Part shown: positions 1 through 64,000 of the stretch, piece by piece
Numbering within the stretch: position 1 is the first letter of the stretch
Layout of the letters: each line of letters starts with the position of its first letter
Source: Agreia pratensis
GTDB lineage: Bacteria > Actinomycetota > Actinomycetes > Actinomycetales > Microbacteriaceae
Assembly: GCF_900177685.1 (NCBI RefSeq)
Contig: NZ_FXAY01000001.1
Span: forward strand, 558,001-622,000
Length of the DNA stretch: 64,000 nucleotides
Direction of reading: 5' to 3'
Translations under genes and position numbers: made by a program
Notes under the pieces: model-generated
What the model was told of the DNA's origin: nothing
The model's input: only the letters and a program-made list of their open reading frames with translations
Databases searched by the model: none

Positions 1-13
1 CCCTATAGCCCAA

Positions 14-586
14 TTGCACGGGCAAACCCGTCTTGTCACGGCGGCGCTGCTCATCCCGGTCTTCGCGGCCGTGTTCTGGTTCTCGATCCCGCGGGGAACG
101 TGGCCGCGGGTCTTCGTCGCCCTGCTCGTCGTGACCGCCATCTACGCGACAGCATCGTTCCTTCTCTCGCGCGTCTCGATTCGCCTCGCGCACGATTGCG
201 TCTCCGAACGCGGTTTCTTCACGAGCAACCGGGTCGCGAGCAAACGCATCGAGAGCGTGCTCATCATCACCGCCTATCGAGGTCAATCGCTCGATACCGT
301 TCGACAGCTCTTTCTCCTCGATACGAACGGCGAAGCGCTCCTGCGGATGCGCGGGCAGTTCTGGTCTTCCGACAGCATCGAGGCCATGGCCTCGGCATTC
401 GACGTTCCCGTGAAGCGAATCGAGGAGCCGTTGACACGGGCCGAGTTGCGCCGCGACTACTCGCCGATCCTCTACTGGTTCGAGCGCTGGCCGTGGCTCG
501 GGGTAGCGGTCGCGGCGGGCGCGATGGCGGCGTTGTCTCTTCTGCTCATCCTTCTCATGTCGCCCGAGAACCTCGTGGTGCGCTAG
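14..586 (+). CDS. Membrane protein with PH-like soluble core, possibly 5'-truncated
   Basis: A 190-residue protein of unknown function if read from the TTG at 14. The frame stays open to the window edge, so the true start may lie outside, and no ATG appears before about residue 118. Two hydrophobic helices (about residues 8-26 and 32-53) precede a soluble stretch of about 100 residues, and a third helix (about 160-185) closes the protein. The soluble part, with beta-rich segments such as RVSIRLAHDCVSERGFF, loosely resembles bacterial PH-type domains found in two-helix membrane proteins. That resemblance is my inference. It converges on the HerA-like gene 64 bp downstream. Confidence 0.6.
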   Translation: MHGQTRLVTAALLIPVFAAVFWFSIPRGTWPRVFVALLVVTAIYATASFLLSRVSIRLAHDCVSERGFFTSNRVASKRIESVLIITAYRGQSLDTVRQLFLLDTNGEALLRMRGQFWSSDSIEAMASAFDVPVKRIEEPLTRAELRRDYSPILYWFERWPWLGVAVAAGAMAALSLLLILLMSPENLVVR

Positions 587-650
587 ACCGCATCGCCCCA
601 TTCTGGCCAGCTCCCCTTCCGAAAGAGTGGGGGTCAGACGCGTCGGCCGG

Positions 651-2471
651 TCAGCGTCGACGAGCGTTGCCGAAGATTCCGCGCATCACCTCGGAGAGAA
701 TCGTCTTCGCGACAGGTGAAGCGAGCACCTGCTCGATCGGCGTCTTCGATGCGCTCCGAGACGACGAGCTGCGCGTCGTGCGGCGAGGCTGGGTTTGCCG
801 GGCCATTCGATCGTATTCAGCGTCGATCTTCTTCTGAGCGGCCGATCGCTCCTTCTCGCCCTTCGCCGCCTCACGTGAGGCAATCTCTTCTGCCTCCGCC
901 CGGGCGGCGGTTGCCGCAGCCGCCTCGAGCCGACGCGCCAACATCTCCTTCGCCGAGTCCGGATCGACCGCGACTCCGTAGCGGCTCAACAGCGGTGACG
1001 CCTGCACAGTAGCCTGCATCTCGGTCGCCGGTGTCGGATCCATCGATCCCTGAGGGGCGCGCATCCGCGTCCACGCGACCGGTGTCGGAGCACCCTTCTC
1101 GTTCATCACCGTGACGATCGCCTCGCCGATGGCCAGACTCTGCACTACCTCGCCCAGGTCGTACTCGCTCACCGGATAGGTCTGCACGGTCTGCCGAAGA
1201 GCCTTGGCGTCGTCTGGGGTGTGCGCTCGAAGCTGGTGCTGCACTCTCGAACCGAGCTGGGCGAGCACATCGCCAGGAACGTCCTTCGGGGTCTGAGTGA
1301 CGAAGAAGATGCCCACGCCCTTCGATCGGATCAGGCGCACCGTCTGCGTGATGGCGGCGAGGAAATCCTTCGACGCGTCGGCGAAGAGCAGATGGGCCTC
1401 GTCGAAGAAGAACACGAGCTTCGGCTTGTCGATGTCTCCGACTTCGGGGAGGTCGTTCATGAGGTCGGCCAACAGCCACATGAGGAAGGTGGAGAACAAG
1501 GCGGGCTTGTCCTGCACGCCGGGAACCTCGAGCAGACTGACGATGCCCCGACCGTCGGACGCGAGCCGCAGGAAGTCGGCCGTGTCGATCTCGGGTTCGC
1601 CGAAGAACACATCGGCGCCCTGGTCGGCGAACGTGATGAGCTCTCGCAGGATCACGCCGACGGTGGCCGGTGCGAGGCCGCCGAGTTCTTTCAGCTCGCC
1701 CTTGCCCTCGTCGCTCTGCAGATAACTCAGAACCGAGCGCAGGTCGGAGAGGTCGATGAGTGGGAGACCCTGCGAGTCGGCGTAGTGGAACACGAGCCCG
1801 AGGCTCGACTCCTGCGTCTCATTGAGACCGAGAACCTTCGACAGCAGCAGGGGGCCGAAGCTGGTGATCGTGGCTCGGATCGGCACTCCGGTGCCGAGGC
1901 CGCCCAGCGTGAAGTACTCGGTGGGAAACGCGGTCGGTCTCCAATCCTGCCCGATCCCCCGGGTGCGCTCCATGAGTTTGTCGCTCGGCGCGCCAGCGGT
2001 GGCGATGCCCGACAGGTCACCCTTGATGTCTGCTGCGAACACGGGCACGCCCGCCGCGGAGAGCTGCTCGGCAAGGCCCTGCAGTGTCTTCGTCTTGCCC
2101 GTCCCTGTGGCCCCGGCGACGAGTCCGTGCCGCGCGATCATGCCGAGGGGAATACGCACCTGCACATCGGCAAGCGCCTCGCCGTTGACGAGCGCCCCCA
2201 TCTGCACAGCCTCTCCTTCGAAGTCGTAGCCCGCGCGAACGGCCTCGACCGCTGCGTCGCTGAGGGGCCCGGATGCGACGGGCCGGGTGGGCGCCGAAGG
2301 CCCGGAAGGCGCCGGGTCGGCGTCCGCAGCCGCCGCGGCTTCCGCCCGCTGCGTCGCCTCGTCGAGAGCGGCCTGAGCCGCATCCGCAGCAGCCTGCGCC
2401 GCGGCGGCCGCAGCCCTCGCCTGCGCGAGTGCGGCAGCAGCATCCTGAAGAGAACCGTCGGCGTTCGTCAT
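651..2471 (-). CDS. HerA-like ATPase, DUF853 family
   Basis: A 606-residue P-loop ATPase of the HerA C-terminal/DUF853 type, related to FtsK/HerA DNA-translocating helicases. Walker A is GATGTGKT at residues 119-126 and a Walker B-like FFFDEAHLLF lies near residue 355, followed by the family segment IFFVTQTPKDVP. The first 60 residues are almost entirely Ala, Gln, Glu and Asp, a likely coiled coil or flexible tether. A second charged Ala/Glu/Lys-rich stretch and a basic Arg/Ser-rich tail lie near the C-terminus. A TTG six bases upstream could also start the gene, but the ATG at 2471 is preferred. The cellular role is unproven for this family; partner nucleases such as NurA are absent here. 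Confidence 0.88.
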   Translation of the reverse strand: MTNADGSLQDAAAALAQARAAAAAAQAAADAAQAALDEATQRAEAAAAADADPAPSGPSAPTRPVASGPLSDAAVEAVRAGYDFEGEAVQMGALVNGEALADVQVRIPLGMIARHGLVAGATGTGKTKTLQGLAEQLSAAGVPVFAADIKGDLSGIATAGAPSDKLMERTRGIGQDWRPTAFPTEYFTLGGLGTGVPIRATITSFGPLLLSKVLGLNETQESSLGLVFHYADSQGLPLIDLSDLRSVLSYLQSDEGKGELKELGGLAPATVGVILRELITFADQGADVFFGEPEIDTADFLRLASDGRGIVSLLEVPGVQDKPALFSTFLMWLLADLMNDLPEVGDIDKPKLVFFFDEAHLLFADASKDFLAAITQTVRLIRSKGVGIFFVTQTPKDVPGDVLAQLGSRVQHQLRAHTPDDAKALRQTVQTYPVSEYDLGEVVQSLAIGEAIVTVMNEKGAPTPVAWTRMRAPQGSMDPTPATEMQATVQASPLLSRYGVAVDPDSAKEMLARRLEAAAATAARAEAEEIASREAAKGEKERSAAQKKIDAEYDRMARQTQPRRTTRSSSSRSASKTPIEQVLASPVAKTILSEVMRGIFGNARRR

Positions 2472-2503
2472 GACCAAACTCTACTCACGGACGGCGTGCT
2501 CGC

Positions 2504-3613
2504 TCAGTGCAGCAGCAGCGGACGGCGGGTCGCCCAGGATGCGACGAGTTCCGGGCGCACCGCCACTCCCGTGCCCGGCCCCGTCGGAACCCGGAGGCGA
2601 CCGTCGACGAGCTCGAAGGGTTCTGTGAGGTCTTCTGCGTAGTACCGACGCGATGCCGAGGTGTCTCCCGGAAGGGTGAATCCGGGCAGCGCCGCGAGGG
2701 CGACGTTGGCGGCCCTGCCCAATCCCGTCTCGAGCATGCCGCCGACCCACGCGGCGACGTCGCGCTCTGCACACACGTCGTGAATGCGCACCGACTCGAG
2801 GTATCCCCCGACCCGCCCCGGCTTGACGTTGATGATCGATGTCGCATCACGCTCGATCGCATCGCGCGCGATGTCCGCCGACGTGATGGACTCGTCGAGG
2901 CAGACCGGAGTATCGATGGCGGCCGCGAGAATGGCATGGCCCGCGATGTCGTCTTCGACGAAGGGCTGCTCGATGAGCACCAGACCGAATTGATCGAGCT
3001 CGCGCAGATGATCGATGTCTTCTCGCGTATAGGCCGTATTCGCATCGACCTGCAGCAGGGCGGCATCACCGAGCAGCGCGCGCACCGCGCCCACGGGCTC
3101 CAGATCCCAGCCGGGCCTGATCTTCAACTTGATGCGCCGGTACCCCTCCGACACATAACCCGAGACCTCGTCGAGCAGCTCGTCTATCGATGGTGCGATG
3201 CCCACCGAGACCCCGCAGTCGACCTCGTCGCGCACGGCACCGAGGTAACTCCCGAATGAGATTCCGGATGCGCGCAGCTGGGCATCCAGAACCGCCGCCT
3301 CGACGGCGGCCTTCGCCATGCGGTTGCCCACCACGAAGCCCAGCCGCGCATCCAGTGTCTCGGCCGACACGTCGGGCCCGGCCAGGATGGCGGGCACCAG
3401 GTAGTTCTCGATCACGTACTCGCAACCAGAGACGTACTCGCTCGAATACACGGGGTCGGCTCCGGCCACGCATTCGCCCCAGCCCTCGACTCCGTCGGAG
3501 GTGACGAGGTGCACGAGAAGCACGTCGCGTTCGGTCTGGATTCCGAAGCTCGTCTCGAAAGGCCTGACGAGGGGCATGGCGAGGCGATGCAGGGTCACGC
3601 GCTCGATCTTCAT
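2504..3613 (-). CDS. menC: o-Succinylbenzoate synthase / N-acylamino acid racemase family enolase
   Basis: A 369-residue member of the enolase superfamily. The catalytic set is visible in order: the KxK lysines in RIKLKIRPG, metal ligands in QVDANTAYT, IEQPF and CLDES, and the second lysine in INVKPGRVGG. The length and the opening segment (ERVTLHRLAMPLVRPFETSFG) fit the NSAR/OSBS type-2 MenC group, which either makes o-succinylbenzoate for menaquinone or racemises N-acylamino acids. No other men gene is nearby. The neighbour 13 bp upstream in the same direction is a saccharopine-dehydrogenase-like protein, which favours amino-acid metabolism as much as menaquinone synthesis. Family is firm, substrate open. 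Confidence 0.85.
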   Translation of the reverse strand: MKIERVTLHRLAMPLVRPFETSFGIQTERDVLLVHLVTSDGVEGWGECVAGADPVYSSEYVSGCEYVIENYLVPAILAGPDVSAETLDARLGFVVGNRMAKAAVEAAVLDAQLRASGISFGSYLGAVRDEVDCGVSVGIAPSIDELLDEVSGYVSEGYRRIKLKIRPGWDLEPVGAVRALLGDAALLQVDANTAYTREDIDHLRELDQFGLVLIEQPFVEDDIAGHAILAAAIDTPVCLDESITSADIARDAIERDATSIINVKPGRVGGYLESVRIHDVCAERDVAAWVGGMLETGLGRAANVALAALPGFTLPGDTSASRRYYAEDLTEPFELVDGRLRVPTGPGTGVAVRPELVASWATRRPLLLH

Positions 3614-3626
3614 GCGCGCGGCCCGC

Positions 3627-4913
3627 TCACGATACGAGAGGAACGAGTCGGTCTTCGAGACCCCACGCCTGCCCGTAACCCCCGTCGGACTCGGGAGCCT
3701 GCATCAGCTCGAGGTAGACGCGGGCGTCGAAGGCCTCCGGGCCGAGGACGCCGACCCCAGACCATGCACCCGTGCTGAGCAGCTCGAGTGCGATCACGGG
3801 GTTCAACGCCGTCTGCCACACCACGCACTGCGCCTCGTACTCGCGCATCGTCCACTCGTTGTCTGCCACGTGATAGAGGTAGACCTCGCGGGGACGCCCA
3901 TCGACGCCGGTGCCGGTGACCCACAGCCCGGCGCAGGTCTTGCCGGTCATGCGTGGGCCGAGGGTCGCCGGGTCGGGAAGTCCGGCGGCAACCACATCGC
4001 GGGGCGCCACCTCGACGGGCCTTTCGGCCGAGCGCACCCGCACGGGAACAGTGGAGTCGAGACCGAGCTGGTGCAGGGTCTTCAGAATGCCGATGAACTC
4101 GTTGCCCAGCCCGTACTTGAAGGTGACGCGCTTGGCATCGACCCAGCGGGGCATGAGCAGAACCTCTTCGTGCTCGACGTTCACACACTCGACGTCGCCG
4201 ATACCCTCGGGAAAGGTGAAGATCTCGGGCTCGGAGAACGGCGGTGTGGTGAACCAGCCGCGCTCCTTCTCCCAGATGACGGGAGGGTTCAGGCATTCCT
4301 CGATCGTGGTCCAGATCGAGAAGGAGGGCGCGAAGATCTCGTTGCCGGCCTCGTCACGCACCACGAGGTTGGCGCCGTCGCGTGTGCCGAGCTCGTCGAT
4401 CTCACTGAACAGGTGATCGGCGGCATAGCGCGCGAACACGTCGCTGAGCCCTGGCTCCACACCGATTCCCACGAGTGCGAGCCGGCCCGCTGTCTCCCAG
4501 TCGGCCGCCTGGGCGAATTGATCGTCGCCGAGTTTGACGCCCGTCTCGGAGTGCGGGTCGGTGGGGTGCGGCTCCGAGAGACTCATGGCCATGTCGAGGT
4601 AGTCGGCGCCGGCCGCGAGCGCACCCGCGAAGATCGTGGGCACGAACTTGGGCTCGACGGCGTTCATCACGTGGGTTGCGCCGTGCCTCGTGGCGACGTC
4701 GGCGACGTTGTCGGGGTCGGATGCGTCGATCGCGTCGACCGCGAATCGGCCGGCGACCTCGCTGCCGTGCTTCGACGCGATCCAGTCGACGGTGCGCTGA
4801 GCGCGCGCGACGTCGTAGTCGGTGACGACGATCTGTTCGAAGAACGACCGCCGCGCTGCGATCTTGGCAATAGCGTCACCGACGCCGCCGGCACCGACCA
4901 GGAGAATCCTCAT
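3627..4913 (-). CDS. Saccharopine dehydrogenase-like NAD(P)-binding protein
   Basis: A 428-residue oxidoreductase with an N-terminal Rossmann nucleotide site LVGAGGVGDAI (about residues 5-15), followed by the arrangement of saccharopine dehydrogenase/lysine 6-dehydrogenase-like proteins: a mixed dimerisation domain around residues 130-330 and a return to the Rossmann fold at the C-terminus. It starts at an ATG with no gene closer than the GH51 gene 9 bp upstream, so it may be transcribed from the arabinofuranosidase side or from its own promoter. It precedes the MenC-like gene by 13 bp, and the two look like one transcript. A role in amino acid or polyamine conversion is inferred; the substrate cannot be read from sequence. 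Confidence 0.8.
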   Translation of the reverse strand: MRILLVGAGGVGDAIAKIAARRSFFEQIVVTDYDVARAQRTVDWIASKHGSEVAGRFAVDAIDASDPDNVADVATRHGATHVMNAVEPKFVPTIFAGALAAGADYLDMAMSLSEPHPTDPHSETGVKLGDDQFAQAADWETAGRLALVGIGVEPGLSDVFARYAADHLFSEIDELGTRDGANLVVRDEAGNEIFAPSFSIWTTIEECLNPPVIWEKERGWFTTPPFSEPEIFTFPEGIGDVECVNVEHEEVLLMPRWVDAKRVTFKYGLGNEFIGILKTLHQLGLDSTVPVRVRSAERPVEVAPRDVVAAGLPDPATLGPRMTGKTCAGLWVTGTGVDGRPREVYLYHVADNEWTMREYEAQCVVWQTALNPVIALELLSTGAWSGVGVLGPEAFDARVYLELMQAPESDGGYGQAWGLEDRLVPLVS

Positions 4914-4922
4914 GGGTGAACG

Positions 4923-6434
4923 CTACCCCAGGCTCACCGCGCTCCACGAGACTGCGGGCAGGGTGATCGTGATGACACCGTCGGCGATCACAGCGGACGT
5001 GTTGGGGGTGAGCCCGACGCGGTTCTGATCAGCAAGGGTGTTCGCGGCGTAGACGTCGTCATCGGCGAGGGTTGACGCCTCGAGCAGCCGCAGGTCTCCC
5101 AGCGCGGCCATGTCGATCGTGACCGTGGCCTCGTCGGTCTCGCTGCGATTCACGAGGAAGACGGCTGCTGTTCCGGCTTCGGCGTCGACCGTTGCGACAG
5201 CGTCGACGGTGGCGACCGTGCCGTACTCCTTCGTCTCGTGTGTGTCGCTCTCGAGCCGCACCTCGAGAACCGTGCCCTGCGCGAGGCGCGAGGTGGTGGC
5301 GAAAGGGAAGAATGTGGTCTGGCGCCATGAGTCTCCTCCCGGCTCGGTCATGATCGGAGCGATCACGTTGACGAGTTGCGCCAGCGATGCCGACTGAACG
5401 CGATCGGCGTGCTTCAGCAGCGAGATGAGGAGGCTGCCGAACACGACCGCGTCGGCGACGGAGTACACGTCTTCGAGCAGTCGCGGGGCGACGGGCCACT
5501 CCTCGACGTCGGTGATCCTGTCGACCGACTGGTATCGATCGATGTACCAGACGTTCCACTCGTCGAACGAGATGTTGATCTGCTTGTCCGAGCGCAGTTC
5601 TGCCTTGACGCTGTCGGCGGTCGCCACCACCGCCTCGATGAAGTGGTCCATGTTGACGCCCGAGGCGAGGAAGCTGGTGAGATCTCCGCCCTTCTCTTCG
5701 TAGTAGGCGTGGCAGGAGATGTAGTCCACGTCGTCGTAGCTGTGCTGAAGCACCGTCCGCTCCCACGAGCCGAAGGTGGGCATCTGAGCACCCGACGATC
5801 CGCAGACCACGAGTTCGACTCGATCGTCGAGCTGGCGCAGAGCCTTCGCCGTCTGGCTCGCGATCTTGCCGTAGTCCTCAGCGTTGCGATGACCGAGCTG
5901 CCACGGGCCATCCATCTCGTTGCCGAGGCACCACATGGTGACGCCGAAGGGCTCGACCTGGCCGTTGGCGATGCGCTGGTCGCTCAGCGTCGAACCAGAG
6001 CGGATGTTCGTGTACTCGACGAGGTCGAGTGCCTCCTCGACGCCGCGGGTACCCAGGTTGATAGCGAGCATCAGCTCGCTGTCGACCTTCTTCAGCCACG
6101 ACGAGAACTCGTGCAATCCGATCTCATTGGTTTCGGTCGAGTGCCAGGCGAGGTCGAGCCGGCGCGGACGGTCTTCTCGCGGACCGACGCTGTCCTCCCA
6201 TTTGAATCCCGAGACGAAGTTCCCGCCGGGATAGCGGATGGTGGTGGTGCCGAGTTCTTTGACCAGATCGATGACGTCGCCGCGGAAGCCCTCGTCGTCG
6301 GCCGTCGCGTGGCCGGGCTCGTAGATGCCGTCGTAGACGCAGCGTCCGAGATGTTCGACGAACGAGCCGAAGATGCGGCGGTTGATCGTGCCGACGGCGA
6401 AGTGCGGGTCGAGGGTGAGGCGTGCGGTGACCAT
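4923..6434 (-). CDS. abfA: GH51 alpha-L-arabinofuranosidase, intracellular
   Basis: A 503-residue retaining glycoside hydrolase that releases terminal L-arabinofuranose from arabino-oligosaccharides. The acid/base glutamate is E173 in CLGNEMDGPW and the nucleophile is E292 in ISFDEWNVWY, both in family-51 context; RYPGGNFVSGFKWEDSVGP near residue 70 is another GH51 hallmark. There is no signal peptide, so it acts on imported substrate. The ATG at 6434 has GGGAG seven bases upstream; the longer reading frame is not needed. It is the last gene of a run with two sugar permeases and a binding lipoprotein, and its product would feed araA-araB-araD at 24-28 kb. Confidence 0.95.
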   Translation of the reverse strand: MVTARLTLDPHFAVGTINRRIFGSFVEHLGRCVYDGIYEPGHATADDEGFRGDVIDLVKELGTTTIRYPGGNFVSGFKWEDSVGPREDRPRRLDLAWHSTETNEIGLHEFSSWLKKVDSELMLAINLGTRGVEEALDLVEYTNIRSGSTLSDQRIANGQVEPFGVTMWCLGNEMDGPWQLGHRNAEDYGKIASQTAKALRQLDDRVELVVCGSSGAQMPTFGSWERTVLQHSYDDVDYISCHAYYEEKGGDLTSFLASGVNMDHFIEAVVATADSVKAELRSDKQINISFDEWNVWYIDRYQSVDRITDVEEWPVAPRLLEDVYSVADAVVFGSLLISLLKHADRVQSASLAQLVNVIAPIMTEPGGDSWRQTTFFPFATTSRLAQGTVLEVRLESDTHETKEYGTVATVDAVATVDAEAGTAAVFLVNRSETDEATVTIDMAALGDLRLLEASTLADDDVYAANTLADQNRVGLTPNTSAVIADGVITITLPAVSWSAVSLG

Positions 6435-6480
6435 GGTGTCTCCCGAGGTAAGAGGGGTGAAAGGTGGATAGGACGTGCGA

Positions 6481-7362
6481 TTACTTGAGGGCGCCGAGCG
6501 AGAGACCGCCCTGCCAGTACTTCTGCAACGACAGGAACGCGATGACCAGCGGGATGATCGAGATGAGCGACCCGACGACGATGAGCGTGTAGAGCGAGGT
6601 TCCGCCGCCATTGTTGGATGCCGCGAGCGCCTGCCACCCGCCCAGGCCGACGGTCACGGGGTACAGATTCTGGTCGCTGAGTACGGCAAGCGGAAGAAAG
6701 TAGTTGTTCCATGTTCCGACCACCGAGAGCAGCAGCACGGTGACGACCGCCGGACGCATCAGTGGAAGCGCGACTGTCAAGAAGGTGCGCAGCTCTCCTG
6801 AACCATCGACGCGAGCAGCGTCGAGCAGTTCGTCGGGAACGGCGTCTGCCGCGTAGACCCTCATCAGGTACACCCCGAACGGGCTGAGCAGCGACGGCAG
6901 AATGACCGCCCAGATCGTGTTCGTGAGGTGCAGCTGAGACATCAGCATGAACGTCGGGATGACCAGAGCGGTGAGCGGCACCATTACAGAGCCGAGCAGG
7001 ATGGCGAACGAGAAGTCTCGCCCCTTGAACGGGAACTTGGCGAAGCCGTAGCCGGCGAGAACCGCCAAGATCGTCGCGCCCACACCGCCCAGCAGGGAGT
7101 AGAGAGCCGAATTGCCCAGCCAGCGGAAGTAGATGCCGCCCTTGTAGGTGATCAGCTCCTGGATGTTGGCCAGCAGGTTGAAGTTCTTATCGAACCACAG
7201 GGCGCCGCCCGTGCCGGTGAAGAGTCCTTGCGGGTCTTTGGTGCTGGCCACGAACAGCCACCACAGCGGAAGCAGGAAGTAGATGATCAGGGCCACGAGA
7301 AACACGTGCGCCGTGATGTTCGGCCTCTTCTTCGCCGTGGAAACTCTGGTGATGGTCGTCAT
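6481..7362 (-). CDS. Carbohydrate ABC transporter permease, MalG/AraQ type
   Basis: A 293-residue inner-membrane subunit with six predicted helices and the permease EAA loop near residue 200 (LLDAARVDGSGELRTFLTV), the contact site for the ATPase. It matches the MalG side of CUT1 oligosaccharide importers. Its ATG overlaps the stop of the upstream permease by 4 bp (ATGA), indicating translational coupling. The operon has no ATPase gene, usual for CUT1 systems that share an MsmX/MsiK-type ATPase encoded elsewhere. The adjacent GH51 enzyme suggests arabino-oligosaccharides as cargo (inference, by analogy with AraNPQ of Bacillus). Confidence 0.93.
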   Translation of the reverse strand: MTTITRVSTAKKRPNITAHVFLVALIIYFLLPLWWLFVASTKDPQGLFTGTGGALWFDKNFNLLANIQELITYKGGIYFRWLGNSALYSLLGGVGATILAVLAGYGFAKFPFKGRDFSFAILLGSVMVPLTALVIPTFMLMSQLHLTNTIWAVILPSLLSPFGVYLMRVYAADAVPDELLDAARVDGSGELRTFLTVALPLMRPAVVTVLLLSVVGTWNNYFLPLAVLSDQNLYPVTVGLGGWQALAASNNGGGTSLYTLIVVGSLISIIPLVIAFLSLQKYWQGGLSLGALK

Positions 7363-8279
7363 GACAGCCCTCCCCGGCGCTTACGGCTGGCGAATAAGAA
7401 GATGTACACCGCGATGAAGACCACGATGCCGAGTGAGAACGAGATGGTCGATGCGTAGTTGAACTGCGAGAACCGGAAGGCGAGATCGAACGCGTAGATG
7501 TTGGGAGTGAAGCTCGACGTGATCGAGCCGTTCGAGATCGGCCTCAGCACCTGCGGCTCTGTGAAGAATTGCAGTGTGCCGATGAGGGCGAAGACCAGGA
7601 TGAGCGCCATGGCGCTCGAGATCATGGGCACCTTGATGCGGAACGCGATCTGGCGGGGTCCGGCGCCGTCGATCCGCGCGGCCTCGTAGATGCTGGGGTC
7701 GATGCCCCGCAGCGCCGCATAGATGATGATCATGTAGTAGCCGGCCCACTGCCAGACGACGATGTTGAGCAGCCCGCCGAAGATGTTTCCCGAACTCAGG
7801 ATCTCGGGTGCGCTCTGATTGACCACCTTGAAGAGATCGGTGAGCGGCCCGAACGTCGGGCTGTAGAGGAATCCCCACATGAGGGTGCCGACCACAGCCG
7901 GGATGGCGTAGGGCACGAAGATGGCGAGTCTGGCGAAGCGTGAGAGTCGCGTGGTGAGGGCGTCGAGGACGAGCGCCGCAGCGAGCGAGACGGCCATCTG
8001 AATGGGAATGAGGATGACCGCGAATCGGATCACGAACCAGATGCCGGAGAGGAACTCGGGATCGGTGAATGCCTTGACGTAGTTGCCGGCCCCGGAGAAG
8101 ATCGTGCCGGTGGCGAGACCCTTGGAGAAGAGGCTGAGGTAGAACGCGTAGACGAGGGGCGCTACGAGGAAGACGAGGAAGATCACTCCGAACGGAGCGA
8201 TGAAGAGCCAGCCTATCCAGGGGCGACGCAGATTGCGGCGCCGGGACGGTGCTCTCAGCACGGCGGCGGGGTTGGTCAT
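7359..8279 (-). CDS. Carbohydrate ABC transporter permease, MalF/AraP type
   Basis: A 306-residue permease with a basic cytoplasmic N-terminus (RAPSRRRNLRRPWIG), six predicted helices and an EAA loop (IYEAARIDGAGPRQIAFRI) about residue 200. It pairs with the MalG-type permease, which it overlaps by 4 bp. It is separated from the upstream binding-protein gene by 102 bp that hold a strong hairpin, the usual arrangement when the binding protein must be made in excess. It belongs to the same arabino-oligosaccharide import operon, presumably controlled by the LacI-type regulator at 10063-11073. Confidence 0.93.
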   Translation of the reverse strand: MTNPAAVLRAPSRRRNLRRPWIGWLFIAPFGVIFLVFLVAPLVYAFYLSLFSKGLATGTIFSGAGNYVKAFTDPEFLSGIWFVIRFAVILIPIQMAVSLAAALVLDALTTRLSRFARLAIFVPYAIPAVVGTLMWGFLYSPTFGPLTDLFKVVNQSAPEILSSGNIFGGLLNIVVWQWAGYYMIIIYAALRGIDPSIYEAARIDGAGPRQIAFRIKVPMISSAMALILVFALIGTLQFFTEPQVLRPISNGSITSSFTPNIYAFDLAFRFSQFNYASTISFSLGIVVFIAVYIFLFASRKRRGGLS

Positions 8280-8327
8280 GTCAGTCCTTCGATCGACTGG
8301 GGGTGAGGTCTCGGGTGTGGTGCCCTA

Positions 8328-8365
8328 CGACAGGCTCGGGGAACGGTGGTTTCCCGAGCCTGTCG
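8328..8365. repeat. Intercistronic hairpin after the binding-protein gene
   Basis: A perfect 13-bp inverted repeat (CGACAGGCTCGGG and its complement) with a 12-base loop lies 17 bp beyond the stop of the substrate-binding gene and before the first permease. No T-run follows, so it looks less like a full terminator than like a 3' stabiliser or partial terminator that raises binding-protein output relative to the permeases. The sequence also resembles intergenic palindromes common in actinobacteria. Confidence 0.75.
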
Positions 8366-8381
8366 AAGGGGTGGAGCAGCA

Positions 8382-9746
8382 CTACTTGACGGTGAAGCCC
8401 TGGGCCTTGGCGTAGTCGGTCATGGTCTTCTGCAGATCATCGAGCGACTCCGATCCGGACTTCGAGCCATCGATGATCGAGACCATCGACTTCGTCAGCT
8501 CCGAGTAGTAGTACGTGGTGAACGGACTGTAGGTGTAGCCCTCGTACGCGTTCTCCGCCGGAATGTAGACGTCCTTATTGGCTGTCTGGCCGTTGAAGAA
8601 TTTGACGGGGGTGTCGGCGAACGCGTCGGAGGCGAGCATCTTCTGGTTGAGCGGGAAGATCGTCTGGGTGTCGACGCCGTCCTGCAGCTCCTCGTCGGAT
8701 GCGTACAGCTCCTTGGCGACGGTCGCCGCCAGATCCTTGTCCTTGGCCTGCGTGGTGACAGCGAACGTGGATCCGCCCCAGTTCACGGAGACGGGGTTTG
8801 CCGGGTCCCACTGCGGGAGCGGGGCAGCCTTCCACTCGGCGCCGTCGCCCTCGGTCGAGGCTCCAGCTCCGGTCAGGTATCCGGGAGCCCACGCTGCCGA
8901 GACATACGTGGCGTACGAGCCGTTGGCCAGACCGCCGATGTAGTCGGTGTTGAACTGGTCCTTCGTGTCGACGAGGCCCTTCTTGACGAGATCCTGCCAG
9001 TAGTCGGCGACCTTCTTGCTGCCGTCGTCGTTGAGATCGATGCCGATCTTCTGGGGATCGGCCGACTCGTAGTCCCAGGCCTTCTGGCCGTTCTGCGTCA
9101 TCAGAGCCGTGAACCAGGCGGGCACGTTGCTGCCGAAGTCGCCCATGAACGGGCCGCCCGCGTCTTTGAGCTGTTGCGCCGCCGCGGCGTATTCGTCCCA
9201 CGTCGTCGGCACAGTGATGCCGTACTTCGTGAAGATGTCGGCACGATAGATCATGGCCATGGGGCCGCCGTCGACCGGAATCGCGTAGACGGAGTCGCCG
9301 CTCGAGACGTCTTTCCACGCGCCGGCGCTGAAGTTCGCCTTCACGTCGTCGGCACCGTGCTCGCTCAGGTCGACTAGGGCATCCTGCAGGATGAAGCCGG
9401 GAACGACCTCGGCCTCGAGCATGACGACGTCGGGGGCACCCGTGCCAGCGGCGATCGCCGTGGAGAACTTGGCGTATTCGTCGGCGCCCTGACCGGCGTT
9501 CGACCAGCAGACCTGCACGTCGTCGTGCGATTTGTTGAACATGTCCACGACCGTGTTGATGTTCGGGTACCACGCCCAGACGGACACCTGAGGGGCGTCT
9601 TTGTTGACGATCGTGTTGCTGCACGAGCCTGCGTCACCGCCAGCGGAGTCAGTACTGCCTCCTGCACTGACATCGGGCGAGCAGCCGGCGAGAGTGGCCA
9701 GGAGAGCGCCAGCGCTCACCACGGCCAGAAGCGATTTGGTCTTCAC
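8382..9746 (-). CDS. Sugar ABC transporter substrate-binding lipoprotein
   Basis: A 454-residue extracellular solute-binding protein, family 1. The start is the GTG at 9746, which has AAGGGAA about 10 bases upstream; the longer frame to 9977 runs through the promoter and operators and is rejected. A signal peptide ends in LATLAGC with the lipidated cysteine at residue 22, followed by a Gly/Ser/Asp linker. It is the first gene of the operon binding protein - permease - permease - GH51 arabinofuranosidase, preceded by two LacI-type operators. Arabinose-containing oligosaccharides are the likely ligand (inference from the neighbouring enzyme). Confidence 0.92.
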   Translation of the reverse strand: MKTKSLLAVVSAGALLATLAGCSPDVSAGGSTDSAGGDAGSCSNTIVNKDAPQVSVWAWYPNINTVVDMFNKSHDDVQVCWSNAGQGADEYAKFSTAIAAGTGAPDVVMLEAEVVPGFILQDALVDLSEHGADDVKANFSAGAWKDVSSGDSVYAIPVDGGPMAMIYRADIFTKYGITVPTTWDEYAAAAQQLKDAGGPFMGDFGSNVPAWFTALMTQNGQKAWDYESADPQKIGIDLNDDGSKKVADYWQDLVKKGLVDTKDQFNTDYIGGLANGSYATYVSAAWAPGYLTGAGASTEGDGAEWKAAPLPQWDPANPVSVNWGGSTFAVTTQAKDKDLAATVAKELYASDEELQDGVDTQTIFPLNQKMLASDAFADTPVKFFNGQTANKDVYIPAENAYEGYTYSPFTTYYYSELTKSMVSIIDGSKSGSESLDDLQKTMTDYAKAQGFTVK

Positions 9747-10062
9747 TGTGAATGGTTCCCTTCGAAAGAAGAACCGCGACGATGCTGTCGCGGATTCGGT
9801 GGGGTGCGAGAGCAGCCGAACCGCGGACGAAGCGATGAATGTGACCATCAGCGAATCGCCCTTGATTCGGGGTGCTCGACGTGAGGCGAGAAGCCTCACA
9901 TCGAATTCTTGTTTTGTACAACGTTGTAAAGTAAACGTTGTAAAAGTGATTCTGCACCGCGCTCCGATGGGTGTCAAGTAGAGATTCCCATCGGTCGCTC
10001 AATCGATACCGAACGCGTCACCCCGACGTTCCGGTGCCGCACACTGCTCGCTCAGCCGGCGC
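9747..10062 (-). promoter_or_regulatory. Promoter and long leader of the arabinoside uptake operon
   Basis: This 316-bp gap holds no gene. On the minus strand a -35 TTGACA (9972-9977) and a -10 CAGAAT (9949-9954) are 17 bp apart, giving a transcription start near 9942. Two LacI-family operators lie immediately downstream. That leaves a leader of roughly 195 bases before the GTG at 9746, in which I see no recognisable riboswitch. The right part of the gap is the 3' side of the regulator gene and shows nothing further. Confidence 0.6.
9917..9942. promoter_or_regulatory. Tandem LacI-type operators
   Basis: TACAACGTTGTA (9917-9928) is a perfect 12-bp palindrome centred on CG, the classic LacI/GalR form. 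A second, less perfect copy GTAAACGTTGTA occupies 9931-9942. The centres are 14 bp apart. Both lie at or just after the inferred transcription start of the binding-protein operon. The near-identical TACAACGTTGCA precedes the LacI gene, so the product of 10063-11073 is the obvious ligand. Confidence 0.8.
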
Positions 10063-11073
10063 TCAGATGGCACTCGACTCGCGTTGCACAATGTGGAATT
10101 CCGTTGCGAGATCGCGCGCGGGAGCGTGCGAGTCAGGGTGCTCGATGCGCTCGAGGAGCAGGTCGACCGCGGTCTCGGCAATCTGGTCCTTCGAGGGATC
10201 GATCGTGGACAGCGACGGGATCGAGTAGCGGGTCTCATCGATATCGTCGAAGCCGATCACGGCGACATCGTCGGGAATCCGGAGACCGGCCTCCTGCATC
10301 ACACGCATCGCGCCCAACGCCATCGAGTCGTTGAAGGCCACGAGACCGTCGAACGGCACGCCCTTGGTGAGGAAGGCGCGCATCGCCTCGGCCCCGTCTT
10401 TCCTGTGCCAGCTGATGACCGGAATGACGAGAGACGCGTCGTACTCCACCCCTCGCTCGGCGAGAGCCTGCTGGTAGCCGTCGAGTCTGAGGCCGGCCGA
10501 ACCCACCACCTCGCCGGGGTGCGCTCCGAGGGCGGCGACGCGCCGCCGCCCCAGAGACAGCAGATGGTCGGTCGCTGCCCGGGCCCCCTCGGTGTTCTGC
10601 ATGGTCACGTGATCCTTCGGACCGTTGAATATGCGGTCGCCGAGAAGCACCATCGGCATGGCGTTATCGAGGTGATGTGCGTCTTCCTCCCCCAGCGCGA
10701 GCACGCTGTAGAGGATTCCGTCGACGAGCTGCATGCGAGGGCCCCGCAGAATCTCTAGCTCTTCCTTCTTTCCTCCCGGCATCTGCTCGATGATCACCGA
10801 AAGGCCCTTTGCCCTCGCAGCCCTCATCACCGCATCGGCCAGCTCGGCGAAATAGGCGTTGCGCAGGTCGGGGATGAGCAGACTGATCACGCCGGAGCGG
10901 CCCGAGCGCAGGCTGCGCGCCGAGAGATTCGGCTGATAACCGAGCTCGTCGATCGCGGCTTCGACCTTTTTTCTGGTGGCCGGCCTGATGTGTGGATAGT
11001 CGTTGATGACGTTCGAGACGGTCTTGATCGACACGCCCGCCAATCGGGCGACATCATGCAGGGTTATGGCCAC
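10063..11073 (-). CDS. LacI-family transcriptional regulator of the arabinoside operon
   Basis: A 336-residue LacI/GalR regulator. The N-terminal helix-turn-helix and hinge helix cover residues 3-50 (ITLHDVARLAGVSIKTVS), followed by a periplasmic-binding-protein-like sugar-sensing domain (GYQPNLSARSLRSGRS onward). It starts at GTG 11073. An operator ten bases upstream matches those at the divergently placed target promoter region of the binding-protein operon, so autoregulation plus repression of 8382-9746 and downstream genes is expected. The effector is probably arabinose or an arabino-oligosaccharide (inference). Confidence 0.9.
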   Translation of the reverse strand: MAITLHDVARLAGVSIKTVSNVINDYPHIRPATRKKVEAAIDELGYQPNLSARSLRSGRSGVISLLIPDLRNAYFAELADAVMRAARAKGLSVIIEQMPGGKKEELEILRGPRMQLVDGILYSVLALGEEDAHHLDNAMPMVLLGDRIFNGPKDHVTMQNTEGARAATDHLLSLGRRRVAALGAHPGEVVGSAGLRLDGYQQALAERGVEYDASLVIPVISWHRKDGAEAMRAFLTKGVPFDGLVAFNDSMALGAMRVMQEAGLRIPDDVAVIGFDDIDETRYSIPSLSTIDPSKDQIAETAVDLLLERIEHPDSHAPARDLATEFHIVQRESSAI

Positions 11074-11082
11074 GGGTTGAGA

Positions 11083-11096
11083 CTACAACGTTGCAG
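11083..11096. promoter_or_regulatory. LacI-type operator before the regulator gene
   Basis: CTACAACGTTGCAG is an almost perfect 14-bp palindrome 9 bp upstream of the GTG of the LacI gene. It differs by one base from the perfect 12-mer at 9917-9928. Its position, downstream of any plausible -10 (for instance GATAGT on the minus strand around 11110), fits autorepression. Confidence 0.75.
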
Positions 11097-11136
11097 AAAT
11101 GCGCACTATCGACTGCGGGCGAGCACGAAGCACGCG

Positions 11137-11291
11137 CTGAGGTGGCGCATATGGCGGCATCCGCGGGCGGGGAAGCCGCCGCTTGTGACATCTCAGGGGT
11201 GCGAGCGTGCCGTAGATCGGTAGATTCTGTGCTGAGGTGGCACGGATGGCTGCTCCGCGGTGGGCGCAGGTCGCCATTTGAGACATCTCAG
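11137..11291. repeat. Two copies of a 60-bp intergenic palindrome
   Basis: Two related 60-bp units (11137-11196 and 11232-11291) each begin CTGAGGTGGC and end with the inverted form CATCTCAG. Within each, the outer 20 or so bases form an imperfect inverted repeat. The copies are 95 bp apart start to start. They fill most of the 262-bp gap between the LacI gene and the PAP2 gene, which otherwise shows no coding potential. They look like REP-type intergenic elements. Confidence 0.6.
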
Positions 11292-11335
11292 GGTGCGCTG
11301 GTCTCGAGACGTCGGCCGCTGAACGACCTGCTCAA

Positions 11336-12058
11336 TCAGCGAAGAGGAGAATTTTTCCCCACCGCTTCAGATGCGAATCGGTGCCGACGCTCGTTCTCCC
11401 GGTACAACCGGTTGGCGATCGGAGCCCACACGATGACCGCGACGCCGACGCCGAGGAGAAGCCCGCCGACGGTATCGCTCAGCCAGTGGGCGCCGAGGTA
11501 GGTTCGGCTCAGCAGCATCAGAATCACGTAGACGACACCGGCGACCCAGACCCAGGTGCGACGCAGGATGACGGCGAGCACCACCGCCATCGTCGTGGCG
11601 TTCGCGACGTGGCCCGACGGAAACGACCCGAAGTCCGCGTGCACCAGAATCTCCTCGGGCCTGGCCCTGCCGAAGAGGCCCTTCAAGAGCTGAACGAGCC
11701 CCGCTGACATAATCGTCGCGACCGTGAAATAGAGGGCGGCCCAGAGCCGACGAAACAGGCAGAGCGCCGCGATGATGGCGAGCGGAACGATGAAGACCCC
11801 GATGACTCCTCCCCCGAGGTAGTTCATCGCCAGAGAGGGAACCTCCCACACCGGCGAGCGATGCTCGAGAATCTCATCCATCCACTCGGTGTCGAAACCG
11901 AGCGGATTGCCGGCGCCGCGCACCATTACGAGCGCACCAATCAACACGGCCACCACAAGAACGGCGAACGCGCTGACGAGGGGCCAGAACCGCTGCACCC
12001 TGCGGGTCTTCTGATCGACGCTCTGCTGCGTCTTGTCTCCTGGCAGCTCTGTCGTCAT
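11336..12058 (-). CDS. PAP2-superfamily membrane phosphatase
   Basis: A 240-residue integral membrane phosphatase, likely acting on phosphatidic acid, undecaprenyl pyrophosphate or another lipid phosphate. The three catalytic motifs are present in order: KGLFGRARP (KX6RP), SFPSGH and SRTYLGAHWLSD (SRX5HX3D). Around them are six predicted helices. It begins at ATG 12058 and stands alone, with palindromic repeats downstream and the MFS exporter gene 52 bp upstream in the same direction. The lipid substrate cannot be told from sequence. Confidence 0.9.
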   Translation of the reverse strand: MTTELPGDKTQQSVDQKTRRVQRFWPLVSAFAVLVVAVLIGALVMVRGAGNPLGFDTEWMDEILEHRSPVWEVPSLAMNYLGGGVIGVFIVPLAIIAALCLFRRLWAALYFTVATIMSAGLVQLLKGLFGRARPEEILVHADFGSFPSGHVANATTMAVVLAVILRRTWVWVAGVVYVILMLLSRTYLGAHWLSDTVGGLLLGVGVAVIVWAPIANRLYRENERRHRFASEAVGKNSPLR

Positions 12059-12110
12059 TCCCCGACCGTACCGGCTCAGTCGAAAAAGCGAGGAGGGCTT
12101 GCGATCGGTG

Positions 12111-13352
12111 TCAGTGCCCGAGCGCGGGCACCGTCGACGGGCGCACGATCAACCACAGCGACGCCACGGCCACGGCCGCTGTGACGGCCATGACCGCTCC
12201 CATCGGCACAGCGCTGGTGATGCCGAGGAACCCGACGACCGGAGAGATGAGGCCTGCGAGTCCGAAGTTCACTGCGCCGAGGAGCGCCGCCGCGGTGCCC
12301 GCCTCACGGCCGTGCCGATCGAGTGCGAGCACCTGAACGCACGGGAACCCGAAGCCGCACGAGGCGATGAAGAACCAGAGCGGAACAAGGATTCCGATCA
12401 GGCCCACTCCAGCCGAATCGAGCACCACGATGGCGATGGCGCAGAGGAGCATCATCGTGGTCGTTCCCGCCAGAATCCACTGCGGAGCGACGTATTTCGT
12501 GAGCCGAGCCGATATCTGCGTGCCCGCCGCGATACCGATCGAGTTGATGGCGAAGAGAAGCCCGTACTGCTGGGGGTCGAGCTTGTACACGAGCTGAAAG
12601 AGGAACGACGAGGCCGACAGATAGGTGAAGAGGCCGGCAAAAGTCATGCCACCGATCAGGGCCACGCCGATGAAGATGCGATCGGTCAGAACCGATCTGT
12701 AGCGCTGGCGCAGCGTCGAGTGCCCGCCGTCGCGCGGGCGTTCCTTGGGCAGCGTCTCGACGATCCAGAGCCAGACCGCGACAACCACGAGCACCCCGTA
12801 GATGGCGAGAGCCCAGAAGATTCCTCGCCAGTCGGTGAAGCGCAGCATCTGCGATCCGATGAGCGGGGCGAGCAAGGGCGCGAGGGTCGTGATGAGCGCC
12901 AGGCGAGACAGCATGCGAACCAGTGGACGGCCGCCGAACAGATCACGCACCATGGCCATGGCGACCACTCCACCCGCCGCGGCGCCTGCACCCTGCAGTA
13001 CGCGGAAGACGCCCAGTGTCACGATCTCCGGCGACACTGCAGCGCCGACACAGGCCGCGATGTGCAGCAGCGTCGCGATGATCAGAGGAAGTCGACGCCC
13101 GATCCTGTCGCTCCACGGGCCGACGACCAACTGGCCGAGGGCGAACCCGATCGTCGTGCCGGTGAGCGTCAGCTGGATCGCTCCCGCCGACACCCCCAGA
13201 TCTTCTTCGAGGATGGGAAATGCCGGCAGGTAGAGGTCGATCGTGAGCGGCCCCAACGCGGTGAGCCCGCCGAGCAGCAGAACGTAGACGAGGCGCTGGC
13301 GGCGCGACAACTTATCGCCTGGGTGGGCGACGGTGATGGAGTCGGTGGTCAC
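12111..13352 (-). CDS. Bcr/CflA-type MFS drug exporter
   Basis: A 413-residue twelve-helix transporter of the major facilitator superfamily. The start GPLTIDLYLPAFPILEEDLG and the cytoplasmic loop motif GPWSDRIGRR (motif A) are typical of Bcr/CflA multidrug or bicyclomycin exporters, which run on proton antiport. I place the start at GTG 13352 because AAGGA lies six bases upstream; an ATG at 13370 would add six residues without a ribosome site. It is a single gene between the PAP2 phosphatase and glycerate kinase. The substrate is unknown. Confidence 0.88.
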   Translation of the reverse strand: MTTDSITVAHPGDKLSRRQRLVYVLLLGGLTALGPLTIDLYLPAFPILEEDLGVSAGAIQLTLTGTTIGFALGQLVVGPWSDRIGRRLPLIIATLLHIAACVGAAVSPEIVTLGVFRVLQGAGAAAGGVVAMAMVRDLFGGRPLVRMLSRLALITTLAPLLAPLIGSQMLRFTDWRGIFWALAIYGVLVVVAVWLWIVETLPKERPRDGGHSTLRQRYRSVLTDRIFIGVALIGGMTFAGLFTYLSASSFLFQLVYKLDPQQYGLLFAINSIGIAAGTQISARLTKYVAPQWILAGTTTMMLLCAIAIVVLDSAGVGLIGILVPLWFFIASCGFGFPCVQVLALDRHGREAGTAAALLGAVNFGLAGLISPVVGFLGITSAVPMGAVMAVTAAVAVASLWLIVRPSTVPALGH

Positions 13353-13466
13353 AGAATTCCTTGCGCACATCGGTGCAGTAGACGAATGGCAACAACCTTA
13401 CCGAATCGATTCGACCCCTGATTCGGATTCGTCACGCATCCGCGCGAGATCGACTCATCGGCGTCG

Positions 13467-14588
13467 TCAGAAACGCTCGGCCAGGGCGGCGCCGGCGACC
13501 TCGAGCCACCGCTCCGCATCGACCTGCGCGGCCTCCGCGGAGCCTGCGAGCACAGAGAGCGAGAGAGCATCTGCGAACTGCACGGTGGGCGCCGAGATAC
13601 GGCCCGCGACGAGATCGACCCTTGTCGCGCCGACGCTCGCCGCGGCCAGCACAGCTGACACGGCTTTGCCCGCCGCCGATTGGGAGTCGAAGCTCCCCTC
13701 GCCTGTGACAACGACGTCGCACGATGCGATCGCCGCAGGAAGTTCGCAGATCTCGGCCACGCCGGTCGATCCGGGCACGAGCCTCGCACCCCACACGAGC
13801 AGGCCGAAGCCCACTCCGCCGGCGGCGCCGGCACCCGGATGCGTCGGGTCGGCATCCGGGTGCGCCACGGGTCCCGCGCGCGAGACCGATCGAGCCAGGG
13901 TCGCAAGACCTCGCTCGAGCGCGTGCACCGCCTCGGCGGTCGCCGCCCCCTTCTGTGGGCCGTAGACCGCCGCTGCGCCATCCGCCCCGAGCAGTGGGTT
14001 CGTCACATCGCACAGCACGTCGACGCCGCCTGGCGGCAGCGGCCGCACCGCGTGAAACTCGGTGGTCGAGAGGTGATGCAGGCCGCGGTTCCCGGCCCGC
14101 ACGGGCCGACCCGAGGCATCCAGGAACCGGGCACCGAGCTCTTCGAGAACACCCGCGCCGCCGTCGGTCGACGAGCTGCCTCCGATGGCGAGCACGACGC
14201 GGCGCACGCCGAAATCGAGTGCGGAGACGATCGCTTGACCGAATCCACGGGAATGCGCGTCGTCAGGCCGAAGCTCGTTTAGCAGCGTTATGCCGCTGGT
14301 GCTCGCCAACTCGATCACTCCCGTGCCATCGGCGAGCAGAAGCCAGCTCGCATCGACGGGCCGGTCGTCAGGCCCGGTCACCCTGACCGGCATTCGCGTC
14401 GAACCGGGCACCGCGCTCTCGAACGCGTCGAGCGTTCCTTCGCCGCCATCGGCCATCGGCTTCAGCACCAGCGTGTCGAGTGGGCGAACGGAGGCCCAGC
14501 CGCGGGCCATCGCAGACGCGGCCTGCCTCGCGCTCGCCGAACCTTTGAAGGAGTCCGGCGCGAACACGATCGTCGACGGTGCGGTCAT
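13467..14588 (-). CDS. Glycerate 2-kinase, GlxK/GarK type
   Basis: A 373-residue glycerate kinase that phosphorylates D-glycerate with ATP. Family segments visible are APDSFKGSASA at the N-terminus, PMADGGEGT near residue 55 and the glycine-rich GGSSSTDGGAG near residue 135. The ATG at 14588 is chosen over upstream in-frame starts because a -10-like TAACGT ends seven bases before it and there is no ribosome site, which suggests a leaderless message starting at this codon. No glyoxylate or glucarate genes adjoin it. Confidence 0.88.
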   Translation of the reverse strand: MTAPSTIVFAPDSFKGSASARQAASAMARGWASVRPLDTLVLKPMADGGEGTLDAFESAVPGSTRMPVRVTGPDDRPVDASWLLLADGTGVIELASTSGITLLNELRPDDAHSRGFGQAIVSALDFGVRRVVLAIGGSSSTDGGAGVLEELGARFLDASGRPVRAGNRGLHHLSTTEFHAVRPLPPGGVDVLCDVTNPLLGADGAAAVYGPQKGAATAEAVHALERGLATLARSVSRAGPVAHPDADPTHPGAGAAGGVGFGLLVWGARLVPGSTGVAEICELPAAIASCDVVVTGEGSFDSQSAAGKAVSAVLAAASVGATRVDLVAGRISAPTVQFADALSLSVLAGSAEAAQVDAERWLEVAGAALAERF

Positions 14589-14675
14589 AACGGCCACGTT
14601 AGTCCGTGAGTTGTGCATCCTCACGAGGTTCGCGTCGCTATACGACACGGACGCCCTCAGGCTGAACGTTTTCGA

Positions 14676-15872
14676 CTACCCGAGTGCACCTGCGGGGTCG
14701 GCGAGCACCGGGCCGAACGCGAGTTCGGCCGCTCCGACCATGAGGAGGCGCGTGCGCAACTGCGCGCGCTCGACCGTCACCTCGTCTCCGAGAGAACCGA
14801 ACGATGCACGGCGGATTCCCGCCTGCAAGCGCTCCGGATTCGCCGCGAACAGCGACCCGAGGAACCCACCGAGAATGATCGATGAGGGGTTGAAGATCGA
14901 CACGAAGTTGCCGAGCGCCGTGCCGAGCACATCGAGCTGGCGGTCAATCTCAGCGCGAACGGTGTCGTCGGCCGCAGCGACCAGCATGCGATCGAACTCG
15001 TCACCGTCGACGGGTGCGGTGCCCAGCGCCTCGAGGAGTCGGGCCAGATTGACCTCGGTCTCGAGGCATCCGCTCTTTCCGCAGAAGCACGTGACCCCGC
15101 TGCTGTTCACGAGCGTGTGGCCGAGCTCACCGGCATAGCCCTGAGCGCCGCGCAGGGCGTTGCCAGCCACCAGCACGCTTCCGCCGATTCCCGAGGTCGA
15201 GCCGTTGAGGTAGACGATGTCCTCCACGCCGCGCCCCGCGCCGAACAGGCTCTCAGCAACCAGCCCGAGTTGGGCGTCGTTCGCCGCGAAAGCCGGGATG
15301 CCGAGAGCCTCTGCGATCGGCCCGGCCAGCGGCTGGTCGTTCCAGAGCAGGTGGGGCGCCAGGGTGACGACGCCGTCGGAGCTGCGCACCAGCCCGGGCA
15401 CCGCGATGCCCACGCCCGCGATGTGCTGGTCGGCAGCGAGTCCGGCGACGAGTGCCGCGACCTCGCGCTGCACGATCGAGACAGTCTCCTCGAGTCCAGG
15501 CGCCCGCGATGTCTCGTGGCGAACGCGCGTGAGTACACGGCCACCCAGCTGCACCAGACCGATGGTGATGGCATCGAGGTCGGGATTCACCGCAACGGCG
15601 AGGAGACGATCGGTGAGATGAACGAAGGGACTGGGCCTGCCGACCGTGCCCGGATCGGTCTGCTGGGTCTCGTAGACCAGGCCGAGATCGCCCAGTTCAC
15701 CCACGAGCGCGGCGATCGTCGATCTATTCAGGCCCGTGGCGCGGGTGAGCTCGGCCCGGGTGCGCGATCCGCCGTGGTGCAGCAGTGTGAGCACCGTAGA
15801 GAGGTTGTATCGCCGCGTCTGGTCATTGCTGTTGCCGACTCTGCTGAGGGGGGCGGGCTGCTCGACACTCAC
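14676..15872 (-). CDS. ROK-family transcriptional regulator (copy 1)
   Basis: A 398-residue ROK regulator: a winged helix-turn-helix (residues about 15-75, with HHGGSRTRAELTRATGLNRSTIAALV) followed by a sugar-kinase-like domain. The ROK zinc motif CFCGKSGCLE is present. It starts at GTG 15872 with GGGGGAG just upstream. It is a paralogue of the next gene, 52 bp upstream in the same direction, and both lie beside the mms sugar transporter. A XylR- or NagC-like role in pentose sensing is inferred from position. Confidence 0.87.
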   Translation of the reverse strand: MSVEQPAPLSRVGNSNDQTRRYNLSTVLTLLHHGGSRTRAELTRATGLNRSTIAALVGELGDLGLVYETQQTDPGTVGRPSPFVHLTDRLLAVAVNPDLDAITIGLVQLGGRVLTRVRHETSRAPGLEETVSIVQREVAALVAGLAADQHIAGVGIAVPGLVRSSDGVVTLAPHLLWNDQPLAGPIAEALGIPAFAANDAQLGLVAESLFGAGRGVEDIVYLNGSTSGIGGSVLVAGNALRGAQGYAGELGHTLVNSSGVTCFCGKSGCLETEVNLARLLEALGTAPVDGDEFDRMLVAAADDTVRAEIDRQLDVLGTALGNFVSIFNPSSIILGGFLGSLFAANPERLQAGIRRASFGSLGDEVTVERAQLRTRLLMVGAAELAFGPVLADPAGALG

Positions 15873-15924
15873 GTGCTCCCCCTCGCCGACCGCGGCCGGC
15901 CGCTGCTGTCACGTCTATTCTGAC

Positions 15925-17157
15925 TCACCCGCGAGGCTGATCCGCCCGCCCGGCGGCGCCACGAGCGAAGCCGGCGGGGTCGTCGAGCAGACCCGCGAAG
16001 GCGAGTTCCGCCGCCCCCACCATGATGATGCGCGAGCGCAGACTGGCCTTTTCGATGACCACGCTGTGACCCATGCTGCTCATGGAACGCAAGCGCACGG
16101 CATCCGCCAGCCTTTCTCGCCCGACGCTGAGCAGCGAGGCGAGGAACCCGCCCAGAATCACGATCTCGGGATCGAACATGTTCACGAAGTTCGAGATGGC
16201 CTCGGAGAGCATGTCGATCTGCCGCTGCACTTCTCGCATGACCTTCGGGTCGCGAGAGACGCCGAGCGCTATCTCGAGCTCGTCTTGATCGGCTCTGGCC
16301 AGTTTGAGCACGGCGAGCAGCCGGCTGAGGCTCACCTCGGTCTCGAGGCACCCGGTGCGACCGCAGTGACAGCGCGAACCCGTGTTGTTCACCAGGGTGT
16401 GGCCGAGCTCCCCCGCGTAACCGCTCGTTCCTCGCAGCGGCGATCCGCCGATGATCAGTCCGCCGCCGATACCGCTCGCGCTGCCGTTGAGGTAGACGAG
16501 ATCGTCCATGCCCCGCGCGATGCCGAACAGACTCTCGGCGATGGCGCCCAGGCTCGCATCGTTGCCGGCGAAGACCGGGTAGTCCAGCGCCTTGGTGAGG
16601 GCCGCGGCGAGAGAGGCGTCGCGCCATCCCAGGTGGGGGGCGATGAGCACACGGCCGTCGTTGGAGTTCACCAGGCCGGGAACAGCGACGCCCACACCGG
16701 CGACTCTGAAACTGGATTCGATCTCGCCGCGCATACCGTCGACGATCGCCTTGACGACGTTGACCGTCTCGTGCACGGTCGGCACCCGCACGGTGTCGTA
16801 TCGGATGCGACGAATCACCTCGCCGCCGAGCCCCACGATGCAGACGGTGATCGCATCGACGTCGGGATAGACGGCGAGCGCCACGATGGCCGGATTCGGG
16901 AACACCTGCACGCTGGGGCGACCGACCCGACCGGAGACCGATTCGGGCTCGCCCTCGAAGGCGAGCCCGAGCTCGACCAGTTCGGCTACCAAAGCGCCGA
17001 CGGTCGACCGATTCAGTCCCATTCGCCGCGTGATCTCGGCCCGCGAACAGCCACCGGAGTGGTGGATGAGCGTCATGACCATCGAAAGGTTGTAGCGCCT
17101 GAGCTGGTCGTTGCTCGAGCCTCCCCTGCTACCGAGGGCGGGTAATGCCGTACTCAC
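15925..17157 (-). CDS. ROK-family transcriptional regulator (copy 2)
   Basis: A 410-residue ROK regulator closely similar to its downstream neighbour through the whole DNA-binding region (SNDQLRRYNLSMVMTLIHHS here). The zinc site reads CHCGRTGCLE. The start is GTG 17157, with GGGAAGGG about ten bases upstream. It lies 44 bp beyond the stop of mmsB, so it may be co-transcribed with the transporter operon from the chvE promoter, or act from its own weak promoter. A tandem pair suggests duplication with divergence of effector: one may answer xylose and the other another monosaccharide (inference). Confidence 0.87.
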   Translation of the reverse strand: MSTALPALGSRGGSSNDQLRRYNLSMVMTLIHHSGGCSRAEITRRMGLNRSTVGALVAELVELGLAFEGEPESVSGRVGRPSVQVFPNPAIVALAVYPDVDAITVCIVGLGGEVIRRIRYDTVRVPTVHETVNVVKAIVDGMRGEIESSFRVAGVGVAVPGLVNSNDGRVLIAPHLGWRDASLAAALTKALDYPVFAGNDASLGAIAESLFGIARGMDDLVYLNGSASGIGGGLIIGGSPLRGTSGYAGELGHTLVNNTGSRCHCGRTGCLETEVSLSRLLAVLKLARADQDELEIALGVSRDPKVMREVQRQIDMLSEAISNFVNMFDPEIVILGGFLASLLSVGRERLADAVRLRSMSSMGHSVVIEKASLRSRIIMVGAAELAFAGLLDDPAGFARGAAGRADQPRG

Positions 17158-17201
17158 TCGACTTCACCCTTCCCTCGTGGTCTCGATATGCGGTCTCCGG
17201 A

Positions 17202-18413
17202 TCAGCGGCCGCCCGCGCGCCGCTTGTTGAAGATATCGAATGCTACGGCCAACAGCAGAACGAAGCCCTTGATGGCCATCTGCCAGGCGGCATCGACCGA
17301 CAGGATAGACAGACCCATGTTGAGAACGCCCATGACGAGACCACCGATGACGGCTCCGACAACGGTTCCCACGCCACCCTGCACGGCCGCGCCTCCGATG
17401 AAGACGGCCGCGATCGCATCCAGTTCGTAGTTCTGACCGGCCGAGGCGACGGCGCCGCCGGCTCGAGCGGTCGAGACGACACCGGCGAGGCCGGCGAGAA
17501 TGCCCATGTTCACGAAGATGAGGAAGTTGACCCGCTTCGTCTTGACGCCGCTCATGACGGCGGCGAACAGGTTGCCACCCATGGCGTAGACGTGACGGCC
17601 GAACACCGAGCGGTTGAGCAGGAAGGTGTAGAGCAGGATCAGAACGGCGAGGATGATCAGGATGATCGGGGTTCCGCTGTAGTCGGAGAGCAGCCAGGTG
17701 AACGCGAGGATGGCGACCGCGGCGATGCCGTTCTTGATCCAGAACGACACCATCGGCTCGCGCGGCAGGTCGAGCTTGCGCAGGGTGGCCCGCGAGCGCA
17801 GGCCTTGAGCCAGCAGCACGACAACGGTAAGGATGCCGAGCACCAGTGTGAGCACATCGCGGCCGGCGACCTCGCCGAGCCAGGAGGGAAGCCATCCTGC
17901 ACCGATCGCGGTGAACTCGGCGGGGAGTCCCGAGATGGTTCCGCCGGTGAGCAGCACGAGCGTGAGTCCACGGAAGATGAGCATGCCCGCGAGCGTCACG
18001 ATGAAGGCGGGTATGCCGACATAGGCCACCCAGAAGCCCTGCCAGGCGCCGACCACTGCTCCCACGACCAGCGCGAGAATGACGGCGGCCCACCATGGGA
18101 AGCCCCATGAATTCATGCTGATCGCAGAGACGGCGCCGACCATGGCGACGACGGAGCCGACCGAGAGGTCGATGTGTCCCGCGATGATCACGATGACCAT
18201 GCCGATCGCGAGAATCAGAACATAGGCGTTCTGCTGGATCAGGTTGTTCACGTTGCCGGGCAGCAGGAGGCGGCCGTTCGTCATGATCTGGAACAGGATG
18301 ACGATGACCGCGAGAGCCGCGAGGATGCCGTACTGCCTGAAGTTGATCGAGAGCTTCGGAATGCGCCGTTTGCTCGGCACCGGGGGTGTGATGGTGGGGG
18401 TTGTCGTGCTCAT
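17202..18413 (-). CDS. mmsB: Multiple-monosaccharide ABC transporter permease
   Basis: A 403-residue CUT2-family permease. The helix-rich chain includes the family segment IIAGHIDLSVGSVVAMVGAV near residue 80 and a C-terminal RAGGAVASAGQNYELDAIAA segment. With the ATPase and ChvE-like binding protein it forms a complete importer of xylose, arabinose, galactose or glucose type sugars. It starts at ATG 18413, six bases after the ATPase stop. The sequence around its stop (TGGTCTCGATATGC) looks like a fragment of the dispersed palindromic repeat seen elsewhere in the window. Confidence 0.93.
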   Translation of the reverse strand: MSTTTPTITPPVPSKRRIPKLSINFRQYGILAALAVIVILFQIMTNGRLLLPGNVNNLIQQNAYVLILAIGMVIVIIAGHIDLSVGSVVAMVGAVSAISMNSWGFPWWAAVILALVVGAVVGAWQGFWVAYVGIPAFIVTLAGMLIFRGLTLVLLTGGTISGLPAEFTAIGAGWLPSWLGEVAGRDVLTLVLGILTVVVLLAQGLRSRATLRKLDLPREPMVSFWIKNGIAAVAILAFTWLLSDYSGTPIILIILAVLILLYTFLLNRSVFGRHVYAMGGNLFAAVMSGVKTKRVNFLIFVNMGILAGLAGVVSTARAGGAVASAGQNYELDAIAAVFIGGAAVQGGVGTVVGAVIGGLVMGVLNMGLSILSVDAAWQMAIKGFVLLLAVAFDIFNKRRAGGR

Positions 18414-18419
18414 CGGGGG

Positions 18420-19985
18420 TCAGTCCTTTCCCGCGGTCATGTAGTGCATAAGGGTTTCCTGGGATGCGTTCTCTCGGGAAACCTCACCGGTGAGTTTTCC
18501 CTCCGAGATCGCGTAGATTCGATCGGCGAGCCCGAGCAACTCGGGCAACTCGCTCGAGATGACGACCACGGCTTTGCCCTGGGCCGCGAGCTCGTTGATG
18601 ATGCCGTAGATCTCGTACTTCGCGCCCACGTCGATGCCGCGGGTGGGTTCGTCGAGGATCAGGACGTCGGGGCCGGCGAAGATCCACTTCGACAGCACGA
18701 CCTTCTGCTGATTGCCGCCGGAGAGCTTGCCCGTGATCGAGGCGACACTCGGCGCCTTGATGTTCATCTTCTCGCGATAGGAGTCGGCCACCTTGTACTC
18801 GCGGTGGGAGTCGACGACGCCGGCTTTGGCGAGCTTGCCGAGGGCCGCGGCCGACACATTCACCTGGATGTCGCCGATCAGGTTGAGCCCGTACTTCTTG
18901 CGGTCTTCCGTGGCGTAGGCGAAGCCGTTGTGGATCGCCTCGTCGACGGTGCGGTTCTGGATCTCGACGCCGTTCTTGTAGATGCGACCCGAGATGTTGG
19001 TTCCGTAGGAGCGGCCGAAGATGCTCATGGCCAGCTCGGTTCGACCAGCGCCCATGAGGCCAGCGAAGCCCACGATCTCGCCGGCGCGAACGGTGAACGA
19101 CGCGCCGTCGACCACGAGTCGCGACGTGTCGACCGGGTGGTAGACGGTCCAGTCCTCGACCCGCAGCACCTCTTCTCCGATGTTGGAATCGCGCGGCGGG
19201 AACAGGCTGTTGAGATCGCGGCCGACCATGGCCCTGATGATGCGCGCCTCTGTCGCGTCTGGCCCATCCATCGGAATGGTCTCGATCGTCTTGCCATCGC
19301 GGATCACCGTGACGGTGTCTGCAATCCTCTTGATCTCCTTCAGCTTGTGGCTGATGATGATGCAGGTGATGCCCTGCATGCGCAGGTGATCGATCAGGCT
19401 GAGCAGATGAGCCGAGTCCTCGTCGTTGAGGGCTGCGGTGGGCTCATCGAGAATGAGCAGCTTCACCCGCTTCGACAGCGCCTTGGCGATCTCGACGAGC
19501 TGCTGCTTGCCCACGCCGAGTTCGAGGATCTTGGTCGCGGGATTCTCGTCGAGGCCTACCCGGGCGAGCAGCAGTGCGGCCTCACGGTTGGTCTTGTTCC
19601 AGTCGATCACACCCCGGCTCGAGAGTTCGTTGCCGAGGAAGATGTTCTCGGCGATCGACAGGTAGGGGCTCAGCGCGAGCTCCTGGTGGATGATCACGAT
19701 GCCTTCGTGCTCGCTGTCGTTGATGGTTCTGAAGGCCACCTCGTGGCCCTCGAACTCGATCGAGCCGCCGAAGCTGCCCGCGGGATACACCCCGGAGAGC
19801 ACCTTCATCAGGGTCGACTTGCCCGCGCCGTTCTCGCCGCAGATCGCGTGGACCTCGCCTCGCCGAACGGTGATCGAGACACCATCGAGCGCCTTCACTC
19901 CACTGAAGTCCTTGACGATGTCGTTCATGCGCAGAATCACGTCGTGCTGCTCGACGTCGTCGATCACGCTGTCCTGGATGCTCAT
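18420..19985 (-). CDS. mmsA: Multiple-monosaccharide ABC transporter ATPase, two-domain
   Basis: A 521-residue fused ATPase of the MmsA/XylG type. The first domain has an intact Walker A ([16 protein letters not shown], about residue 45) and Walker B ([13 protein letters not shown]). The second has the degenerate P-loop usual in CUT2 ATPases ([13 protein letters not shown]) but a strong signature [14 protein letters not shown] and [12 protein letters not shown]. It starts at ATG 19985, between the hairpin that follows chvE and the permease gene. Confidence 0.95.
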
Positions 19986-20041
19986 CGGGCTCCCTCCATT
20001 TCACATCTGTATGAGATCGCCGGCCCCGGGCCGACGGAGAA

Positions 20042-20072
20042 GGTCGGCCCCGCCACTGTGGCGGGGCCGACC
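20042..20072. repeat. Intercistronic hairpin between chvE and mmsA
   Basis: A perfect 15-bp GC-rich inverted repeat (arms 20042-20056 and 20058-20072, beginning GGTCGGCCCC) lies ten bases beyond the chvE stop. No T-run follows. As with the hairpin at 8328-8365 it separates a binding-protein gene from the rest of its transporter operon and probably stabilises or partly terminates the message. Confidence 0.8.
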
Positions 20073-20082
20073 GGGTGGATCG

Positions 20083-21210
20083 TTAGAGACCGACGTCGGA
20101 CGCCTTGAGGAAGCCGGAGTCGATCAGCTTCGTCTGAACGTCGTCCTTGACGACGACCTCCGGGTCGAGCAGGTACGAGGGAACGACCTTGTTGCCGTTG
20201 TCGTACGTCTTGGTGTCGTTGACCTCGACCTCGTCGCCGGCTGCGATCGACTTGATCATCTGGAAGACGCGGTCGCCGAGGGCGCGCGTGTCCTTCCACA
20301 CGGTCATCGACTGCTCTCCGTCGAGGATCGCCTTGACGTTGGCCTTGTCGGCGTCCTGTCCGGTGATGATCGGGTAGGAGCTGCCCGGCGCGTAGCCGGC
20401 GGACTTCAGCGAAGCCTCGATACCGATCGCGAGGCTGTCGTTCGGCGAGAGAACGACGTTGACCTTCTGGTCACCGGTGTAGAACGAAGACAGGCGGTTG
20501 TCCATCTCGGCCTGCGCCTTGTCGCTCGCCCAGCCCTGGATGCCGATGGAGGCCCAGTCGTCGTCGCTCTTGGGAGCCTTGCCGCTCGGTACGACCAGCT
20601 GGCCCTTCTCCACGTACGGCTGCAGAACATCCCAGGCACCGGAGAAGAAGAACTTCGCGTTGTTATCGTCGGGGCTGCCGGCGAAGGGCTCGAGGTTGAA
20701 CGGGCCCTTGCCGTCCTTCAGTCCGAGCTGGGTTTCGATGTACTGGCCCTGCAGGGTGCCGACCTTGTAGTTGTCGAAGGTGGCGTAGTAGTCGACGTTG
20801 TCGGTGCCGTTGATGAGGCGGTCGTAGGCGATGACGGTGGCTTTCTGCTTCTTGGCCTCGTCGAGCACGGGGGCGAGGACCTTGCCGTCGATGGCCGCGA
20901 TCACGAGGATCTTCGAGCCGCCCGCGACCTGGTTCTGGATCTGGCTGATCTGCTGGTCGGTCTTGTTGTCTGCGTACTGCAGGTCGACGGTGCAGCCGGC
21001 GTCCTCGAGGGCCTTCTGCAGTTGTTCGCCGTCGTTGATCCAGCGCTCGAGCGAACGCGTGGGCATCGAGATGCCGACGTTGCAGTCCTTGATCGCATCG
21101 CCGGATGCGCCGTCGGTCGTCGCGGGGCTACTCGAACACGCGGCGAGTGACAGTGCCACCGCTGAAGTGGCGAGAACGGCCAGAAGCCGTTTCGTGGTTG
21201 TCGTGGTCAT
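20083..21210 (-). CDS. chvE: Multiple-monosaccharide ABC transporter binding lipoprotein
   Basis: A 375-residue sugar-binding lipoprotein of the ChvE/XylF group. The signal peptide ends in LSLAAC with lipid cysteine 25. The mature part begins with CNVGISMPTRSLERW, the ChvE-type sugar-site opening, and includes VVLSPNDSLAIG and ITGQDADKANVKAI. The ATG at 21210 has GAGAGGAAA six bases upstream; the longer frame is rejected. First gene of chvE-mmsA-mmsB, divergent from xylA across 398 bp, so uptake of xylose and arabinose is likely. Confidence 0.93.
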   Translation of the reverse strand: MTTTTTKRLLAVLATSAVALSLAACSSSPATTDGASGDAIKDCNVGISMPTRSLERWINDGEQLQKALEDAGCTVDLQYADNKTDQQISQIQNQVAGGSKILVIAAIDGKVLAPVLDEAKKQKATVIAYDRLINGTDNVDYYATFDNYKVGTLQGQYIETQLGLKDGKGPFNLEPFAGSPDDNNAKFFFSGAWDVLQPYVEKGQLVVPSGKAPKSDDDWASIGIQGWASDKAQAEMDNRLSSFYTGDQKVNVVLSPNDSLAIGIEASLKSAGYAPGSSYPIITGQDADKANVKAILDGEQSMTVWKDTRALGDRVFQMIKSIAAGDEVEVNDTKTYDNGNKVVPSYLLDPEVVVKDDVQTKLIDSGFLKASDVGL

Positions 21211-21608
21211 GGTGCTTTCCTCTCTGAATGCTGCCAGGGTCCGGCCCGATCGATGGGGGCCGACGTCACAAGCGGAGGAAGACTGCCTGTCGACAGTTAC
21301 TCCCTCGTAACGGGGCATCGCTGTGATAGCCCCGGTCGTTTTCACGACCTTTGTTGACGGAGCGAACATATCCCACGACATCGATGTGCGTCTACGCAAT
21401 TCCGCGATCTCGATATCGAGGCGGCGAGGTCACGGTGAGATGTGACCGTTCACACTGCGGAAAATCAGGGGCGGCGCGTATTAGTTTGCGGAGATAACAA
21501 TTCGATCTCGGAGAAAACGACCGGCTCAGATCTGGCCCGCGGGGGCCGAAACTGATATGTTTTCGACAGCAACAATTCACCAACGACGTTGAAAGACGGG
21601 TATCCACC
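21211..21608. promoter_or_regulatory. Divergent chvE / xylA control region
   Basis: A 398-bp gap with no gene. It must carry both the chvE promoter (minus) and the xylA promoter (plus). It is less GC-rich than its flanks. The clearest signal is the palindrome at 21441-21454 shared with the araB promoter. I could not settle -10/-35 pairs with confidence: TTGTTGACGG near 21350 and ATATGTTTTCGAC near 21557 are the best AT-rich candidates. xylA has only a weak ribosome site, GACGGG. Confidence 0.5.
21441..21454. promoter_or_regulatory. Pentose operator palindrome, xylA/chvE copy
   Basis: TGTGACCGTTCACA is a near-perfect LacI-type palindrome identical over 14 bp to the one at 28400-28413 in front of araB. 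Its place between divergent chvE and xylA, and the LacI gene beside araBDA, suggest that one regulator coordinates arabinose and xylose genes. Confidence 0.75.
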
Positions 21609-22802
21609 ATGGCTCTCGAGCCCACACGCGACGACAAATTCTCCTTCGGACTCTGGACCATCGGCTACAACGGAGCCGATCCCTTCGGCGGTCCCACACG
21701 CGCCCCCCTCGACGTGGTCGAGGCCGTTCACAAGCTCAACGAGCTCGGCGCCTACGGCCTCACATTCCACGACGACGACCTCTTCGCCTTCGGCTCCACC
21801 GACGCAGAGCGCCAGACGCAGATCGACCGCCTCAAGCAGGCGCTGGCCGACACCGGCGTGATCGTGCCGATGGTCACCACCAACCTGTTCTCCGCCCCGG
21901 TGTTCAAAGACGGCGGCTTCACCTCGAACGACCGCGGCGTTCGTCGCTTCGCGCTGCGCAAGGTTCTGCGCAACATCGACCTGGCCGCCGAATTGGGCGC
22001 CAAGACCTTCGTCATGTGGGGTGGCCGCGAGGGCGCCGAGTACGACTCCGCCAAGGACATCCGCCAGGCCCTCGAGCGCTACCGCGAGGCCGTCAACATG
22101 CTCGGCGACTACGTCACCGACAAGGGCTACGACATCCGTTTCGCCATCGAGCCCAAGCCCAACGAACCGCGCGGCGACATCCTCCTGCCGACCCTCGGCC
22201 ACGCACTGGCGTTCATCAACACGCTCGAGCGTCCCGAGCTCGTGGGCGTGAACCCCGAAGTCGGCCACGAGCAGATGGCCGGACTCAACTTCGCCGCCGG
22301 CATCGCCCAGGCGCTGTACCAGGGCAAGCTGTACCACATCGACCTCAACGGCCAGCGGGGCATCAAGTACGACCAGGACCTCGTGTTCGGTCACGGCGAT
22401 CTGCAGAACGCCTTCGCCCTCGTCGACCTGCTCGAGAACGGCGGCCCGAACGGCGGACCCGCGTATGACGGCCCCCGTCACTTCGATTACAAGCCCTCCC
22501 GCACCGAAGACATCACCGGGGTCTGGGACTCGGCAGCCGCGAACATGCGCACCTACCTGCTGCTCAAGGAGCGCGCGGCCGCGTTCCGCGCCGACCCCGA
22601 GGTGCAGGAGCAGCTCGCCGCGTCGCGCGTTCTCGAACTGTCGCAGAACACGCTGGGCGACGGCGAGAGCTACGACGATCTGCTGGCCGATCGCAGCGCC
22701 TACGAGGAGTTCGACACCGACGCGTACTTCAACGGCAAGGGCTTCGGCTTCGTGCGCCTGCAGCAGCTGGCGCTCGAGCACCTGCTTGGCGCGCGCGGCT
22801 AG
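21609..22802 (+). CDS. xylA: Xylose isomerase, short actinobacterial class
   Basis: A 397-residue class I xylose isomerase converting D-xylose to D-xylulose. The catalytic histidine is in GLTFHDDDL (about residue 54). The metal ligands lie in [27 protein letters not shown] and [28 protein letters not shown] is another class I hallmark. The length fits the roughly 390-residue Streptomyces/Arthrobacter type rather than the 440-residue type. xylB follows 148 bp downstream, beyond a long palindromic repeat. Confidence 0.97.
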
Positions 22803-22824
22803 TTCTTCAGCTCCACCCCCTCCT

Positions 22825-22928
22825 CGCTGATCGAGTAGCTGCGCGAGGAACGAGCCAGCGTATCGAGATCACCCCACCGGTGGTCTCGATACGTGCCGCT
22901 CGTTCCTCACGGCACTACTCGACCGGCG
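22825..22928. repeat. Dispersed palindromic repeat between xylA and xylB
   Basis: Two inverted arms of about 43 bases contain CTGATCGAGTAG, GAGGAACGAGC and CGTATCGAGA on the left and the complements on the right, around a short CACCCCACCGGTGG centre. It would fold into a long, slightly imperfect hairpin. The same arms recur at 34462, 50621, 58871 and 61241. There is no T-run, so its effect on xylB expression is uncertain. Confidence 0.85.
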
Positions 22929-22950
22929 CTGACTTCTAAGGAAACACATC

Positions 22951-24354
22951 ATGCCCCTCGTCGCCGGCGTCGACTCGTCCACCCAGAGCTGCAAGGTCGT
23001 CATCCGCGACGCCGAGACCGGCGCGCTGGCGCGCATGGGCCGCGCGCCGCATCCGGACGGCACCGAAGTCGACCCGGCCGCGTGGTGGCAGGCCCTGCGG
23101 CAGGCGCTCACCGCGGCGGGCGGGCTCGACGACGTGGCCGCTCTGGCCGTGGCCGGCCAGCAGCACGGCATGGTCGCTCTGGATGCCGAGGGCCGGGTCA
23201 TCCGCGACGCCCTGCTCTGGAACGACACACGTTCCGCGCCCGCCGCCACCGCGCTGATCGCGGAGTTCGGCGCCGACGAGCTGGCGCGACGCACCGGAAG
23301 CGTGCCGGTGGCATCGTTCACCATCACCAAACTCCGCTGGCTGCGCGACGCCGAGCCGGCCAACGCCGAGCGCGTCGCCGCGGTGGCCCTCCCCCACGAC
23401 TGGCTGACATGGCGGCTTCGCGGCTTCGGCCCCGCCGACGACGAGACCAGCCCGCTCGGACCGGTGCTCTCCGAGCTCACCACCGACCGCTCCGACGCCA
23501 GCGGAACCGGCTACTTCGACTCCGTCACGGGCGATTACGACCGTGAACTCCTCGTCGCCGCCCTCGGCCACGACTGCATCCTGCCCCGCGTTCTCGGCCC
23601 CGCCGAGTCGCCCGGAAAAACCCCGTCGGGCGTGCTTCTGGGCGCGGGTGCCGGCGACAACGCGGGCGCCGCTCTCGGCCTGGGCGCACGGGCAGGCGAC
23701 GTCGTCGTGTCGATCGGCACGAGTGGCACCGCCTTCGCCGTGACCGAGACTCCCGTCAACGACACCACGGGTACCGTTGCCGGCTTCGCCGACGCGAGCG
23801 GCTTGTCGCTGCCGCTCGTCGCCACCCTCAACGCTGCGCGCATCCTGGATGCGACGGCTCGGCTTCTCGGCGTCACCCACGACGAGCTCGGCACGCTCGC
23901 CCTCGAGGCGGAGCCCGGCTCGAAGGGCCTCGTTCTGCAGCCGTACTTCGAGGGCGAACGAACTCCCAATCTTCCCGATGCCACTGCCACGCTCTTCGGC
24001 ATGACGCTCGCGTCGACCACCCGGGAGGGCCTGGCGCGTGCCGCGATCGAGGGACTCCTGTGCGGCTTGGCCGACGGGGTCGCAGCCGTGACGGCGCTCG
24101 GCGTGCAGGCGGAGCGGCTGCTGATCATCGGAGGAGCCGCCCTGAACCCGGCCGTGCAGGCGATCGCAGCCCAGGTCTTCGAGCTGCCCGTGAGCATCCC
24201 GACCCCTGGCGAATACGTGGCCGACGGCGCCGCGACCCAGGCCGCCTGGGTTCTGACGGGTACGCGCCCGTCGTGGAAGGTGGCCACGGTGGCGACGCCC
24301 ACTCCCGACTACCGCCCGATCATCCGGCAGCAGTACGCCGCCCACGCGGTCTGA
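22951..24354 (+). CDS. xylB: Xylulokinase
   Basis: A 467-residue FGGY-family kinase that phosphorylates D-xylulose to D-xylulose 5-phosphate. The N-terminal phosphate site reads [16 protein letters not shown] and the substrate segment [12 protein letters not shown] with LLWNDTRS is typical of XylB. The C-terminal ATP site includes [10 protein letters not shown] and [12 protein letters not shown]. The ATG at 22951 has AAGGAAA eight bases upstream. It follows xylA in the same direction and converges on araA; a bidirectional hairpin lies between them. Confidence 0.95.
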
Positions 24355-24361
24355 GTCGCGC

Positions 24362-24441
24362 GACGTCGTCGTAGCGGGTACCGCTGCGGACAAGAGGTAC
24401 CGGCGCACCGGGTCATACTGACCGCGCCGGTACCTGCTGTC
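24362..24441. terminator. Imperfect hairpin between convergent xylB and araA
   Basis: GCGGACAAGAGGTACCGGCG on the left is complemented, with a few mismatches, by GCGCCGGTACC and TGTCTGCGC on the right. It lies between the xylB stop and the araA stop, so it can serve both strands. The left arm is nearly identical to part of the hairpin at 38634-38701, which marks them as one repeat family rather than two unrelated terminators. Confidence 0.65.
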
Positions 24442-24445
24442 TGCG

Positions 24446-25963
24446 CTAGATCGCCTGGGCCAGGCGGTAGTAGGCCGCGTTCCAGCGCACCTCTTTGGCG
24501 AACTCGCGCAGCTCGGTGTTCTCGTCGATGACGAGCAGCTCGGTCTTCGCGATCTCGGCGAAGTCCTGGAACACCTCGAGTCCGAGAGCCGTCGACATCA
24601 CCGTGTGGTGAGCGGCACCGGCCGTGAGCCAGGCAGCGGCCGAGGTCTGGAAGTTGGGCTCGGGCTTCCATACGGCGCGGCCGACGGGCAGCTTCGGCAG
24701 CGGAGCCGTGGGCTGCACGACCTCGACAACGTTGGCGACGAGGCGGAAGCGGTCGCGCATGTCGGAGAGCGCGACGACGACGGCGGGGCCGGAGTCGGCC
24801 GTGAAGACCAGGCGAACCGGGTCGTCTTTTCCGCCGATGCCGAGCGCGTGGATCTCGAGCGTGGGCTTCGTGGTCGTGAGCGACGGGCTGACCTCGAGCA
24901 TGTGGGCACCCAGGATGAGCTCCGCCCCGGGGGTCATGTCGTAGGTGTAGTCCTCCATGAGGCTGGCGCCACCCGGAAGGCCCGCGCCCATCACGTTGGC
25001 GGCGCGCACCAGAACGGCCGTCTTCCAGTCGCCCTCGGCGCCGAAGCCGTAGCCCTCGGCCATGAGGCGCTGAACGGCGAGACCCGGAAGCTGCTTGAGG
25101 CCGCCCAGGTCTTCGAAGCTCGTCGTGAAGGCAGAGAAGCCGCCGGCCTCGAGGAAGGAGCGCAGCCCCAGCTCGATGCGGGCGCCGTCGCGCAGCGACT
25201 CGTGGCGCTCGCCATCCTTGCGGAGTTCGGGCACGACGTCGTAGAGCTCTTCGTATTCCGCCACGAGAGCGTCGACAGCGGCATCGCTCTGCGCATCCAC
25301 GGCCTCGACCAGCTCGTTGACGCCCCAGGTGTTGACCTGCACGCCGAACCGCAGCTCGGCCTCGGTCTTGTCACCCTCGGTGACTGCGACGTAGCGCATG
25401 TTGTCGCCGAAGCGGGCGAGCTTCATCTCGTGCGTGGCCGCCCAGCCTGCAGCCGCACGGCTCCAGTCGGAGATCTGCTTCTGCACGCTCGGGTCGGTGA
25501 CGTGGCCGACGACGGTCTTGCGGGCGACGCCGAGGCGGGCCTGGATGTAGCCGAACTCCCGGTCGCCGTGCGCGGCCTGGTTGAGGTTCATGAAGTCGAA
25601 GTCGATCTCACCCCAGGGCAGCTCGACGTTGGCCTGCGTGTGCAGGTGCAGTAGAGGCTTGCGCAGCAGGTCGAGACCCGTGATCCACATCTTGGCGGGC
25701 GAGAAGGTGTGCATCCAGGCGGTGACGCCGATGACCTTGTCGTTCGCGTTGACCTCGAGCGCCATGCGGCGGATCGCGTCGGAGTCGGTCAGCACCGGCT
25801 TCCACACAATGCGCACCGGGATGCCGGTGGACGCCTCGAGAGTGTCGGCGATCGTCTTCGACTGCTCGGCTACCTGGCGGAGAGTCTCTTCTCCGTAGAG
25901 TCCCTGGCTTCCGGTGAGGAACCAGATCTCGTAATCGTCGAGAGAGGTGCGGAGTGTGCTCAT
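24446..25963 (-). CDS. araA: L-arabinose isomerase
   Basis: A 505-residue enzyme converting L-arabinose to L-ribulose. Recognisable segments are [18 protein letters not shown] near the N-terminus, [15 protein letters not shown] in the middle and [11 protein letters not shown] with a metal-binding histidine toward the end. The length matches the family (about 500). Its ATG overlaps the araD stop by 4 bp, making it the last gene of araB-araD-araA. The longer frame upstream is only araD read in another frame. Confidence 0.97.
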
Positions 25964-26682
25964 GCGAGGGATCCTTCGGGGTTCTGTCCGTAGACGTTCT
26001 GGTAGCGATCGAAGAGGGAGTCGATCGCGGGCTCGGGAATCTCGACCGGGGCGCCGAGCTGACGGGAGATGTGCACGGTGCGGGCGACGTCTTCGACCAT
26101 GACGGCGGCCTTCACCGCGTCGCGAGCGTCTTTGCCGATCGTGAAGGGTCCGTGGCTCTTCATGAGCACGGCGCGCGAGCGGTGGCCCTTGAGCGTCTCG
26201 ACGATGCCGCGGCCGATCGAGTCGTCGCCGATGATCGCGAACGGACCGACCGGAATCTCTCCACCGAACTCGTCGGCCATGGCCGTGATGACGCACGGGA
26301 TGGGCTCGGCCCGGGCGGCCCAGGCGACCGCGTAGGTGGAGTGCGTATGCACCACTCCCCCGACCTCGGGCATGTGCCGGTAGACATAGGCGTGGGCAGC
26401 GGTGTCGCTCGAGGGAGAGCGGTCGGAGCCGGGCGTGCCGGGGATGACGTTGCCGTCGAGGTCGCAGAGAATCATGTTCTCTGGCGTCAGCGCGTCGTAG
26501 TCGACGCCCGACGGCTTGATCACGAACAGCTCGGCACCCGGAACACGTCCCGAGATGTTGCCGCCGGTCCAGATGACGAGGCCGTAGCGCACCAGCTCGC
26601 CGTGGAGTCGGGCGACGTCGTCGCGGACGCGCGCGATCGCATCCTGGATCTCGGGCGAGAAATCGATAGCTGAGTCGCTCAC
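25960..26682 (-). CDS. araD: L-ribulose-5-phosphate 4-epimerase
   Basis: A 240-residue class II aldolase/epimerase that turns L-ribulose 5-phosphate into D-xylulose 5-phosphate, joining the xylose path. The zinc-binding histidines are in [16 protein letters not shown] (about residues 95-110), with a third in the C-terminal part; [12 protein letters not shown] is the family phosphate loop. The start is GTG 26682, which overlaps the araB stop by 4 bp (GTGA), and its own stop overlaps the araA start. Confidence 0.96.
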
Positions 26683-28355
26683 GCGAGGGCCTTCTTTCTG
26701 GCGGTCTTCAGCCGCTTCATCACGTCATTGGCTCCACGACCGAAGTAGTCGTGCAGCTCGGAGTAGTCGGCGTAGAGCGCGTCGTAGGCATCGGCGTTCG
26801 CCTCGTTGGGCACGTAGACCGCCTCGTCGAGGCGGCCCATCGCGTCGCTTGCGGCGAGCACATCGGGGTAGGCGCCCGCTGCGACGGCGGCGTGGATGGC
26901 GGAGCCGAGCGCGGGGCCCTGGGTGCTGGCGAGAATCGAGATCGGCAGGCGCAGGATGTCGCTGTAGGTCTGCATGAGGAACGCGTTCTTGATGAGGCCG
27001 CCGGCCACGATGAACTCGGTCACCTCGACACCGGAGGCGTTGAACGTCTCGATGATCTTGCGCGTGCCGAACGCGGTCGACTCGAGCAGCGCGCGGTAGA
27101 TCTCCTCGGCGCGGGTCGCGAGCGTCTGGCCGACGAGCAGGCCCGAGAGCTCGGTGTCGACAAGAACGGAACGGTTGCCGTTGTTCCAATCGAGGGCCAG
27201 CAGTCCGTGGCCGCCGACCGGCTGGTGTTCGCTGAGCTCGGTCAGATACTGGTGGATGCTGATGCCGCGCGCGTCTGCCGCCTCGCGATAGTGGGCGGGC
27301 ACCTGGTTCTCGACGTACCAGGCGAAGATATCTCCCACGCCCGACTGGCCAGCCTCGTAGCCGTAGAGGCCCGAGACGATGCCGCCGTCGACGACGCCGC
27401 ACATTCCCGGAACCTCTTTGAGGATGTCGGAATTCATCACGTGACAGGTGGACGTGCCCATGATGGCGACCATCTGTCCCGGCTTCACGGCGCGAGCGGC
27501 GGGGGCCGTCACGTGGGCGTCGACGTTTCCTACGGCCACCGCGATGCCCTCGGGCAGACCGGTCCACGCCGCGGCCTCGGCGGAGAGCCGGCCCGCGGCA
27601 TCCCCCAGCTGGCCGATGCGGTGCTCGACCTTGCTGCTGGCGAAGTCTGCGAAGTCGGGGTTGAGCGCTGCGAGGAAGTCGGACGACGGGTACTCGCCGT
27701 CCTGCCAGATTCCCTTGTAGCCGGCGGTGCAGGCGTTGCGCACGTACTCGCCGGTGAGCTGCCAGACGATCCAGTCGGCGGCCTCGACCCAGTGGTCCAT
27801 GCGGTTGTAGAGCTCGGGGTCTTCTTCGAGCAGCTGGAGGCCCTTGGCGAATTCCCACTCGCTCGAGATGAGTCCGCCGTAGCGCGGAAGCCAGGCCTCG
27901 CCGCGCTCTTCTGCGACCCGGTTGATGCGGTCTGCCTGGGGCTGGGCCGCGTGGTGCTTCCAGAGCTTCACGTAGGCGTGGGGGCGGTCGGCGTATTCGG
28001 GCAGCTCATTGAGCGGCGTGCCGTCTGCCAGGGTCGGAACCATCGTGCAGGCGGTGAAGTCGGTGCCCACGCCGATCACCTTCGACGGGTCGATGCCCGC
28101 CTCGGCGAGTGCGGCGGGCACGGTGTGCTTCAGCACGTCGACGTAGTCGCTCGGCACCTGCAGGGCCCACTCGGGCGGCAGGGCGGCACCGGATGCGACG
28201 AGCGTGCGATCCATGACAGCGTGCGGGTATTCGAGAACACCGCTGCCCAGTTCGGCGCCATCGCTGACGCGCACCACGACGGCACGACCGGAGAGGGTTC
28301 CGTAGTCGATGCCGACGACGTAGCGTTCGTCGTCGTTCGTGTCGGCAGTACTCAT
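26679..28355 (-). CDS. araB: Ribulokinase
   Basis: A 558-residue FGGY kinase phosphorylating L-ribulose. The N-terminal segment [18 protein letters not shown] is the AraB signature. Further marks are [11 protein letters not shown] and the substrate/ATP segments [19 protein letters not shown] and [19 protein letters not shown]. The ATG at 28355 has GGAG eight bases upstream and is preferred to the longer frame. It is the first gene of the araB-araD-araA operon, each junction a 4-bp overlap, with an operator and promoter upstream. Confidence 0.97.
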
Positions 28356-28397
28356 CGGGGGAACTCCTTCGTTCGTTCTCACGCGGTGGATCCGGCG

Positions 28398-28455
28398 AAT
28401 GTGACCGTTCACATTGCCGTGTTCATGTTACCCGAGCGCCGCCTCGAGATGTCAA
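28398..28455 (-). promoter_or_regulatory. araB promoter with LacI-type operator
   Basis: On the minus strand -35 TTGACA (28450-28455) and -10 TAACAT (28425-28430) are 19 bp apart. The palindrome AATGTGACCGTTCACATT (28398-28415) begins about ten bases after the -10, across the expected transcription start, a repressor position. Its 14-bp core is identical to the one between chvE and xylA. The LacI gene 260 bp away is the natural candidate regulator. Confidence 0.75.
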
Positions 28456-28504
28456 GTGCGACGCCCGCGCGCAGCCGGTGTATTCGCGCCTGGCCGGCCG
28501 CGCG

Positions 28505-28640
28505 CATCCATGTGTCGCATATCGACCTTCGGGGGCGACCCGAGCGTCGATATGCGCCACATCGTGATGCCCCACTCGATCGATATGGCAAGGATCGACC
28601 TAAACCGGCGCGTTTGGGTCGATATGCGCCACATCGCCAA
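28505..28640. repeat. Intergenic palindrome cluster with GCGCATAT cores
   Basis: ATGTGTCGCATATCGACC (28510-28527) is answered by two inverted copies, GTCGATATGCGCCACAT at 28546-28562 and 28618-28634. The block fills the space between the LacI gene stop and the araB promoter within a 316-bp gap without genes. The core resembles the repeats at 11137-11291. Irregular spacing and only three units argue against CRISPR. Confidence 0.65.
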
Positions 28641-28671
28641 GAGCGAGGGAGCGGTTATGCGGCGCTGATGC

Positions 28672-29691
28672 TCAGAGCGCGCGGGGTGGCGCCGTCGATG
28701 ACCGCACGATGAGGTCGGGCACCAGTGCGCGCTCTTCTGCAGGGGTGCTGCGGATCGCGGCGAGGAGCAGCCCGATGCAGCGCCGCCCGAACTCGTCGAA
28801 GTCCTGTCGCACCGTGGTGAGCGGCGGCCAGAAATGCGCGGCCTCGGGAATGTCATCGAAGCCGACGACGCTGACGTCACCCGGAACATCCAGCCCCGCA
28901 TCGCGCAGCGCGTGCAACAGGCCGAGGGCCATCTGATCGTTCGACGAGAACACCGCCGTCGGCCCGCCCTCGCGGGCGATTCTCTGCCCGGCGGCGTAGC
29001 CCGACTCGGGGGTCCAGTCACCGACGAGCGGTTCGACCCGGGGCAACCCCGCGGCCTCCAGCTCCGCATGGAACCCCACGATGCGCGCCTCCGCCTCGAT
29101 CCAGTCGAGCGGGCCGGCCAGGTGCTGGATGCGTGTGTGCCCGAGCTCGATCAGATGCCTCGTCGCCCGCCTGGCCCCCGTGATCTGGTCGACCGAGAGC
29201 GCGTGGTCGCCCTGCCGACCTGTGGACTGCATCGTGACGAAGGGAAGGTCGAGCCCGCGCGACACCAGAGCGTCGAACACCCGGACCTGAGGCGCGATGA
29301 CCACGAGCCCCTCGATACCGAGGTCGAGCAGATGTGTGAGCGCCGCCTCGATCTCACCGACATCGGAGCCGTCGACGTTGACCGTGTTGACGAAGTAGCC
29401 CTCGGCGCGAGCTGCGCGTTCGATCGCCCGAATACTCGAGGCCGGCCCGTATTGGGCGCTCGACGCCGAGAGCACTCCGAGGGTCGCCGACCGTGAGGTC
29501 ACGAGCGCCCGCGCAGCCCGGTTGGGTCGATAGTTCAGCTCGCCCATCACAGCGAGCACACGCTCGCGGGTCTCGGGTCGGATGCTCGGGTGCGCGTTGA
29601 GTACGCGCGAGACGGTCTGATGCGACACCCCCGCAAGGCGGGCGACATCGCGAATGCTCGGAGCCCGCCCGGATGCCGGCGCCTGACTCAC
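28672..29691 (-). CDS. LacI-family regulator of pentose genes
   Basis: A 339-residue LacI/GalR regulator. The helix-turn-helix is at residues 12-35 (SIRDVARLAGVSHQTVSRVL) and the hinge ends at about residue 68. The sensor domain carries LSVDQITGARRATRHLIELGH and VVGFDDIPEAAHFWPPLTTV. The start is GTG 29691, which overlaps the stop of the upstream membrane protein by 4 bp; longer frames are rejected. It sits next to araB-araD-araA, whose promoter carries the palindrome TGTGACCGTTCACA, also found before xylA. An AraR-like role is inferred. Confidence 0.88.
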   Translation of the reverse strand: MSQAPASGRAPSIRDVARLAGVSHQTVSRVLNAHPSIRPETRERVLAVMGELNYRPNRAARALVTSRSATLGVLSASSAQYGPASSIRAIERAARAEGYFVNTVNVDGSDVGEIEAALTHLLDLGIEGLVVIAPQVRVFDALVSRGLDLPFVTMQSTGRQGDHALSVDQITGARRATRHLIELGHTRIQHLAGPLDWIEAEARIVGFHAELEAAGLPRVEPLVGDWTPESGYAAGQRIAREGGPTAVFSSNDQMALGLLHALRDAGLDVPGDVSVVGFDDIPEAAHFWPPLTTVRQDFDEFGRRCIGLLLAAIRSTPAEERALVPDLIVRSSTAPPRAL

Positions 29692-30344
29692 TCGGCCCGG
29701 CGCAGGGCGTGCGCCATCCACCACCACGCCAGGAGGCCGGCCGCCGCGTACACGACGATCGAGACGAGAGTGCCCAAGATCGCAATAGCCGCCACGATGC
29801 CCACTGACTCTGCACCGGCGCCCGACCCCGAGCCGCTCAGAGCCGACGCGCTGAAGACGACGGTCATCAGGGGGCCGGCAACAGGCGAGAGAACACTCGA
29901 CATGATCAGTCCCGTGCCGAGCAGAATGCCGGAGGCGCTCCACGCCACCGCCCACGGTCTGGCGACCCCGACGGACGCGATCATGGCCTTGCCGATCCAG
30001 ATTCCCGCCCAGCACACGGCGAGGCCCACAACCATCGTGATCATCAGGACGGCCACGGCGACCCACCCCTGCTCCGGGGCGAGGCCGACCGCGGCGAGCA
30101 TCTCGTCGACGGGGCGGTATGTGCCACTCAGCGACGGCGACAGGAACTCCCAGATGAGCCACATGCTCGCGACGATGAAAAAGAGAATGGCCGCAAGCGA
30201 CATGATCGAGAGGCCAGCGGTGAGGACAGTATTCGACACAGCTCCCGCGATGAAGACGCGGTTGCGCTGCGCCTTCGGCAAGGGCGGACGAACGACGCGC
30301 TGATTCGGGTACGCGAAGGCGGGGGGCTGACTCAGCTGGCTCAT
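29688..30344 (-). CDS. Multispanning membrane protein of unknown function
   Basis: A 218-residue protein I do not recognise. A basic, proline-rich N-terminus (YPNQRVVRPPLPKAQRNR) precedes five predicted hydrophobic segments, at about residues 31-50, 55-75, 95-115, 130-165 and 180-205. A Ser/Gly-rich loop (SASALSGSGSGAGAES) lies before the last. It starts at ATG 30344 and overlaps the LacI regulator gene by 4 bp, so the two are translationally coupled. Nothing links it by sequence to sugar transport. Confidence 0.7.
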   Translation of the reverse strand: MSQLSQPPAFAYPNQRVVRPPLPKAQRNRVFIAGAVSNTVLTAGLSIMSLAAILFFIVASMWLIWEFLSPSLSGTYRPVDEMLAAVGLAPEQGWVAVAVLMITMVVGLAVCWAGIWIGKAMIASVGVARPWAVAWSASGILLGTGLIMSSVLSPVAGPLMTVVFSASALSGSGSGAGAESVGIVAAIAILGTLVSIVVYAAAGLLAWWWMAHALRRAE

Positions 30345-30505
30345 ACGAACTCCTGTCTCGCGCTTTCTCGAAAGGATACCGGCTGGTCGCGACTCCGCAC
30401 GGGCCGGTAGCGTCGAGGCACGCTGTGTATCCGGAGGTGTTTAATAAGGCATCATGACCACATGGGACTTTTCGGATTCGTGCCGATCGACGCCCCTCTC
30501 CTGAC

Positions 30506-31090
30506 GTGACGAGAACCGGGAGCGCACCAAGAACCGTGTCGGCGTGGAGTACGTCGATGCTGCTGCAGTGCGCGGCATTCGGCGCCGTCACCGCCGTACT
30601 CATCGTGGCGCTGGGGCCGCTGACCCACTCGATTGCTCTCGTCTCCCCCGTCGTCTATTCGCTGGTCGGCTCGGTCTCGTCACTCGGCCCGCTGGTGGCC
30701 GCGCGGTGGATCCGGGCCCCGGGTTCTCTGCTGCTCACGGCTCTCGTCGCAAGCCTCCTCGCGCTGCCTTTCACCGCCCTCGGCTTCCTGATCGTTGCTG
30801 CCCTCGGTCTTCCCGCGCTGGCGGCAGAACTCGTTCTTCTCGCGAGCAGGTTCTACCCGCGACCGCGCGAGGCGTTCTGGTATCTGGCCTCCGCCGTTCT
30901 CGCGCTCGTTCTGTTCACCATCTCTCTGGTCGTCATCGATCCGGCCGTGATGTCTCCGTGGGTCGTCGTCTTCACCTTCATCGGTCGGATGCTGTCGGTG
31001 CTGTTGCTGGCGGCCGTCGCGGTGCGCATCGAGCAGGCCCTGTCGCGCGCCGGGATCCGCCGTCGATATCGCGGGCGGACCGGCTCATGA
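30506..31090 (+). CDS. Membrane protein coupled to the LuxR-type regulator
   Basis: A 194-residue hydrophobic protein with about six predicted helices and a basic cytoplasmic tail (RAGIRRRYRGRTGS). The size and helix pattern resemble ECF-transporter S components, but no signature is clear, so function is left open. The start is GTG 30506; a later in-frame ATG (residue 18) is an alternative. The stop overlaps the ATG of the large LuxR-type regulator (ATGA), so the two are probably made together and may act together. Confidence 0.7.
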   Translation: MTRTGSAPRTVSAWSTSMLLQCAAFGAVTAVLIVALGPLTHSIALVSPVVYSLVGSVSSLGPLVAARWIRAPGSLLLTALVASLLALPFTALGFLIVAALGLPALAAELVLLASRFYPRPREAFWYLASAVLALVLFTISLVVIDPAVMSPWVVVFTFIGRMLSVLLLAAVAVRIEQALSRAGIRRRYRGRTGS

Positions 31091-33642
31091 CGGTGTGGGG
31101 TGCGCCTCGGCTACCGCCAAAGCTGGTGCAGAGGCCCGGCCTCGTCTCGGTCATCGAATCGGCAGCGCCTCTCGTGATCGTGCATGGCCCGGCGGGCGCC
31201 GGGAAGACCTCGCTCCTCGCCGAATGGGCCGCCCACACGGTGCAGTGCGGCGTCTGGGTGCAGTTGGAGACGAAGGACACCTCTGGGCCGGCCGCGGTCT
31301 CGTTGATCGCAGCAGAGCTGTCGGCAAGCGCCATGCTCGCCGAGACCAACCCTCTGCGACTCGCCGACGCCGCCCTGGTCGGCGGAACGGACGAGTGGTC
31401 TCTGCTCAGGCGCGGATTGCAGTCGCTCGGTCATGACATCGTTCTGGTGGTCGACCAGGCCGATCTTCTGAACGCCGAGGCCCTCGCGTCTCTTCTCGCG
31501 GTGCTCGCCCGCGTGCCCCGTCTGCGCCTCGTGCTCTCGGCTCGGCGCATCTCGGTCGTCGATGCGTCTGGTCCGGTACTCGCCGCGGAACGGGCGGTGA
31601 TCGGATGGCGCGAGCTCATGTTCTCCCGCGAGGAGGCGCGCGCCGCTCTCGGCGCCGACGAGCCCGAACAGCTCGTCGACGAGATCCTGCGCTGGGGAGG
31701 CTCGCCCCTGCTCACGCGGGCCGTAGCGGCCTCGGCACCGGGGGCATCCGACGCCGCAGCCCGGGTCGCGCGCGCGGTCGACACCTACGAGAGCTATCTG
31801 TGGGCCAACGCCGGTTCGGGTGAATCGGCGACGCGCGACGACGAGTACCGTTCGTTTCTCCTCGCGATCTCGGTCGCCGACGTCCTCACCGAATCGCTCG
31901 CGCAGGAGTTGTCGGGATCGGACGACGCCGCAGCTCTTCTCGTCCGCGCTGAGCAGGATGGGTTGGGGCTGTGGCACGGAGACACTCGCGACAGGGTCTT
32001 CACTCTGACGCCTCTGCTTCGCGAGTCCTTCCTCCATGAGTTGACGCGCGCCGATCGTGGTTCGCTCAAAGGGCTTCGCCGCCAGGTTGCGCTGTGGTCG
32101 CACAGGCACGGCCGCCCCTACGAAGCTCTCGAGTTCGCCATGCATGCTCGCGATCTCACTCTCGCATCGACGATCGTGCGCGACTCCGCATTTCTCCTGC
32201 TGCGCAATCATCCCTCGCAGGTCATCGAACTCTTCTCGAAGACTCCGATGCTGGCGCTCAGACAGCATCCGTTGCTCGCCATGCTGCTGGCACTCATCTT
32301 CAATGCGCGCAAGCAGCATCGGCTGCGTGCGATCGAACTGTTCGGCCTGGCAATCGCCTCGTCGCGTATTCAGGGCGATCGCGCCGACCCGCCCGACCGT
32401 GCCCTCTTTCGCACCATCGAGAGTGCCTCGCTCAGGGTTCTCGGTTCGTTCGAAGCGTCGCTCGCGGCCGCGGAGGTCGCCTACGAGACCCTCATCGTCA
32501 TGAGCCTCGAAGACAGAGCTCTGCTCGGTCGGCTCGTGCCCGTGCTCTTCACCCACATCGGCACGAGCTTCTTCTACAACGGCCGCATGGACAAGGCGAT
32601 GGACTGCTTCCGTCGGAGCGCATCCATCGGCGAGGCCGAGAACCTGCCGGCCGGACTCGAGGGGCTTGCGCTCGAGGCGGGGGCGGCCGCGATCACGGGC
32701 GACCTCGTGACCGCCGCAGATCGCTCGGCGGATGGCGCTCGCCGATCGTGGCCGGACGGCTGGATCAACGGATACGCGGGAAGCTTCTATCGCATAGCGA
32801 ACGCCTTCATCGCTCTGGAGCGGTTCGATGCCGACACTGCCGATATGCATGTGCGCTCGCTCGACAAGCACAGGCCCACCATCGAGCACTGGCCGATTCT
32901 CGCGCACCTCGATGCGCTCATCGCCCTGTTCCGAGGAGACGTCGATCGGGCACTGCTCGACTTCGAGCGTGAGGTCGACACGCGTCTGAGCCGCTCGGCT
33001 CTCGGACCTTTCACCGCAGCCCGACTCAAGACGACTCGATCGCTGCTGTATCTGGCGGCCGGCGATGCGGATGCCGCGGAGGAAGCGCTGGTCGTGCAGG
33101 GCAGACGCGGTCAACGCGACACGGTGGCCCTGGCTCGGATATCTCTGGCGCGCGGCAATCCCGACGAGACCCTAGAACTACTCGAGCGGCATCCACACGG
33201 AACCGACCAGACTCCTCGTGTCGAGGCCGAGATGCTCGTTCTGCGCGCGGCAGCACTTGTCGCCACCGGTCGTGACGAGGGCTCCGCCGCCACGCTCCGA
33301 GCTGCGCGCTTTCTTCGACACAGCCGCCAGGCTCTCGCGTTCGCCCTCATCCCCGCGGAGCATCAGCGCTCGATGCTGACGGAGATGAGCTCGATCGAAC
33401 CCTCGCTCGGTGACGCTCCGTCGCTCATTCCCCTCGCGCCGACGCGCATCCCGTTGACGTCGCGAGAGGAGGCCGTCGCTGAGCAGCTGGTGCGCTTCTC
33501 ATCGGCTTCAGACATCGCCGCGGCGCTGGTGGTGTCGCCGAATACCGTCAAGTCACAGCTGCGGTCGCTCTATCGCAAGCTGGGCGTGTCGAACAGGGCC
33601 GATGCGATCGCCGCTGTGAGCGCGCGTCGTCATACGCGCTGA
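31087..33642 (+). CDS. Large LuxR/MalT-type ATPase transcriptional regulator
   Basis: An 851-residue regulator. Walker A is GPAGAGKTS at residues 34-42 and a Walker B-like IVLVVDQADLL lies near residue 120. A long alpha-helical, TPR-like region follows (about 350-770). The last 60 residues are a LuxR helix-turn-helix: LTSREEAVAEQL, then SPNTVKSQLRSLYRKLGVSNRADA. This is the MalT/LAL architecture, in which a signal bound by the repeat region allows ATP-driven assembly on DNA. The start is the ATG at 31087 overlapping the membrane-protein stop. Targets and signal are unknown. Confidence 0.88.
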   Translation: MTVWGAPRLPPKLVQRPGLVSVIESAAPLVIVHGPAGAGKTSLLAEWAAHTVQCGVWVQLETKDTSGPAAVSLIAAELSASAMLAETNPLRLADAALVGGTDEWSLLRRGLQSLGHDIVLVVDQADLLNAEALASLLAVLARVPRLRLVLSARRISVVDASGPVLAAERAVIGWRELMFSREEARAALGADEPEQLVDEILRWGGSPLLTRAVAASAPGASDAAARVARAVDTYESYLWANAGSGESATRDDEYRSFLLAISVADVLTESLAQELSGSDDAAALLVRAEQDGLGLWHGDTRDRVFTLTPLLRESFLHELTRADRGSLKGLRRQVALWSHRHGRPYEALEFAMHARDLTLASTIVRDSAFLLLRNHPSQVIELFSKTPMLALRQHPLLAMLLALIFNARKQHRLRAIELFGLAIASSRIQGDRADPPDRALFRTIESASLRVLGSFEASLAAAEVAYETLIVMSLEDRALLGRLVPVLFTHIGTSFFYNGRMDKAMDCFRRSASIGEAENLPAGLEGLALEAGAAAITGDLVTAADRSADGARRSWPDGWINGYAGSFYRIANAFIALERFDADTADMHVRSLDKHRPTIEHWPILAHLDALIALFRGDVDRALLDFEREVDTRLSRSALGPFTAARLKTTRSLLYLAAGDADAAEEALVVQGRRGQRDTVALARISLARGNPDETLELLERHPHGTDQTPRVEAEMLVLRAAALVATGRDEGSAATLRAARFLRHSRQALAFALIPAEHQRSMLTEMSSIEPSLGDAPSLIPLAPTRIPLTSREEAVAEQLVRFSSASDIAAALVVSPNTVKSQLRSLYRKLGVSNRADAIAAVSARRHTR

Positions 33643-33669
33643 CGATAAATCACCGGGGCTCTCGACCCC

Positions 33670-33705
33670 TTGACAAGTGACCATATGGTCACCTAATTTC
33701 TGTCT
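33670..33705 (+). promoter_or_regulatory. Leaderless promoter with embedded 16-bp operator
   Basis: -35 TTGACA (33670-33675) and -10 TAATTT (33694-33699) are 18 bp apart. The perfect palindrome GTGACCATATGGTCAC fills the spacer at 33677-33692. The ATG follows the -10 by six bases, so transcription should start at the initiation codon. A dimeric repressor on this site would block polymerase; the ArsR-type product of the gene itself is the likely ligand. Confidence 0.85.
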
Positions 33706-34458
33706 ATGGACGAGGTTTTTCGGGCACTGGCCGACCCCACACGGAGAGCGATCCTCGACGCGCTCTTTCTCGAGGACGGCCAGTCGCTGGGTGCACTCGA
33801 GACACGATTCGAGATGAGTCGCTTCGGCGTGATGAAGCACCTCGGGATCCTGGAGGATGCCCGACTCGTGACGACTCGACGACGAGGCCGCGAGAAGCTG
33901 CACTTTCTCAATCCCGTGCCCATCCGGCTCGTACACGACCGGTGGACGAGCAAATACGCAGAACCCTGGGTCGCCGCGCTGAGCGACCTCAAGACAGAAC
34001 TGGAGAGAACCGTGGAGAAGGTATTCGAGATCTACATCCGCACGACGCCCGAGCGTCTCTGGCAGGCGGTCACCGATTCGGAGATCCGCAGCGTCTACAA
34101 CTTCGGCAACCGCATCGAGTCGGACTTCACCGAAGGCTCGAGCTACACGCAGACCAACCCGAAGGCCAACGCTCCGCTCGGAGACGGCGTCAATCTGGTG
34201 GTCGACCCTCCGCGCAAGCTGGTGCAGTCGATGCACGCCCGCTGGAGCGACGAGGTCGAGGCCGAGGGCACCACGCGCATCACCTGGGATATCGAACAGG
34301 TCGGCGACTCGTGCCGACTCGTGGTGACCCACGACGAGCTGCGCGAGGGAGCGAACGAAGAGCTCTATGGCGGCTGGCCGATGATCCTGTCGGGCCTGAA
34401 GACCTACCTCGAGACGGGCGAGAAGCTCACCACACCGGGGTCGCTCATGTACACCTAG
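33706..34458 (+). CDS. ArsR-family regulator fused to SRPBCC (AHSA1-like) domain
   Basis: A 250-residue two-domain protein. Residues 1-85 form an ArsR winged helix (FRALADPTRRAILDAL, then MSRFGVMKHLGILEDARLV), without an obvious metal-binding cysteine pair. Residues about 105-245 are an SRPBCC/AHSA1 ligand-pocket domain (VFEIYIRTTPERLWQAVTD and GWPMILSGLKTYLETGE). The fusion suggests that binding of a hydrophobic ligand controls DNA binding. The message appears leaderless and self-controlled through a palindrome in the promoter spacer. Downstream is a palindromic repeat and then metY on the other strand. Confidence 0.9.
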   Translation: MDEVFRALADPTRRAILDALFLEDGQSLGALETRFEMSRFGVMKHLGILEDARLVTTRRRGREKLHFLNPVPIRLVHDRWTSKYAEPWVAALSDLKTELERTVEKVFEIYIRTTPERLWQAVTDSEIRSVYNFGNRIESDFTEGSSYTQTNPKANAPLGDGVNLVVDPPRKLVQSMHARWSDEVEAEGTTRITWDIEQVGDSCRLVVTHDELREGANEELYGGWPMILSGLKTYLETGEKLTTPGSLMYT

Positions 34459-34461
34459 GCC

Positions 34462-34534
34462 GGGTCTCGATACGGCCGCGGGCGGCCTACTCGACCAGCG
34501 CGAGCCGTGCGCCGGAGCCGACGTACCGAGATCA
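34462..34534. repeat. Dispersed palindromic repeat overlapping the metY stop
   Basis: GGTCTCGATACGGCCGCGGG and CGGCCTACTCGACCAGCG on the left, with a degraded GTACCGAGATCA arm on the right. The right arm ends in TCA, which on the minus strand is the TGA stop of metY. It separates the convergent ArsR-SRPBCC gene and metY. Confidence 0.7.
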
Positions 34535-35866
34535 GCTGACGCGGGCCAACGCCTGGTCGAGATCGGCGATGAGGTCGTTCACGTCCTCGATGCCGATCGA
34601 CAGCCTGACCAGGCCATGGCCGATGCCGAGCCGCTCGCGCAGCTCCTCGCTGAACGAGATGTGCGTTGTGGTCGCCGGGTGCAGAGCCATCGACCTCACG
34701 TCACCGATGTTCGTCATGCGGCTGATCACGCGCAGCCCATCGAGAAACGCCTGAGCACCTGCCGCTCCCCCTCGCACGGTGACGGCGAAGACGGATCCTG
34801 TGCGACCACCGTAGAGCCGCTGCGCCAACTCGTGCGCGGGGTTCGATTCGAGCCCGGCGAAGTCGACGCTCTCGACCTTCGGATGCTGCTCGAGCCATCT
34901 GGCGATGGTCACCGAGCTGTCGAGGTGGCGCTCCATGCGCAGCGACAGGGTCTCGATGCCCTGATGCAGCAGAAACGAGTTGAACGGCGACAGTGCCGGA
35001 CCGATGTCATTGACCACCGCTTCGCGGGCGAGGCGCGCGTAGCCGGTTCGGCTGTATCGCTCGAGAAGCGACTTCGCAGCGGAGCCCTGGGGTTCGGTCA
35101 AGAGCGGATAGCGCCGCTCGGACGCGGCCCAGTCGAACGTGCCGCCGTCGACGATCGCGCCGGAGAGACCCGCACCGTGGCCGGAGAGAAACTTCGTCGA
35201 CGAGTGCACGACCACCGCGGCGCCGTACTCGATGGGGCGGATCACGTATGGCGACGCGATCGTATTGTCGACGACGAGCGGGATGCCGTGCCGTGCAGCG
35301 ACCCGGGCGACCTGCTCGATGTCGACGATGTCGTTCTTGGGGTTCGGAATCGTCTCGGTGAAGATCGCCTTTGTGTTGGGCTGGATGATCCGATCCCACT
35401 CGTCGTCGTCGGCCGTGTTCCACACGTAGTCGACAGAGACGCCGAAGCGGGCGAAGCTGCGCCCGAAGAGCACCCGCGTTCCGCTGTAGATGCTCGCGGT
35501 CGAGACGATGCGCTCGCCGTTCTCCGCGAGCGCGAGCAGGGCCGCCGTGATGGCCGCCTGGCCCGACGAGACGACGATCGCCTCCGAGCCTCCTTCGAGC
35601 GAGGCGATGCGCTTTTCGGCCACCGCGCCCGACGGGTTGCGCTGCCGGGAGTAGATGAGCCCGTCAGCGTCTCCCGAGAACCGGTTGCGGGCGTCGTCGA
35701 ACGAGTCGAAGCGGTAGCCGGCGGTCATCGCGATAGGCGAGACGCGGGCTCCGGCGTTCAGGTCGTCGTACTCGCCGGCATGAACTTGGCGGGTGTCGAA
35801 GCCGTAACCCTGCCAGTCATACTCCGGTGCTGCGACGTCGGTCGAGGGCTGGGTGTCGTCTGTCAC
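34532..35866 (-). CDS. metY: O-acetylhomoserine sulfhydrylase
   Basis: A 444-residue PLP enzyme of the Cys/Met-metabolism family that makes homocysteine from O-acetylhomoserine and sulfide (or methionine from methanethiol). The PLP lysine is in VVHSSTKFLSGHG. Opening residues GFDTRQVHAG and the length fit MetY rather than MetB (about 380). The GTG at 35866 overlaps the stop of the upstream PatB-type gene by 4 bp and has AGAGAG nearby; the ATG at 35917 would overlap more deeply, so I prefer the GTG. The pairing of a C-S lyase with a sulfhydrylase suggests recapture of released sulfide or thiol. Confidence 0.9.
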   Translation of the reverse strand: MTDDTQPSTDVAAPEYDWQGYGFDTRQVHAGEYDDLNAGARVSPIAMTAGYRFDSFDDARNRFSGDADGLIYSRQRNPSGAVAEKRIASLEGGSEAIVVSSGQAAITAALLALAENGERIVSTASIYSGTRVLFGRSFARFGVSVDYVWNTADDDEWDRIIQPNTKAIFTETIPNPKNDIVDIEQVARVAARHGIPLVVDNTIASPYVIRPIEYGAAVVVHSSTKFLSGHGAGLSGAIVDGGTFDWAASERRYPLLTEPQGSAAKSLLERYSRTGYARLAREAVVNDIGPALSPFNSFLLHQGIETLSLRMERHLDSSVTIARWLEQHPKVESVDFAGLESNPAHELAQRLYGGRTGSVFAVTVRGGAAGAQAFLDGLRVISRMTNIGDVRSMALHPATTTHISFSEELRERLGIGHGLVRLSIGIEDVNDLIADLDQALARVS

Positions 35867-37077
35867 GAAATGCTGCTCTCTGTTGCGTAGAGGTGGGGTG
35901 CTGGGCGGGAAAGACATCGGCGAACGGCGGCTGCCATCTCGATGACCGCCTGCTCGAGGATCGGCCTCGGCATGGCGAAGATGATGCGGGCATAGCCCTC
36001 ATAGCCACGACCGCAGAGCGCGCCGTCGGTCAGAGTGACCCCGGCCTCCACTCGAAAGAAGTCGGCGACCGAGCCCTCGATCTCGAGATCGGAACAATCG
36101 AGCCAGGCGATGTATGTCGCATCCGGAATCGTGTACCGCACCTCGGGCAGATGCTCGGCGAGCAGTTCTGCGAGCAGTCGTCGGTTGCCGTCGAGGTAGT
36201 CGACGACCTCTCCCAGCCACTCGCGCCCCTCGGTGTAGGCGACGGTCGCGGCGATGACTCCCGGAGTCGCCGCACCGTGCATGACCGCGAATCCGAAGGT
36301 CTGGTAGAGCTCTTCGTCGGCGGTGTTGGAGGTGATCAGTTGGGCGGTCTTGAGACCCGGCAGATTCCAGGCCTTCGATGCCGAGGTCGACGTGATCGTG
36401 TGTCTCGCCGTGATCTCGTTCACCGACGCATAGGGGATGTGCGCGACCCCCTCGTAGCGCAACGGCGCATGGATCTCATCGGCGAAGACCCGACCATTGT
36501 GACGATCGACGATGGCCGCGATCGCCTCGAGCTCGTCGCGCGTCAGCACGGTTCCCGTGGGGTTCTGCGGGTTGCAGAGAATGAGGGTGCGGGCTCCCGC
36601 ATGGAACGCCGCCTCTATACCGGCTAGGTCGTGCTGCCAGCGGCCGGTGCGGGCGTCGGTCACCCCGGGAACCTCGAAGACCTCGCGGCCGAGGGTGGGA
36701 ACGAAACTGAGGAACGGCATATAGGCCGGTGTGGGAATGATGACGCCCGTGCCCGCCGGCGAGAACTTGGTGATGGCGACTTCGAGCGCCGCCATCACGT
36801 CGGAGACGGCGTGCACGTTCTGCCACGGAAAATCCCACCCGTACTCGTCGCGGTGCCATGCAGCCGTGGCCTTGCCCATCTCGTGCGAGGTGGCGGGCGC
36901 GAGGTAGCCGAGGTTTCCGTCGTCGATGGCCTGGTGCAGAGCCCGGGTCACCTGCGGCGCGGTTCCGAAGTCCATCTCGGCCACCCATGCCCCGATGGTT
37001 CCGGGATGCAGGCTCCACTTGCGACTGGAGGGGATGCTCAGCTCGGCACGGGTGATGCGGTCGAAGGCGTGAGTCAT
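35863..37077 (-). CDS. MalY/PatB-family PLP-dependent C-S lyase or aminotransferase
   Basis: A 404-residue fold-type I PLP enzyme. The MalY/PatB opening (RKWSLHPGTIGAWVAEMDF) and PLP lysine segment STSASKAWNLPGLK are visible, with CNPQNPTGTVLTRDEL before it. Family members cleave the C-S bond of cystathionine or S-alkylcysteines to thiol, pyruvate and ammonia. The ATG at 37077 is preceded by TACGAT and six bases, a leaderless arrangement, in a short region shared with the divergent monooxygenase gene. Its stop is coupled to metY. Confidence 0.88.
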   Translation of the reverse strand: MTHAFDRITRAELSIPSSRKWSLHPGTIGAWVAEMDFGTAPQVTRALHQAIDDGNLGYLAPATSHEMGKATAAWHRDEYGWDFPWQNVHAVSDVMAALEVAITKFSPAGTGVIIPTPAYMPFLSFVPTLGREVFEVPGVTDARTGRWQHDLAGIEAAFHAGARTLILCNPQNPTGTVLTRDELEAIAAIVDRHNGRVFADEIHAPLRYEGVAHIPYASVNEITARHTITSTSASKAWNLPGLKTAQLITSNTADEELYQTFGFAVMHGAATPGVIAATVAYTEGREWLGEVVDYLDGNRRLLAELLAEHLPEVRYTIPDATYIAWLDCSDLEIEGSVADFFRVEAGVTLTDGALCGRGYEGYARIIFAMPRPILEQAVIEMAAAVRRCLSRPAPHLYATESSIS

Positions 37078-37175
37078 GCAGCGATCGTACGGACTGCACC
37101 CCGCGGACCGCCTCTGCTTTACGTCATGTGTCATCGGCGCTCGGCTTCGCCTGAGCGCGCGCCTATCGTCGTCGC
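37078..37175. promoter_or_regulatory. Bidirectional leaderless promoter with TTACGTC-TGTGTCA site
   Basis: On the plus strand -10 TATCGT (37164-37169) stands six bases before the monooxygenase ATG. On the minus strand TACGAT (37084-37089) stands six bases before the PatB-type ATG. Neither has a good -35. Between them lies TTACGTCATGTGTCAT (37119-37134), which recurs before the DUF1684 operon. The lack of -35 boxes plus a central conserved site suggests an activator serving both genes. Confidence 0.65.
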
Positions 37176-38618
37176 ATGACCACCCCCACGCCCGCGCGCA
37201 CGTTCGAATGCAATGGACAGCTGGTTCTGGGGGCGATGGTGCGCACACTCGGCGCGTTCCCGTCTGGCTGGCGCTACCCGGGAGCCCACAAGAACCCGGC
37301 GAACGATCCCGCCGCGCTCAAGCGACTCGCACGCACCGCAGAGAAGGCCGGCCTCGACTTCCTCTTTCTCGGCGACTGGCTCTCGTCGAGTTCCGACCTC
37401 GAATACACCGAGCCTTCGCTGCTCGCGCGCATCGATCCATTCAGTTCGGCCGCGTACCTCGCCGCGGTCACGAATCGCATCGGACTCATCGCGACGGCCA
37501 GCACCGCGCATTCCGAGCCGTATGCGATCGCCCGGGCTGCGGCATCCATCGACCGGCTCTCGGGAGGCCGCTTCGGACTGAACCTCACCGTGGGCACCGA
37601 CCCGAGGGCGAGCGCCAACTTCGGCAGAACGGATGCCGGCGGCTCCGACGACAATCGCTTCGAGACCGGGGTCGAGTTCGTGCGGCTGCTGCGCAGCCTC
37701 TGGGACAGCTGGGACGACGACGCGGTCGTGGCCGACGCCAAGCGCGGGATCCTCGTGGATCACTCACTCGTCGACCCGATCGATCATCAGGGGCGGCGCT
37801 TCAGCGTCGCGGGCCCGCTCAACGCCCTGCGTCCCGTGCAGGGCCAGATTCCGGTGGTGCACGCGGGAGTCTCTGTGCGAGCCCGCGAGTTCGCGGCGGC
37901 GCATGCCGACATCCACGTGGTCGCGCCGTCGAGCCTCGGCGACGCCGTGACGTTCTATCGGCAGGCCAAGCAGCGCGCGGTCGCGGCCGGCCGCGCTCCC
38001 GGCGACGTCACGATCGTCACGCCCATCCTGCCCATCGTCGGCGAGACCCGGCAGGCGGCGTTCTCGCTCTACGACGAACTCGTCGAGCTGGTGCCGCTCG
38101 ACGACGGCTCGCCGCGCGACCCGTCGCTCGGGTTTCCACAGAACCGCTCTGCTGCGACCTTCTTGCGCTCGGTGGGGCTTCCTCTGCTGGAGCGCTCCGT
38201 CGACGAGCCCGTCTCGATCGCTACCGCCGAGCGGTTCAACGCGGTCGGGCAGCGCCTGCTCGAGGTCGTGCAGTCGAGGGCGGGTCGCACGGTCGGAGGC
38301 GCTCGGCCTGTGACCTTCCGGCACCTCATCGTGGCGCAGGCCGTGCCAGCACCCATCGTCGTGGGGTCGGCGACAGACATCGCCGATCACCTCGAGAGGT
38401 GGTTCCGGGCGGGCGCCGCCGATGGCTTCGCTATTCAGAGCGCGTTTCTGCACGAGCAGTTCGATGCGTTCGCCCAGCTCGTCGTGCCCGAACTGATCGG
38501 CCGGGGGCTGATGAACGAGGGCTACGACGCGAAGACCCTGCGAGGCCACCTGCGCCTCACGAAGCCCGTTCGCCAAGCCCCGGTGGCCCCCGAGGTCGCA
38601 CCGAACTGGGTGATCTGA
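37176..38618 (+). CDS. NtaA/SnaA/DszA-family FMN-dependent monooxygenase (1)
   Basis: A 480-residue luciferase-like monooxygenase that uses reduced flavin from a partner reductase. The family signature LWDSWDDDAVVAD is near residue 175, with FLFLGDWLSSSSDLEYTEP near residue 65 and RLSGGRFGLNLTVGTDP near residue 130. Relatives cleave C-N, C-S or C-C bonds in nitrilotriacetate, dibenzothiophene sulfone and S-substituted cysteines. It appears to be leaderless from ATG 37176. It is divergent from the PatB-type gene and is followed by a strong hairpin. Confidence 0.9.
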   Translation: MTTPTPARTFECNGQLVLGAMVRTLGAFPSGWRYPGAHKNPANDPAALKRLARTAEKAGLDFLFLGDWLSSSSDLEYTEPSLLARIDPFSSAAYLAAVTNRIGLIATASTAHSEPYAIARAAASIDRLSGGRFGLNLTVGTDPRASANFGRTDAGGSDDNRFETGVEFVRLLRSLWDSWDDDAVVADAKRGILVDHSLVDPIDHQGRRFSVAGPLNALRPVQGQIPVVHAGVSVRAREFAAAHADIHVVAPSSLGDAVTFYRQAKQRAVAAGRAPGDVTIVTPILPIVGETRQAAFSLYDELVELVPLDDGSPRDPSLGFPQNRSAATFLRSVGLPLLERSVDEPVSIATAERFNAVGQRLLEVVQSRAGRTVGGARPVTFRHLIVAQAVPAPIVVGSATDIADHLERWFRAGAADGFAIQSAFLHEQFDAFAQLVVPELIGRGLMNEGYDAKTLRGHLRLTKPVRQAPVAPEVAPNWVI

Positions 38619-38633
38619 CGCCTCGTCGCCCGT

Positions 38634-38701
38634 CAGTAGTGCCCGGTGCGGACAGAAGGTACCGGCACACCGGGCGCAACTGTCCGCACCGGGCACTACT
38701 G
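38634..38701. terminator. Perfect 22-bp inverted repeat, probable terminator
   Basis: Arms at 38634-38655 and 38680-38701 are exact complements (left arm begins CAGTAGTGCCCGGTGCGG), with a 24-base loop containing GGTACCGGC. It lies 15 bp after the first monooxygenase stop and 100 bp before the DUF1684 gene. There is no clear T-run. The left arm and loop match the hairpin at 24362-24441, so it is a dispersed element placed where a terminator is expected. Confidence 0.75.
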
Positions 38702-38726
38702 GCCCATCGGGCGGCGTCAAGCCGAG

Positions 38727-38802
38727 TTACGTCCTGTGTCATGCGTGACCTTCTGTGTCACGCACCGCGGTTCCCACGATCCGCCTCTCATAGCGTGACG
38801 TC
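38727..38802 (+). promoter_or_regulatory. Promoter of the DUF1684-monooxygenase operon
   Basis: TTACGTCCTGTGTCAT (38727-38742) differs by one base from the site at 37119-37134. A second half-site CTGTGTCAC is at 38753-38761; its TGTGTCA begins 49 bases before the ATG, exactly as in the other promoter. TAGCGT (38791-38796) stands six bases before the ATG, again a leaderless layout without a clear -35. Confidence 0.65.
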
Positions 38803-39636
38803 ATGACTTCAGCTACAAACACAGTCGATTTCGCCGCCGAGTGGCAGGCGTGGCACGACGCCCACGAGAAGAACCGCGCCGATCCCCACGGGTTCCTCGC
38901 GGTCACGAGCCTCAACTGGCTCGACGAGACCCCGACACGCTACCCGGATGCCCCGGGCGAGTGGTCGACATCGGCCGCAGGCCCCGTGGTCGCCTTGGCC
39001 GAGGGCGAGGAGCTCGTGATCGGCGGAGAGAAGGTCATAGGCCGACACGCCTTCGGAGTGATTCCGGAGCGCGGCGGCGTCACCGTTTCTGCAGGCGACG
39101 CGGAGTTCGAGGTGGCTCGGCGCGGAGGAGTCGACATTCTTCGCCCGCGGCACCCATCGCATCCGACGCTCGTCGACTACGCCGGCACCCCGGTCTACCC
39201 GCCCAGCCCGAGTTGGAGCGCCGAGGGCGTCTTCGTGCCCTTCGACGAGCCGAAGCCGGTGACCGTCGGCTCCGTGTCAGAGGGGCTCGAGCACGTCTAC
39301 GACTCCCCCGGAGTGGTCGAGTTCGAGCTGCGAGGCGAGACGTTCTCGCTCACCGCGTTCAACGGCCCGACCCCCGGCTCCCTGTTCGTGCTGTTCACCG
39401 ACGCGACGAGCGGCGTCACCACGTACGCCGCCAACCGCTCGCTGCAGATCGCCGCTCCGGATGCCTCCGGGGCAGTGACGCTCGACTTCAACCGGGCAAC
39501 GAACCTGCCGTGCGCCTACACAGAGTTCGCCACCTGCCCGTTGCCTCCGGCCGAGAACCGGCTGCCCATCGGCGTCGAAGCGGGCGAGAAGACACCGCTG
39601 CATCCGAGCACGGGAACGGAAGGCGCTCCGCGATGA
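38803..39636 (+). CDS. DUF1684 family protein
   Basis: A 277-residue member of DUF1684. The family marks are NRADPHGFLAVTSLNWLD near the N-terminus and the C-terminal run LDFNRATNLPCAYTEFATCP with PPAENRLPIGVEAGEK. No catalytic function is established for the family; the conserved histidine, cysteines and proline-rich motif would suit a small-molecule or metal site, but that is speculation. Its stop overlaps the start of the second monooxygenase (ATGA), so it is made with the flavin enzymes and likely serves the same substrate path. Confidence 0.88.
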   Translation: MTSATNTVDFAAEWQAWHDAHEKNRADPHGFLAVTSLNWLDETPTRYPDAPGEWSTSAAGPVVALAEGEELVIGGEKVIGRHAFGVIPERGGVTVSAGDAEFEVARRGGVDILRPRHPSHPTLVDYAGTPVYPPSPSWSAEGVFVPFDEPKPVTVGSVSEGLEHVYDSPGVVEFELRGETFSLTAFNGPTPGSLFVLFTDATSGVTTYAANRSLQIAAPDASGAVTLDFNRATNLPCAYTEFATCPLPPAENRLPIGVEAGEKTPLHPSTGTEGAPR

Positions 39637-40883
39637 GCCGTGCACCGTTCCATCTCGGCATCGCCCTCGACGGAGCAGGCTGGCATCCCGCCGCCTGGCG
39701 CGTCGACACCGCGCGCCCCGCTGCCCTGTTCGATGCCGACTACTGGGTCTCGCTCGTCGTCGAGGCGCAGGCCGCCGGAGTCGATCTCGTGACGATTGAA
39801 GACTCTTTCGGTCTGCAGACGAATGGCTATGGAGCGTTCGAGCTGCGCGGCGACGAGGTTCGCGGCCGGCTCGACGCCCTTCTGCTCGCCAACACGATCG
39901 CGGCTCTCGTGCCCGGCATCGGCATCGTGCCGACCGTGACCACCACGCACACCGAGCCGTTCCACACGGCCACGGGCATCCAGACGCTCGACCACGTCTC
40001 TGAAGGCTGGGCCGGATGGCGGGTGCAGGTCTCGGGCCGCTCCCACGAGGCCGCCCACGTCGGCCGCCGCGAGATTCCCGCACTCGACCCAGCGCGCACG
40101 GCCACGGGCGCCGACGAGCAGCAGACGGCCCTCATCCGACAGTTGTTCGGCGAGGCCGCCGATGCGATCGAGGTCGCCAGGCGACTCTGGGACAGCTGGG
40201 AGGACGACGCGGTGATCCGCGACGTGCCGACGGGCCGTTTCATCGACCGCGACCGCCTGCATTACGTCGATTTCGAGGGCGAGAACTTCAGCGTGAAGGG
40301 GCCGTCGATCGTGCCGCGCTCGCCGCAGGGCCAGCCGGTCGTGTTCGTGCTGGCTCACCAGAGAGTGCCCTATGAGCTCGCCGTGGCGCAGGCCGACATC
40401 GTGGGCATCACGCCGCACTCCGACGAGCACCTCGAACAGATTCTCGGTGAGCTGGGTGACGCCGAACTGCGGGTCGAGCGCCGCGTCAGCGACCCTCTGC
40501 GCGTCTGGGCCGAGGCCGTCGTGCTCATCGAGGACACGCGTGAGGCGGCCGCGGCAGCCCTCGCGGCGCTCGACGAGCTGCACGGCGCGCCCTACGCATC
40601 CGACGCCGTGATTCTCGCCGACACGGCCGAGAATGTGGCCGCGCAGCTGCTGCGCTGGCAGCAGGCCGGCGTTGCCGGCGTGCGCCTGCGGCCCGCGCGC
40701 CTGCCGCTCGATCTCGAGCGCATCACCAGGGGCGTCGTGCCCGTGCTCGACGAGACCGGCGCGCTCGAGCGACCGAGCGACGCGTCGACCCTCCGCGAGC
40801 GCCTGGGCTTTGCTCCCGCCGCGAACCGCTACGCGACCGCCCGCCCCGAGACCGCCGAACTGATCGAAAGCGCCAGCCGATGA
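39633..40883 (+). CDS. NtaA/SnaA/DszA-family FMN-dependent monooxygenase (2)
   Basis: A 416-residue luciferase-like monooxygenase, shorter than its two paralogues. It has the signature LWDSWEDDAVIRD near residue 188 and the N-terminal segment VDLVTIEDSFGLQTNGYG. Residues 275-400 are less conserved relative to the family and may alter the lid over the flavin. The ATG at 39633 overlaps the DUF1684 stop by 4 bp and its own stop overlaps the third monooxygenase by 4 bp. The much longer open frame upstream is a shadow of DUF1684. Confidence 0.88.
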   Translation: MSRAPFHLGIALDGAGWHPAAWRVDTARPAALFDADYWVSLVVEAQAAGVDLVTIEDSFGLQTNGYGAFELRGDEVRGRLDALLLANTIAALVPGIGIVPTVTTTHTEPFHTATGIQTLDHVSEGWAGWRVQVSGRSHEAAHVGRREIPALDPARTATGADEQQTALIRQLFGEAADAIEVARRLWDSWEDDAVIRDVPTGRFIDRDRLHYVDFEGENFSVKGPSIVPRSPQGQPVVFVLAHQRVPYELAVAQADIVGITPHSDEHLEQILGELGDAELRVERRVSDPLRVWAEAVVLIEDTREAAAAALAALDELHGAPYASDAVILADTAENVAAQLLRWQQAGVAGVRLRPARLPLDLERITRGVVPVLDETGALERPSDASTLRERLGFAPAANRYATARPETAELIESASR

Positions 40884-42283
40884 CCGCATCCTCTTCTTCG
40901 AAGCCCGTCAAGCAGATCCACCTCGCTGCGCACTTTCCCGGCGTCAACAACACCACGGTCTGGAGCGACGAGCGTTCGCAGAGCCAGATCGCGTTCTCGT
41001 CGTTCCGCCACTTCGCGCAGAATGCCGAGCGCGGAAAGTTCGATTTCCTGTTCCTGGCCGAGGGGCTGCGGCTGCGCGAGACGCGCGGCCTCATCCACGA
41101 TCTCGACGTGGTCGGGCGGCCCAACACGCTCGCGATCCTCGCCGCGCTCGCCGGGGTCACCTCGAACATCGGCCTCGTCGGAACGTTGAGCTCGACCTTC
41201 AACGAGCCCTACGAGCTCTCGCGCCAGCTCGCCACTCTCGACCACCTCAGCGGGGGCCGCGCGGGCTGGAATATCGTGACCACCTCGGACGCGTTCCACG
41301 GGGCGAACTTTCGCCGCGGAAAGTTCCTCGACCTCGCCGATCGCTACAGCAGGGCGCAGGAGTTCTTCGATGTCTCGTCGCAGTTGTGGGACAGCTGGGC
41401 CGACGACGCGATCGTGGCCGACAAGGCGTCTGGCGAGTTCGCGCGCACGTCTGGTCTCGGTCTCGTCGACCACCACGGCCCGCAATTCGATGTGACCGGC
41501 TACGCGACGCTGCCGCCGAGCCCGCAGCGGCATCCGGTGATCGTGCAGGCGGGCGATTCGCCCGACGGTCGCGATTTCGCGACCAGCTCGGCCGACGTGA
41601 TCTTCTCGAGGCACGCGGACTTCGACGCCGGGCGCGCGTTCTACGACGACGTGAAAGGGCGATTGGATGCGGTGGGTCGCCCCCGCGATTCGCTCAAGAT
41701 CCTGCCGGCCGCCACCTTCATCCTGGGCGATACGCACGCCGAGGCGCTGGAGCGCTCGCGCGAGATCTCGCGGCTGCAGGTGAGCCCGCAGACCGCCATC
41801 TCGTTTCTCGAGCAGGTGTGGAACACCGATCTCTCGGGCTACGACGTCGAGGGCCCGCTGCCCGAGATCGACCCCGTCGTCACCGCGGAGGGCGGAGCGA
41901 AGGGGCGCGCCTATGTGCACACCGACCCGGTCGCCACCGCGAATGCGTGGCGCGAGCAGGCCTCGGCTAAGGGCTGGTCTATTCGCGAGCTCGTGATCTC
42001 GTTCGCCGCCAAACACACCTTCGTGGGCACCCCGGTTTTCGTTGCCGAGACCATCAACCGGCACGTGCAGGAAGATGCGTCCGACGGGTTCGTTATCGTG
42101 GGGAACACCAACCCGACCGGCCTCGACGAGTTCGTCGACCGGGTCATTCCCGAACTGCAGGAGCGCGGCGTGTATCGCACGGACTACGACGAGGGCGCCA
42201 CCCTGCACGAGACGCTCGGTCTGCCGGCTGTTGCTGCGCGATCAGCCTCGACGGTGGCTGGCGCAGCGTTGGTCTCGGCGTAG
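40880..42283 (+). CDS. NtaA/SnaA/DszA-family FMN-dependent monooxygenase (3)
   Basis: A 467-residue NtaA-type monooxygenase and the most typical of the three. KQIHLAAHFPGVNNTTVW, then FDFLFLAEGLRLRE, the flavin-site segment DHLSGGRAGWNIVTTSD and LWDSWADDAIVAD are all canonical, as is HPVIVQAGDSPDGRDFA. The start overlaps the previous gene by 4 bp and the stop shares one base with the next gene's GTG, so four genes form one tight transcript. A flavin reductase is not present in the window and must be encoded elsewhere. Confidence 0.92.
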   Translation: MTASSSSKPVKQIHLAAHFPGVNNTTVWSDERSQSQIAFSSFRHFAQNAERGKFDFLFLAEGLRLRETRGLIHDLDVVGRPNTLAILAALAGVTSNIGLVGTLSSTFNEPYELSRQLATLDHLSGGRAGWNIVTTSDAFHGANFRRGKFLDLADRYSRAQEFFDVSSQLWDSWADDAIVADKASGEFARTSGLGLVDHHGPQFDVTGYATLPPSPQRHPVIVQAGDSPDGRDFATSSADVIFSRHADFDAGRAFYDDVKGRLDAVGRPRDSLKILPAATFILGDTHAEALERSREISRLQVSPQTAISFLEQVWNTDLSGYDVEGPLPEIDPVVTAEGGAKGRAYVHTDPVATANAWREQASAKGWSIRELVISFAAKHTFVGTPVFVAETINRHVQEDASDGFVIVGNTNPTGLDEFVDRVIPELQERGVYRTDYDEGATLHETLGLPAVAARSASTVAGAALVSA

Positions 42284-43437
42284 TGGCCACTCGAGCAGAC
42301 GTCGTGGTGGTCGGCGGCGGGGCCATGGGCTCCGCCGCCGCCTGGCAGCTCGCTCGGCGAGGCCGCGAGGTGACTCTACTCGAGCGCTTCGGCCCCGGAC
42401 ACACCCAGGGCGCCTCGCACGGGGCGTCGCGCAACTTCAATCTCAGCTACGCCGACGACACGTATCTCTCGTTGCTGCGTGAGGCGCTGCCGTTGTGGCG
42501 CGAGCTCGAGGCGGAGTCGGGCGTCGCCGTTCTCGACCAGGTAGGCCTCGCGAATCACGGGGCGAATCCGGCTTTCGACACGGTGGCGGCGTTGTTGCCG
42601 GGCTACGGTTTCGAGGCCGCGTTTCTCGCTCCGGAGGAGGCCGGCGAACGCTGGCCGGGCATCCGCTTCGACACGCGAGTGCTTTTCACACCGCAGGCCG
42701 GCAGGCTCAACGCGGATGCCGCGGTATCGGCCCTGCAGCGGGCCGCGGCCGCGCGCGGCGCTGCGGTTCGGCACCATTCTCGGGTCGTCGCCATCCGCCT
42801 CGCGTCGCCCGATTCGGTGTTGGTCACCGTACAGCCTGTCGATGAGGTCACCGGCGAGCAGTCGGGAACGGTCGAGACTCTCGATGCTCGCCGAGTCGTC
42901 GTGACCCTCGGCGCCTGGACCTCGAAGCTGCTCGGTTCGACAGTGGCGCTGCCGCGACTCGTTGTGACTCAGGAGCAACCCGCGCACTTCGCCGTGCACG
43001 ACGCAACGCTGTCCTGGCCCGGCTTCAATCACGCGCCGAACCCTCTCGACCCGACTTACGACTATTGGTACTCCGGCGTCTACGGCATGTTCACGCCCGG
43101 GCAGGGCGTGAAGGCTGGATGGCACGGCACGGGCGCGGTCATCGATCCGGAAGCGCGCACGTTCGCATCGGAGCCGGCCCAACTGGCGGCGCTGCAGCGC
43201 TATGCCCGGGAATGGCTGCCGGGGGTCGACGCGGAGACGCTCGTGGAGATCAGCTGCACCTACACGACGACCCCCGACTCGAACTTCGTCGTCGACTCGT
43301 CGGGGCCCCTCTCGGTAGGCGCGGGCTTCTCGGGCCACGGTTTCAAGTTCACCCCGGCGATCGGGCGCATTCTGGCCGACCTCGTCGACGGAGTGGGTGC
43401 GCCGCCCGCGCTCTTCTCGCTGGCCGCGGCGCGCTGA
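42283..43437 (+). CDS. FAD-dependent oxidase, sarcosine / N-methyltryptophan oxidase type
   Basis: A 384-residue D-amino-acid-oxidase-fold flavoenzyme. The dinucleotide site VVVVGGGAMGSAAAWQLARR is at residues 6-25. The SolA/MSOX C-terminal signature GFSGHGFKFTPAIGRILADL is present, with HGASRNFNLSYAD near residue 48. Such enzymes oxidise secondary or N-methyl amino acids to an imine and hydrogen peroxide. The start is GTG 42283, overlapping the stop of monooxygenase 3 by one base. As last gene of the operon it may remove an N-alkyl group or oxidise the freed amino acid (inference). Confidence 0.87.
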   Translation: MATRADVVVVGGGAMGSAAAWQLARRGREVTLLERFGPGHTQGASHGASRNFNLSYADDTYLSLLREALPLWRELEAESGVAVLDQVGLANHGANPAFDTVAALLPGYGFEAAFLAPEEAGERWPGIRFDTRVLFTPQAGRLNADAAVSALQRAAAARGAAVRHHSRVVAIRLASPDSVLVTVQPVDEVTGEQSGTVETLDARRVVVTLGAWTSKLLGSTVALPRLVVTQEQPAHFAVHDATLSWPGFNHAPNPLDPTYDYWYSGVYGMFTPGQGVKAGWHGTGAVIDPEARTFASEPAQLAALQRYAREWLPGVDAETLVEISCTYTTTPDSNFVVDSSGPLSVGAGFSGHGFKFTPAIGRILADLVDGVGAPPALFSLAAAR

Positions 43438-43602
43438 TCTCGATAGGCAGCGCTACAAACCGGAGGAACTACGCACATCCGACACAAATAGCGCGTCGAT
43501 CTTCGAAATCTCCTCCCGTTTGCCGACGAACGGACGGAGAACAGTGCATCCGAACCGTAGACGAGGTCGGTTGGACGCATCTCCACCCATTCTCGAGGGA
43601 CC

Positions 43603-44076
43603 CTAGACCACTCCCGACCGCGCGGTTCCCGCATGCCAAGCCCACCACTGGACGAGGACCCCTCTGGTCTCTGCCGTGACGTCGGCCGTGTCGAGGTGGA
43701 CTCGATCGATCCATCGATACGAAGAGTGCTCGGGCGATAGTCGCGGCTCACCGTCGGGCCACGGAGTCGAGAACGTGAACTGCCTGGTCAATCGACCGCG
43801 TCCATCGGTGTAGTCGAACAATCCAACGAATCCATCGTCGACCCGGTGCTCTCCGAGACCGATCTCCTCTTGGAGTTCGCGCGCCCGTCCTTCGTCAATG
43901 GACTCGCCGTCGTCGACCCCACCCGAGGGCAGTTCCTCCCGCCCTGGCAAATAGTCGTCATCTCCTGAGCGGCACACGAGGAGAACGCGACCCTTCGAAT
44001 GTACAACCGCGCCCGACACGAATCTCTCGATCCCGTCGCGCACGGCGTCGCGCGCAAGACATTCGGACGGATTCAC
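43603..44076 (-). CDS. Nudix hydrolase
   Basis: A 157-residue Nudix protein. The box is complete: GVDDGESIDEGRARELQEE, then IGL, fitting GX5EX7REUXEEXGU at about residues 52-74. The substrate cannot be read; the flanking PGREELPSGG and a short form suggest a nucleotide-sugar or NTP pyrophosphohydrolase. It lies 4 bp after the next gene's stop region, in the same direction. This gene and the 165-bp gap after it look less GC-rich than the surroundings, which may hint at separate origin. The gap itself (43438-43602) shows nothing recognisable. Confidence 0.88.
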   Translation of the reverse strand: MNPSECLARDAVRDGIERFVSGAVVHSKGRVLLVCRSGDDDYLPGREELPSGGVDDGESIDEGRARELQEEIGLGEHRVDDGFVGLFDYTDGRGRLTRQFTFSTPWPDGEPRLSPEHSSYRWIDRVHLDTADVTAETRGVLVQWWAWHAGTARSGVV

Positions 44077-44080
44077 TCCG

Positions 44081-45025
44081 TTACGGGATCAGGACGATCT
44101 TTCCGCGAGTGTGCCCCTCTTCGCTGAGGCGCTGGGCGTCTGCGGCGCGGGCCAGCGGAAAACGCTCCGAGACCTCCACGTCGAACTTGCCCTGTGCGGC
44201 CAGCTCGATCGCCGCAGGAACTCCCTCGGCGCGAAGCTTCACCTCGTCGTCGGTGAGCGGCACCGGGCTTCCGCCCATCCATGCCCGGATGCCCAGCTCG
44301 GCCGCTCGGCCTCCCACCACGATTGTGCCAATGCGCGAGCGATCATCGACCAGCTCGAACGATGCCTCGAGGGCCTCCTCGGTTCCGGCCCCGTCGAGCA
44401 CGACGTCGATACCCTCCGGCGAGGCCTCGCGCACGCGCTCGATGAGTCCCTCTCCGTAGCTCAAAGGAACGGCCCCGAGTTCGATCAGACGCTCGTGGTT
44501 CGCGGGGCTCGCCGTGGCGAAAACGCGAGCTCCCCACGCCACGGCGAACTGCACCGCAGCCTGACCCACTCCGCCCGTTCCGCCGTGAACGAGAAGGCGC
44601 GTGCCCTCGGTGACGCCGAGCGACCGCAGCGCCTGATATGCGGTCGATACGGGAATGCCGACGGCTGCGGCCTGCGACCAGGTCCAGACAGAAGGCTTGC
44701 GCGTCAGATTCGACGGACCGACCACGAGGTGGCTGGCGTACGCACCCGTGGCCCCCTGAATGATGACCTCGTCGCCGGGGGCCCAATCGTCGACGCCGGA
44801 ACCGACCTCGAGAATCACGCCGGAGGCATCCGCCCCGACCCCGCGCGGCCCATCGAATGGAGCCGACGGGCGAAAGCCGGACCGCAGCTTCGAGTCGACA
44901 GGATTGACCCCGATGGCCTGCACCTCGACGAGCACGTGGCCGTCTGTGACGGAAGGAACGGGAACCTCGACGACCTCGAGAACCTCAGGTCCTCCGAGAC
45001 GAGAATATTGAACAACTGTCGCCAT
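44081..45025 (-). CDS. Zinc-free quinone oxidoreductase-like MDR protein
   Basis: A 314-residue medium-chain dehydrogenase/reductase. The substrate domain has VQAIGVNPVDSKLRSGF and GADASGVILEVGSGVDDWAPGDEV. The NADPH site is VHGGTGGVGQAAVQFA near residue 147. The structural-zinc cysteines are missing, which places it with quinone oxidoreductases. I start at the ATG at 45025, with GGAG six bases upstream, rather than 13 codons earlier. It is divergent from the aminotransferase across 237 bp. Confidence 0.88.
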   Translation of the reverse strand: MATVVQYSRLGGPEVLEVVEVPVPSVTDGHVLVEVQAIGVNPVDSKLRSGFRPSAPFDGPRGVGADASGVILEVGSGVDDWAPGDEVIIQGATGAYASHLVVGPSNLTRKPSVWTWSQAAAVGIPVSTAYQALRSLGVTEGTRLLVHGGTGGVGQAAVQFAVAWGARVFATASPANHERLIELGAVPLSYGEGLIERVREASPEGIDVVLDGAGTEEALEASFELVDDRSRIGTIVVGGRAAELGIRAWMGGSPVPLTDDEVKLRAEGVPAAIELAAQGKFDVEVSERFPLARAADAQRLSEEGHTRGKIVLIP

Positions 45026-45262
45026 TTTCGGCTCCGTTCTCTTCACCGAATGCATGTTTTTCACCGGCTCTGCGCGACGCTAGTTCGCCGACGCTCACAT
45101 TGCAAGTCACGGCCCCCACGTGTCGACATGTGTCACCGCGTTGAGAAGGGTTACGCGCCGATATATTCACAGCGCACTCCCGGTCGCAGAGTAGCTGCGG
45201 GACCGGCGCCAGCGCGACGCCGTGCCGAGCACGACTGCTCCTCGATCCGAAAGAAGTGCATC
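45026..45262. promoter_or_regulatory. Divergent region with CACGTGTCGACATGTG palindrome
   Basis: A 237-bp gap between the oxidoreductase and aminotransferase genes without coding potential. It holds the near-palindrome CACGTGTCGACATGTG at about 45117-45132, a plausible regulator site, and an AT-rich ATATATTCACA near 45161 that could be the -10 of the aminotransferase gene. Neither promoter is certain. Confidence 0.45.
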
Positions 45263-46483
45263 TTGAGCCTCACCGCAAGCTCCGCCACCATCGCCCCCGA
45301 CCGCGTCACCACCCTCGTGTCGCATCTCACTGTGCCGAAGGGCTTCGGCGACGCGACCCTGCGCAACCGGCGACCCGACGCGATCGAACTGCTGGGCGGC
45401 ATCCCCGACCCGTCGGCGCTGCCGACCGCCGAGCTCATCGAGGCGACCCGACGAGTGCTGAGCGACCCGATCACCGGCACCGACCCGCTGCAGTACTCGC
45501 GCACGGCGGGCCTCGATCTCCTGCGCCAGTGGATCGCCGCCCGCGAGGGTGTTCCGGTGGAGCGCATCCTCATCACGAACGGCGGCTTCCACGGAATATC
45601 GCTCAGTCTGCAGGCGGTCGTCGACCGCGGCGACCTCGTGGCCGTCGACAACCCGATCTTCCCGCTGTTCCTTCGTGGCCTCGAGCTGTCGCAGGGCCGG
45701 GTGCTGCCGATCGCCGTGCACAACGATGGACTCGACGTCGAGGCCCTGGCCTCGGAGCTCTCCCGCGGTGCCCGACCGGTCGCGGTCTACACCGTTCCTG
45801 ATTTTCACAACCCGTCGCAGGGCACACTCCCGACCGCGGCCCGCATCGAGCTTGTTCGTCTGGCCGAGCACTACGGATTCACTGTGCTGGCCGACAACCC
45901 CTACCGCGAGCTGCGGTTCCGCGGCGAAGAGCAGAGCTTCGATGTCTTCAACCAGTCGTCTCACGTGATTCACATCAACACCTTCACCAAGACCCTCGGT
46001 CCCGGTCTGCGCCTCGGCTGGGTTGTCGTTCCCGAGCGGCTCGTCGACCCCTTCATCAAGCTGCGCAGCCGCCAGGACTCGCACTCGAGCACCTTCGTGC
46101 AGAGCGTCGTCGGCGACCTGCTCACCGCCCAGCCGGAGTTCTTCGACGACAACCTCGCCACGGCGAACGCGCTCTACGGCCGCCGAGCCGATCTGCTCGC
46201 CGAGTCACTCGAGCGGCACGCGCCGGGCGCCTTCGAGATCTCACAGCCCGAGGGCGGCTTCTTTCTCTGGCCGCGCATCATCGACGACACCGTCGATGCC
46301 GAACAGCTCGCCCGCGATGCCAGCGAAGAAGGGGTCGAGTACCAGCGCGGCTCGTTCTTCACCTCGGGCGACGGCAGCGACGCCGACCGACACCTGCGGC
46401 TCGCCTACGGAAACGTCTCCGACGACCTGCTCGATGAGGCCGCCGCCCGACTCGGCCGCGCGCTCGCCCGGCAGCGCGGATAG
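45263..46483 (+). CDS. PLP-dependent aminotransferase, class I/II (2-aminoadipate type)
   Basis: A 406-residue fold-type I aminotransferase. The PLP lysine is in NTFTKTLGPGLRLGW (about residue 240), preceded by YTVPDFHNPSQGTLPTAARI and followed by PEGGFFLWPRI, the pattern of LysN/MocR-type enzymes. There is no N-terminal GntR helix-turn-helix, so it is an enzyme and not a MocR regulator. The best start is the TTG at 45263 with AAAGAAG seven bases upstream; no in-frame ATG or GTG suits. The amino donor and acceptor are unknown. Confidence 0.85.
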   Translation: MSLTASSATIAPDRVTTLVSHLTVPKGFGDATLRNRRPDAIELLGGIPDPSALPTAELIEATRRVLSDPITGTDPLQYSRTAGLDLLRQWIAAREGVPVERILITNGGFHGISLSLQAVVDRGDLVAVDNPIFPLFLRGLELSQGRVLPIAVHNDGLDVEALASELSRGARPVAVYTVPDFHNPSQGTLPTAARIELVRLAEHYGFTVLADNPYRELRFRGEEQSFDVFNQSSHVIHINTFTKTLGPGLRLGWVVVPERLVDPFIKLRSRQDSHSSTFVQSVVGDLLTAQPEFFDDNLATANALYGRRADLLAESLERHAPGAFEISQPEGGFFLWPRIIDDTVDAEQLARDASEEGVEYQRGSFFTSGDGSDADRHLRLAYGNVSDDLLDEAAARLGRALARQRG

Positions 46484-46581
46484 CGTCGACGAAGAGCTCA
46501 CCACCTCGTGTCGACCAACGCATGAACGGCGGCCCACTCGAGCTGCCCAATATCGTGGGCCCGATCTCGTAGTCTCGACTC

Positions 46582-47622
46582 GTGCCAGAACCACTCGAAA
46601 CCCCACCCGACTCCGCCTTCACCGTTCGGCCGGCACGAGAAGACGAGTACGAGGCCACCGGCGTTCTCACTACTCTGGGCTTCGCGACGGGCCCCTACGC
46701 CCACCTTCCCCGCCGGCCCGAGCGCCTTGCTCTTGAGCGCGACGCGGGCGCTCGAGCGGGCGATGGTGGCCTGCTGGTGGCCGTCGACGACGCCACAGGG
46801 CGACTCCTCGGCACTGCCACGGTCACTCGCGCCGAGAACCCGATCTCACGGCAGGCGCGCGATGGCGAAGCCGAGCTGCGACTCGTCGCCGTCGACCCCG
46901 CCGCCCGGGGTCGGGGCATCGCGCAGGCGCTCGTGCAGGCATCCATCGACCTGGCCTCGAGCTGGGGCGTGCCCGCGCTCGTGCTCGACACGGGGCCCCT
47001 CAACCACACCGCTCAGCGCAACTACCTTCGCGCCGGGTTCGAACGAGTCGTCGCACGCGAGCTCGGCACCGAGACCGGGATCGGCACCCCGCAGGTATAC
47101 AGGTATGCGTTCGACGAGGTCGCACCCGTACGCATCCGGCTCGTGCGCCCGAGTGAGCTCGACATCGTGGCCCGTCTAACCGTCGAGGCGTACACGAACG
47201 ACTACGACCTCTCCGAGAGCTACGTGCTGTCTTTGGCCGAGGTGCACGGCCGCGCCAGCTCAGACGAGGTATGGGTCGCCGAGGACACCGCGACGGGCGC
47301 CATTCTCGGCACGGTCTGGACGCCCCGCCCCGGCGCCCGCATCTCGCAGGTCGCGCACGACGACGAGCTCGACTTCAGGCTGCTGGCCGTGGCCCCGGAT
47401 GCGCGGGGCCGGGGAATCGGCGAAGCGCTCGTGTCGCACGTGGTCGCCCTCGGTCGCATCCGGGGCGTGAAGCGCGTGGTGATGAACACCGGCAGCACGA
47501 TGCTTGCGGCCCAGAGGCTGTACACGCGGCTCGGTTTCGTTCGTCTGCCGGAGCGCGAGGAACGCATCGAGGTGGAGCCGGGCAGGTTCGTCGATATCTT
47601 CGCCTTCGGGCTCGATCTATAG
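46582..47622 (+). CDS. Tandem-GNAT N-acetyltransferase
   Basis: A 346-residue protein with two GNAT folds. The first acetyl-CoA loop is in LRLVAVDPAARGRGIAQAL (about residues 95-113) and the second in FRLLAVAPDARGRGIGEAL (about 268-286). Each is followed by an LNHTAQRNYLRAGFERV or TMLAAQRLYTRLGFVRL helix. It is unclear whether both halves are active. The start is GTG 46582, six bases after TAGTCT, another leaderless-looking promoter. A hairpin downstream separates it from the convergent amino-acid ABC operon. Confidence 0.87.
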   Translation: MPEPLETPPDSAFTVRPAREDEYEATGVLTTLGFATGPYAHLPRRPERLALERDAGARAGDGGLLVAVDDATGRLLGTATVTRAENPISRQARDGEAELRLVAVDPAARGRGIAQALVQASIDLASSWGVPALVLDTGPLNHTAQRNYLRAGFERVVARELGTETGIGTPQVYRYAFDEVAPVRIRLVRPSELDIVARLTVEAYTNDYDLSESYVLSLAEVHGRASSDEVWVAEDTATGAILGTVWTPRPGARISQVAHDDELDFRLLAVAPDARGRGIGEALVSHVVALGRIRGVKRVVMNTGSTMLAAQRLYTRLGFVRLPEREERIEVEPGRFVDIFAFGLDL

Positions 47623-47643
47623 AACCCGCCTCTCGAACCTAAA

Positions 47644-47702
47644 GTGCCCGAATACCTCCATCCGTGCGCCCATACGAGCGCGGAATGGAGGTATTCGGGC
47701 AC
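47644..47702. terminator. 18-bp perfect inverted repeat between convergent genes
   Basis: GTGCCCGAATACCTCCAT (47644-47661) and its exact complement (47685-47702), with further pairing of GCGC/GCGC inside. It is placed between the tandem-GNAT stop and the binding-protein stop, so it can terminate both. It has no long T-run. Confidence 0.75.
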
Positions 47703-47716
47703 AATCACCGAACGGG

Positions 47717-48745
47717 CTAGTCGGTCTTCGGCAGTCCCGGAGGGTTGATCTCGCTCTTCGGGATCGACTCGCTGTCGAGGCCCCAGCGGTCGAGTACCTC
47801 CTGGTACTGGCCGCCCTCGATCGTCGCGTTGATCACGAGTCCGACCGCGTCGATCAGCCCGTTGCCCTTCTTGGTGGCCGCTGCGATGTCAGCAGTCTGC
47901 GGCCATCCGCCGCTGACGGTGCCCACCTGCTTGGTATCGCCGGTCGAGGCCGCGGCGTAAGCCCCGCTCGCATTCGGGTAGAAGTACACATCGGCTCGTC
48001 CAGACTGGAGTGCGAGATTCGCGGCCGCACTGTCGTTGTAGTACACGAGCTCGGCGGGCTTCTTGCCGGCGGCCGCGAGCTCCTCGTTCCAGGCGAGCAG
48101 AATCTTCTCCTGGTTCGTACCGGAGTCGACGATGATCGTCAGACCGGAGATGTCTGCCGATCCCTTGATCGATGTGATGTCGCTGTCGGCCTTCACATAG
48201 AAGCCGAGCAGGTCGACCCGGTAGCTGGCGAAGTCATACAGCTCCTTGCGCTCCTCGGTGACGGTCACGTTGTTGAGGATGATGTCGTACTTGCCCGACT
48301 GGATTCCGAGCGGCCAGTCGGCCCAGTCGACCGACACGGGGTTGTACTCGAGACCCAAGCCGTCTGCAACGAGAGCCGCGAAGTCCGCCTCGCTTCCGAG
48401 TGGCGTCGTGTTGTCGTCAGATGCCGCGAAGACCAGGGGCGGGGCACCGCTCTTCACGGTCTGGGCGACCGTGAGCTTGCCTGCTTCGATCGGTTGGAAT
48501 CCGCTGGCCTTGAGGGATGCGACCGCGTCGGCGACGGGGTCGATACTGGGTCGATCGTCGGCATTCTTGGTCGTGAGATCGAACGACGTGGCCGCCGCGA
48601 CCTGCTCCTCTGCCGAGCCAGTGGCTTCGACGTCGGGCGAGTTCGAACTGTTCGCATTGGCGGCGATGGCGATGCCGCCGCCGGCCAGGGCCACGACGAC
48701 GACTGCGCCGACGATAACCCCGATCTGCTTCTTGTTGATTGCCAT
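47717..48745 (-). CDS. Polar amino acid ABC transporter substrate-binding protein
   Basis: A 342-residue family-3 solute-binding protein. The body contains VDWADWPLGIQSGKYDIILNNVTVT and YDFASYRVDLLGFYVK, the pattern of cystine/polar amino acid binding proteins. Unusually, the N-terminus is a membrane anchor (IGVIVGAVVVVALAGGGIAI) with no lipobox cysteine, so it is probably tethered by an uncleaved helix or released. It starts at ATG 48745. It follows the ATPase gene in a permease - ATPase - binding protein operon; a sulfur-containing amino acid is the suspected ligand (inference from context). Confidence 0.9.
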   Translation of the reverse strand: MAINKKQIGVIVGAVVVVALAGGGIAIAANANSSNSPDVEATGSAEEQVAAATSFDLTTKNADDRPSIDPVADAVASLKASGFQPIEAGKLTVAQTVKSGAPPLVFAASDDNTTPLGSEADFAALVADGLGLEYNPVSVDWADWPLGIQSGKYDIILNNVTVTEERKELYDFASYRVDLLGFYVKADSDITSIKGSADISGLTIIVDSGTNQEKILLAWNEELAAAGKKPAELVYYNDSAAANLALQSGRADVYFYPNASGAYAAASTGDTKQVGTVSGGWPQTADIAAATKKGNGLIDAVGLVINATIEGGQYQEVLDRWGLDSESIPKSEINPPGLPKTD

Positions 48746-48821
48746 GATCTAGTGGTGCCTCTCTCGAATGCTGTGGTGGTGCGGTAGGAATTGAGCGGTG
48801 GCGCTGGGGGCAGCGACGTGG

Positions 48822-49651
<830 letters not shown>

Positions 49652-49655
<4 letters not shown>

Positions 49656-51313
49656 GATCCACTCCCCAGAACGGTGTCGTGACGTCGGTTCTTCTCGGCC
49701 GCGAGCGGGTCGTCGCCTGTTTCGTCGCCGAGGCGAGCCCACTGCTGTTTCACCCAGGCCGTGGCCCGTTGGATGGGCGTCGGTGGCAGTTCGCGATGCG
49801 CTCCGCGGGCGTAGTGACGCTCGACGTAGAACTGGATGATCGACAGCACGGTCGTGATGATCGCGTACCAGACCACCGCGACGAGCAGCATGGGGATCAC
49901 CCGCTGATTGCGGTTGTAGATCACCTGCACCGTGTAGAAGAGTTCGGGCAGCGCCACGACGAACACCACCGAGGTGCCCTTCACGAGGCCGATGACCTCG
50001 TTGAAGAAGTTGGGCAGAATGGCCCGCGCCGCCTGGGGCAGGATGATGCGGAAGAACCGCACTCGGCGCGGCAGACCGAGAGCGGCAGAGGCCTCGAGCT
50101 GGCCCTGATCGACAGACAGGATGCCGCCGCGAATGATCTCCGCGAAATAGGCGGCCTGGTGCAGCGTGAGGCCGATCGTCGCCGCTGCGAAGGCGGTGAT
50201 CAAGGTGGTCGTCGAGAACTCCACCAACCAGAAATCCGTAGTGAACGGAGTTCCGAGGCCCAGCGTCGGGTAGAGGTAGCCCAGGTTGTACCAGACGAGA
50301 ATCTGCACCAGCAGCGGCACGGAACGGAAGAACCAGATGTAGACGTAGGCGGCCCCGCTCAACAGCGGTGACTTCGAGAGCCTGAAGTTCGCGAGCACCG
50401 CCCCAAGGATGAACCCGCCGATGACGGACACGACCGTGAGGCCGAGGGTCACGCCGAGGCTGTTGAGCACCGACTGCGAGAAGAAGTACTCGGCGAAGAC
50501 GTTCCACTCGTACTGCTTGTTCGTGACGAGTGACCACGCGAACTGCAGCACCGCGAAGGCGACGAGCGCGCTGAGCACCCACCGCCACCAGTGCCGGGTC
50601 GGCACCACCTTCACGGCCCTGCGCTGGTCGAGTAGGCCGCCCGCGGCACCCCCTCCCCCTCGCTGGTCGAGTAGGCCGCCCGCGGCCGTATCGAGACCAT
50701 CGGATGCGGTCTCGATACGCCGGCTCGTTCCTCGCGCGGCTACTCGACCGACGCCTTCGTCATGGGCCGCGGTGATGCCGGCCACATCGAGGGGTTCGCC
50801 ATCCAGGCTCTTGGCGAACCCGTGCACGACGACCTCTTCAGGGTCGAGCGTGGTGTCGAAGAGCGGTGTGTACCCGGTCTGAAAGTACAGACGCTTCGCT
50901 TCGGGCTGGCGCGGCCCTGTCGTGAGATAGGCCCGCGTGTATCCGCGGCGCACCGCCTCTGCCTCGAGCTCTGCGACCACTCGACGCGCGAGCCCCTGTC
51001 TCCGATGCGCCGACGAGGTCCAGATGCGCTTCAGCTCGGCCGTGCGTTCGTCGAATCTCTTATATGCGCCTCCGGCTATGGCGACGCCGTCGCGCATGAG
51101 CAGCACGAACGCTCCGCCCTCGTCGGCAGAGAAAGCCGATGCCGGGTACCGCGTGATCTCGGCCGACGCCTTCTCTCCGAAGAACTCGCCATAGCGCGCG
51201 TCGTACTCCTGCTCGAGTTCACGCAGCAGAGGCTCGGCGATGGGGTCGTCGGCCGAGACGTAGACGAACCTGTCGGTGCTGTGGCTCGTCAGGCCGAGGG
51301 ATTCGATAGGCAT
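49652..51313 (-). CDS. N-acetyltransferase fused to polar amino acid ABC permease
   Basis: A 553-residue fusion. Residues 1-165 form a GNAT acetyltransferase (RIWTSSAHRRQGLARRVVAE with acetyl-CoA loop at 104-109, and EAKRLYFQTGYTPL). Residues about 187-232 are a linker that translates a dispersed palindromic repeat and contains GGLLDQR twice. Residues 234-553 are a complete PAAT permease (YIWFFRSVPLLVQILVWYNLG; EAA loop EASAALGLPRRVRFF). The ATG at 51313 has AAGGAGG six bases upstream. A GTG at 50614 (VKVVPTRHWWRW) could start a separate permease, so one or two polypeptides are possible. Promoter candidate: TTGGCC-18-TAGCGT. Confidence 0.85.
50621..50755. repeat. Dispersed palindromic repeat inside the fusion gene
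   Basis: Contains CGCTGGTCGAGTAGGCCGCC twice, then CGTATCGAGACC, a short centre, GGTCTCGATACGCCGGCTCG, TTCCTCGCGCGGC and TACTCGACC. It is the same family as the intergenic copies at 22825, 34462, 58871 and 61241, but here it is read through in frame on the minus strand, where the arms give no stop. Confidence 0.85.
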
Positions 51314-51473
51314 GTCCGCCTCCTTCACTGTCTCGGCACGGGCCGTGTCGAGGTGGATGTGACGCTAGGCTCGACGGCGCGACTCGGCCAAGCAGTGTCG
51401 TTCACAATTCGTCACGTCGTCACGCGAGGTCACAAACCTCGATTTCGATGGACGAAACGTCGACGGTTGTGTC
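51314..51473. promoter_or_regulatory. Divergent region between fusion operon and FAD protein
   Basis: A 160-bp gap. On the minus strand a -35 TTGGCC and -10 TAGCGT (18-bp spacer) precede the fusion gene by about 45 bases. Upstream of them, GTGACGACGTGACGAAT resembles, with one base more between repeats, the TGACACATGACGTAA form of the site found at 37119 and 38727. On the plus strand the ATG of the FAD protein lacks a ribosome site. Confidence 0.45.
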
Positions 51474-53579
51474 ATGCCGCACGCGCCTACCTCCCTCATC
51501 GACCCGCCCGAGTTCCAGATCGCCCTTATCGGCGGCGGCCCTCGGGGAGCCGGCGTTCTCGAGCGTCTCGGTGCGAACATTCCCGAGCTGTGGCGATCCG
51601 GTGCGCGGATCGTCATCCACGTGATCGACCCGCACCCGGCCGGTCCGGGGCGCATCTGGAGGTTCGCACAATCGCCCCTCCTGAAACTCAACTCGATGGC
51701 CGCCGATGTCACGATGTTCACCGATGAGTCATCGACCATCGAGGGCCCCGTGCGCCCCGGGCCCTCGCTGATCGAGTGGGCCGGGCTTGTGAACGCGGGA
51801 GACATCGCGATCCCCCGGGTGGATGCGCGCCTGCGCCAGGAGATCGAGAACCTCGCCCCCGCCAGCTTTCCGACACGGCGCCTGCAGAGCCTCTACCTCA
51901 GCTGGTTCTTCGCGGATGCCGGGGGTCTGCTTCCCGAGACCGTCACGGTCGACGTGCACCGGGCATCCGCGGTCGAGACCGTCGACGACGGGCCGACCCA
52001 TCGCATCCTGCTCGACGACGGGGCCTCGATCACGGCCGACATCGTGCTGTACTCGCTCGGCCACACCGGCACCGAGGCCGAGCCCGAGCACGCCGACCTC
52101 ATCGACTTCGCGCGTCGACGCGAACTGTTCTACCTGCCGCCGGCCTTCACAGCGGATGCCGACACCCGGCCGATCGTGCCCGGCCAGCGGGTGATCGTGC
52201 GGGGCATGGGCCTCGCGGCGGTCGACCTCACCGTTCTGCTCACCGAGGGCAGGGGCGGCCGCTTCGATCGAGGCGACGACGGGGTGCTGCGCTACACGGC
52301 ATCCGGGCTCGAGCCGCGGCTCTACTTCGGATCGCGCCGCGGGGTGCCGTATCACTCGAAGATCTCGTCGACTCTCGTGGGAGAGAAGCCCGAGGCGCGG
52401 TACTTCACTCCGGCGATCGCGCGTTCTCTCGAAGAGACACTGCCCGCGCTCGACCTCGGCGTCGATGTGTGGCCGCTCATCGCGAAAGACATGCTGTGGG
52501 GCTACTATCGCGAACTGTTCACGGGGCATCCCGACCGGGTCGAATCGAGCTGGGATTCGTTCGCGCGAGCATTCGACCGCCTCGATCCGCGCGCGCTCCT
52601 GCTCGCATCGCCGCACACCGAGGTTCACGACAGCACGCCCCGCGGCCATGCCGTTCCCTCGATCGATGACCTCGCCAGTGACGACACACTCCTCGCGCGC
52701 GACGCGCAGGCCTTCGTCGATCTGGTCGAAGCAAGCGTGGCGTTCGCCGACGACAGGCTGTTCCTTCCCGAGCTCGACCGACCGCTGGGAGCCGCGCTGG
52801 TTGCAGACCCGGGCGAGTTGCAAGATCTCGTGCGCGACTACATCCGCACAGACCTCGCCCTGCGCACCCGGCCCGAGCACAGCGCCACACTCGGTCTGTT
52901 CATCGCCCTGCTCACGAGCCTCTTCACCCTCTCCGACATCATCGACTCGCCCAAGTGGACCGCTCAGTCACGAGTCCGCGACATCCACGGCTGGTGGCTC
53001 GGCTACTTCAGCTTCATCGCCAGCGGTCCGCCCGCGCACCGCCTCGAAGAACTCGTCGCACTCTCGGAGGCCGGCGTCGTCGAGTTCCTCGGGGCAGGAA
53101 TCTGGGTGGAAGCCGATGAGGATGCAGGGATCTTCCGCGCCGGCAGTGCGACGACGCCGGTCACCGTCACCGCGAGCGCCCTGGTGGATGCGCGGCTGCC
53201 CGCGACCGCGATCTCGCGCAGCGACAACGAGCTGCTGAGGTCGCTGGTCGCGAGCGGAGCCGGACTCGAGGAGGTCGTCACCGACGGAGCCTTCTCGGCG
53301 AGCACGGGCAGGTTGTCGGTGCGACAGCTCGACACGAGGATTCTCGGAGCTGGCGGCGAGCATTCGTCTCGGCTGTACGCGATCGGACCGTATACGAACT
53401 CTCCGTTCGTCGGGGCGTTCTCGCGTCCGCGCACCAATGCGATCTCGTTCAGGGAGAACGACAAGGTCGCCCGCGCCATCCTGAGGCGCCTGTCCGAACT
53501 GGCAGAGGAGGGCGGCCTCGATACGCCCGCCCGCCCCGCGGAAGCGACCAGACCGGCGCACCCCGCGCTGATCGACTAG
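51474..53579 (+). CDS. FAD/NAD(P)-binding domain protein
   Basis: A 701-residue protein with the N-terminal dinucleotide fold of the FAD_NAD(P)-binding family: FQIALIGGGPRGAGVLERLG at residues 14-33, then FAQSPLLKLNSMAADVTMF. A second nucleotide segment, VIVRGMGLAAVDLTVLLTEG, lies near residue 240. The rest is helical and unrecognised. Members often lie beside siderophore or sulfur genes, but no reaction is established. It is divergent from the fusion operon. Its last residues (PALID, then TAG) are encoded by a sequence matching the arm of the dispersed repeat. Confidence 0.82.
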   Translation: MPHAPTSLIDPPEFQIALIGGGPRGAGVLERLGANIPELWRSGARIVIHVIDPHPAGPGRIWRFAQSPLLKLNSMAADVTMFTDESSTIEGPVRPGPSLIEWAGLVNAGDIAIPRVDARLRQEIENLAPASFPTRRLQSLYLSWFFADAGGLLPETVTVDVHRASAVETVDDGPTHRILLDDGASITADIVLYSLGHTGTEAEPEHADLIDFARRRELFYLPPAFTADADTRPIVPGQRVIVRGMGLAAVDLTVLLTEGRGGRFDRGDDGVLRYTASGLEPRLYFGSRRGVPYHSKISSTLVGEKPEARYFTPAIARSLEETLPALDLGVDVWPLIAKDMLWGYYRELFTGHPDRVESSWDSFARAFDRLDPRALLLASPHTEVHDSTPRGHAVPSIDDLASDDTLLARDAQAFVDLVEASVAFADDRLFLPELDRPLGAALVADPGELQDLVRDYIRTDLALRTRPEHSATLGLFIALLTSLFTLSDIIDSPKWTAQSRVRDIHGWWLGYFSFIASGPPAHRLEELVALSEAGVVEFLGAGIWVEADEDAGIFRAGSATTPVTVTASALVDARLPATAISRSDNELLRSLVASGAGLEEVVTDGAFSASTGRLSVRQLDTRILGAGGEHSSRLYAIGPYTNSPFVGAFSRPRTNAISFRENDKVARAILRRLSELAEEGGLDTPARPAEATRPAHPALID

Positions 53580-53605
53580 GTCACCACTCACCTATCCCTG
53601 ACGAA

Positions 53606-53665
53606 TTGCCACTTTCCGCGCGACAGATGCCGCGTGGTGACAGTTCGAGTAGCCCGAAGTGGCAA
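53606..53665. terminator. Inverted repeat between convergent FAD gene and metI
   Basis: TTGCCACTT (53606-53614) and AAGTGGCAA (53657-53665) enclose a 42-base GC-rich interior with partial self-pairing (CCGCG and CGCGG). It fills the 109-bp gap between the two convergent stops. A bidirectional terminator is plausible; there is no T-run. Confidence 0.5.
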
Positions 53666-53688
53666 CGCGCGGCTTCCCACACCCTACG

Positions 53689-54348
53689 TCAGCGGCGGAG
53701 CGCCTTGCGGGCGAGGTAGTTGCCCAAGAACTGCACCAGCTGCACGATCACGATGATCACGAGCACAGCGGCCCAGGTGACAACGGGGTGGAACTGCCGG
53801 TAGCCGTATTGAATCGCGAACGTCCCGAGTCCGCCGCCGCCCACGTAGCCGGCCACCGCCGACATGTCGACGAGAGCAACCACGATGAACGTGTACCCGA
53901 GAATCAGCGGGCCCAACGCCTCGGGAATAAGCAGCGTCAGCATGATGCGGCTCCGACTCGCGCCGACCGACCTCGCGGCCTCGATGACTCCGGGCTGCAC
54001 GGTGAGCAGGTTCTGCTCCACGATGCGACTGATACCGAACGCGGCTGCCAGCGACAGCGTGAAGATGATCGCTGTGTTTCCGATTCCTGTGCCGGTCACG
54101 AAGCGCGCCAGTGGCTGAGCCGCCGCGAGAAAGATGATGAACGGAATCGGACGGAACACGTTGACGAGCACGTTGAGCACGCCGAAAACGGGGCGGTTCG
54201 AGAAGAGGCTGTTCGACCGGGTCGTGTACAGACCGAGACCGAGGATGAGTCCGCCGAGGCCTCCGAAGATCAGGCTGAGGCCCACGATGTAGAGCGTCTC
54301 GTAGCTGGCCTGCCACAGCTTGGGCAGCAGAGGTATCAGGTCATTCAT
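53689..54348 (-). CDS. metI: Methionine ABC transporter permease
   Basis: A 219-residue MetI-type permease with five predicted helices. GLSLIFGGLGGLILGLGLYTT, then RPIPFIIFLAAAQPLARFVTGTGIG and the EAA-type loop EAARSVGASRSRIMLTLLIPEALG are typical. It starts at ATG 54348, overlapping the metN stop by 8 bp. With MetN and MetQ it forms an importer for L- or D-methionine and related sulfur compounds. Confidence 0.95.
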   Translation of the reverse strand: MNDLIPLLPKLWQASYETLYIVGLSLIFGGLGGLILGLGLYTTRSNSLFSNRPVFGVLNVLVNVFRPIPFIIFLAAAQPLARFVTGTGIGNTAIIFTLSLAAAFGISRIVEQNLLTVQPGVIEAARSVGASRSRIMLTLLIPEALGPLILGYTFIVVALVDMSAVAGYVGGGGLGTFAIQYGYRQFHPVVTWAAVLVIIVIVQLVQFLGNYLARKALRR

Positions 54349-55378
54349 GGCTCGGTGCCTCCGTGACGTCGACCTTGGTCGCGATCGTGGCGAGTGCGCG
54401 GTCGACAGCATCGGCGTAACCCGTCAGCGCGAGGGTGAGATGTCCGAAGACACGGCCCCGGATGTCGTTGATGCCGCCGTAGATCAGCTCGAACGCGACG
54501 CCGGCCTGAGCCAGATCGGAAAAGACCGCCCCTTGCGATGTGTTGCCGTCGCGGAACGACAGGGTCACGATGCGACCCGGATGCCGCTGCCGCAACGCAA
54601 CGAGTTCGGCGTCGGAGGGCACGCCCCGCACGACGGTCGACACGAAGCGCTGCGACGACGCCTCCGTCGGCTTCGAGAAGACGTCGAACACGTCGCCCTG
54701 CTCCACGATGCGCCCGCCATCCATGACCGCGACCTTGGTGGCCAGCGTCTGGATGACATCCATCTCGTGCGTGATGACCACGATCGTGACGCCGAACTCG
54801 GTGTTCACGCGCTTCAACAGCTCGAGCACCTCGTGGGTCGTCTCGGGGTCGAGGGCGCTGGTCGCCTCGTCGGCGAGCAGGATGCGGGGGCTCGTCGCGA
54901 GGGCACGGGCGATGCCGACCCGCTGTTTCTGCCCACCCGACAGCTGCTCGGGGTAGTTGCGCGCTTTGTCGGAGAGGCCGACGAAGTCGAGCAGCTCGGC
55001 GACGCGCGGAGCGATGTCGGCGCGCGGCGTCTTCGCGACCTCGAGGGGGTACGCGACGTTTCCGGCGACGGTCTTCGAGTTGAAGAGGTTGAACTGCTGA
55101 AAGATCATGCCGATGCCGAGGCGCAGTCGGCGCAACTCGCTTTCTTTCATGCGGGTCACCTCATCGCCGTCGACCAGGATGCTGCCGCTGGTCGCGTCTT
55201 CGAGAGCGTTGATGAGCCGCACGAGAGTGCTCTTGCCCGCTCCCGAGTAGCCGATGATCCCGTAGATGTCTCCCGCTTCGATGTCGAGGTTCAGCCCTTG
55301 GACGGCGTGCACGACGGCACCTCCGCGACTCGATGGCGGATACGACTTGGTGACGTCGCGCAGACTGATGAGAGGCAT
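54341..55378 (-). CDS. metN: Methionine ABC transporter ATPase with NIL domain
   Basis: A 345-residue MetN. Walker A is IIGYSGAGKSTLVRLINALE (about residue 40), signature LSGGQKQRVGIARAL, Walker B ILLADEATSALDPET and H-loop VVITHEMDVI. The C-terminal about 80 residues form the NIL regulatory domain, in which methionine binding inhibits transport; its hallmark here is FELIYGGINDIRG. It begins 8 bp after metQ and overlaps metI, giving a metQ-metN-metI operon. Confidence 0.96.
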   Translation of the reverse strand: MPLISLRDVTKSYPPSSRGGAVVHAVQGLNLDIEAGDIYGIIGYSGAGKSTLVRLINALEDATSGSILVDGDEVTRMKESELRRLRLGIGMIFQQFNLFNSKTVAGNVAYPLEVAKTPRADIAPRVAELLDFVGLSDKARNYPEQLSGGQKQRVGIARALATSPRILLADEATSALDPETTHEVLELLKRVNTEFGVTIVVITHEMDVIQTLATKVAVMDGGRIVEQGDVFDVFSKPTEASSQRFVSTVVRGVPSDAELVALRQRHPGRIVTLSFRDGNTSQGAVFSDLAQAGVAFELIYGGINDIRGRVFGHLTLALTGYADAVDRALATIATKVDVTEAPSHE

Positions 55379-55386
55379 CGAGCCGA

Positions 55387-56283
55387 TCAGCCCTTGGCCT
55401 TGATGTCAGCCTCGACCGTATCGAGCGAGGACTGCAGGTCGGTGACCGGAGTCTTCACGAACACGGCCGTTCCGCCCGAGTTCTCCTGCACCGCGTCGGT
55501 GACGGTCTTCGTGTCCTGGTAGATCGATACGAGCTTCTTGAATGTCTCGTTGTCCTTGTCTTCGGCGCGCGCCGCGAAGATGTTCACGTAGGGCAGCGCG
55601 TTGGGGTCGGAAGGGTCGTCCTGCGCGATCGCGTCGTCGAAGGTGAGCCCGGCATCCGCCACGAAGTCGTTGTTGATGATCGCGGCGGCCACGTCGGGCA
55701 GCGAGGTGGGAGTGAGCGATGCCTCGAGCGTCGTGACCTTCACCGTGGACTTGTCGGTGTCGACGTCGTCGACGGTCGAGAGGGAGCTTCCTCCGTCTTT
55801 CAGCTTGACGAGGCCGGCGGACTGCAGCACGAGCAGTGCACGCGACAGGTTCGACTCGTCGTTCGGAATGGCGACGGTGTCGCCCTTCTTGATGTCCTTC
55901 ACCGACGTGTACTTCGTGGAGTACAGCGCGAGCGGGTAGATGGCCGTGGCTCCGACGGGTACCAGGTCTTCGCCGGATGCCTCGTTGTACTGGGCGAGGT
56001 AGACGATGTGCTGGAACTGGTTGAGGTCGATCTCACCTTCGGTGAGTGCCGGGTTGGGCTGCGGGTACTCGGTGAAGTCGACGATGTCGACCGAGATGCC
56101 CTCGTCTGCCGCCGCCTTCTTGTAGATCTCCCAGTAGGGGTCGCTGGCGCCGACGACGCCGAGCTTCACGGGGTTGTCGGCAGTGCCCTTCTCGGCGTCG
56201 GAAGAGGATCCGGCGCACCCTGCGAGGGCTGCGATGAGGGGAAGAGTGGCTGCTGCGGCCAGGATCTTCTTGGAGAGAGACAT
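55387..56283 (-). CDS. metQ: Methionine-binding lipoprotein, NlpA/MetQ family
   Basis: A 298-residue lipoprotein. The signal peptide ends in IAALAGC with the lipid cysteine at 23. The mature part has VKLGVVGASDPYWEIYKKAA and the ligand-site segments DFTEYPQPNPALTEGEIDLNQFQH and IPNDESNLSRALLVLQSAGL. The ATG at 56283 has AAAGGAAG six bases upstream. The 5' leader contains three tandem 17-bp repeats just before the ribosome site. It is divergent from the M1 peptidase. Confidence 0.95.
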   Translation of the reverse strand: MSLSKKILAAAATLPLIAALAGCAGSSSDAEKGTADNPVKLGVVGASDPYWEIYKKAAADEGISVDIVDFTEYPQPNPALTEGEIDLNQFQHIVYLAQYNEASGEDLVPVGATAIYPLALYSTKYTSVKDIKKGDTVAIPNDESNLSRALLVLQSAGLVKLKDGGSSLSTVDDVDTDKSTVKVTTLEASLTPTSLPDVAAAIINNDFVADAGLTFDDAIAQDDPSDPNALPYVNIFAARAEDKDNETFKKLVSIYQDTKTVTDAVQENSGGTAVFVKTPVTDLQSSLDTVEADIKAKG

Positions 56284-56296
56284 GGTGCTTCCTTTC

Positions 56297-56345
56297 GTGG
56301 AGCAGGCGCTGTTGTGAAGCAGGTGCTGTAGTGGAGCAGCTGTCC
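56297..56345 (-). repeat. Three tandem 17-bp repeats in the metQ leader
   Basis: GTGGAGCAGGCGCTGTT (56297-56313), GTGAAGCAGGTGCTGTA (56314-56330) and a shortened GTGGAGCAGCTGTCC (56331-56345) follow one another directly. They end 14 bases before the metQ ATG, so they would be in the untranslated leader. I cannot match them to a known riboswitch. Confidence 0.7.
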
Positions 56346-56466
56346 ACGCTACGGACACCCCGAACGGGTCACGAAACGAAGATGTAACAAAGCGACTTGC
56401 CCCGTGTCTGGTGCTTGCTGACAGAATCCCGATAAAGTCGCGACAGTTCAATGAGACGGGGATTGT

Positions 56467-58251
56467 GTGACAACGTGTGTTCTAGCCGCGACCGGATTCG
56501 ATTCGGGGCCGGTGCTCCTCGTGATCGCCATCGTTCTCTTAGCTGCCGGAAGCACCGCGTGGCTGCTTCTCGGCCGACGTAAGCGCGGCGCCAGCACAGC
56601 GGTGTTCGCGGCTGTTCCGCTTCTTGTGCTCGCCCTTGTTGCCTCGGGCGGGGTCTCGGCCACTCCGGCCAGCGCGGCAGAACCGTGCCCACCCGCGGCG
56701 GGCTCTCCGGCCACGACGCCCGCGGCGACCGATCCGGCGACTCCCGTCGACTTCCAACCCGGCGCCGCGGGAATCGGCGACTCGTACTTTCCGCTCGACG
56801 GCAACGGCGGCTACGACGTGCAGCACTACGACCTCGACCTCGCCTACGCTCCCGACACCGATGTGATCTCGGGCACGACCACGGTCACCGCGGTTGCCAC
56901 TCAGAACCTCTCGGCGTTCAACCTCGACTTCGACACCCGTGACGTGAACGGCGACGACGCCGTCACGATCTCGTCGATCACCGTCGACGGCGTACCCGCC
57001 GAATGGAGTCTTGCGACCACACAGATCAGCAAGGCCACCGGCCAGCCGCAGGTCGTGGGCTCGACCGACGACGACGCCACGCCCCCTCGCACAGAGCTGA
57101 CCGTTGTGCCGCCCGCGGGCATCCCGCTCGGCGCCACCGTTACGACGGCCGTCACCTACAGCGGCGTTCCGATCGTCGTCGACGACGCTTACGGCCCCGC
57201 CGGAGTGTTTCCCACCCCGACGGGCGCGGTCGTCGTGGGCCAGCCTCGTGTTGCCGCCACCTGGTTTCCGTCGAACGATCACCCGAGCGACAAGGCCACC
57301 TTCTCGACACACATGACCGTTCCTGACGGACTCGAGGTCATCGGAAACGGGCGGCTTGCCGGGCGAGAGACCAGCGGCGAGACCGAGACGTTCGATTGGG
57401 AGATGGAGAAGCCCATGGCCACCTACCTCGCAACAGCGACGGTAGGCGACTTCGCGGTAGATACCCGCACCGTCGACGGCATCACCTATGTCGACGCTAT
57501 CGATCGCAGTCTGCTGACGCGCGATGTCCGAAACGCGCCCGGCGTGAAGGTGGGAGACATCGCGTCGCAGATCTTCGAGACCGAGCCCGAGGTCATCAAC
57601 TTCCTCTCGAAGAGCTTCGGACCATACCCCTTCTCCGAGGCGGGTGGCATCGCCATCGGCTACATCGACGAGGGTGATCCCACAGCCGTGCCTCCCGTGC
57701 GACCGAGCGATCTGCCGTACGCGCTCGAGAACCAGACGCGCCCGATCTATCCCGCCTGGGCTTTCCCGGCAGATGTCGACGCAAGCGTCGTCGTGCACGA
57801 ACTCGCCCACCAGTGGTACGGCGACAACCTGTCGATGAACCGCTGGTCGGACATCTGGCTCAACGAGGGCTTCGCTACCTACGCCGAGTGGCTATGGGAA
57901 GAGCACCAGGGCGGACGCACCACCCAGGAGATCTTCAACGACGCGTACACGCATGACTACGCAGCCGACGATGACCCGGACTTCTGGCAGACCGTCGTCG
58001 CAGACCCGGGTGCTGCCGGCATCTTCAACAGCGGTGTCTACACGCGTGGCGCCATGACGCTCCAGGCGCTGCGAAACGAGGTCGGAGACGACGCGTTCTT
58101 CGCCATTCTCAAGGGATGGGCGACGGAGAATGCGGGCACATCGGTCTCGACGGCTCAGTTCGTCGACTACGCCGAGAGTGTCTCGGGCAAAGACCTCACC
58201 GAGTTCTTCAACACCTGGATCTACACCGCGGGCCAGCCTGCGCTCGGCTGA
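56467..58251 (+). CDS. M1-family zinc metallopeptidase with sorting-signal-like N-terminus
   Basis: A 594-residue aminopeptidase N-like protein. The zinc site VVVHELAHQWYGDNL is near residue 444 with the third ligand in IWLNEGFATYAEWLWEE. The N-terminus is odd: LAATG at residues 6-10, a hydrophobic stretch 15-35, then GRRKR (36-40), the exact layout of an LPXTG-type cell-wall sorting signal, which normally closes a protein. A second hydrophobic stretch (46-62) ending SATPASAAEP looks like a signal peptide or anchor. The GTG at 56467 starts the frame; a GTG/ATG start nearer residue 40 cannot be excluded. It is expected to be extracytoplasmic. Confidence 0.88.
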   Translation: MTTCVLAATGFDSGPVLLVIAIVLLAAGSTAWLLLGRRKRGASTAVFAAVPLLVLALVASGGVSATPASAAEPCPPAAGSPATTPAATDPATPVDFQPGAAGIGDSYFPLDGNGGYDVQHYDLDLAYAPDTDVISGTTTVTAVATQNLSAFNLDFDTRDVNGDDAVTISSITVDGVPAEWSLATTQISKATGQPQVVGSTDDDATPPRTELTVVPPAGIPLGATVTTAVTYSGVPIVVDDAYGPAGVFPTPTGAVVVGQPRVAATWFPSNDHPSDKATFSTHMTVPDGLEVIGNGRLAGRETSGETETFDWEMEKPMATYLATATVGDFAVDTRTVDGITYVDAIDRSLLTRDVRNAPGVKVGDIASQIFETEPEVINFLSKSFGPYPFSEAGGIAIGYIDEGDPTAVPPVRPSDLPYALENQTRPIYPAWAFPADVDASVVVHELAHQWYGDNLSMNRWSDIWLNEGFATYAEWLWEEHQGGRTTQEIFNDAYTHDYAADDDPDFWQTVVADPGAAGIFNSGVYTRGAMTLQALRNEVGDDAFFAILKGWATENAGTSVSTAQFVDYAESVSGKDLTEFFNTWIYTAGQPALG

Positions 58252-58264
58252 GTCACGGCGCTGG

Positions 58265-58810
58265 TCAGACGCGGGTTCTCCGGCGCGCGATCCCCAGAAG
58301 CACCAGACCACCGGCTAAAAGGGGGAGCGCCGACACGCCCGCCGCCAGAGCCCCGACGAGGTTGACGATGGACACGACCGGTCCCACCGTGAAGCGGCCA
58401 TCCGGGACCGGGCCGTCGCAGGAGATCCGGAGCACGCCTGACGTGTCCGCGGCGAAGCTTCCCTGAGCGTCCCACCGCTCCGGCAAAAGCAGCCCCTGCT
58501 GCGTCATCTCGGGCCTGAGCGCAAACTCCTCACCGTCGAGATCGCCGGTGCAGGAGATGTCGCTCCAGTGGTCATTCGGCGTGACGTACACGGCGTGGTC
58601 TCCGCGTGACACTTCAACCGTCATCACCTTCCCAAACGACACGGGCGGTGCCAGCTGGAAACCGGCGCCGAACACCAGGAATGCTGCGCCGAGCAGTGCG
58701 ATCACCCCGAGCGCGCTGAGGCTCAGACCCACGACGGCCAACCCACGCGACGGCCGCGCTCCGGGTTGGTTCGACGTTCCGTTGACTGCCGGCTCACGCG
58801 TACCCACCAT
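58265..58810 (-). CDS. Small two-helix membrane protein of unknown function
   Basis: A 181-residue protein I do not recognise. A Pro/Arg-rich N-terminus leads to a helix at about 24-50 (LAVVGLSLSALGVIALLGAAF), an extracytoplasmic domain of about 90 residues with two cysteines (ISCTGDLDG and LRISCDGPVP, likely a disulfide) and a second helix at about 148-173 before a basic RRRTRV tail. The ATG at 58810 stands seven bases after TAGGCT, suggesting a leaderless message. It converges on the M1 peptidase with a 13-bp gap. Confidence 0.7.
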   Translation of the reverse strand: MVGTREPAVNGTSNQPGARPSRGLAVVGLSLSALGVIALLGAAFLVFGAGFQLAPPVSFGKVMTVEVSRGDHAVYVTPNDHWSDISCTGDLDGEEFALRPEMTQQGLLLPERWDAQGSFAADTSGVLRISCDGPVPDGRFTVGPVVSIVNLVGALAAGVSALPLLAGGLVLLGIARRRTRV

Positions 58811-58870
58811 GCCAAGGAGCCTACAAGTCGACGATCGGCCGGACGTCGCCGTTCGGCCAGCACCCCACCA

Positions 58871-59003
58871 TGGTCTCGATACGCGTCGGCCGCGGGCGGC
58901 CTCGGGCTACTCGACCAGCGCACCACGCGTCGATCGAGTAGCGACGGCGCAGCCGCGCTGATCGAGTAGCCGCGCGAGGAACGAGCGCGGCGTATCGAGA
59001 TCA
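58871..59003. repeat. Dispersed palindromic repeat, two or more arms
   Basis: GGTCTCGATACGCG, then GGCTACTCGACCAGCG, ATCGAGTAGCGAC, GCTGATCGAGTAGCCGCG, GAGGAACGAGCGCGG and CGTATCGAGATCA. It occupies the space between divergent-side membrane protein and the hydrolase gene. Its last three bases (TCA) are the minus-strand TGA stop of the hydrolase. Confidence 0.85.
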
Positions 59004-60527
59004 GACCACGGGGCGGTAGTGGCGCAGCACCGGCGAGAGCGGGGTCGTCGGCGTGCGCACCGCCACGTCGAAGCGCTGCAGCATCGCCGGCGTCGTCGGC
59101 GTCAGCTCGATGCGGCACTCCAGTTCGCCCGTGCGACCGGGAATCGTCCAGGTGACGTGGGCCGGCGCGACCGACCATGTGAGCCGGGCGTCGAGCGGCG
59201 GCGTGCTGTCGGCATCCAGAACCCCGCCGACCTCGGCGATCGCGGCGGCGATGCGCGCGTCGCGAACCTCGGCCGGCACATCGCCGAGCAGGTTCGGGCT
59301 GAAGGTGGTGGATCCGTCGGCGGCATCGAGGATGCGCCCAGAACCGCGAACGGCCGCGTCGACAGCGCGGGCCGCCGCCACGGTCGACGGCCACAGCTCG
59401 ATTCGACGAGCGGGCTCGTCGACGGAGTCGAGAACGAACCGCAGAATCTCCGCGACGGCGAGCGACAGCTTGAGCCCGTTCGTGTTGCCGAAGGCCACCG
59501 CACCGAGCCCCGACTCGAGGTGCCAGCGCATGTTCGACGTCCACCCCGGGAGCCCACCCGAGTGCTGGGCGAAGCGGCCGAAGCGCACGTCGTGCTCCAC
59601 GTAGAGGCCGAGGCCGTAACCCTGGGCTTCGAGGGTCGGCTCGGCCGTGCGGTCGGCCGCGCCCGGTGCGACGGTGTGGATGCGCTGCATCTCTCGCCGC
59701 GAGGCGCGGCTCAGAATAGCGTCGTCGGTGTTCGCGGGGTCGAAGGCGCTGGAGAGCCAGGCACTCCACCGGGCGATGTCGGGCGGAGTGCTGAACATGC
59801 TCGCCGCGCAGGCACCGATGCCTCCGCCCACAACGGGGCGGGAGACCCAGCTCGCTCCCTTGTCGTAGCTCGAATAGCCATGCGCGATACCGTCGCCGAG
59901 CTCGCCGTCGCCCGCGAAATCGGCGGGCTTGTAGCCCGTGCTCGTCAGCCCGAGCGGCTCGAGGAACGTCTCGCGAGCGAACCGCTCGAACCCTTGGCCC
60001 GCGAGGTCTTCGACGATCACGCCGAGCAGCCAGAAGCCCACATTGGAGTACTGGAATCCCGAGCCAGGCAACCCGGCGAAGCCCAGACCCGCCTCGACGA
60101 CGGCCAAAAAGTCGTTACGCGAGAGGGCGAGCTCATGGTCGGCCCACCCGTTGTCCTCCGGCAATCCCGAGGAGTTGTTCATGAGCATCCGCACGGTCAC
60201 GGGCTGAACCTCGCCGGCATCGTCGACCGGGTCGCGGAACTGCGGCACGAGTTCGGCGACGCGGTCGTCTAGCGACAGCAGACCGCGATCGCGCAGCACC
60301 AGGACGGCGGCGATGCAGAAACTCTTCGACATCGAGGCGATGCGGTAGATCGTCTGGGGTCCCGGGGCACGGCCGTCGAGCTGGAACTCGCCCACCCCGT
60401 GATGGAACAGCACACCATGGCGGTCGAACACGGCGTAGCTGAGCGACGGGCTCACCAGCTCGGTCTCTTCGAACCAGGCGCAGAGGCGCGACACGACATC
60501 GGGTGAGAGTTCGGTTGCTCGGGTCAC
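59001..60527 (-). CDS. Serine hydrolase, class C beta-lactamase / esterase family
   Basis: A 508-residue penicillin-binding-fold hydrolase. The nucleophile motif SxxK is S65-M-S-K68 (IASMSKSFCIAAV), the Y-S-N motif is in FQYSNVGFWLLG and the third motif reads HSGGLPGW. After the about 370-residue catalytic domain a C-terminal beta-rich part (SVAPAHVTWTIPGRTGELEC) is added. There is no signal peptide, so it is likely a cytoplasmic esterase or peptidase rather than a resistance enzyme. The start is GTG 60527 with GGAG five bases upstream; its stop lies in a palindromic repeat. Confidence 0.87.
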   Translation of the reverse strand: MTRATELSPDVVSRLCAWFEETELVSPSLSYAVFDRHGVLFHHGVGEFQLDGRAPGPQTIYRIASMSKSFCIAAVLVLRDRGLLSLDDRVAELVPQFRDPVDDAGEVQPVTVRMLMNNSSGLPEDNGWADHELALSRNDFLAVVEAGLGFAGLPGSGFQYSNVGFWLLGVIVEDLAGQGFERFARETFLEPLGLTSTGYKPADFAGDGELGDGIAHGYSSYDKGASWVSRPVVGGGIGACAASMFSTPPDIARWSAWLSSAFDPANTDDAILSRASRREMQRIHTVAPGAADRTAEPTLEAQGYGLGLYVEHDVRFGRFAQHSGGLPGWTSNMRWHLESGLGAVAFGNTNGLKLSLAVAEILRFVLDSVDEPARRIELWPSTVAAARAVDAAVRGSGRILDAADGSTTFSPNLLGDVPAEVRDARIAAAIAEVGGVLDADSTPPLDARLTWSVAPAHVTWTIPGRTGELECRIELTPTTPAMLQRFDVAVRTPTTPLSPVLRHYRPVV

Positions 60528-60541
60528 AGGTGCTCCAGTTC

Positions 60542-61198
60542 TCAGCGGGTTTCGGATGCCGGACCGGCGTGGGCGGCGTCGTCGAGCGTCGGGCCACCGA
60601 TGGCCTGGCCCATCCAGGTGAGGGCGCGCCAGCCAGAGTCGGGGCTGCCTTCGAGAACGACGACGCCCGTGTTGCTCAGCGAGTGCTCTGCCGAGAAGTC
60701 GGCGCTCACGTTCTCGGCGCGGGCTCCGACCCACGATCGGATGATGGCTCCGTGCGAGACGATCGCGACAACAGAATGGCCGGTCGCGGCAGCCTCCGCG
60801 ATCACCTCGTCGTAGCGGGCGTAGACCTCTGCGCCCGACTCGGCCCCGGGCATCCGGCGTTCGACGTCGCCGTCGGCCCACGCGATGACGGTCTCCATGT
60901 AGATGCGCACGGCCTCGTCGTCGTTGCGCATCTCGAGGTCTCCGGCATCCACCTCACGAAGGCCCGAGCGGATATCTACCGTCAGGCCGCGGGCCTCGGC
61001 GAGCGGGGCGGCGGTGAGCTGCGCGCGCAGCTGCGTCGAGGCGAAGATCGCGCCGATCGTCTCGGCGACGAGTGCCTCAGGAACGGCGTCGGCCTGCTCG
61101 AGACCGAGGTCGGTGAGGCCGGGGCCGGGGATAGCGGTGTCGAGGGCGCCGATGACATTCGACGGAGTCTGGCCATGACGGATCAGCAGAAGACGCAT
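60542..61198 (-). CDS. Histidine phosphatase family protein
   Basis: A 218-residue phosphoglycerate-mutase-like phosphatase. The phospho-histidine motif LLLIRHGQT is at residues 3-11 and the second catalytic histidine is in VAIVSHGAIIRSWVG (about residue 150). Substrate is unknown. The ATG at 61198 stands six bases after TAATCT, another leaderless-looking promoter. The hydrolase gene follows 14 bp after its stop and may be co-transcribed. Confidence 0.88.
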   Translation of the reverse strand: MRLLLIRHGQTPSNVIGALDTAIPGPGLTDLGLEQADAVPEALVAETIGAIFASTQLRAQLTAAPLAEARGLTVDIRSGLREVDAGDLEMRNDDEAVRIYMETVIAWADGDVERRMPGAESGAEVYARYDEVIAEAAATGHSVVAIVSHGAIIRSWVGARAENVSADFSAEHSLSNTGVVVLEGSPDSGWRALTWMGQAIGGPTLDDAAHAGPASETR

Positions 61199-61240
61199 CC
61201 CTCGAGATTACCGGGCTGCGTCGGTCGAGTCTGTCCGGCC

Positions 61241-61371
61241 TGCGTTGGTCGAGTAGGTCGCTCAGCGACCGTATCGAGACCAGCGGGGTGAGATCTCGAT
61301 ACGTCGGCTCGTTCCTCGCGCGACTACTCGATCAGCGCGACGGCGCGCGACTACTCGATCAGCGCGACGGC
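61241..61371. repeat. Dispersed palindromic repeat overlapping the reductase stop
   Basis: TTGGTCGAGTAGGTCGC, CGTATCGAGACC, ATCTCGATACGTCGGCTCG, TTCCTCGCGCG, then GACTACTCGATCAGCGCG twice. The last unit supplies the TGA stop (complement at 61359-61361) of the OleD-like gene on the minus strand. Same family as the copies at 22825, 34462, 50621 and 58871. Confidence 0.85.
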
Positions 61372-62336
61372 GTTCCGTAGTGCTCGGCGAGGCGTCGCAG
61401 CCCCTCGTCGAGGCTCACCGCGGGCTGCCACTGCAGCTCGGCACGAGTGCGGCGCTGGTCGAACCAGTGCGCGGTCGAGAGCTGCTCCGCCAGAAAGCGC
61501 GTCATCGGCGGCTCGTCCACTCCTGGTTTGACCCGCCAGACGGCCTCGATGAGAGATCCCGCTGCCCGAGCGACACCGGCGGGAATGCTCCACGCGGGCG
61601 CGGCAACGCCTGCCGCCGCGCAGATTCCGCCCAGCAGTTCGGCCACCGGGCGCGGCTCGCCATTGGTGATCACATAAGCGTTGCCGTGCACCTCGTCGAC
61701 GCGCTCGAGTGCGGCGGCGATCGCCGAAGCCGCGTTGTCGATGTAGGTCGAGTCGATCAGGGCGGCGCCGCGGTCGAGCAAGGGAAGCCTGCCCGCGCGG
61801 GCCCGCTCGACGATGCGCTCGACGAGTTGCGTGTCTCCCGGACCCCACACGAGATGCGGGCGCACAGCCACGACACGCAGAGACTCCGAGTCGGCACCGA
61901 GCGCCAGCAGTTCCGCGAGCGCCTTCGTGCGTGCGTATTCGCCGCGCGCGTGCTGCGGGTCGGCAGGCTGGGCATCGTCGCCGGCGATGGATGCCCCCGC
62001 GTGCGCCACCGACGGCGACGACACGAACACGAGACGGCCGGCTCCGGCGTCATGCATCGCAGCGAGGAGAGTGCGGGTTCCCTCGACGTTGACGGCCTCG
62101 AACTCGGCCGGGTCGCCCGCCAACGAGACCTTCGCGGCCAGGTGCACCACGGCATCCACGCCCTGGGCGGCGCGCGCGACGTCGGCCCGCGACGTCAGCG
62201 AGCCGAGAGCGTCGTCCACCCCGACGACACCGGATGGCCGCCGCTGGAAGGTGCGCACCTCGTGCCCGGCCCGCACGATCTCGCGGGCGACGGCTCCTCC
62301 GAGAAAGCCGCTGGCTCCTGTGACGAGAACCTTCAC
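61359..62336 (-). CDS. NAD(P)-dependent short-chain reductase, OleD-like
   Basis: A 325-residue extended short-chain dehydrogenase of the 3-beta-HSD type. The nucleotide site is TGASGFLGG (residues 6-14) and the catalytic pair is in EYARTKALAE (YxxxK), with SSPSVAHAG before it. Its GTG at 62336 overlaps the stop of the AMP-ligase gene by 4 bp. That order (ligase then reductase) and the SPSVxH segment match OleD, which reduces 2-alkyl-3-oxoalkanoates in olefin synthesis. A sterol- or sugar-type epimerase is the alternative. Confidence 0.82.
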   Translation of the reverse strand: MKVLVTGASGFLGGAVAREIVRAGHEVRTFQRRPSGVVGVDDALGSLTSRADVARAAQGVDAVVHLAAKVSLAGDPAEFEAVNVEGTRTLLAAMHDAGAGRLVFVSSPSVAHAGASIAGDDAQPADPQHARGEYARTKALAELLALGADSESLRVVAVRPHLVWGPGDTQLVERIVERARAGRLPLLDRGAALIDSTYIDNAASAIAAALERVDEVHGNAYVITNGEPRPVAELLGGICAAAGVAAPAWSIPAGVARAAGSLIEAVWRVKPGVDEPPMTRFLAEQLSTAHWFDQRRTRAELQWQPAVSLDEGLRRLAEHYGTPSR

Positions 62337-64000
62337 GGCGCGCTCAGCTTCTCGCCGGAGAGCACGCCCTCGGCCCAACGCGACAGGGCGGATCGGTCGA
62401 TCTTCGAGTTGTGTCGGATGTCGGTGGGCAGCGCGGGAACCACCAGCACCGCCGCGATGTCGAGCCCTGCCGCGTGGCGCACAGCAGCACCCAGGTCGGA
62501 GTCGGCGAGTGCGGCACGATGCGCGGGCGGGTCGGTCTCGAGCACCACCACGAGCTGCTGTGTTCCCCGAGGGCCGATGCCCGCGAGCGCGACCCTCCCG
62601 ACACCCAGCACCGACTCGATCTTCTGCTCCGGTCCGACGGGGGTGACGACTCCCCCGGCCGTGACGACGACATGCGGAAGTCGGCCCTCGACCCAGAGGC
62701 GGCCCTGAGCGTCGAGGTGCCCGACATCTCCGGTGCGGTGCCAGCGTTCGGTCGGCGTTCCGTCGGAATCTGCCCACACGGAGTCGGCGTCGGCAATGCG
62801 GTTCGTGGCCCAGAGCCGGTCGTATGACTGCTTCAAGTGGGGAGCGGAGAGCACGATCTCACCGGTGACGCCGGTCCGATCGCTCGGTTCGGCAGTCGGC
62901 TGGCCGTGCTCATCGAGCCCCGCTATGCGCACGCGCACCGATCCGGCCGGCGCTCCCACGCACACGCCGCCGGCGTGCTCGCCTGCGGGCAACGCAGCAG
63001 CATCCTGGGCTGCGGCGCGAATGCCCTCGAGCGTGACGTCGGTCATGAGCAGACCCTCGGTCATGCCGTAAGGGGTGTGCGGAGTGGCGTTCGGCATCAG
63101 CCGACCCGCCGCGGCGAGAAGAGTCTCGGGCACGGGAGCGCCGGCCGAGAGAAAAGTCTTCACGCCCGCGAGCGCCGCGGTGTCGGCGGCGCCGAGGGCA
63201 TCCGCTGTGGCGACCACGTTCGCGAGGGCGGCCGGCGAGAGGAACACGACCGTCGCATCCACCGCCGCCGCGGCCTCGGCCGTGGCCTTCGCGGTGAGGG
63301 TGCGCGGCGAGGTGACGTTCATGTCGGGGGTCACCGACCGCGCGCCGAGGGCGGGGCCGAGCAGCGCGAAAGGGGCGAATCCGGCGACGAGGCCCGTGCC
63401 GACCCCGATGTCGTATTGCGACGAGAGCGCGTCGCGAACAGCCTCGAGCTGGGCGTGCGTGTAGATGACGCCCTTGGCCGGTCCGGTCGATCCCGAGGTG
63501 AAGAGAACGGCGGCGACAGCGGATGCCGCGGGCGGCTCGGGCAGCGACTCGTCGGCGCCCAGCCGCGCGAGTTCGGGCAGGGAGTGCCGTACGCCGAGCG
63601 CGAGGGCGGTGGCACGCGGAAGGGTGGTGGTCGAGATCTTCTGTCCGGGCCACGAGAAAGCGCGGGCGACCGAGAGGCCAGGGAGGGCGCCGATCACATG
63701 GTCGGGGCGCGCGCCGCGCACGGCGCGGGTCAGACCGGGCAGTCCGAGGCCGGCATCGGCGACGACGACGATTGCGCCGATGCGCAGGCACGCGTAGAGC
63801 ACCGCGGTGAGGTCGGCGCTCGGCGGAACGAGAAGGGAGACGCGGTCGCCGGGCTTCACCCCGGCGCGCACGAGGCCCGCGGCGAGCTGGCGCACACGGG
63901 TGGAGAGGAGCTTCCATGAGACGTCTCGCCGCGGCTTCATGTCGACCAGCGCGATGTCGGTGCTGTCGCGCCGCTCGTCGAGCACGCTCCACAGCGGACC
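62333..64000 (-). CDS. AMP-dependent ligase, OleC-like, 5'-truncated at window edge
   Basis: At least 555 residues of an acyl-adenylate-forming enzyme. The AMP-binding core is VLFTSGSTGPAKGVIYTH, followed by TPYGMTEG, WHRTGDVGHLD and the C-terminal RHNSKIDRSALS lysine segment. The frame runs open past 63985 to the window end, reading GPLWSVLDERR, a normal ligase opening, so the start lies outside. OleC makes beta-lactones from 2-alkyl-3-hydroxy acids; in actinobacteria it is often fused behind an OleB hydrolase, which could explain the continuing frame. A fatty-acyl-CoA ligase is the alternative. Confidence 0.82.
   Translation of the reverse strand, partial: GPLWSVLDERRDSTDIALVDMKPRRDVSWKLLSTRVRQLAAGLVRAGVKPGDRVSLLVPPSADLTAVLYACLRIGAIVVVADAGLGLPGLTRAVRGARPDHVIGALPGLSVARAFSWPGQKISTTTLPRATALALGVRHSLPELARLGADESLPEPPAASAVAAVLFTSGSTGPAKGVIYTHAQLEAVRDALSSQYDIGVGTGLVAGFAPFALLGPALGARSVTPDMNVTSPRTLTAKATAEAAAAVDATVVFLSPAALANVVATADALGAADTAALAGVKTFLSAGAPVPETLLAAAGRLMPNATPHTPYGMTEGLLMTDVTLEGIRAAAQDAAALPAGEHAGGVCVGAPAGSVRVRIAGLDEHGQPTAEPSDRTGVTGEIVLSAPHLKQSYDRLWATNRIADADSVWADSDGTPTERWHRTGDVGHLDAQGRLWVEGRLPHVVVTAGGVVTPVGPEQKIESVLGVGRVALAGIGPRGTQQLVVVLETDPPAHRAALADSDLGAAVRHAAGLDIAAVLVVPALPTDIRHNSKIDRSALSRWAEGVLSGEKLSAP

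Follow-up and report, generated by a model that had tools for sequence, protein, structure and literature searches.

In Agreia pratensis, a GNAT acetyltransferase and an amino-acid ABC permease share one open frame, and the segment joining them is encoded by short palindromic repeats. The gene runs from 51313 to 49652 on the minus strand of the window, the 64,000-nucleotide stretch of DNA analysed here, and its reading as a single frame, put forward in a preliminary description of this DNA, was borne out. As read from the genes, several unrelated proteins of Agreia have joints that hold in-frame palindromes of two families, A and B, and at a given joint the family differs between species. We take the GNAT-permease fusion to be a real two-domain protein, presumably translated as one polypeptide. 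The explanation that we favour, and consider fairly probable, is that a tethered GNAT-permease would have arisen from overlapping genes, with the palindromes as REP-like passengers carried in frame.

The locus comprises the following features, in window positions:

49652 to 51313, minus strand: fusion gene, 553 residues from the ATG at 51313 (558 from the GTG at 51328), identified by its open frame and by orthologous fusions
50873 to 51220, minus strand: GNAT acetyltransferase domain (PF00583, 5.4e-14, 52.9 bits, cut-off 20.7)
49811 to 50416, minus strand: ABC permease domain (PF00528, 2.4e-22, 80 bits, cut-off 26.4)
48822 to 49655, minus strand: ABC ATPase gene, EhuA/TcyN-like, below equivalog cut-offs
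47717 to 48745, minus strand: amino-acid substrate-binding protein (TIGR01096), PRK11260-like, below cut-offs

In the 558-residue form, which begins at the in-frame GTG upstream of the ATG and ends at the stop at 49652-49654, Acetyltransf_1 (PF00583) covers residues 37-152 and BPD_transp_1 (PF00528) residues 305-506, both above the Pfam cut-offs. By profile, the first domain is a member of the GNAT family, and acetyltransferase activity is predicted; its best PDB match is 1yx0 (YsnE, 5.9e-9). The permease scored 56.6 bits with the NCBIfam model TIGR01726 (HEQRo_perm_3TM, cut-off 42.2) and remained below the equivalog cut-off of the cystine ABC permease model NF011680 (129.6 vs 300). Among the profiles shown for the permease, the ATPase and the binding protein, none reached an equivalog cut-off. 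GGAGG precedes the fusion start in all seven Agreia fusions, and the fusion stop overlaps the ATG of the ATPase gene (ATGA, 49652-49655). A second, double GNAT protein is encoded at 46582-47622 on the other strand, close to the end of the operon. Further genes near the fusion, at 40880-43437 and 53689-56451, are those of an NtaA/DmoA-family monooxygenase, an amino-oxidase-like protein and a MetI/MetN/MetQ-like transporter.

The two type A palindromes at the join form a head-to-head pair with 9 nt between them, and half of the palindrome is present in a second copy:

50618 to 50755, minus strand: repeat-derived linker, residues about 187-232 (pLDDT block means 26-36)
50708 to 50749, plus strand: type A palindrome, 42-nt variant (contig 608708-608749)
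50665 to 50698, minus strand: type A palindrome, 34-nt variant, opposite orientation (contig 608665-608698)
50617 to 50647, plus strand: second copy of half the palindrome (94% to 50656-50686)

The half-palindrome copies lie 39 nt (13 codons) apart, an arrangement seen in A. pratensis only among the seven Agreia fusions. Type A palindromes read GGTCTCGATACG...CTACTCGACC and type B palindromes CCTTCGACAAGCTCAGGGA, with units of 34-45 bp in the two Agreia families. With at most one mismatch, CTGGTCGAGTAG occurs 10 times in the window (0.28 expected), and the repeat was indeed found at four further places, as previously claimed (22.8-22.9, 34.5, 58.9-59.0 and 61.2-61.4 kb). It had also been proposed that the linker is this repeat read in the one frame without stops. 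This holds for the whole linker, where the sense frame has no stop and the other two frames have one each. It does not hold for the repeat itself, as each single consensus unit is open in five of six frames. AlphaFold2 modelling with 11 sequences (mean pLDDT 57.1) left the linker disordered and the permease at low confidence. The GNAT domain was mostly confident, with block means mostly of 70-94 and three blocks at 57-58 or 70.

The preliminary description suggested comparing the locus in relatives. A full-length fusion match (E <= 1e-60) was found in seven of the eight Agreia genomes, A. pratensis included; G007 was the sole genome without one at this threshold. In the seven fusions, neither the GNAT part (477 nt) nor the permease part (960 nt) changes in length. 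The linkers measure 186, 159, 159, 177, 153, 201 and 159 nt. Each length is divisible by three; the sense frame of the linker is free of stops in all seven cases, and both other frames are closed in five. Five distinct linker lengths require at least four length changes and, if frame were irrelevant, the chance of all of them keeping it would be, as a rough estimate, (1/3)^4 = 0.012. Frame keeping at this gene alone is thus modest evidence for the fusion. The A. pratensis linker is partly read in a different frame than those of its relatives, with shifts that cancel to -12 nt, plus 39 nt for the duplication. In four pairs of sequences, dN/dS was 0.070-0.120 for the GNAT part and 0.012-0.111 for the permease part, which supports purifying selection on both.

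Type A is present in the linkers of A. pratensis, VKM Ac-1783, Leaf210 and G006 (degenerate in the latter), and type B in those of A. bicolorata, Leaf283 and PsM10. Linker type conflicts with the gene's own tree over A. bicolorata, a type B species that groups with three type A species (100/99), and we counted this conflict against our best explanation. On the OleBC tree rooted by G007, linker type of the GNAT-permease gene needs one change; the fork uniting the three type B species, A. bicolorata included, is supported at only 69/67. Sliding identity gave no clear breakpoint for a linker swap by recombination in A. bicolorata.

The fusion is also found outside Agreia. In a family search of 398 genomes, the full-length one-frame matches listed came from Agreia, one genome of g15 and three of g21; linkers shared with named records identify these two genera as Leucobacter and Gulosibacter. 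Among the best 80 of 361 named loci, 9 were fused, 16 had separate genes and 55 had no GNAT in the upstream DNA, which was short in some of them. The nine fused loci were five of Agreia and those of Leucobacter weissii, L. soli, Gulosibacter sp. 10 and G. chungangensis; type A and B core motifs, the only motifs counted, were absent from all four non-Agreia fusions, a count from which the Gulosibacter fusion L018 was left out. They were likewise absent from the three fusions among 24 Leucobacter loci (of 30 returned), two of which are L. soli and L. weissii again. In most unfused relatives the GNAT and permease genes have a four-base overlap (NTGA), so that a single frame shift would fuse them; this overlap was present in 16 of 17 separate pairs (from 21 loci), 11 of 16 and 16 of 18, in sets that share loci.

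On trees of 47 loci, the fusion state needs four changes, whether the GNAT or the permease tree is used. The two trees disagree, the Agreia GNAT grouping with Cryobacterium and two other genera and the Agreia permease with Compostimonas, which raised the possibility that the two parts differ in origin. Tree groups picked for testing after the first tree had been viewed gave the following results: Agreia and Compostimonas GNATs held together were not rejected (p-AU 0.073), the wider GNAT group with Agromyces/g79 was rejected (p-AU 0.0099), and so was an Agreia and Cryobacterium permease group (5.8e-5). Several loci are unusual. In Gulosibacter L017 and L018, tandem GNAT copies precede the permease, one separate and one fused. 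The Leucobacter locus L241 (G431) matches GNAT-permease as one stretch with a TAA inside; it was classed as separate, lacks the NTGA overlap and is possibly a recent split or join. At L084 (Cryobacterium MAG RYN_54), GNAT and permease are separate and the permease frame has no start codon near the match, for which a frameshift, coupling or an assembly error are possible reasons.

The same palindromes were then found in other Agreia proteins, of which the following are encoded by A. pratensis:

62333 to 63985 of the window, minus strand: OleB-OleC-like protein, AMP-ligase half; the joint of this protein contains a type A pair at contig C10 622009-622093
L159 1337-5197, minus strand: OleB-OleC-like protein (alpha/beta-hydrolase and AMP-ligase), also L209-L216
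L040 250-1998, plus strand: NadB, L-aspartate oxidase (TIGR00551 above cut-off), also L192-L198
L165 198-2423, minus strand: flavin monooxygenase, N-terminal part without Pfam match, also L202-L208

Across species, both families occur in the GNAT-permease, the OleB-OleC-like protein and NadB, and a single family in the flavin monooxygenase, peptidase C26, ResB and an Lhr-like helicase. Coding on either side of a repeat was scored by a hexamer model, with 19 frames of the window as its training set and cut-offs of our own choosing. Among 126 loose type A units in the stretches examined, which cover part of the A. pratensis genome, seven (at four places) had coding-like sequence and an open frame on both sides; 28 were coding-like on one side and 91 on neither. 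The four places are the GNAT-permease, the OleB-OleC-like protein, NadB and the flavin monooxygenase. In Leaf283, 8 of the 93 exact type B units examined (118 in the genome) were in frame with coding on both sides, at six places: OleBC, ResB, an APH-aminotransferase protein, an IF-2B/MtnA-like protein, an Lhr-like helicase and peptidase C26. This count leaves out the GNAT-permease region, and the NadB copy is not among the places listed. The IF-2B/MtnA-like case is weak, the repeat lying ahead of the domain. In A. pratensis, 1 of 12 exact type B units was in frame with coding on both sides (peptidase C26). The in-frame type B repeats of ResB, the APH-aminotransferase protein, the Lhr-like helicase and peptidase C26 are those of L282, L287, L305, L312 and L322; two species have them in peptidase C26.

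The hydrolase and AMP-ligase protein, which we take to be OleB-OleC-like, matches olefin beta-lactone synthetase models below cut-off. The type A pair in its A. pratensis joint lies just past the window end (64000), and the joint peptide, GRVAARGTSRRIETTSDGLDTAAGGLLDQR, is one residue from the linker peptide of the GNAT-permease fusion. Its joints measure 129 nt (A), 147 (A and B), 102, 102, 111 and 153 (B) and 105 (A remnant), and 93 nt without A or B motif in G007, one of the eight genomes. In NadB, palindromes lie between the FAD and C-terminal domains, in frame in all seven Agreia loci compared, with joints of 153 and 240 nt (A), and 84, 75, 129 and 165 nt (B); the G006 joint, of 114 nt, resembles A in its peptide and lacks the core motif. 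Outside Agreia, the NadB joint was measurable in 12 of 21 loci and spans 69-123 nt in 11 of them; at L219 (G015, another genus) it reaches 339 nt and, by eye, holds in-frame palindromes related to type A. The monooxygenase joint has type A in two of seven Agreia genomes and no A or B motif in five. One stop inside the matched stretch was flagged in four of these seven genomes; in all seven, an open frame spans the joint and extends upstream for at least 227 residues. Throughout the genus, the joints of the three proteins are multiples of three. Because in other Agreia the joints of the OleB-OleC-like protein and the monooxygenase are continuous with neither A nor B present, the palindrome appears to have entered an existing linker in both.

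The A. pratensis genome holds 87 exact-ended type A units, against none in a reversed-pattern control. Numbers of exact type A and type B units in the eight Agreia genomes are:

A. pratensis: 87 and 12
A. bicolorata: 2 and 28
Leaf210: 10 and 17
Leaf283: 25 and 118
PsM10: 24 and 60
VKM Ac-1783: 84 and 6
G006: 0 and 1
G007: 0 and 0

A Y1_Tnp (PF01797) transposase was found in none of the eight genomes, 5 of 14 control genomes being positive. A RAYT-driven REP system was therefore rejected for the Agreia palindromes.

The preliminary description went on to attribute the fusion to a mobile palindrome, which the present comparison upholds only in part: the linker of the fused protein is palindrome-encoded, and causation by the palindrome does not follow. 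It named relatives with the same fusion and no repeat as evidence against such an origin. These exist outside the genus, in the Leucobacter and Gulosibacter fusions, and not inside it, all seven Agreia linkers having A or B. We infer that the palindrome of the GNAT-permease is a passenger rather than the cause. The non-Agreia fusions speak for this, as do the continuous joints free of A and B at two other Agreia genes; the lack of a repeat-free fusion among the seven of Agreia was counted against it.

In our preferred reading, the fusion would stem from two genes overlapping by four bases (NTGA), which frame changes would have joined in at least three genera. Since a unit has no stops in five of six frames, in-frame copies in a tolerant linker could survive as an encoded spacer, and the two families would have become spacers more than once in Agreia, in several proteins whose joints they share.

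Alternatively, a type A pair could have created the fusion in the Agreia ancestor by landing at the overlapping stop and start, shifting the GNAT frame and replacing both tails, with type B later replacing A in one lineage. The repeat at the join of all seven Agreia fusions is in keeping with this course of events. So is the outermost genome, G006, which keeps a degenerate type A pair with the same total length (159 nt); the insertion looks old because G006 does so with no exact type A unit. Moreover Compostimonas, the sister of Agreia in the permease tree, has the two genes unfused, with an NTGA overlap. However, the fusion occurs elsewhere without A or B, and at two other Agreia genes the palindrome entered joints that are continuous in its absence. 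We therefore regard such an ancestral weld as possible and clearly less probable than a passenger origin. Still more doubtful is a wider proposal, in which transposase-less palindromes would be a continuing source of linkers in Agreia, and probably in other Microbacteriaceae, two unrelated families swapping in frame at shared joints of unrelated enzymes and, in at least one case, an insertion welding GNAT and permease into a cargo-acetylating transporter-enzyme.

Two protein products from the one gene would call for a start inside it, and the candidate codon is the following:

50612 to 50614, minus strand: GTG codon (Val of VKVVP), candidate internal start of a 320-residue permease, GTG in all seven fusions

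The GTG at 50614 and its weak AGGG are present as first described, and in type B linkers an AGGGA precedes this codon by 7 nt. However, the AGGG of A. pratensis is only 2 nt upstream, a Shine-Dalgarno-like sequence is not conserved (none in L009 and L010), and GTG accounts for 141 of the 258 valine codons in these permeases. In the unfused permeases L034 and L035, AVKVVPTRHW is internal and the NTGA start lies far upstream of it. No in-frame stop follows the GNAT, so ordinary termination would not release the separate 20-kDa GNAT of the earlier two-protein reading, and termination-reinitiation would lack its stop. Of that reading, the part that stands is an additional 35-kDa permease started at this GTG beside the fusion, which we think unlikely. 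The GTGA at 50614 was also considered as a relic of an NTGA overlap and dropped, as L034 and L035 carry the motif internally; any GTG valine followed by lysine reads GTGA, so it is uninformative.

The palindrome pair folds at -55.8 kcal/mol (z -5.4), with no shuffle equally good, as expected if it served mainly as an RNA hairpin in the transcript, for stability or pausing, with coding as a by-product. Such a role is very improbable, as A and B alternate, arrangements and lengths differ and the frame is kept; an Rfam search of 49000-52000 gave no match up to E 1. Finally, repeats are assembly hazards, and an assembly or sequencing error joining two genes was rejected as scarcely credible, the fusion being present in seven genomes with different linkers.

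Returning to the passenger explanation, the product would be one protein in which a cytoplasmic GNAT is attached, through a disordered linker, to the N-terminal end of an amino-acid ABC permease; the genes of the ATPase and the binding protein would share its operon. By hydropathy, the first membrane segment spans residues 246-264; the 25 residues before it contain five K/R against one D/E, suggesting a GNAT on the cytoplasmic side. A single permease gene would imply a probable homodimer, and hence two GNAT domains per transporter. The two acetyltransferases at the inner mouth of the transporter may N-acetylate the imported amino acid, in which case import would be coupled to acetylation. Both this topology and the mobility of the repeats are deduced from the genes. 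In Bacillus, a GNAT gene adjoins those of a cystine-class ABC transporter and an NtaA/DmoA-type monooxygenase in operons where the proteins are separate. With the NtaA/DmoA-family monooxygenase and MetNIQ-like genes near the fusion, these operons lead us to guess that the substrate is a sulphur or S-modified amino acid. The Agreia locus resembles them in its GNAT beside permease and ATPase and in profile matches that include cystine carriers. It differs in its fused protein and in its monooxygenase, which lies about 8 kb off (at 40880, within 40880-43437) on the other strand.

The intracellular parasite Rickettsia is the best-known source of in-frame palindromes. The Agreia sister species provide natural replicates, the same protein having different repeat linkers and, in some species, none. 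It thus becomes testable whether linkers simply tolerate palindromes or are tuned by them, and whether palindromes create gene fusions. With its fusion in three genera, the GNAT-permease is a candidate system in which an imported amino acid would pass straight to the acetyltransferase.

The closest relatives of the fusion are the unfused GNAT and amino-acid ABC permease pairs of Microbacteriaceae, which have the same domains in the same order and differ by their separate frames, mostly with NTGA overlap. OleBC is a known fusion of Micrococcales, a joined enzyme pair (PMC7064751). It resembles the GNAT-permease in joining enzymes, and the joint of its Agreia homologue contains the same palindrome peptide; it differs in that the enzymes are others and the fusion is known and independent of the repeat (G007).

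REPs of the GTAG and CGTC superfamilies are described as small palindromes, often in head-to-head pairs, mostly intergenic and some intragenic, the GTAG REPs being linked to RAYT transposases (PMC3733652); the word 'actinobacteria' does not occur in the main text of that source. Type A shares with them the small palindromic unit, the many copies, frequent pairing and, by the coding-score estimate, a mostly intergenic location. The Agreia palindromes are like REPs in size, head-to-head pairing and intragenic copies, and differ in that none of the eight Agreia genomes has a Y1_Tnp match. Rickettsia palindromic elements (RPEs), as presented in PMC3733652 and PMC10969869, are short, many-copy palindromes in frame inside unrelated protein genes, where they encode an extra peptide; they are about 150 bp long, encode a conserved peptide and belong to an intracellular alphaproteobacterium. 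Like them, the Agreia palindromes are in frame in protein genes whose homologues are uninserted, and protein products carrying the insert are predicted from the genes. The same palindrome peptide is found in the GNAT-permease and OleB-OleC-like proteins of A. pratensis, whereas NadB and the monooxygenase use other frames, so that an RPE-like conserved peptide is not seen. In-frame palindromes are thus already known as RPEs and intragenic REPs (PMC3733652, PMC10969869), and no report of them in Actinobacteria was found in the open-licence literature. What appears to be new in Agreia, judging from the genomes compared, is that palindromes of only 34-45 bp are in frame in an actinobacterium without a Y1 transposase, in different frames in different genes, and that the same joint can hold one family in some species and the other family in others.
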